IMG/VR virus record: IMGVR_UViG_3300006917_000175
Coordinates: 1-21,583 of that record
Direction: 5' to 3' (one strand)
Length of the DNA stretch: 21,583 nucleotides
DNA from: a virus
A program made the position numbers and the translations under genes. How positions within the stretch are numbered: the first letter of the stretch is position 1; every line of letters starts with the position of its first letter. This document shows, piece by piece, positions 1 through 21,583 of this stretch. The notes below the pieces were generated by a model. That model saw nothing but the letters and a program-made list of their open reading frames with translations. It ran no database searches and had not been told where the DNA came from.

Positions 1-2
1 CA

Positions 3-203
3 ATACAGTATAACAATACTAATACTCTTGTGGGTAAAGGTTATGACTTTATTGTAAGCAAAACAGGCTTTATTAGCAAAGCCGGCGGATGTATCGTCTT
101 TATTATCAATACTGTTCGTGGACAAAGAACAGTTGTATTATTAGGTAGTAAGAATACTAAAACACGTATTCCAGAAGCATTCCTTATCTCTGCACTATAT
201 TAA
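3..203 (+). CDS. D-alanyl-D-alanine carboxypeptidase/endopeptidase-like protein, C-terminal part (peptidase S11)
   Basis: Only the last 66 codons lie in the window; the gene enters from the left edge. The translated tail contains VSKTGF, which fits the KTG box of serine penicillin-binding proteins of the S11 (DacA/PBP5) family. It is followed by an AGGC..VFII strand and by VVLLGSKNTKTRIPEA, which resembles the end of the S11 catalytic domain. Known members trim peptidoglycan cross-bridges or stem peptides. In a phage this suggests wall modification or a lysis-related role, which is inference. There is no membrane anchor after the catalytic domain, so it would be a soluble form. The catalytic SxxK and SxN motifs are upstream of the window and cannot be checked. 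Its stop codon overlaps the end of the convergent minus-strand gene by four bases. Confidence 0.7.
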   Translation: MQYNNTNTLVGKGYDFIVSKTGFISKAGGCIVFIINTVRGQRTVVLLGSKNTKTRIPEAFLISALY

Positions 204-847
204 AACAAATTAGGAAACACTTGTCTTTGTGCAGACAAATAATTATCATACGTTTCATCTACAAACTTAGGTATTGATCTATTTGTCATTGTTGACAATG
301 TGTTCAATACCTTTTCTTTATGAAACAAAATATTTTCAAATTTAAGTTCAACTATCCGATCTTCATATTCTATGGGTTTTACTAATGGATATTTGTATGA
401 AAACGGAAACTTATCTACGTGCCATTGCATAATATTAGTATTAGCAACAAAGTCATTTTTCATTTCATACTTATAGTATCTAAAGTTTGAAACATACTTA
501 ACCATTTCTTCACTAAACGTTATGATAATATTTTTTCCATTAGGAAACTTACTAAAAAATATTTTCCAATTAGGTGCAAAATGCTCTTTAAATGTTATAG
601 GTTTGTTATGGTAAGGTATGGTAGCAGAAATATAATTGTTAGTTTGATTAGCCATAAATGTATAAAACTGATCATCCATTAATGCAGGATTAAAAAAACT
701 TACATCATGTGCATGTGCATTAGGAAACTCCAAAACACGTTGATATGCAATATGGTCTTGTGCTAAGATTTGTTCTAGTATTGTTTTAATAAAACTTCCA
801 GACGTTCCAGTTTCAAAACTTATCAAATATGTCTCATTATTAATCAT
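200..847 (-). CDS. Phage sulfotransferase-like protein (tentative)
   Basis: A 215-residue protein starting MINNETYLISFETGTSGSF. The GTSGSF turn followed by an amphipathic helix near residue 15 looks like the 5'-phosphosulfate-binding loop of sulfotransferase-fold proteins (usually G-T/S-rich before a helix). A later segment IIITFSEEMVKYVSNFRYYK could be the second, 3'-phosphate-binding element. This is fold-level pattern recognition only, and the acceptor is unknown. An upstream in-frame ATG at 883 would add 12 residues but overlaps the start of the divergent gene. I prefer 847 because a late-type box ATTAAATA sits exactly five bases before that ATG, as at four other genes here. No Shine-Dalgarno is visible, which fits a leaderless mRNA. 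The gene is convergent with the S11 peptidase gene. Confidence 0.6.
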   Translation of the reverse strand: MINNETYLISFETGTSGSFIKTILEQILAQDHIAYQRVLEFPNAHAHDVSFFNPALMDDQFYTFMANQTNNYISATIPYHNKPITFKEHFAPNWKIFFSKFPNGKNIIITFSEEMVKYVSNFRYYKYEMKNDFVANTNIMQWHVDKFPFSYKYPLVKPIEYEDRIVELKFENILFHKEKVLNTLSTMTNRSIPKFVDETYDNYLSAQRQVFPNLF

Positions 848-852
848 AATAT

Positions 853-860
853 TATTTAAT
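853..860 (-). promoter_or_regulatory. Late-type promoter box fused to start codon (leaderless)
   Basis: On the minus strand ATTAAATA (6 of 8 to the T4 late consensus TATAAATA, with the TAAATA core intact) is followed by ATATT and then ATG at 847. The five-base gap puts the expected transcription start on the A of the start codon. Confidence 0.5.
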
Positions 861-875
861 AGATAAGTAGAACTG

Positions 876-1319
876 ATGAACATCTTTACACTAGAATATC
901 AAACCAGATTACGTGCTTGGCACGATTTAAGAGAAAAATTAAAAGACTGCGACATAAAACAAAAATGTATTGAAGTAGATAATTTTTGGCAGCAATGCCC
1001 ACAAGTAGCGTACTACTTACACCCAATTGACATGCCACAATGGCCTAACCCATGGGAGTTGTTAGCAGATAACAACTATTGCCCATATGCTAGGGCATTG
1101 GGTATGATATATACACTAGTATTGTTGGGTATAAAAGAGGTTGACTTAGTTGACGCAAAAGACGATAATAGTGAAGATGTGGTATTAGTCCTTGTTGATA
1201 ACGCAAAATATGTATTGAATTACTGGCCTAATACGGTAGTAAATAACTGTCTACAAGACTTCACCATCACGAAACGTTATGACGTTTCGCCAATAATAAA
1301 CAGAATAGGCAAACCATGA
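876..1319 (+). CDS. Conserved-looking phage protein of unknown function
   Basis: A 147-residue soluble protein that I do not recognise. It is rich in aromatic residues in its first half, with a Pro-Trp cluster MPQWPNPWELL near residue 53. It then has an alternating hydrophobic and acidic stretch (GIKEVDLVDAKDDNSEDVVLVLVDNAKYVLNYWP) that looks like beta strands. Its stop overlaps the nrdA start as ATGA (1316-1319), so it is translationally coupled to the reductase operon. That position suggests a role in nucleotide metabolism or simply a shared transcript; nothing in the sequence decides this. The first 8 bases overlap the longest possible form of the divergent gene; if that gene starts at 847, the two genes are separated by 28 bases. 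Confidence 0.7.
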   Translation: MNIFTLEYQTRLRAWHDLREKLKDCDIKQKCIEVDNFWQQCPQVAYYLHPIDMPQWPNPWELLADNNYCPYARALGMIYTLVLLGIKEVDLVDAKDDNSEDVVLVLVDNAKYVLNYWPNTVVNNCLQDFTITKRYDVSPIINRIGKP

Positions 1320-3637
1320 AAATATATGTTACTAAACGAAACGGAAATAAAGAGATATTAACATTAGAAAAGTGGCAAGCGCAAGTAGCAAAAATATGTA
1401 AAGGAATCGCAGATGTAAGTCAATCGATGATAGAAATTAAGGCTCAGCCTCATTTCTATGATGGCATTACTACTAGAGAGATTGATGAAATTACGTTACG
1501 TGCGGTTGTCGACCTTATTGATATTGAGAGTAACCCAGATATCGGTAATACAAATTATCAATATGTAGCAGGCAAACAACGTTTGAGTATGTTACGCAAA
1601 GACGTATATGGAGAATATAATCCTCCCCATCTATACGAAATCGTAAAGAAAAATGTTTCAATTGGTTTATACAGTCAAGAATTACTTGAGTGGTATAGCG
1701 AAGATGATTGGAACAAAATGAATGACATGCTTGAGCATGAGAAAGACGAGCAGTATTCTTATGCCGCCATTGAACAATTGATTGAAAAGTATTTGGTACG
1801 CAATAGAAGTACTAAGGAGATTTATGAGACCCCGCAAGTTCGCTACATGGTTGCAGCCGCCACTGTATTCCACAAAGAAGAGCCCAATAATGCAAGAATG
1901 CGTTACATCAAGGAGTATTACAATGCCGCAAGTGACGGTTTATTTACTCTTGCTACTCCTGTTCTCGCCGGTCTTGGCACTCCTACTAAGCAGTTTAGCA
2001 GTTGCGTACTTATACGTAGTGATGACGACCTGGATTCAATCTTTGCGTCAGGAGAAATGATGGCAAAGTATGCTAGCAAACGTGCTGGCATTGGTTTAGA
2101 AATAGGCAGATTAAGACCTCTAGGTAGTCCTATTCGTGGCGGTGAGATTATGCACACCGGCATGATTCCTTTCCTTAAGAAGTGGTTCGGTGATTTGCGT
2201 AGTTGTTCACAAGGAGGCATTCGTAATGCTAGTGCTACTGTATTTTATCCCATTTGGCATCATCAGTTTGATGATCTTATTGTACTTAAAAACAATCAAG
2301 GAACCGAAGAAACCCGAGTCCGTCATATGGATTATGGGGTTGTGCTTAGTGCTTTCTTCTGGCGAAGATTTAAAAACAAACAAGACATAACGTTCTTTGA
2401 TCCAAATGAAGTGCCTGATTTATATGAGGCATTCTATAGCGATACTGAAAAGTTTGAAGAACTTTATGTAAAGTATGAAAAACAAAAAGGCTTACGTAAG
2501 AAGTCTATGTCAGCCGAAGAAGTTTTCAAAAGTGGTATATTAAAGGAGCGCACTGATACAGGTAGAATTTATCTTGTATTCATTGATAATGTAATGAATC
2601 AAGGTCCATTTGATCCTGAGTACCACACAATTTATCAGTCAAACCTATGTTGTGAAATTTTACTCCCTACGAAGCCGTTTAAGCGTTTGGACGATGAAAC
2701 AGGTCGAATTGCGCTATGTACACTTGGCAGCATTAACTGGGGTGCTTTCAGAAACCCTGAAGATATGCGCCGTGCTTGCCGTATTCTACAGCGCAGTTTG
2801 TGCAATATCTTGGATTACCAAGATTTCTTAAGCATTCAGAGTAAACTAAGCAACGATGAAATACAACCATTGGGCATCGGTGTTACTAACCTTGCCTATT
2901 GGCATGCTAAACGAGGATTAAAATATGGCGACAAAGACGCACTACAAGAAGTTAAGAGTTGGATGGAACACCAAGCCTATTACCTTACAGAAGCAACTGT
3001 TGAACTTGCAAAAGAACGAGGTCCGTGTGTTGAGAGTAGCAAGACACGTTACGGTAAAGGTGTCTTTCCCTGGGAACTCAGAGCCAAAGGCGTTAACGAA
3101 TTGGCCAATTTTAATCCCGAACTAGATTGGGAAACATTAAGAAAGGACATGAAACAATATGGAGTACGTAATGCTACTCTTATGGCTATTGCTCCTGTTG
3201 AAAGTTCTAGCGTGGTCATTAATAGTACTAACGGTATTGAGTTGCCTATGTCACTTATTACTGTCAAGGAAAGTAAAGCAGGAAGTTTTACTCAAGTAGT
3301 TCCCGAATATCAAAAGTTAAAGAACAAATATCAATTGATGTGGGATCAACGTGACTGCGATGGTTACATAAAAACGGCAGCGGTGTTGGCTGCATATGTT
3401 GACCAAAGCATAAGTACAAATACTTTTTATAACCCAGCACACTTTACAGATAGAAAAGTTCCTACTACACTGATTGCTAAGAATCTTATGCAAGCGCACT
3501 ATTGGGGACTTAAGACATTCTACTATAGTTTGATTAACAAGCAGGGTTCTAAGATGCAAGAACAAGATGTAGTTGAAAATACAGTAGTAGAAAATATAGA
3601 ATTATTAGAAGATGATTGCGAATCGTGTAAATTATGA
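1316..3637 (+). CDS. nrdA: Class Ia ribonucleoside-diphosphate reductase, large (alpha) subunit
   Basis: A full-length 773-residue NrdA, the catalytic subunit reducing ribonucleoside diphosphates to deoxy forms for phage DNA synthesis. An ATP-cone-like N-terminal domain covers roughly residues 1-90, so dATP/ATP overall control is possible. Visible catalytic residues are C230 (QFSSC) and C468 (ALCTLG), the redox pair, and N443-L-C445-C-E447, the NLCxE active site with the thiyl cysteine C445. The PVESSSVVINSTNGIELP signature follows. A YY pair (TFYYSL) near residue 738 serves the radical path, and the C-terminal shuttle pair C768/C771 (CESCKL) is reduced by glutaredoxin. The E. coli tail pair has four residues between cysteines rather than two. 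The gene overlaps nrdB by ATGA. No intron or intein is seen. Confidence 0.97.
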   Translation: MKIYVTKRNGNKEILTLEKWQAQVAKICKGIADVSQSMIEIKAQPHFYDGITTREIDEITLRAVVDLIDIESNPDIGNTNYQYVAGKQRLSMLRKDVYGEYNPPHLYEIVKKNVSIGLYSQELLEWYSEDDWNKMNDMLEHEKDEQYSYAAIEQLIEKYLVRNRSTKEIYETPQVRYMVAAATVFHKEEPNNARMRYIKEYYNAASDGLFTLATPVLAGLGTPTKQFSSCVLIRSDDDLDSIFASGEMMAKYASKRAGIGLEIGRLRPLGSPIRGGEIMHTGMIPFLKKWFGDLRSCSQGGIRNASATVFYPIWHHQFDDLIVLKNNQGTEETRVRHMDYGVVLSAFFWRRFKNKQDITFFDPNEVPDLYEAFYSDTEKFEELYVKYEKQKGLRKKSMSAEEVFKSGILKERTDTGRIYLVFIDNVMNQGPFDPEYHTIYQSNLCCEILLPTKPFKRLDDETGRIALCTLGSINWGAFRNPEDMRRACRILQRSLCNILDYQDFLSIQSKLSNDEIQPLGIGVTNLAYWHAKRGLKYGDKDALQEVKSWMEHQAYYLTEATVELAKERGPCVESSKTRYGKGVFPWELRAKGVNELANFNPELDWETLRKDMKQYGVRNATLMAIAPVESSSVVINSTNGIELPMSLITVKESKAGSFTQVVPEYQKLKNKYQLMWDQRDCDGYIKTAAVLAAYVDQSISTNTFYNPAHFTDRKVPTTLIAKNLMQAHYWGLKTFYYSLINKQGSKMQEQDVVENTVVENIELLEDDCESCKL

Positions 3638-4737
3638 GTAAAGCACAATACAACCTTAACACAAAGACAGACTATTTAAATCGCAAAATGTTTTTGGACC
3701 CACAAGGTCCAGTAACCATACAACGTTTTGAAGAAGTAAAGTATAACAAATTAGTAAAATACGAGCAGACCGCACGTGGCTTCTTTTGGGTTCCCGAAGA
3801 GGTATCATTAACAAAAGATGCTAATGACTTTAAAGATGCTAGCGATGCTGTAAAGCATATCTTTACCAGCAACCTACTGCGTCAAACTGCATTAGATAGT
3901 TTGCAGGGTCGTGGTCCCAGTCAAATCTTCACACCTGTTATTAGTTTACCTGAATTAGAAGCACTGGTCTATAACTGGACATTCTTTGAAACAAACATCC
4001 ATAGTCGTAGTTATAGTCATATTATTCGTAACATTTATAACGTGCCCAAAGAAGTATTCAATACTATCCACGAAACAAAAGAGATTGTAGATATGGCAAG
4101 TAGTGTTGGAAAATACTATGATGACTTGCACAAGATGAATTGCCAAAAAGAAATTGGTGAAATGCTAGTAAGCGAAAAAGATCACATCAAGACAATCTGG
4201 TTAGCATTACACGCAAGTTATGCACTAGAAGCATTCCGATTCATGGTGTCATTCGCTACAAGTCTTGCTATGGTCGAGAACAAAATTTTTATTGGTAATG
4301 GTAACATCATTAGTTTGATATTACAAGATGAAATCTTACACAAAGAATGGACTGGATTCTTAATTAATCAAGTTGTTAAAGAAGATCCAAGATTCGCAAA
4401 AGCAAAGCAAGAATGTGAAAGTGAAGTATTACAGATTTATCAGGATGTAATACGTGAAGAAAAAGAATGGGCAGACTATTTGTTTAAGAAGGGTCCTGTT
4501 ATTGGATTGAATGCCAATATATTAAAGGACTTTGTAGACTATACTGCAATGGATGCACTTAAGCATATTGGTATCAAATACTGGAATTCAGCACCCAAAA
4601 CTACACCCATTCCATGGTTCAATAAACATACTGAAACCAGCAAAAAGCAAACAGCACTACAAGAAAATGAATCAACAAACTATGTAATCGGCGTCATGTC
4701 AGATAGCATTGACTACGAATCACTACCCAATATATAA
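3634..4737 (+). CDS. nrdB: Class Ia ribonucleotide reductase, small (beta) subunit
   Basis: A 367-residue NrdB, the ferritin-like partner of NrdA that makes the diiron-tyrosyl radical. Identifiable positions against E. coli NrdB are D88 (D84), E119 (E115), H123 (H118), radical Y127 (Y122), E199 (E204), E233 (E238) and H236 (H241). The tail keeps the radical-path tyrosine in NYVIG (Y356 in E. coli) and an acidic end that docks on NrdA. An oddity is the first ligand helix, which reads FFETNIHSRSY instead of FSETIHSRSY. One residue is inserted between the glutamate and histidine ligands, turning ExxH into ExxxH; I checked the codons. The second pair, DEILH, keeps normal ExxH spacing. The gene lies between nrdA (ATGA overlap) and the glutaredoxin gene. 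Confidence 0.96.
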   Translation: MSKAQYNLNTKTDYLNRKMFLDPQGPVTIQRFEEVKYNKLVKYEQTARGFFWVPEEVSLTKDANDFKDASDAVKHIFTSNLLRQTALDSLQGRGPSQIFTPVISLPELEALVYNWTFFETNIHSRSYSHIIRNIYNVPKEVFNTIHETKEIVDMASSVGKYYDDLHKMNCQKEIGEMLVSEKDHIKTIWLALHASYALEAFRFMVSFATSLAMVENKIFIGNGNIISLILQDEILHKEWTGFLINQVVKEDPRFAKAKQECESEVLQIYQDVIREEKEWADYLFKKGPVIGLNANILKDFVDYTAMDALKHIGIKYWNSAPKTTPIPWFNKHTETSKKQTALQENESTNYVIGVMSDSIDYESLPNI

Positions 4738-4751
4738 TAAGGAGAAAAATA

Positions 4752-4976
4752 ATGAGAGCAATAGTATGGAGTAAGTATCATTGTCCTTTCTGCGACCAAG
4801 CAAAAGCATTATTAAAGCAAAAAGGATACGAAATCGAAGAACGTAAAATAGGTGACGGATACAGTAAAGAAGAGTTATTGGAAGCAGTTCCAAACGCAAG
4901 AACAGTACCCCAAATATTTTTAGGTGAAGAATACGTAGGTGGATTTACAGAACTTAAACAAAGGTTGGCAGCATGA
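4752..4976 (+). CDS. Glutaredoxin
   Basis: A 74-residue thioredoxin-fold protein with the dithiol active site C11-P-F-C14, the cis-proline loop TVPQIF and a GG (YVGGF) glutathione-binding turn. This is the compact length typical of phage and NrdH/GrxC-like glutaredoxins. It probably recycles the C-terminal cysteine pair of NrdA, as expected from its place directly after nrdB. The start is fixed by a good AAGGAG Shine-Dalgarno at 4740. Its stop overlaps the next start by ATGA. Whether the electron donor is glutathione or a thioredoxin reductase cannot be told from sequence alone. Confidence 0.92.
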   Translation: MRAIVWSKYHCPFCDQAKALLKQKGYEIEERKIGDGYSKEELLEAVPNARTVPQIFLGEEYVGGFTELKQRLAA

Positions 4977-5278
4977 ATTTAAATTTAACAGCAGGATCAG
5001 TATATACATTCAAAATGAACAGCGGCGAAGAATTAGTCGCTAAAGTTAAAACATTGGGTGAGGGTTTCGTAGACTTAGAAGAACCCGTAAGTATCGCCCC
5101 TGGCCCACAAGGTATGGGACTAGTTCCTAGTCTTTTTACCTCAGAACCCAAGGCCTCAGTAAGACTAAATACTAATAGCGTTGCTATCGTTGGTCCAACG
5201 GACGACAATGTAAAGATGAAATATCTTGAGGCAACAACAGGAATTAAAGTTCCTGAGAAGAAATTAGTATTAGGGTAA
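4973..5278 (+). CDS. LSm/Sm-like phage protein
   Basis: A 101-residue protein. Residues 8-40 (GSVYTFKMNSGEELVAKV then an EGFVDLEEPVSI strand) resemble an Sm1-type strand-turn-strand pattern, as in many small phage LSm-like proteins. The hydrophobic strand VRLNTNSVAIVGPTDD near residues 62-77 could be the Sm2 half. Known Sm-fold proteins bind RNA or form ring assemblies. In phages the family is mostly of unknown function, so an RNA role is only a suggestion. It is coupled to the glutaredoxin gene by ATGA overlap and followed after two bases by the PAAR gene, so it joins the nrd operon to the virion-protein block. Confidence 0.6.
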   Translation: MNLNLTAGSVYTFKMNSGEELVAKVKTLGEGFVDLEEPVSIAPGPQGMGLVPSLFTSEPKASVRLNTNSVAIVGPTDDNVKMKYLEATTGIKVPEKKLVLG

Positions 5279-5280
5279 AG

Positions 5281-5562
5281 ATGGCACAGTTAAGTCGCTT
5301 AGGAGATCAGAACACAACCGGGGGTAAAATAGTTAGGGGCGCAAGCACTACATATGCCAACGGCATTGCAGTAGGACTGCATGTAAGCGACATAACTCCA
5401 CACGCACCATTTGGTAAACCGCATCCTCCACATAAGGCAGCAAAGACTACAGAAGGTAGTCCTACTGTATTTTGTGAGGGAGTTCCAGTACTCAGAGTAG
5501 GTTCAGGCAACACATGTGGACATTCAATTGTTCAAGGTAGTCCTGACGTATTTGTACCGTAA
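5281..5562 (+). CDS. PAAR-repeat spike-tip protein
   Basis: A 93-residue protein with the PAAR-family layout: short glycine-flanked repeats (GGKIVRGAST, GIAVGLHVSDITPHAPFG, TTEGSPTVFCEGVPVLRVGS, CGHSIVQGSPDVFV). Histidines (H33, H38, H44, H47 region) and the cysteine pair CEGV...CGH could bind a metal at the tip. PAAR proteins such as T4 gp5.4 form a sharp cone on the membrane-piercing spike of contractile tails. This supports a myovirus-type tail. It is followed six bases later by a large virion-type gene, which is consistent with a baseplate or tail-tip block. Confidence 0.85.
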   Translation: MAQLSRLGDQNTTGGKIVRGASTTYANGIAVGLHVSDITPHAPFGKPHPPHKAAKTTEGSPTVFCEGVPVLRVGSGNTCGHSIVQGSPDVFVP

Positions 5563-5568
5563 ACTATC

Positions 5569-8500
5569 ATGGCAGACACTGGTAAACAAAGTCCACTAGG
5601 CGTCAATGTTTTAGGCTCTATTTTACAGAATAAAGGCTATTGCATTAATAAAGTTGCGGCTAGTTATATGGGTGCAAGTAAGTCTAACCCCGGATATTCT
5701 TTTGGATCGTTAGTACAAGGCACTGTATTAAGATTGCAAACATGGGGTATACATGATGCCTATAATAGAGGATTAGTAACACAAGGTGGCGGTAATAGCG
5801 TATATGATAATTTAATTTATATTGGCTTTACTTCTATTCCCTCACTTGGTAATGCTAAATCACCTACTTATTTACCTGTAGACGCAGCCGGACTTTGGAC
5901 AAGTGGAGGCACCCCTGCTAGTTCTGCTTGGCCTTTTTCAGGAACTACTGATCAAGCACAAAATGCAAGTTGGATACCATATAATACTACCAACTCAAAT
6001 AAAAGTATAACACAGTGGGGTTTCATTCGTTGCTATGCATTACAAGCATGGAACGAATTTAATTATAACGGTAGTCCTACTGCTAGAGATACTCCTGAAT
6101 ATAAAGAGTTTTGCTCATCATTATTAAGTGCAAATGCATTTGTTGGTTATAGTAACCAAGCAATTTTTGCAATGCAAGATAGTAAGCAATTCTTAGTAGG
6201 TGCATATAGTAACATCAACGATTTAATTAGTGCAGATATTACAGGTGTAAATCTTGCTACATTTAAATTTGGACAAGATTTAATTAACTTAGGTAAAGCA
6301 TTAGACCTAAATACAATATCAACGTTTGGTTTGCCTTCTACATTACTAAGAACATTAGGAACTAATGGCGCTATCACACAAGACTTAAGTTTGGCTTTGT
6401 TGTCAACTGGATTATCAAGTAGTGATATAAGTAAAATTGGATCAGGTCAAAAAACTGATGTAACGATAGAACAAGAGCAACAGATATATGGGGCGTTTTT
6501 ATTAATACAGGGTGTAAATTTAGTAAACGTATTAGCACCATTACTTTGCAGAACTGCAGGATTAGTAACACTGGCTGATTTATTAAGTGTAAGAAAACTG
6601 TTCCCTACTAGTTATAACAGTATGACAGTACCTATATATAATACTGCACCTGGACCAACAAATAGTAAAACATATTATCTGATTTACTCAGGCACAGGAA
6701 TTAACTCTGCTATCAACTCGCCTGCAATAAAAGAAATCGTAGGATATCAAATACCAAGTGGTACGCCACCTATTACTGATATTCAAAATAATAACACTAA
6801 TTATGTATTGCCCCCTAAAGGCTTCGGCGCAAATTTAATTGGCATCATTCCAGAAGATGATGCTGTTGCAGCCGGCGCATTCAGTTACTCAATGCGTCAA
6901 GTTAGAAATGTAGAACAAGCAGAGATTACTAAGTTTGCACAAGTTGTATTTGGAAATGAATCTGCAATAGGACCTAATTTTACTAAGGCTAGTGGTACTG
7001 ATAGACCTGTAGTTACTGAAATGGCAAACTATGGTTTGACTGTTTGCGCACAAGGTAGCGGAGTATATGGTTCATTTACTATGAGTGATTTGTTTGGATG
7101 CATGAGTGGTCTACCTTATCCATGGGCAAACTTATACAGTAGTATTACTTCACTACAAACACAAAAGTTGCATAACATTTATCAACAGAATTTCTTAGCG
7201 ATCACATGGGAAAAGGCGCAGATGCAATTGACACAGCCGTATTATTATACGACTGTAGTACCTTATGTAGCACCCACAGTAAGTTCTAATCCTGCAAACC
7301 CGACATATCAACCTAATCCTGCTCTACCCAATTATGATCCATATCCTTATGTAAACGGTAGTAGTGGAGCAAAAACGTACTGTGCAACATATTATAGCGC
7401 AGCCGGACAGCCCGCCCAGTATGATTGGTACTATACATTAGTTATTAGACAAACAGAAGATGGCGGAGGATATGGTAGAGGAACTGCGCCCAATCCAACC
7501 GTTACTATATCACCAAACAATGTTGGTGCAAGTGTAGCGACCGTAGTTGGAAGAAATGATCAGGCTGCTGCCTCAATGGGAGGTGGATCATTTGGTAGAG
7601 TCAATACTAGTATTAACAATGGTGGTCCATATAGATGGTTAGCAAACGATGTTCAAACTAATTGGCTAAACATTGCTGGTTCTGATACTGATGCAGCCTC
7701 TCCTACCCCGCCTATTATTCCTCCTAGAAGTGCTTCTTGGGTTGAAGCCAATATGCCTATAGAAACAATTACCATACAGCATCCACCAACCGCAACACTT
7801 CCTGTTAGCGCAAATGGAGCAGTAGCAACAAATGGCACAAACACATCAGGTGATGTATGGAGTAGAAACGGACAAGTAAGTTCAGGAACTAATCCATGGC
7901 CTGCACCAATGAATGCAAATATTCAGCAATACATTGATCAGGCAAATGCAGAGATACAAGCAATATCAGTTTCAAAACCAACTGAGACAGTTAACAATAA
8001 CACAATTTATAGAATTTTAGGTACACAACTAACACGTGAGCAACGTACTAGATATACTGCATTGCCCCCTGTACCTGTACCAAAAGATATTTGGATCAAC
8101 TTATACCCAACATCATTGTATGTATACGTTGATTCTATTCCAAGTTTAGCGCAGAACACAGATCCTCATATGAGCGCACAAACATTAGAAGCAATTTCTG
8201 ATTTAGAGACTACCGGAGGACAAAGTACAGTTGCTATGCAAAGACAAGAACGTAATCAGTCAAGATTACAAACAGTTGGCATACCATTAGACAACAACCT
8301 AAACTCAGACATGATTGCACAACAACGTCAAACATTAGCAATGAATGGAGTTATACCTGATGCGGTTGATGGTGTGCCTTCTGGAACAAAGAATTACACA
8401 TTGCCTGCATGGCCAGGTACAATAGGTGATGGCGGAGAACTAATACAACCAAGACCAGTGGGAAGAATGATTAGTATTGGTCCTCAAATCGTAACGGATG

Positions 8501-9027
8501 TTAAGCCTGGCGAACTTACACCTATTCTTAATGATATTCCTTTCCCTGTTGTTGGACCATTAGTACCCGTAGGGCCCGGGGACAACATTATCACGTACCC
8601 AACAATAGGACAAATACCTGACTTTGAAACTGAAGGTGATCCAACCCGCATACCAAACGGTGGCGGTACTACTATAGCCGGCGGCGATCCCAGTGGTGGT
8701 GGAGGTGGTGGAGGTGGTGGAACATCCGGTAGCGGAGGCGGAACGTCTGGTGGCGGCGGGTCTACTAATCAAGGCGGCGGAAACACACCTACAGGTAATA
8801 CACCTAATACAGGCGGGGGAACACCGGGCTCAGGTTTACCCAATAACAACGCCGGCGGAATAGTAATAGTGACACCCCCAGGATTTGGTACACCATTAGG
8901 CAAGCCCACAATTCCCACAAATTTAAATCCAATATATACTAGTAGTACTATGTTGCCGTCTAGTCCATCAGTCCAAGAAGCAATAGAAAACGTGATAGAG
9001 TGCAATTGTGACTGCTGGATCACATAA
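5569..9027 (+). CDS. Large virion-type protein with glycine-rich tail
   Basis: A 1152-residue protein I cannot name. The first 550 residues look like an ordered domain, with a few cysteines and a segment KGFGANLIGIIPEDDAVAAGAFSYSMRQVRN. Residues 560-700 are rich in Tyr, Pro, Asn and Gly (YYYTTVVPYV, DPYPYVNGSSG), like tail or adhesion proteins. A Gln-rich helix-prone segment (TTGGQSTVAMQRQERNQ) lies near residue 885. From about 1030 to 1090 it is almost all Gly/Ser/Thr/Asn, including a run of about nine glycines. It ends in a cysteine-rich CNCDCWIT. Its position directly after PAAR suggests a baseplate, spike-associated or fibre-like role. No signal peptide or membrane helix is evident. No strong Shine-Dalgarno precedes the ATG. 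Confidence 0.75.
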   Translation: MADTGKQSPLGVNVLGSILQNKGYCINKVAASYMGASKSNPGYSFGSLVQGTVLRLQTWGIHDAYNRGLVTQGGGNSVYDNLIYIGFTSIPSLGNAKSPTYLPVDAAGLWTSGGTPASSAWPFSGTTDQAQNASWIPYNTTNSNKSITQWGFIRCYALQAWNEFNYNGSPTARDTPEYKEFCSSLLSANAFVGYSNQAIFAMQDSKQFLVGAYSNINDLISADITGVNLATFKFGQDLINLGKALDLNTISTFGLPSTLLRTLGTNGAITQDLSLALLSTGLSSSDISKIGSGQKTDVTIEQEQQIYGAFLLIQGVNLVNVLAPLLCRTAGLVTLADLLSVRKLFPTSYNSMTVPIYNTAPGPTNSKTYYLIYSGTGINSAINSPAIKEIVGYQIPSGTPPITDIQNNNTNYVLPPKGFGANLIGIIPEDDAVAAGAFSYSMRQVRNVEQAEITKFAQVVFGNESAIGPNFTKASGTDRPVVTEMANYGLTVCAQGSGVYGSFTMSDLFGCMSGLPYPWANLYSSITSLQTQKLHNIYQQNFLAITWEKAQMQLTQPYYYTTVVPYVAPTVSSNPANPTYQPNPALPNYDPYPYVNGSSGAKTYCATYYSAAGQPAQYDWYYTLVIRQTEDGGGYGRGTAPNPTVTISPNNVGASVATVVGRNDQAAASMGGGSFGRVNTSINNGGPYRWLANDVQTNWLNIAGSDTDAASPTPPIIPPRSASWVEANMPIETITIQHPPTATLPVSANGAVATNGTNTSGDVWSRNGQVSSGTNPWPAPMNANIQQYIDQANAEIQAISVSKPTETVNNNTIYRILGTQLTREQRTRYTALPPVPVPKDIWINLYPTSLYVYVDSIPSLAQNTDPHMSAQTLEAISDLETTGGQSTVAMQRQERNQSRLQTVGIPLDNNLNSDMIAQQRQTLAMNGVIPDAVDGVPSGTKNYTLPAWPGTIGDGGELIQPRPVGRMISIGPQIVTDVKPGELTPILNDIPFPVVGPLVPVGPGDNIITYPTIGQIPDFETEGDPTRIPNGGGTTIAGGDPSGGGGGGGGGTSGSGGGTSGGGGSTNQGGGNTPTGNTPNTGGGTPGSGLPNNNAGGIVIVTPPGFGTPLGKPTIPTNLNPIYTSSTMLPSSPSVQEAIENVIECNCDCWIT

Positions 9028-9044
9028 GGTAGACCAAAAAACTT

Positions 9045-9071
9045 GTATAGTATTAAAAACTATACTAGAAT
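9045..9071 (+). promoter_or_regulatory. Short inverted repeat with a possible promoter upstream of the wall hydrolase
   Basis: GTATAGT (9045-9051) and ACTATAC (9059-9065) form a 7-bp hairpin with an A-rich loop. The overlapping TTGTAT (9044) and TAGAAT (9066-9071), 16 bases apart, resemble a weak sigma70-type promoter. It could equally be a weak hairpin separating the virion-protein gene from the lysis genes. Confidence 0.3.
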
Positions 9072-9122
9072 AGTGTCTTGCCTAGATAATCGGAATTGTC
9101 CGAAAAGAAAAGGAGAAGCAAA

Positions 9123-9668
9123 ATGGAAAAATCGATGAAAGGTATGTACCATTTAATTGGTTTCATACTAGTTGCGATGTTTACATTCCAGATCACCAAC
9201 CATAAGTTTCAATACTATAAAGAAAACTTTGGAGACTCTGATAATGTACCAGTTAAGGTCATAGAACAAAGACTTAACTGTTTGGCTATGAATGTTTACC
9301 GTGAAGCAGGGCATGAGCCTTTTGAGGGTAAAGTTGCAGTAGCACAGGTTACGATGAATCGGGTAGATCACCCTGATTTCCCAAAAGATGTTTGTGCAGT
9401 TGTATACCAAAAGAATGTCTTTATGGAAAAGGTTGTTTGCCAATTTAGTTGGTACTGCGATGCGTTGCATCGTAATAGACCTATTAACAACAAAGCATAC
9501 AAAGAGAGTTACGAGGTAGCCAAAAAAGTAATGCTTGAAGGATTTAGGCTTGACGGAGTTAAAAATGCATTGTATTATCATGCTGACTACGTGAATCCTA
9601 ATTGGAAGTATCAAAAAGTGGCAAAGATTGGAAATCATATTTTCTACAACGAAAGGACTGTAAAATGA
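9123..9668 (+). CDS. SleB-like cell wall hydrolase with N-terminal membrane anchor
   Basis: A 181-residue protein of the Hydrolase_2/SleB family. LNCLAMNVYREAGHEPFEGKVAVAQVTMNR contains the family signature, with the glutamate of YREA as probable catalytic acid. VCQFSWYCD and the distal ALYYHADYVNP segment complete the domain. Known members cleave peptidoglycan as lytic transglycosylases or amidases. An N-terminal hydrophobic helix (residues 10-26, LIGFILVAMFTFQI) could be a signal anchor or a releasable SAR-type anchor, fitting an endolysin. A longer frame begins at a TTG at 9096, but an AAGGAGA Shine-Dalgarno at 9110 points to the ATG at 9123. The gene overlaps the next one by ATGA, forming a likely lysis pair. 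Confidence 0.85.
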   Translation: MEKSMKGMYHLIGFILVAMFTFQITNHKFQYYKENFGDSDNVPVKVIEQRLNCLAMNVYREAGHEPFEGKVAVAQVTMNRVDHPDFPKDVCAVVYQKNVFMEKVVCQFSWYCDALHRNRPINNKAYKESYEVAKKVMLEGFRLDGVKNALYYHADYVNPNWKYQKVAKIGNHIFYNERTVK

Positions 9669-9979
9669 CCAGCACCGTTTTAAACTTTTTTAGTAATTTG
9701 ACCAAAGACTTTAAAGAGAAGATTACTAAACTTTCTAGTGATACAATTCATTGGATGGCAGTATTGTGTTTGCATGCGGCAACTGCACCCAATTTATTGG
9801 GAGTCATGTTTGGTCTCACTGATGTTATGCCACCAATTGATATTGTATTGATTGTTTGGGCAGGTCTTGGATTGTTGTTTATGAAGGCAATCATTATGAA
9901 AGATAGACTTAACCTCATTACAATCGGTGTAGGCTTTATGGCACAAGCAGTAGTGATGGCACTTATTTTCTTCAAGTAA
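9665..9979 (+). CDS. Small three-helix membrane protein, holin candidate
   Basis: A 104-residue protein starting at the ATG that overlaps the hydrolase stop (ATGA, 9665-9668). A charged N-terminal 25 residues is followed by three predicted membrane segments: about residues 29-49 (HWMAVLCLHAATAPNLLGVMF), 55-75 (IDIVLIVWAGLGLLFMKAII) and 82-102 (LITIGVGFMAQAVVMALIFF). Size, three helices and position directly after a peptidoglycan hydrolase fit a class I-type holin, but no holin family signature was recognised, so the role is inference. It directly abuts the next gene, sharing one base (taATGg). Confidence 0.6.
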   Translation: MTSTVLNFFSNLTKDFKEKITKLSSDTIHWMAVLCLHAATAPNLLGVMFGLTDVMPPIDIVLIVWAGLGLLFMKAIIMKDRLNLITIGVGFMAQAVVMALIFFK

Positions 9980-10482
9980 TGGAAGAAAAGAAAAAGAGTA
10001 ATCTTGCAAAGGGCAGGGAGAGTTTCGATGCAACAATTGGAAACTCCCTTGTCACCTTTATTAATCGCAATGTTACTCCTTATCCGACTGAAGCAGGCGG
10101 ACCTAAATTTGATTTAGTACCTGTTACTAAACAAAAAGATATTATGCTTAACGTGGCTAGGCTTCATGCTAGCCAAGAGTATAATAGAATAATGGAATTA
10201 GTTGAAGTATTGCAAAAGCAAGCACAACAAATTCAGCATAGATTAAAACTCACTGATATGGTACACAGTGCCAAGTATGGTTTTCAATTGTACCATAATC
10301 AATGTTATTGGCTTGCATTTGATCACAGACAGAATTGTACTGTACTTTCGCATTTAGGTCCTAATGATTGGTGTACTGGTGCACCAAAAGAATATGAGTA
10401 CATTACGAGGGTGAAGTGGTTAGGTGATTATACTTGGTTAGAAGTTAATGAAGATGGAACTGATGGTGAGCAAACATTATGA
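9979..10482 (+). CDS. DUF2452-like protein
   Basis: A 167-residue soluble protein that matches my memory of the DUF2452 family. A basic N-terminus and a strand-rich stretch with PYPTEAGGPKFDLVPV are followed by a long amphipathic helix (about residues 50-95, including LVEVLQKQAQQIQHRLKL). The C-terminal part has AKYGFQLYHNQCYWLAF and LSHLGPNDW. The family occurs in bacteria and phages and has no established function. The start codon shares a base with the stop of the membrane-protein gene, and the stop overlaps the next start by ATGA, so it belongs to the 9123-11039 operon. Confidence 0.6.
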   Translation: MEEKKKSNLAKGRESFDATIGNSLVTFINRNVTPYPTEAGGPKFDLVPVTKQKDIMLNVARLHASQEYNRIMELVEVLQKQAQQIQHRLKLTDMVHSAKYGFQLYHNQCYWLAFDHRQNCTVLSHLGPNDWCTGAPKEYEYITRVKWLGDYTWLEVNEDGTDGEQTL

Positions 10483-11039
10483 CTAAGATTAGTAGTAGTC
10501 CACAAAGAAATACTTTTCAAAAAGAAAAGTATATTGAGCGTTGCCAAAAAGAAGGTAAAGAACCTAGTGAAGATTATTTAGATATGTTCTTAGAAGAAGA
10601 TAAGCGCCGCATGGCTAAATTTGATGACCCTAAGTCACGTGTCAATAATTTAGAATACGATTTATTAACTACTGAATGGATATTAGAGAAAGTTCGCAAC
10701 GATGAAGCATATGCGCAAAATTTATACGCAAGTATGTGTAACACTGAATTCGTTAGAAATGATGTGTGGCCATTATTGAAGGGTGAGCGTTGGGGTTGCA
10801 GTTGGCGCTATGCAGGTGGTATCATTGCCGATATGAAACAAGAGGGAGACTACATAGATTGGTACTGTAGTGGTATTCGTGGCGCCGAAGCCGAACCGTT
10901 TAATCCCACATCAGAGCAAATAGAACGTATGAAAATCACTGAGCGATTTGTAGGTGAAGGACATGTGACGGACGAGATTCGCAGTGATCTATTGAAATTA
11001 GGTTGGGTTGTTATTGATGATGACGATCCAATAGTATAA
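10479..11039 (+). CDS. Conserved-looking phage protein of unknown function
   Basis: A 186-residue protein coupled by ATGA to the upstream gene. The N-terminal third is very charged and helical (KEKYIERCQKEGKEPSEDYL). The C-terminal half contains an aromatic, glycine-rich core, GCSWRYAGGIIADMKQ and GDYIDWYCSG, and it ends in a short acidic DDDD run. The GGI/DYIDWYCSG pattern looks conserved, as in phage proteins of unknown role, but I cannot assign a function. The late promoter of iscU overlaps its last codon. Confidence 0.65.
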   Translation: MTKISSSPQRNTFQKEKYIERCQKEGKEPSEDYLDMFLEEDKRRMAKFDDPKSRVNNLEYDLLTTEWILEKVRNDEAYAQNLYASMCNTEFVRNDVWPLLKGERWGCSWRYAGGIIADMKQEGDYIDWYCSGIRGAEAEPFNPTSEQIERMKITERFVGEGHVTDEIRSDLLKLGWVVIDDDDPIV

Positions 11040-11042
11040 ATA
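11035..11042 (+). promoter_or_regulatory. Late promoter of the iscU operon
   Basis: TATAAATA is a perfect match to the T4 late promoter consensus. It overlaps the stop codon of the upstream gene, and a start near 11048 would give an 18-base leader with a TAAGGA Shine-Dalgarno before the iscU ATG. Confidence 0.7.
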
Positions 11043-11065
11043 CAATTGTATTATAAGGAACTATC

Positions 11066-11446
11066 ATGGCATATAGCACACAGGTAATTGATCATTATGA
11101 AAATCCAAGAAATGTGGGTAGTTTTGATAAGTCCGATAGTGGTGTTGGCACTGGTATGGTTGGGGCACCTGCTTGCGGAGATGTAATGAAGTTACAAATT
11201 AAAGTAGATGAAAGTACAGGAGTAATTACAGATGCTAGATTTAAAACGTATGGGTGCGGGTCAGCGATTGCTTCGTCAAGTCTTGTCACAGAGTGGGTCA
11301 AGGGTAAAACATTGGACGAGGCAGCAACAATCAGAAACACAGCAATCGCAGAAGAACTTGCGTTGCCCCCAGTCAAAATCCACTGCTCAATCTTAGCAGA
11401 GGATGCTATAAAGGCAGCAATTGCTGATTACAAACAGAAGCATTAA
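11066..11446 (+). CDS. iscU: IscU, iron-sulfur cluster assembly scaffold
   Basis: A 126-residue protein nearly colinear with bacterial IscU. It keeps the three cluster-ligand cysteines C37 (GAPACGD), C64 (YGCGSA) and C107 (KIHCSILAEDA), the neighbouring aspartate D39 and the LPPVKIHCS segment that chaperone HscA recognises. From memory it is close to E. coli IscU over most of its length, which suggests fairly recent capture from a host. IscU assembles [2Fe-2S] clusters using sulfur from IscS and delivers them to target proteins. No iscS, hscA/B or fdx is present nearby, so it would have to work with host partners. It has its own perfect late promoter, and the next ORF starts directly after its stop. 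Confidence 0.96.
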   Translation: MAYSTQVIDHYENPRNVGSFDKSDSGVGTGMVGAPACGDVMKLQIKVDESTGVITDARFKTYGCGSAIASSSLVTEWVKGKTLDEAATIRNTAIAEELALPPVKIHCSILAEDAIKAAIADYKQKH

Positions 11447-11749
11447 ATGAGTAGCGAACAATACAAGGTAAAGAACTCTACCCGTAGACATAGGGATGAG
11501 TCCGCAGTTAAGCGCCAGGTTAAAATTGCAAAAGCATATAATCATACCAAATACTTAGATGAACCACATAGATTAGTAAAACATCATGCTATGGATTGCG
11601 GGACTCCTGGTTGTATATTATGTGGTAATCCTCGACATAATAAGCAACTAAAAACTAAAGATAAGTTGACCATGCAAGAAAGAAAGTTATTTCAAGATCC
11701 GGATCATAGACCAGATAAACATGGTAATGGTCTTGAGCCCGAAGAATAA
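11447..11749 (+). CDS. Small basic protein with zinc-knuckle-like motif
   Basis: A 100-residue hydrophilic protein. Residues around 45-65 read KHHAMDCGTPGCILCGNPRHN; the spacing CxxxxCxxC plus histidines makes a plausible zinc-binding knuckle. Both ends are strongly charged (basic N-terminal half, acidic tail GLEPEE). Proteins with a similar CGTPGC..CGNPRH core occur in T4-like phages, to my recollection, without known function. It starts on the base after the iscU stop and is probably co-transcribed with it. Nucleic-acid binding is a guess from charge and the knuckle. Confidence 0.65.
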   Translation: MSSEQYKVKNSTRRHRDESAVKRQVKIAKAYNHTKYLDEPHRLVKHHAMDCGTPGCILCGNPRHNKQLKTKDKLTMQERKLFQDPDHRPDKHGNGLEPEE

Positions 11750-11754
11750 CATGC

Positions 11755-12393
11755 ATGAAACCTAAAATAAGAATCTTCATTAACCACCCTCAATGTAGCG
11801 TACAATCAGGTGGCGGGCTTTATGAAGCATTATCCCCACACTTCAATGTGGGGTTTTTTACAACAGCGGATATAAACTACAAGACGTTTAAAAAAATTGA
11901 TGTTATCGCCTTTCCCGGCGGGTTAGGTGATAGTGATAGTTTTGATAAACTGTTAGCACCTACTAAAGAAGTCATTCAAAATTGCATTGAACATGGTAAA
12001 AAATATTTAGGTATTTGTATGGGTGCATATTGGACTGACAAACATTATTTTAATTTACTAAAAGATGCACGTACATTACAATACATTAAAAGACCTCACG
12101 CAGAAATACGCAGGTCTTTTAGTACAACTGTTCAAATAAATTGGTTAAGTAGAACAGAAGATATGTTTTTCTATGATGGTTGTGCAATCATAGGAGATGA
12201 AAACAAATTCACTACAATAGCACGTTATGCTAATAATGATCCAATGGCAATCATACAAAACAATATAGGTATAATTGGCTGTCACCCTGAAAGTATGCCT
12301 GGATGGTATAATAAAAAGTACCTAAAAGACTATTGGCATTATTATAAACATCACAAACTTTTAGTTGATTTTACTAAATTACTATTGTCATAA
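11755..12393 (+). CDS. Glutamine-amidotransferase-like (BPL_N / DJ-1-PfpI fold) protein
   Basis: A 212-residue protein with a class I amidotransferase-like fold. An early strand (KIRIFINH) is followed by a GGGLYEAL turn. IAFPGGLGDSDSF is the oxyanion-side loop. KKYLGICMGAYW is the nucleophile elbow with the cysteine in GxCMGA near residue 86. IGCHPESMPGW near residue 178 supplies the histidine-glutamate. This is closest to the BPL_N (biotin-protein-ligase N-terminal) group, whose own activity is not well defined. No ligase domain follows. The coding sequence holds two strong terminator-like hairpins (11834-11859 and 12088-12120). The Pho-box array of pstS overlaps its stop. No clear Shine-Dalgarno is visible before the ATG. 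Confidence 0.7.
   Translation: MKPKIRIFINHPQCSVQSGGGLYEALSPHFNVGFFTTADINYKTFKKIDVIAFPGGLGDSDSFDKLLAPTKEVIQNCIEHGKKYLGICMGAYWTDKHYFNLLKDARTLQYIKRPHAEIRRSFSTTVQINWLSRTEDMFFYDGCAIIGDENKFTTIARYANNDPMAIIQNNIGIIGCHPESMPGWYNKKYLKDYWHYYKHHKLLVDFTKLLLS
11834..11859 (+). terminator. Intrinsic-terminator-like hairpin inside a coding sequence
   Basis: CCCCACA (11834-11840), a six-base loop, TGTGGGG (11847-11853) and then six Ts. It has the textbook shape of an intrinsic terminator, about 80 bases into the amidotransferase-like gene. It may end the iscU transcript unless ribosomes translating the gene cover it. Confidence 0.6.
12088..12120 (+). terminator. Second terminator-like hairpin inside the same coding sequence
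   Basis: AAAAGACCT (12088-12096) and AGGTCTTTT (12112-12120) form a perfect 9-bp stem with a 15-base loop and A/T runs on both sides. It could act on either strand. Confidence 0.45.
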
Positions 12394-12429
12394 TTCCGTC
12401 ATATTTTTGTCACATTATTTTAGTAAATA
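12386..12429 (+). promoter_or_regulatory. Pho-box array plus -10/late box controlling pstS
   Basis: Three direct GTCA-centred repeats (TTGTCAT, CCGTCAT, TTGTCAC) start at 12385, 12396 and 12407, exactly 11 bases apart with AT-rich 4-base spacers. The last 20 bases (12396-12415) resemble the enterobacterial PhoB consensus (CTGTCATA..CTGTCA). AGTAAATA at 12422-12429 then serves as a -10-like or late box, at the distance expected for a PhoB-activated promoter. Confidence 0.75.
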
Positions 12430-12457
12430 TGTTTGTTCGGTTTTATAAGGAGATAAC

Positions 12458-13450
12458 ATGAACAAATTATTTGCTATATTATTAGCGGCTGTGTCATTCA
12501 CAGTACACGCACAGACAACAATCAATGGAGCCGGGGCAACATTCCCGGCTCCGCTTTATTCAAAATGGGCAGAAGCCTACAATAAAGAAACAGGTATAAG
12601 ATTAAATTATCAAAGTATCGGTAGTGGCGGCGGTATAAGACAGATAGAAGCCAAAACTGTTACATTTGGTGCAAGTGACATGCCACTCAAAGATGATAAA
12701 CTAGCAAGTTTGGGAGCGACACAGTTTCCTACTGCCATCGGAGGAGTGGTACCAATTATTAATATGAAAGATATAAAGCCCGGTGAACTAAAATTAACAG
12801 GTACAGTTATAGCAGATATCTATTTAGGTAAGATTAAAAAGTGGAATGATACTGCCATCACAAAATTAAATCCATCACTTAAGTTGCCTGATCAGGATAT
12901 CATGGTTGTTCGTAGAGCCGATGGTAGTGGCACTACATTCTTATGGACAAATTACTTAAGTAAAGTTAGTAATGAGTTCAAAGAAACTATCGGTGAAGGT
13001 ACTGCTGTCAACTGGAAAGTTGGCGCGGGAGGTAAAGGCAATGAAGGCGTTGCACAAATGGTTCGTCAATTGCCCGGCGCACTTGGTTATGTTGAATATG
13101 CGTATGTTAAACAGACTAAAATGAATTGGGTACAGATGCAGAATCGTGATGGTCAATGGGTAGCCCCTGATGATTTAACATTTAAGGCTGCAGCCGCAAA
13201 CGCCACGTGGGATAAAACATTCTTTCAAGTATTGACCGATCAGCCTGGTAAAACAAGTTGGCCAGTTACTGGTGCTACGTTTATTATCATGTATCTAAAG
13301 AACGATAAACCACAAGAAGCACAAGAAGCATTAAAGTTTTTTAGATGGGCATTTAAGAATGGCGACAAAATGGCAGAGGATTTAGATTATGTTCCTCTAC
13401 CAGATAATGTTGTTGCATTAGTTGAAAAAGAAATTAGTAAAATTAAATAA
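12458..13450 (+). CDS. pstS: PstS, periplasmic phosphate-binding protein
   Basis: A 330-residue phosphate ABC-transporter binding protein. It has an 18-residue signal peptide (MNKLFAILLAAVSFTVHA, then QT) and the first phosphate-binding loop GAGATFPAPLYSKW. YQSIGSGGGIRQI and FGASDMPL follow, then RADGSGTTFLWTNYLS, the conserved PstS loop. It ends around LDYVPLPDNVV. PstS captures phosphate in the periplasm and feeds the host PstCAB importer; no pstA/B/C is present here. Phage pstS genes are known from marine cyanophages. The TAAGGAGA Shine-Dalgarno fixes the start. A Pho-box array lies directly upstream, so expression likely responds to host PhoB under phosphate starvation. A 9-bp GC-rich hairpin (12527-12552) lies within the GAGATFPAP codons. 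Confidence 0.97.
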   Translation: MNKLFAILLAAVSFTVHAQTTINGAGATFPAPLYSKWAEAYNKETGIRLNYQSIGSGGGIRQIEAKTVTFGASDMPLKDDKLASLGATQFPTAIGGVVPIINMKDIKPGELKLTGTVIADIYLGKIKKWNDTAITKLNPSLKLPDQDIMVVRRADGSGTTFLWTNYLSKVSNEFKETIGEGTAVNWKVGAGGKGNEGVAQMVRQLPGALGYVEYAYVKQTKMNWVQMQNRDGQWVAPDDLTFKAAAANATWDKTFFQVLTDQPGKTSWPVTGATFIIMYLKNDKPQEAQEALKFFRWAFKNGDKMAEDLDYVPLPDNVVALVEKEISKIK

Positions 13451-13458
13451 TCTAAATA
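13451..13458 (+). promoter_or_regulatory. Late-type promoter box fused to start codon (leaderless)
   Basis: TCTAAATA (7 of 8 to TATAAATA) is followed by TTTCT and the ATG at 13464. The five-base gap places the expected +1 on the start codon; no Shine-Dalgarno is present. Confidence 0.65.
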
Positions 13459-13463
13459 TTTCT

Positions 13464-14015
13464 ATGGATGTGCAGAAACTATCTATAGACAACATAGATA
13501 TTATAAGAGTAACTGACCTATTAGATTCTAAAAAGTTTCTATCTATATCAAAGTATATAGAAAAACAGAATTTAGATTCTAATGGGTTCATGTTAGATTT
13601 AAGTGATAACTACTCAAATATCGATGTTGCATATCAAGTAATATTAAACTCAATCAAAGATGTTTTTAAATCTGCTTTGGGTATCCAACCAAAACCTACA
13701 GGGTTTTGTGTAAGTAAAAATCGCGGAGTAGACCATTGGCACATACATGTTAGAGATTTTAAAGACGATCCTACCCTAATAATACCTGAAAAGTTCTATG
13801 TTGCATTATATTACCCGCATATATTTTGGGACTCAAAATACGGTGGAAATCTACTTTTGGGAACTAGTAAAGAAAGTTCCATTAACTCTTTCCCCTGTAC
13901 ACCAAATAGTGTTATAATACATAATAATTTAATTGGACATGATTTGGATTTTCTTAATTTAGAAGATGCAACAACCAATAGAATTGTTATGTATAGTCAC
14001 TGGATTGATAAATAA
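13464..14015 (+). CDS. 2-oxoglutarate/Fe(II) oxygenase-like protein (tentative)
   Basis: A 183-residue protein. The centre and C-terminus look like a double-stranded beta-helix oxygenase. HWHIHVRDF could carry the HxD iron ligands. YVALYYPHIFWDSKYGGNLLLG is a typical strand pair. SVIIHNNLIGHDL supplies a later histidine, and NRIVMYSHW an arginine that could bind 2-oxoglutarate. The exact ligand assignment is uncertain and the substrate unknown. A longer frame opens at 13422 inside pstS, but the ATG at 13464 is preferred because TCTAAATA lies exactly five bases before it. No Shine-Dalgarno is present, which fits a leaderless mRNA. The ahpC promoter overlaps its last codons. Confidence 0.6.
   Translation: MDVQKLSIDNIDIIRVTDLLDSKKFLSISKYIEKQNLDSNGFMLDLSDNYSNIDVAYQVILNSIKDVFKSALGIQPKPTGFCVSKNRGVDHWHIHVRDFKDDPTLIIPEKFYVALYYPHIFWDSKYGGNLLLGTSKESSINSFPCTPNSVIIHNNLIGHDLDFLNLEDATTNRIVMYSHWIDK
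14007..14014 (+). promoter_or_regulatory. Late-type promoter of the ahpC operon
   Basis: GATAAATA overlaps the stop codon of the upstream gene. A start near 14020 gives a 22-base leader with AGAAGGAGA as Shine-Dalgarno before the ATG at 14042. Confidence 0.6.
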
Positions 14016-14041
14016 AAATCTAACACACAGAAGGAGAAACT

Positions 14042-14602
14042 ATGAAAACTGTTGGAGATAAACTTGCCCCGTTCACAATAACTGGTGTAAAGCCAGGTCA
14101 ACCCGAAGATGCATTCTTCCCAATCACTGAAAAGTCTTTTGAAGGAAAATGGAAAGTAATCGTTTACTATCCAAAAGACTTCACGTTTGTATGTCCTACA
14201 GAAATTGTAGCATATGACAAGTTGTTCAAAGATTTTGAGGATCGTGATGCCGTTCTATTGACAGGTAGCACAGATAACGAGTTCTGTAAAGTTGCTTGGC
14301 AAAAGCATCACCCAGACCTGCGTGGTATTCGTCATACTCAATTTGCTGATACAGCCCGTCACCAACCAGGTGAAGAACGTGGAAGTGTTAGTTTGATTGA
14401 GCAATTGGGTGTATTCTATGCACCAGCAGGTGCGGCACTACGTGCTACATTCATTGTTGATCCTGAGAATGTTATTCAGCATATTACAGTAAACAATTTG
14501 GATGTTGGTCGTAATCCTGACGAAACGTTACGTGTATTAGACGCATTGCAAACTGGCGAACTATGCCCATGCAGTCGCCCAATCGGTGGTGAGACACTAT
14601 AA
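14042..14602 (+). CDS. ahpC: AhpC-type peroxiredoxin
   Basis: A 186-residue AhpC/Prx1-family peroxiredoxin reducing peroxides. The peroxidatic cysteine is C51 in FTFVCPTEI. The C-terminal tail has two further cysteines, C175 and C177 (ELCPCSRP). This three-cysteine layout matches Mycobacterium AhpC (C61, C174, C176), the form reduced by AhpD rather than by AhpF. An ahpD-like gene is present 0.7 kb downstream, supporting that pairing. The GAALRATFIVDPENVIQH segment is the conserved C-terminal part of the fold. The start follows a strong AAGGAG. Its stop shares a base with the start of the small membrane peptide (TAATG), so the operon continues. Confidence 0.96.
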   Translation: MKTVGDKLAPFTITGVKPGQPEDAFFPITEKSFEGKWKVIVYYPKDFTFVCPTEIVAYDKLFKDFEDRDAVLLTGSTDNEFCKVAWQKHHPDLRGIRHTQFADTARHQPGEERGSVSLIEQLGVFYAPAGAALRATFIVDPENVIQHITVNNLDVGRNPDETLRVLDALQTGELCPCSRPIGGETL

Positions 14603-14724
14603 TGTTTGATTACGATACAATCTGGGATGTATACGAAATAAAATTTATAATATTTTTCATTTCAGTAGTATTAGCAGTTTGGGTCGGTAATTACTTATAC
14701 GACAAAACAAAGAAAAATGATTGA
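14602..14724 (+). CDS. 40-residue single-pass membrane peptide
   Basis: A small frame between ahpC and terC, starting in TAATG (translational coupling) and ending 8 bases into terC. The product has an acidic N-terminus (MFDYDTIWDVYEIK), one membrane helix (about residues 15-33, FIIFFISVVLAVWVGNYLY) and a basic lysine-rich end (DKTKKND). That charge pattern suggests an N-out or N-in single-pass protein; function unknown. It could assist the membrane protein TerC, which is inference from position only. Confidence 0.6.
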   Translation: MFDYDTIWDVYEIKFIIFFISVVLAVWVGNYLYDKTKKND

Positions 14725-15295
14725 ATTAATTTGGGCACTACTTGCCATAGTTTTAATTGATGTTGTACTCGGTGGTGAGAATGCATTAGTCATTGCTATG
14801 GCTAGTCGTAATCTACCTGATGACTTACGCAAGAAAGCCTTACTATGGGGTACATTCGGTGCAGTAGCAGTTAGATTCTTATGTGTGGCGGCATTAACAT
14901 ACTTGTTAATGATTCCTGGTCTAAGATTAATTGGTGGTCTTGCGTTGTTATACATTGCATATACACTAGTTAAGCCTAAGGCAGAAGAACATAATGTAAA
15001 CGCAGCCACCAGTTTTTGGGGAGCAATGGGTACGATTGTTTGGGCTGATGCAGTAATGGGTCTAGACAATGCACTTGCAATCGCAGGCGCCGCCGGCGGC
15101 AACTGGTGGTTGATTATCTTTGGTCTATTGTTAAGCGTACCTATCATATTGTTTGGTAGCACAGTAGTTGCTAAGATCATGGATCGTTGGCCAAAGACAA
15201 TTTGGGTTGGTGTAGGCGTATTAGTCATTGTAGCACTAAAAATGATCTACCATGAACCTATTTTACAGGAGTATATTAATGAATTGGGTAGATAA
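14717..15295 (+). CDS. TerC-family (YjbE-type) membrane metal transporter
   Basis: A 192-residue integral membrane protein of the TerC/Alx/YjbE family. The family hallmark of two acidic repeats is visible: IDVVLGGENALVIAMA near residue 14 and WADAVMGLDNALAIAGAA near residue 110. These are separated by membrane helices, an inverted-repeat LysE-like fold with a hydrophilic KPKAEEHNV loop in the middle. Bacterial relatives export manganese or other divalent metals and are often controlled by manganese riboswitches; no such riboswitch is seen here. Between ahpC and ahpD it likely adjusts metal levels during oxidative stress (inference). The GC-rich segment near 15090 encodes AIAGAAGGNWW. Confidence 0.88.
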   Translation: MIELIWALLAIVLIDVVLGGENALVIAMASRNLPDDLRKKALLWGTFGAVAVRFLCVAALTYLLMIPGLRLIGGLALLYIAYTLVKPKAEEHNVNAATSFWGAMGTIVWADAVMGLDNALAIAGAAGGNWWLIIFGLLLSVPIILFGSTVVAKIMDRWPKTIWVGVGVLVIVALKMIYHEPILQEYINELGR

Positions 15296-15794
15296 AGTAA
15301 AGGATAGCATTCCTGATCATGCTAAAGATATCAGATTGAATCTTGATGCAGTTATGAATAGATCAGGTCTTGATGAAATTGATGCACATGCTTGTGCTTT
15401 TGCGGCAGCGATTGCAGCCAGCAATGGTGAACTTGCATATGAAATTTCAATGGATGGCCCACTTATGGGGTCTACTGAACGTGAGGCTGCAAAGACTGCG
15501 GCGGCACTTATGGGTATGAATAATATCTATTATCCATTCGTAGAAATGACAGGTGATGCAGACCTTAAGGGTTTACCACCCGGATTGCGTATGAATGCAT
15601 ATGCAACACACGGCGGGGTATCAAAGAAAAAGTTTGAGATGTATGCATTGGCTGCTAGTATTGTCGGTAAGTGCCATTTTTGTGTAAGGAACCACTATGA
15701 CACATTAAAGAAAGAAGGCATGACGGTGCAGGAGTTGCAGGCTGTGGGGAAAATCGCGGCTGTTGTTGCGGCTATCGGTAAAGTGGCATTATAA
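15279..15794 (+). CDS. ahpD: AhpD-family alkylhydroperoxidase / AhpC reductase
   Basis: A 171-residue AhpD-like protein. The catalytic signature E-x11-C-x2-C-x3-H is intact: E120, C132-H-F-C135 and H139 (KCHFCVRNH). These are nearly the positions of Mycobacterium AhpD (E118, C130, C133, H137). AhpD uses a lipoyl-protein as electron source to reduce the AhpC tail cysteines. A longer frame begins at 15252, but a CAGGAG Shine-Dalgarno at 15266 selects the ATG at 15279, giving a 17-base overlap with terC. Its stop directly abuts the stop of the convergent methyltransferase gene, with no terminator-like sequence between them. Confidence 0.92.
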   Translation: MNWVDKVKDSIPDHAKDIRLNLDAVMNRSGLDEIDAHACAFAAAIAASNGELAYEISMDGPLMGSTEREAAKTAAALMGMNNIYYPFVEMTGDADLKGLPPGLRMNAYATHGGVSKKKFEMYALAASIVGKCHFCVRNHYDTLKKEGMTVQELQAVGKIAAVVAAIGKVAL

Positions 15795-16346
15795 TCAACG
15801 AACACCGATCAGCATAAATCTATTATATCCCCAATCTTCATAACCTATATGTTTGTCTCCAACAAACATATAATGAGAGAGGGGATATTTTTTTATCAGT
15901 TCTTCCAGTGAACTTGTTGAATTACTTACTTTCCAAATACCACCTGGTTCAGACACATCACTAGACTGAATGCACACTAACGTACCTTTAGGCACTCTAT
16001 AGAACCAAAGACTGTCCATGTGTTCTACACTACAATTTACAACAACGTGGTATCCGTTGAAATCAAATAGATTAGCATCAGCAGTTATGTTTTGTATCTT
16101 AGCATCACCACCAAGCATATAACCCTCACAGATTTTATCTGCAATAGGTTTTACTTCAGGATCAATATCTATACCCATTATGGATTGATACTTATTACTG
16201 TTTCGTGTTAACATCATGAAACCTAATAAGTTGTACCATGAACCTAAATTAGCAACGATTGCGTTTTGCGGTATATATGGTTCAAGTTGTTCGCATAACC
16301 AAAGTTTGCTTTGTGTTTGACCGTGTGATAATGCAAGATAATCCAT
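15795..16346 (-). CDS. Class I SAM-dependent methyltransferase-like protein
   Basis: A 183-residue protein with a Rossmann methyltransferase pattern. NAIVANLGSWYNLLGF near residue 28 is motif I (SAM loop, variant GxW). SIMGIDIDPE near residue 60 is motif II, with the acidic ribose ligand. DAKIQNITADANLF is a motif III-like segment. VVVNCSVEHMDSLWF near residue 100 is motif IV. No target-recognition domain is seen, so the substrate is unknown, and a nucleic acid or small molecule is equally possible. The only promoter is AATAAATA five bases before the ATG on the minus strand, with no Shine-Dalgarno. It is convergent with ahpD, stop against stop. Confidence 0.75.
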   Translation of the reverse strand: MDYLALSHGQTQSKLWLCEQLEPYIPQNAIVANLGSWYNLLGFMMLTRNSNKYQSIMGIDIDPEVKPIADKICEGYMLGGDAKIQNITADANLFDFNGYHVVVNCSVEHMDSLWFYRVPKGTLVCIQSSDVSEPGGIWKVSNSTSSLEELIKKYPLSHYMFVGDKHIGYEDWGYNRFMLIGVR

Positions 16347-16351
16347 AGCAA

Positions 16352-16359
16352 TATTTATT
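16352..16359 (-). promoter_or_regulatory. Late-type promoter box fused to start codon (leaderless)
   Basis: On the minus strand AATAAATA (7 of 8 to consensus) is followed by TTGCT and ATG at 16346. Same five-base geometry as four other genes here. Confidence 0.65.
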
Positions 16360-16372
16360 GGGTAAATAGAGG

Positions 16373-16401
16373 TTGACTAAATAAATCAGTTGATGTATAC
16401 T
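16373..16401 (+). promoter_or_regulatory. Sigma70-type promoter
   Basis: TTGACT (16373-16378), a 17-base spacer, and TATACT (16396-16401) give a near-consensus host promoter, divergent from the methyltransferase. Expected start is near 16408, immediately at the hairpin that follows. Confidence 0.65.
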
Positions 16402-16404
16402 AAT

Positions 16405-16444
16405 AAAAATCGTAAAAAAGCATATGTTTTTATATGATTTTTTT
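16405..16444 (+). terminator. AT-rich hairpin with T run, just after a promoter
   Basis: AAAAATC (16405-16411) pairs with GATTTTT (16436-16442), and TAAAAA (16413-16418) with TTTTTA (16427-16432), followed by Ts to 16444. It looks like an AT-rich bidirectional terminator or a 5' structure; it would end transcripts from the promoter at 16373 after about 36 bases. Confidence 0.4.
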
Positions 16445-16451
16445 AACCAGG

Positions 16452-16459
16452 ACTAAATA
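16452..16459 (+). promoter_or_regulatory. Late-type promoter box
   Basis: ACTAAATA in the intergenic region, eight bases before the ATG of a 45-codon frame; expected start near 16465. The transcript would run to the terminator at 16630-16669, about 200 bases. Confidence 0.45.
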
Positions 16460-16467
16460 AAAACACT

Positions 16468-16605
16468 ATGAAAAACTTAACTTGTAATATGCTCAAACAT
16501 CAGTGGTTATGGTCTATAACAGCCATGGATACCTTTGCGCCAGTATATCCAACAAGTATTTGCGGCTCAGAGGACAACCAAAGAGGTAGCCCGGGGAGCA
16601 GATAA
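16468..16605 (+). CDS. Possible 45-residue small protein
   Basis: A short frame starting MKNLTCNMLKHQWLWSI and ending GSPGSR. It has two cysteines in the first third, an aromatic cluster (HQWLW) and a hydrophilic end. It has no Shine-Dalgarno and lies eight bases after a late-type box. The same interval could instead be the body of a non-coding RNA, because it holds short hairpins (GTTAT/ATAAC, GGCT/AGCC) and leads to a strong terminator. Coding potential is uncertain. Confidence 0.25.
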   Translation: MKNLTCNMLKHQWLWSITAMDTFAPVYPTSICGSEDNQRGSPGSR

Positions 16606-16629
16606 AGTCTACATAGTAAAGATTTATCG

Positions 16630-16669
16630 AACCCCTGGGAAACTAAAAAGTCCCAGGGGTTTTAGTTTT
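16630..16669 (+). terminator. Strong intrinsic terminator
   Basis: CCCCTGGGA (16632-16640), a 10-base A-rich loop, TCCCAGGGG (16651-16659), then TTTTAGTTTT. The flanking AA/TT extends the stem to 11 bp. It is the best free-standing terminator in the window and closes the short transcription unit from 16373 or 16452. Confidence 0.88.
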
Positions 16670-16683
16670 ATGAATAGGAAAAG

Positions 16684-16851
16684 ATGAAGGTTGACAATAA
16701 AGACACAGATATGTTAGAATCTAAAGCCGATAGAGAAAATGAAATTGACATTCATTATTTGTCGGAAGAAGATTTAGCAAAGTTGATTGAACAAAAAATC
16801 AATAGAGCAAAAATCTATCATGAGGCGTTATTGAAGTTTAACGTAGTATGA
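16684..16851 (+). CDS. 55-residue small acidic/helical protein
   Basis: A short frame with an AGGAA ribosome-binding site at 16676, just downstream of the strong terminator. The product is hydrophilic: an acidic N-terminal half (MKVDNKDTDMLESKADRENE) and an amphipathic helix (about residues 27-50, SEEDLAKLIEQKINRAKIYHE). No family is recognised. The helical pattern and ribosome-binding site favour a real small phage protein. It is followed directly by the structured GC-richer region. Confidence 0.5.
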   Translation: MKVDNKDTDMLESKADRENEIDIHYLSEEDLAKLIEQKINRAKIYHEALLKFNVV

Positions 16852-16852
16852 T

Positions 16853-17077
16853 AGGAGCGTGACAAGGCAACGAGGGCCGGCACACAACGCTATATAAAAT
16901 GTGACGAACGGGCGGACAGGATACATGAATGTCATGGCGATAACGTGACGAGTAAGACTCCTGGTCAGGGTATCGACCCTGACATAGCGTAGAAATACGC
17001 TATTCTATAATACATTGACGAAATACGCCCACGCCCTACGACGGTATGACAAGCACTCAGTGTGTTATAGAATAGCG
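16853..17077 (+). ncRNA. Candidate structured RNA between small gene and speD
   Basis: About 225 bases with no reasonable reading frame, visibly richer in G+C than the neighbourhood. It holds hairpin A (GTCAGGGT-ATCG-ACCCTGAC, 16964-16983) and hairpin B (ATAGCGTA-GAAA-TACGCTAT, 16984-17003, a GNRA tetraloop). Stem C pairs 16998-17014 with 17061-17077: 17 bp with one G-T pair. Stem C uses the 3' strand of hairpin B, so B and C exclude each other. AGGAG (16853) can pair with CTCCT (16958), closing a larger domain. T4 carries stable RNAs C and D of unknown function near its tRNA genes; this may be analogous. No known RNA family was recognised. Confidence 0.4.
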
Positions 17078-17103
17078 TTATTATTATGAATATTGCTTTT
17101 TAT

Positions 17104-17111
17104 CATAAATA
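17104..17111 (+). promoter_or_regulatory. Late-type promoter of the SpeD-family gene
   Basis: CATAAATA, 7 of 8 to consensus. Expected start near 17117 gives a 24-base leader with CGAGGA as Shine-Dalgarno before the ATG at 17141. Confidence 0.55.
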
Positions 17112-17140
17112 ACTTTCACAACCAACGAGGAATTACGTTA

Positions 17141-17515
17141 ATGGCAATAGTACATAAACATTTGATTGTAAGGGCAGAAGTCGAGAATCCACCGGTAAAC
17201 GAGGATTTTGTTAGGTCATGGATGGCCAATTTGATTGATGCTATTGGTATGAAGGTTCTTATGGGACCTTTTGCTAAGTATCTAGATGTGTTAGGTAATC
17301 GCGGCATAACAACAGTTGCGATTATTGAAACAAGTCATATTGCTATGCATGTATGGGACGAGGATAATCCTAGTCTTATACAGTTAGACGTATACACTTG
17401 CGGTCCACTAGATGTTAACATTGTAGTAGAACAAATCAAACAATTTAAGCCTGTCAAAGTAGAAATGAAATACCTTGATAGAGAGAATGGACTCACAGAG
17501 TTACCTGTGAATTGA
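17141..17515 (+). CDS. speD: SpeD-family pyruvoyl decarboxylase (AdoMet decarboxylase-like)
   Basis: A 124-residue member of the bacterial AdoMet decarboxylase family, proenzymes that self-cleave before a serine to form a pyruvoyl group. ETSHIAMHVWDE (E63-T64-S65-H66, with H70) corresponds to the cleavage region, and LDVYTCGP carries the conserved cysteine C87. In canonical SpeD the cut is between Glu and Ser (ESH); here a threonine lies directly before the serine (TSH), so processing or substrate may differ. Some SpeD relatives decarboxylate arginine or ornithine instead of AdoMet, so polyamine synthesis is likely but the substrate is open. An upstream frame extension to 17093 lacks a ribosome-binding site; GAGG at 17127 selects 17141. 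It precedes the tRNA cluster. Confidence 0.8.
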   Translation: MAIVHKHLIVRAEVENPPVNEDFVRSWMANLIDAIGMKVLMGPFAKYLDVLGNRGITTVAIIETSHIAMHVWDEDNPSLIQLDVYTCGPLDVNIVVEQIKQFKPVKVEMKYLDRENGLTELPVN

Positions 17516-17522
17516 AATTCTG

Positions 17523-17542
17523 CCCCCCAATATATTGGGGGG
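17523..17542. repeat. Perfect 20-bp palindrome spanning a tRNA 5' end
   Basis: CCCCCCAATATATTGGGGGG is fully palindromic. Its right third (TGGGGGG, 17536-17542) is the 5' acceptor strand of tRNA-Gln, and its left part copies the tRNA's 3' acceptor strand CCCCCCA (17599-17605). The leader can therefore compete with the mature acceptor stem. Confidence 0.85.
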
Positions 17543-17609
17543 TCATCTAGTGGTAGGATAGCGGACTTTGACTCCGTTCACCTTGGTTCGAATCCAAGCC
17601 CCCCAGCCA
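17536..17609 (+). tRNA. tRNA-Gln (anticodon TTG), first copy
   Basis: Acceptor TGGGGGG/CCCCCCA, anticodon loop CTTTGAC with TTG at 17568-17570, T-loop TTCGAAT, discriminator G and encoded CCA. Its 5' leader forms a palindrome with the acceptor strand. It diverges strongly from the second Gln tRNA at 20567. Confidence 0.93.
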
Positions 17610-17614
17610 CTTTT

Positions 17615-17690
17615 GCTGATGTGGCACAGTCGGTAGCGCACATCCTTGGTAAGGATGAGGTCACCAGTTCGATCCTGGTCATCAGCACCA
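17615..17690 (+). tRNA. tRNA-Thr (anticodon GGT)
   Basis: Acceptor GCTGATG/CATCAGC, anticodon arm CATCC-TTGGTAA-GGATG with anticodon GGT, T-loop TTCGATC and encoded CCA. It follows tRNA-Gln after five bases. Confidence 0.95.
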
Positions 17691-17691
17691 T

Positions 17692-17720
17692 TTGACAAAT
17701 ATTCTATTTCAGTATAGAAT
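17692..17720 (+). promoter_or_regulatory. Sigma70-type promoter inside the tRNA cluster, with overlapping inverted repeat
   Basis: TTGACA (17692-17697), 17-base spacer, TAGAAT (17715-17720). A perfect 9-bp inverted repeat ATATTCTAT/ATAGAATAT (17699-17707 and 17714-17722) covers spacer and -10, which looks like an operator or simply a hairpin. Confidence 0.7.
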
Positions 17721-17727
17721 ATGCACT

Positions 17728-17804
17728 AGGTCGTTAACTCAGTGGACTAGAGTGCTTGGCTTCGAACCAAGAAGTCGGGGGTTCGAATCCCTCACGACCT
17801 GCCA
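17728..17804 (+). tRNA. tRNA-Arg (anticodon TCG)
   Basis: Acceptor AGGTCGT/ACGACCT, anticodon arm CTTGG-CTTCGAA-CCAAG with anticodon TCG reading CGA, T-loop TTCGAAT and encoded CCA. First gene after the internal promoter. Confidence 0.94.
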
Positions 17805-17811
17805 AGATTAT

Positions 17812-17888
17812 GCGCCCTTAGTTCAGTGGATTAGAATGCAACGCTACGAACGTTGAGGTCGGAGGTTCAATTCCTTCAGGGCGTGCCA
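17812..17888 (+). tRNA. tRNA-Arg (anticodon ACG)
   Basis: Acceptor GCGCCCT/AGGGCGT (end pair G-T), anticodon arm CAACG-CTACGAA-CGTTG with anticodon ACG, T-loop TTCAATT and encoded CCA. Its wobble A would need host TadA to become inosine. Confidence 0.93.
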
Positions 17889-17894
17889 ATCAAT

Positions 17895-17970
17895 GGTGAC
17901 TATCGCCAAGTGGTAAGGCCTCGGATTGTGATTCCGATATACGTGAGTTCGATCCTCACTAGTCACCCCA
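17895..17970 (+). tRNA. tRNA-His (anticodon GTG)
   Basis: Anticodon arm TCGGA-TTGTGAT-TCCGA with anticodon GTG. The extra 5' G (17895, G-1) faces C73, the identity pair of bacterial tRNA-His, and acceptor GTGACTA pairs with TAGTCAC. CCA is encoded. Confidence 0.94.
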
Positions 17971-17971
17971 A

Positions 17972-18047
<76 letters not shown>

Positions 18048-18059
18048 TACAATTTAAAC

Positions 18060-18136
18060 GCCCCGGTGACGGAATTGGCATACGTGTCGGTCTTAGAAGC
18101 CGAATTTTAGGGGTTCGACTCCCCTCTGGGGCACCA
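18060..18136 (+). tRNA. tRNA-Leu (anticodon TAG) with a short variable loop
   Basis: Acceptor GCCCCGG/CTGGGGC, discriminator A and encoded CCA, D-arm GGAATTGGCATACG typical of tRNA-Leu, anticodon arm TCGGT-CTTAGAA-GCCGA with anticodon TAG reading CUA. Between anticodon and T stems there are only five bases (ATTTT) where bacterial tRNA-Leu normally has a long class II variable arm; total 77 bases. Confidence 0.9.
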
Positions 18137-18139
18137 TTT

Positions 18140-18214
18140 GGGCTGTTAGTGATAATGGGAGCACGGGGCCTTTGCACGGCTCAGGTAAGAGTTCGATTCT
18201 CTTACGGTCCACCA
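18140..18214 (+). tRNA. tRNA-Ala (anticodon TGC)
   Basis: Acceptor GGGCTGT/ACGGTCC includes the alanine identity pair G3-U70 and A73. Anticodon loop TTTGCAC with TGC, D stem GTG/CAC, T-loop TTCGATT, encoded CCA. Last tRNA of the main cluster; the SGNH-gene promoter starts eight bases later. Confidence 0.88.
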
Positions 18215-18221
18215 AATTCAT

Positions 18222-18229
18222 AATAAATA
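18222..18229 (+). promoter_or_regulatory. Late-type promoter box fused to start codon (leaderless)
   Basis: AATAAATA followed by TTTTT and ATG at 18235. No Shine-Dalgarno is present between the tRNA-Ala gene and this start. Confidence 0.65.
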
Positions 18230-18234
18230 TTTTT

Positions 18235-18984
18235 ATGAATAGATTATATGTTGCAGGTGATAGTTTTGCTAGCCTAGTAGAGGATCAAAAGATAGGTAAC
18301 AGTTGGTCAGAAATATTGGCTGATATGTTTAACCTTGAGTTGGTAAACATTGCTAGGCCCGGCGCATCAAATTTTTCTATTGCACTTCAAGTTGATTGGA
18401 TTGCACAAAACGTAGATAATACTGATTTTACTATAGTCTTTTTAACAGACCATAGTCGCAAAACTATTGTAGATTTGGATGTGCCAAAAGAAAATAAGTC
18501 ACATCCTGTTGAGTATCATTCAAAGTATAAAACTCAAAGACCAGTGTCTCACTTAAATTTAAGTGAGGTACCTAGATTGAAACCATTGACTTTCTTTAAC
18601 AGTAAAGGCAAAGATAAGAATTATTTTAGAGATTGGTTTGATTTAGAAATGCAACAAGTAGAAGATAGATTAGTTCTGATTGGTGCATTGTCTCTTCTAA
18701 ATCAAAGAACAAATAAGTTTATTGCATGCAAAGGTGGTTATGGTAAAGAATTTTCTCTATCGCCTTATGCTGTACCCTATCCAAGTTCTACCTCTAGACC
18801 AAAAAGAGATAGTTATACAGATGATATAACGAATAGTACATTGTGTTTATCACCTAATCAATTTGTTGAGTTGACCGGGGATATGATGTTAGGATGGAGT
18901 GAACGTACTGACTATATCAATCACTTAGATGACATGACACATAAAAAAGTAGCGTCATACTTAAGAAAGTATATTAGAATCTAA
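18235..18984 (+). CDS. SGNH/GDSL-hydrolase-like protein
   Basis: A 249-residue protein. GDSFAS at residues 8-13 is the block I nucleophile motif (GDS). NIARPGASNFSIALQV near residue 38 fits block II with its glycine. IVFLTDHSRK near residue 69 takes the place of block III. NHLDDMTHKKVASYL near the C-terminus matches block V, DxxH, with the catalytic Asp-His. SGNH enzymes are esterases or deacetylases acting on lipids and sugars; the substrate here is unknown. The start is chosen because AATAAATA lies five bases before it. It is convergent with the FkbH-like gene and overlaps its 3' end by 24 bases. Confidence 0.72.
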   Translation: MNRLYVAGDSFASLVEDQKIGNSWSEILADMFNLELVNIARPGASNFSIALQVDWIAQNVDNTDFTIVFLTDHSRKTIVDLDVPKENKSHPVEYHSKYKTQRPVSHLNLSEVPRLKPLTFFNSKGKDKNYFRDWFDLEMQQVEDRLVLIGALSLLNQRTNKFIACKGGYGKEFSLSPYAVPYPSSTSRPKRDSYTDDITNSTLCLSPNQFVELTGDMMLGWSERTDYINHLDDMTHKKVASYLRKYIRI

Positions 18985-20505
18985 CCATTCATCTATTTGT
19001 TTGGTTATATCATGCATAGTTTTTCTACTATATTTTCTTATACCTTCAATATCTTGTATGTTGAGAAAGTTTACAGGGTGCTTGTCATCTAGTACAGTTT
19101 CGTTAGGCATATAGATAATATCTATATTTGGATTAGACAAGTTAGTCCAGGCATCATATAGGTATTGATATCTAATATCACTATCAAACTCTACTGACTT
19201 ACTAGGTAATATAATTAATGCTTTTCTATTAGTATCGTTGATGCACTTAGAAAAGTTATTAACAACGTTGTTGAAATATGTTTCAGTATGGTTCGATTCT
19301 ATGTTCCAGTAATTTGTATTAGAGAACACAAATTCTAAGTATGCGGCAAACACTATAAGATTAGGATATCCATCTATATTGATAAGACCATGATATAGTC
19401 TATCAGTTTGAAATGTTAAATTATCCTTATACCATATTTCTGTTTCTATATTGTGTATGTGTTTACTATATGAAGTATATGCAGGACTCAAGCAATTGGC
19501 TAATATAATTGCTTTACTGTTACCTGTTACAAGACTTTCTTTTTCTAAGATATAATCTTTTACTTCTTGGTAACTGTGTAGGGTAATGAAGTCACTATCA
19601 AGATTTTGTATTCTATCACTAACATTTAGCAATACGGGATACTGTTGTTTTAGATACTCTAAACATTTGTTTTCTATATGCATGTTAATAACTCTGCAAC
19701 TAAAAACAAAGTTTACTATATTACCAATATCGGTATGTTTATCACCTTTGGTTTCTATAGAAATGAATCCTATCAGTCCATAATATCCATATTTGTCCCA
19801 AGCAAATACTGAATAACTGGATACATCATTTCTAAGTATATAAGTGTTAGCACTTGATGGTATAACTAGTTTACCATTTTTATATTTGGTTTCTTTACTA
19901 TACTGAGTATTATCAAATATAGTTTTAGAATAGTTCAATTGATTAGAACGATTAACTAATTCTTCAATACGATTTTGAAATGATATGTTATCATATCGTT
20001 CAACAATTGCTATATGTATGTCTGAATCTTTTAAAAAGGAGATGTTGTCCTTATTAGATTTGACTATGTGCTTTTGTTCTAATATTTTATAAAAGTTAGT
20101 ACGAGATTTACCTATAGGTAAATCTACGTTATTAATAAACGTAAAAGGATTATTGTAAGTTGTTAAGTTTGGACAATAGAATGTTGCCTCATTGGTGTTG
20201 ATAATATTATCATCAATGAATACTACATCAACATCCCTTAGTTGACAATTTTCAATAATTTGTTTTACTCTGTGACCTTTGGGTTCTAGATTAATACTAG
20301 GAAAAACAAATAGGTCCCATATGTCTGATAGATGTTTTCTAACAGAATGTAAGTTATTGATAGAGCATATCGAATGGATTATGCCAAATTTTTCAGACTG
20401 TTGTATGAAAGCAACAATATTTGGGTCTAGAGTAGTCTCACCGCCTTCGGTTATACTACCCTTCCAGAGTACACCGTCAATATCCCAGATGATAAGTTTA
20501 ACCAT
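18961..20505 (-). CDS. FkbH-like HAD-superfamily protein with unknown C-terminal domain
   Basis: A 514-residue protein. MVKLIIWDIDGVLWKGSI is HAD motif I in the FkbH/HAD-IIIC form (DxDxxLW.G). SICSINN is motif II, with PKGHRVKQI and VVFIDDN as the later motifs. Residues about 180-300 resemble the FkbH acyltransferase-like (GNAT) half, with VNRSNQLNYSKT replacing the usual TNQFN motif. FkbH-type enzymes load a glyceryl unit from bisphosphoglycerate onto a carrier protein; no carrier gene is visible. Residues about 330-514 are unassigned; the strand-turn AIILANCLSPAY could be an SGNH-like domain. A frame extension to 20535 is rejected because the HAD motif starts at once from 20505, where TATAAATA lies five bases upstream. 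Confidence 0.75.
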   Translation of the reverse strand: MVKLIIWDIDGVLWKGSITEGGETTLDPNIVAFIQQSEKFGIIHSICSINNLHSVRKHLSDIWDLFVFPSINLEPKGHRVKQIIENCQLRDVDVVFIDDNIINTNEATFYCPNLTTYNNPFTFINNVDLPIGKSRTNFYKILEQKHIVKSNKDNISFLKDSDIHIAIVERYDNISFQNRIEELVNRSNQLNYSKTIFDNTQYSKETKYKNGKLVIPSSANTYILRNDVSSYSVFAWDKYGYYGLIGFISIETKGDKHTDIGNIVNFVFSCRVINMHIENKCLEYLKQQYPVLLNVSDRIQNLDSDFITLHSYQEVKDYILEKESLVTGNSKAIILANCLSPAYTSYSKHIHNIETEIWYKDNLTFQTDRLYHGLINIDGYPNLIVFAAYLEFVFSNTNYWNIESNHTETYFNNVVNNFSKCINDTNRKALIILPSKSVEFDSDIRYQYLYDAWTNLSNPNIDIIYMPNETVLDDKHPVNFLNIQDIEGIRKYSRKTMHDITKQIDEWLDSNILS

Positions 20506-20510
20506 GTAAA

Positions 20511-20518
20511 TATTTATA
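20511..20518 (-). promoter_or_regulatory. Perfect late promoter box fused to start codon (leaderless)
   Basis: On the minus strand TATAAATA, a perfect consensus, is followed by TTTAC and ATG at 20505. It is divergent from the sigma70-type promoter at 20529. Confidence 0.75.
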
Positions 20519-20528
20519 TCTATGGGTA

Positions 20529-20557
20529 TTGACAATAAAACTAAAATTTAGTAGAAT
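20529..20557 (+). promoter_or_regulatory. Sigma70-type promoter of the second tRNA-Gln
   Basis: TTGACA (20529-20534), 17-base spacer, TAGAAT (20552-20557), identical hexamers and spacing to the promoter at 17692. Expected start is within a few bases of the tRNA 5' end at 20567. Confidence 0.75.
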
Positions 20558-20566
20558 AGATTTAAT

Positions 20567-20641
20567 TGGGGATTCGCCAAGCGGTAAGGCATCGGATTTT
20601 GATTCCGACATTCCCAGGTTCGATCCCTGGATCCCCAGCCA
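20567..20641 (+). tRNA. tRNA-Gln (anticodon TTG), second copy
   Basis: Acceptor TGGGGAT/ATCCCCA, anticodon arm TCGGA-TTTTGAT-TCCGA with TTG, T-loop TTCGATC, discriminator G and encoded CCA. It resembles bacterial tRNA-Gln more closely than the first copy does. Confidence 0.95.
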
Positions 20642-20656
20642 TAGAAGGAGATTATC

Positions 20657-20833
20657 ATGAAAACAGTAACATTTGAAAGTGTATATAACAAAGAGAAGTT
20701 TACTTGCAATGGTAAATCCTTGCAGGATGTTAGAGTTATTGATGGTATAGAATACCTGCGTGTCTTTAAGTTCGGGACGCAACGTGAGGTATTGGTTCGT
20801 AAAGATACTTTGAAACGGGTATCTAAAAAGTAA
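20657..20833 (+). CDS. 58-residue basic protein downstream of tRNA-Gln
   Basis: A short frame with an AGAAGGAG Shine-Dalgarno (20643-20650) only two bases after the tRNA CCA end, so tRNA and mRNA probably share a transcript that RNase processing separates. The product is strand-rich (MKTVTFESVYNKEKFTCNGK, DGIEYLRVFKFG, REVLVRKDTLKRV), basic at the end, and looks like a small beta-barrel. No family is recognised. The late-type box of the HNH gene overlaps its end. Confidence 0.65.
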   Translation: MKTVTFESVYNKEKFTCNGKSLQDVRVIDGIEYLRVFKFGTQREVLVRKDTLKRVSKK

Positions 20834-20836
20834 ATA
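20829..20836 (+). promoter_or_regulatory. Late-type promoter of the HNH gene
   Basis: AGTAAATA, 6 of 8 to consensus, overlapping the stop of the 58-codon gene. Expected start near 20842 leaves a short leader with TAGGAG before the ATG at 20856. Confidence 0.4.
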
Positions 20837-20855
20837 TATAAAGATAGGAGTTATC

Positions 20856-21419
20856 ATGGCTGTTTTAGCATTGGACATCTCAGGAATTCCTCGGCAATGG
20901 ATCTCCTTTGATGACGCTATTGTGTATCATGCAAAGGAGCTTGTTGCATGGAGCCTGGGTGATGTAGTAGCACGGTATCGTGGTGGAATTCAAAACGACG
21001 GTACTGAAAGTTATTTAGAAACACCTAGCATCATTGCGATTAGAGGTCATGGATTTGACCCTGCACGCCACAATAGAGTTAGTCTAACAAACCGAACATT
21101 GTTCGGGCGAGACAGACATGTTTGTGCATATTGCGGAGGACATTTCCCTAACTATCATCATCTAAGTCGTGACCATATCTTGCCTAAGAGCAGGGGAGGT
21201 ACTGACGTTTGGATGAACGTAGTGACCGCTTGTAAAGAATGTAACGGTAAAAAAGGTAGTAAGACATTGAAAGAAGCACGTATGGAGTTGCTATATGTAC
21301 CCTATGTGCCTAATCATTTTGAAAATCTGATCTTGCAGAACCGCAATATCCTTGCGGATCAAATGGAGTACTTGCTGTCAGGTGTTCCAAAGCATAGCAG
21401 AATTTTAAAAATGTCTTGA
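20856..21419 (+). CDS. HNH endonuclease
   Basis: A 187-residue protein. The C-terminal half carries a zinc-ribbon HNH domain: C86-x2-C (VCAYCG), HHLSRDHILPKSRGG with the catalytic DH, N-containing TDVWMNVVTACKECN and the second CxxC. The N-terminal 75 residues (VLALDISGIPRQWISFDDAI, AWSLGDVVARYRGG) match stand-alone bacterial HNH proteins rather than T4-type homing enzymes; no DNA-specificity domain is evident. It lies between tRNA genes, a common place for phage-borne nucleases and inserted cargo. Homing, host-DNA attack or packaging roles are all possible. The start follows TAGGAG. The next promoter's -35 overlaps its stop codon. Confidence 0.88.
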   Translation: MAVLALDISGIPRQWISFDDAIVYHAKELVAWSLGDVVARYRGGIQNDGTESYLETPSIIAIRGHGFDPARHNRVSLTNRTLFGRDRHVCAYCGGHFPNYHHLSRDHILPKSRGGTDVWMNVVTACKECNGKKGSKTLKEARMELLYVPYVPNHFENLILQNRNILADQMEYLLSGVPKHSRILKMS

Positions 21420-21444
21420 CAAAAAATGATTGGTCATGTATACT
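21416..21444 (+). promoter_or_regulatory. Sigma70-type promoter of tRNA-Asn
   Basis: TTGACA (21416-21421), 17-base spacer, TATACT (21439-21444); the -35 overlaps the HNH stop codon. A late-type core ATTAAATA follows at 21450-21457, which might add late transcription of the tRNAs. Confidence 0.7.
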
Positions 21445-21468
21445 ACAGATTAAATAGTTAAGTTCGAT

Positions 21469-21544
<76 letters not shown>

Positions 21545-21555
21545 TTTTAGAATAT

Positions 21556-21583
21556 GCTGGTTTAGCTCAGTTGGTAGAGCATC
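21556..21583 (+). tRNA. tRNA gene, 5' part only (isotype unknown)
   Basis: GCTGGTT followed by the D-arm GCTCAGTTGGTAGAGC at the right edge. The anticodon lies outside the window, so the isotype cannot be given. It follows tRNA-Asn after 11 bases. Confidence 0.75.

Follow-up and report, generated by a model that had tools for sequence, protein, structure and literature searches.

Genes at the pstS locus

The stretch of viral DNA analysed here, referred to as the window, is 21,583 nucleotides long and encodes a phosphate-binding protein of the Pst transporter, PstS. The features of the locus, and those of related phage loci discussed below, are collected in Table 1. The protein is a full-length equivalog in NCBIfam (NF008171, 437 bits against a cut-off of 339; TIGR00975, 395 bits against 205). 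It was assigned to the phosphate transporter subunit in PHROG, and it aligned along its length to solved PstS structures with an E-value of 1e-127. In the PstS tree, 19 phage proteins, including that of the window, formed a single clade (98/92), and this clade sits in a group with Polaromonas/Rhodoferax (99/98), whose own pstS genes bear the type of box described in the next section. From this one gene, the host is probably a Comamonadaceae-type betaproteobacterium. A host search in 399 genomes of one order was not decisive, with a PstS identity of at most 67% among the matches listed.

Table 1. Features of the window and of related phage loci
Feature	Position	Strand	Sequence or remark
Preceding ORF	window 11755-12393	+	class-I glutamine amidotransferase-like, Pfam PF00117; its final codons make up the left end of the array
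Pho-box direct-repeat unit 1	window 12385-12395	+	TTGTCATAATT; overlaps the preceding ORF at its stop codon; units 1-2 score 19.7 bits
Pho-box direct-repeat unit 2	window 12396-12406	+	CCGTCATATTT; units 2-3 score 21.0 bits
Pho-box direct-repeat unit 3	window 12407-12417	+	TTGTCACATTA; in register across nine related loci
TAAATA	window 12424-12429	+	-10-like at PhoB/sigma-70 spacing; probably also T4-type late-promoter box
Shine-Dalgarno region of pstS	window 12447-12453	+	AGGAGAT
pstS	window 12458-13450	+	330-aa Pst phosphate-binding protein; N-terminal signal-peptide-like stretch
Tat-type PhoX alkaline phosphatase gene, then pstS	L039 1649-5011; L027 1660-5008; L033 1572-5011		Pho box of the TTGTAATAATTCTGTAATAATT type, TATAAT-like -10, separate late box
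Calcineurin-like metallophosphoesterase and GT4 glycosyltransferase pair	L039 5236-7510; L027 5471-7377		second Pho box in L039

The region around pstS (11066-17515) carries host-type metabolic genes, namely those for a NifU-like scaffold, an AhpC-type peroxiredoxin, TerC (YjbE family), an AhpD-like protein and S-adenosylmethionine decarboxylase, and several genes of this cluster have TAAATA upstream. The TerC protein is a member of a riboswitch-linked family; an Rfam scan for riboswitches returned nothing except tRNAs. A tRNA-Asn at 21467-21548 shares ∼93% identity with its counterpart in phiKZ-like Pseudomonas jumbo phages, and all of the window's top megablast matches to known phages correspond to this tRNA.

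A tandem Pho-box array precedes pstS

By definition, a Pho box consists of two or more direct repeats in tandem, each 11 nt long and made up of 7 conserved and 4 less conserved nucleotides (PMC4415409). Upstream of pstS there are three such units in exact 11-nt register: positions 12385-12430 read TTGTCATAATT / CCGTCATATTT / TTGTCACATTATTTTAGTAAATAT, and the sequence up to 12431 is TTGTCATAATT CCGTCATATTT TTGTCACATTATTTTAGTAAATATG. The GTCA cores start at 12387, 12398 and 12409, at a spacing of exactly 11 bp, as a first-pass annotation of this DNA had reported. That annotation also placed the site inside the end of the preceding gene, which is correct for unit 1, lying over the final codons of the ORF (TTG TCA TAA). 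The pattern GTCA-N7-GTCA-N7-GTCA occurs only once in the window and in none of 100 dinucleotide shuffles, and the array is thus far beyond chance. When the E. coli consensus CTGTCATAWAWCTGTCAY was searched with up to 3 mismatches, the only matches in the window were two overlapping unit pairs of this array (0.16 expected).

An independent matrix was derived from the extracted upstream regions of 80 bacterial pstS loci, nearly all of them betaproteobacterial. It has 22 columns and is built on 53 non-redundant bacterial pstS promoters, with zero phage sequences. On both strands of the window, the site at 12396 ranked first (21.0 bits) and that at 12385 second (19.7 bits), followed by a match of 16.1 bits, so that the array suspected to be a PhoB operator provides the two best sites of the window. 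A score of 21.0 bits was reached anywhere in 2 of 300 Markov-simulated windows and, in a second run, at no position of 6 Mb of Markov sequence. The third-best match (16844-16865, minus strand) lies ∼500 nt from the next minus-strand gene, and is probably due to chance. In a scan of the 730 upstream regions from five phage contigs, the top five scores belonged to three pstS genes (in G001, the window and G008) and, in G006, to a calcineurin-like, PlcP-like metallophosphoesterase gene and to phoX. All five genes have a role, or a probable role, in phosphate starvation.

The array is conserved in related viral loci

A relative of the window's PstS is encoded in 55 viral loci, which were reduced to a non-redundant set of 37. 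In 18 of these 37 loci, the best matrix site of the entire locus, on both strands, fell at -95 to -50 of pstS, whereas column-permuted matrices averaged 0.1 such loci and never exceeded 3 in the same test. The box is thus a conserved site in front of a phosphate-starvation gene. A chance origin of the array was ruled out by the shuffles, the consensus count, the matrix scans, the permuted matrices and the Markov simulations.

Nine loci of the window clade were aligned on TAAATA. Column agreement was 8.25/9 in the GTCA core, 6.8/9 in the other box columns and 4.6/9 in the upstream flank. The gene upstream of the pstS promoter varies among the window-clade loci; the Pho box stays in register with TAAATA in diverged phages with different upstream genes, and its units are retained through indels. 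The exceptions in the wider clade are L010, L014, L020 and L024, in which the box is degenerate, weaker or absent. L010, a close relative with a degenerate array, has TAAGCT at the 15-nt position, which is the Burkholderiales -10 consensus and not TAAATA.

TAAATA lies at the spacing of a PhoB-dependent -10 element

Of the 78 bacterial promoters, 73 have a -10 element (TAxxxT) that begins 15 nt downstream of the G of the final GTCA, and the E. coli pstS promoter has the 15-nt spacing too (its sequence is an apparent contamination in a phage record). The 'Campylobacter phage A11a' record (MG065691, L207) was rejected as a phage relative, its pstS upstream region reading as the E. coli pstS promoter; this unverified 'phage' record resembles enterobacterial chromosomal DNA. 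In the window, TAAATA begins 10 nt past the end of the last 7-mer (12413) and 15 nt after the G of the GTCA of unit 3. The suggestion that a -10-like element lies about 10 bases downstream in the usual PhoB geometry therefore agrees with the bacterial promoters and with E. coli pstS. The distance is 15 in 8 of 8 phage loci of the window clade (26, i.e., 15 + 11, where the earlier unit pair scores best), and 16 in a second phage clade. Hence, a -10-like hexamer is found at a fixed distance from a Pho box that replaces the -35 element, but without the terminal T, which is present in 94% of the bacterial promoters. Because this T is absent, TAAATA is a weak, imperfect -10 for sigma-70, and the way in which two promoters would share it is a matter of inference.

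TAAATA is probably also a T4-type late box

Late promoters of phage T4 depend on gp55 and have the consensus TATAAATA. The corresponding sequence of the window, AGTAAATA, matches this consensus at 6 of 8 positions, and is located 34 nt upstream of the pstS start. Late promoters were at first disfavoured, because raw counts in the window showed no excess (2 copies of TATAAATA against 3.5 expected, and 26 of TAAATA against 38 expected). This was reversed by the position of the hexamer relative to start codons: in 5 of 5 contigs (the window, G001, G004, G006 and G008), no other hexamer of the same composition is as strongly concentrated as TAAATA in the zone 10-40 nt before start codons, which holds 6 of the 26 copies of the window. 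Weak homologues of T4 gp55 were detected by tblastn in G004 (E-value 1e-5), G001 (2e-4) and G008 (about 8e-4), and the 21.6-kb window fragment yielded none. Thus, the TAAATA in front of pstS is probably a late-promoter box as well. The first-pass annotation had regarded the late-type box as a separate neighbour of the -10 element, which has to be corrected, since both are a single TAAATA; its idea of a dual promoter gains support from the positional enrichment of the T4-type hexamer in these phages. In the L032/L039/L027 clade, a TATAAT-like -10 element lies downstream of the Pho box and GTAAATA follows ∼8 nt further. The separation of the sigma-70-like -10 and the late box in the L032/L039 clade suggests two independent start signals.

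Related phages carry a larger set of Pho-box genes

In six loci (L027, L029, L033, L034, L039 and L055) the Pho box is found ∼2.3-2.4 kb upstream of pstS. In L027, L033 and L039, the three loci read in detail, it heads a phoX-pstS pair. A second Pho box of L039 precedes a small ORF, a metallophosphoesterase gene and a GT4 glycosyltransferase gene. The latter two genes are a PlcP/Agt-like pair, possibly for phosphate-starvation lipid remodelling. Their homologues adjoin in 12 of 14 betaproteobacterial loci, several of which have Pho-box-like sites just upstream. Near the phosphate genes of L033 (6620-8674), a CHASE2-adenylate/guanylate cyclase protein is encoded.

A probable composite promoter for phage pstS

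The OmpR/PhoB DNA-binding domain (PF00486) was found in none of ten phage records, and a phage-encoded PhoB was rejected on this basis as the reader of the box; the reader should therefore be host PhoB. Judged from the comparisons above, the element is a conserved Pho-box promoter of phage pstS, and most likely unites an operator for host PhoB with a late box of the phage. Taken together, the repeats, their match to the matrix, the spacing, the conservation, the specificity for phosphate genes and the enrichment of the late box make it quite probable that the pstS gene, which is phage-borne and host-derived, has a composite promoter in which a host PhoB box is combined with a shared -10/late box. 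The earlier reading, that phage pstS is placed under host phosphate-starvation control, is likewise supported, since each of its predictions that could be computed was borne out. PhoB binding and a phosphate response at pstS, and the use of its TAAATA both by sigma-70 and as a late element, are what we infer. In the proposed mechanism, the three tandem 11-bp units would take the place of the -35 region and serve as the binding site for the phosphorylated PhoB of the host. PhoB would then recruit the host sigma-70 RNA polymerase to TAAATA at the PhoB-promoter spacing, such that pstS would be transcribed when the infected cell is starved of phosphate. The same TAAATA would be used by the phage T4-type late machinery (a gp55-type sigma), and late in infection PstS could also be made irrespective of phosphate.

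Alternatively, the site could be a late promoter only, with TAAATA used by a gp55-type sigma and the GTCA repeats being a relic that arrived with pstS from a bacterial donor. This would accommodate the observations that TAAATA behaves in these phages as a true late-type box, that it fits sigma-70 imperfectly, and that the phage PstS clade descends from bacteria with the box. A relic would decay, however, and the box core is near-invariant and in register despite diverged flanks and upstream genes. Its units have been kept through indels, and the second PstS clade has boxes in front of phoX and the plcP-like gene as well. We therefore consider a late-only promoter unlikely. PhoB might also act as a brake or timer, bound over 12385-12417 and altering how readily the late (gp55) polymerase reaches TAAATA, without recruiting sigma-70 polymerase, given that the PhoB box and TAAATA functionally overlap. 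The region-4 surface of sigma-70 that PhoB contacts is missing from gp55, so PhoB is unlikely to activate the late polymerase and may hinder it; but activated bacterial promoters have this same fixed spacing of 15 nt, and the L032/L039 clade has a separate sigma-70-like -10 and late box, so that such a role appears highly improbable. Finally, 11-bp direct repeats in tandem are a general feature of OmpR/PhoB-family sites, but binding by another OmpR-family regulator with a PhoB-like motif, from host or phage, is hardly credible when the top five phage matches of a pstS-promoter matrix are all phosphate genes and PF00486 is lacking from all ten phage records searched.

The composite promoter, if it works as proposed, would let the phage sense the nutrient status of the host through the host's own regulator, with late expression also guaranteed; the pstS switch could respond to host hunger, to the infection timetable, or to both. 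We lean slightly towards a broader reading, in which pstS, phoX-pstS and the plcP/agt-like pair would make up a small Pho regulon of freshwater-type T4-like phages, read by host PhoB, and the window clade would have fused the operator to the late box, one TAAATA serving two polymerases. If true, this would be a promoter type that joins host sensing to an infection clock, undescribed in the literature searched. In relatives, the same box stands before phoX and before a lipid-remodelling-like pair, which suggests coordinated phosphate management, and possibly salvage of membrane phospholipids during infection.

Comparison with known systems

PhoB control of phage pstS is established in marine cyanophages (PMC10976474), the precedent named by the first-pass annotation; it is the sole phage case shown in the literature found. 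Passages of PMC10976474 and PMC10987575 cite Zeng and Chisholm (2012) for cyanophage pstS under host PhoBR. PhoB-bound promoters are described in cyanophage S-PM2d, and predicted Pho boxes were not always bound by PhoB (PMC10976474). A survey of soil and public phages lists pstS among phage genes and nowhere uses the word "promoter" (PMC10987575). As in the cyanophages, we are dealing with a T4-like phage that has a host-type pstS and for which host PhoB/PhoR is proposed as the switch. The boxes differ, however: cyanobacterial Pho boxes are CTTA-N7-CTTA or PyTTAAPyPyT/A, in contrast to the GTCA units found here, and neither a GTCA array nor TAAATA was seen in the 7 regions upstream of cyanophage pstS that were inspected. 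In addition, T4-like cyanophage pstS has no apparent single regulatory solution (Sullivan et al. 2010; PMC3037559), whereas here one architecture is kept clade-wide. What is new is that T4-like phages with probable Comamonadaceae-type hosts carry an enterobacterial-type box, that this box is fused with a late box, and that relatives have a putative small phage Pho regulon. The literature searched, the coverage of which is incomplete, contained no description of phage Pho boxes of the GTCA type or of phage promoters that combine Pho and late elements, and novelty is thus unproven. The comparative evidence is strong that host PhoB control extends to T4-like phages of betaproteobacteria with a classical GTCA-type box, which is open to standard PhoB reagents.

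Bacterial plcP-agt lipid-remodelling pairs with Pho boxes have been described (PMC4796936). In the phage L039, likewise, a Pho box precedes a plcP-like gene and its agt-like neighbour, but here they are on phage contigs and are absent from the window itself. The site shares with T4-type late promoters a TAAATA 10-40 nt upstream of starts, with gp55 homologues in relatives, and differs from them by the addition of a host activator site at a fixed spacing, a combination that, to our knowledge, no T4 late promoter has. With bacterial pstS promoters (Burkholderiales and E. coli) it shares at least two 11-nt GTCA repeats and the 15-nt distance between the G of the final unit and the start of the -10 element; in the phage, however, this -10 is the TAAATA late box, and in bacteria it is TAxxxT.
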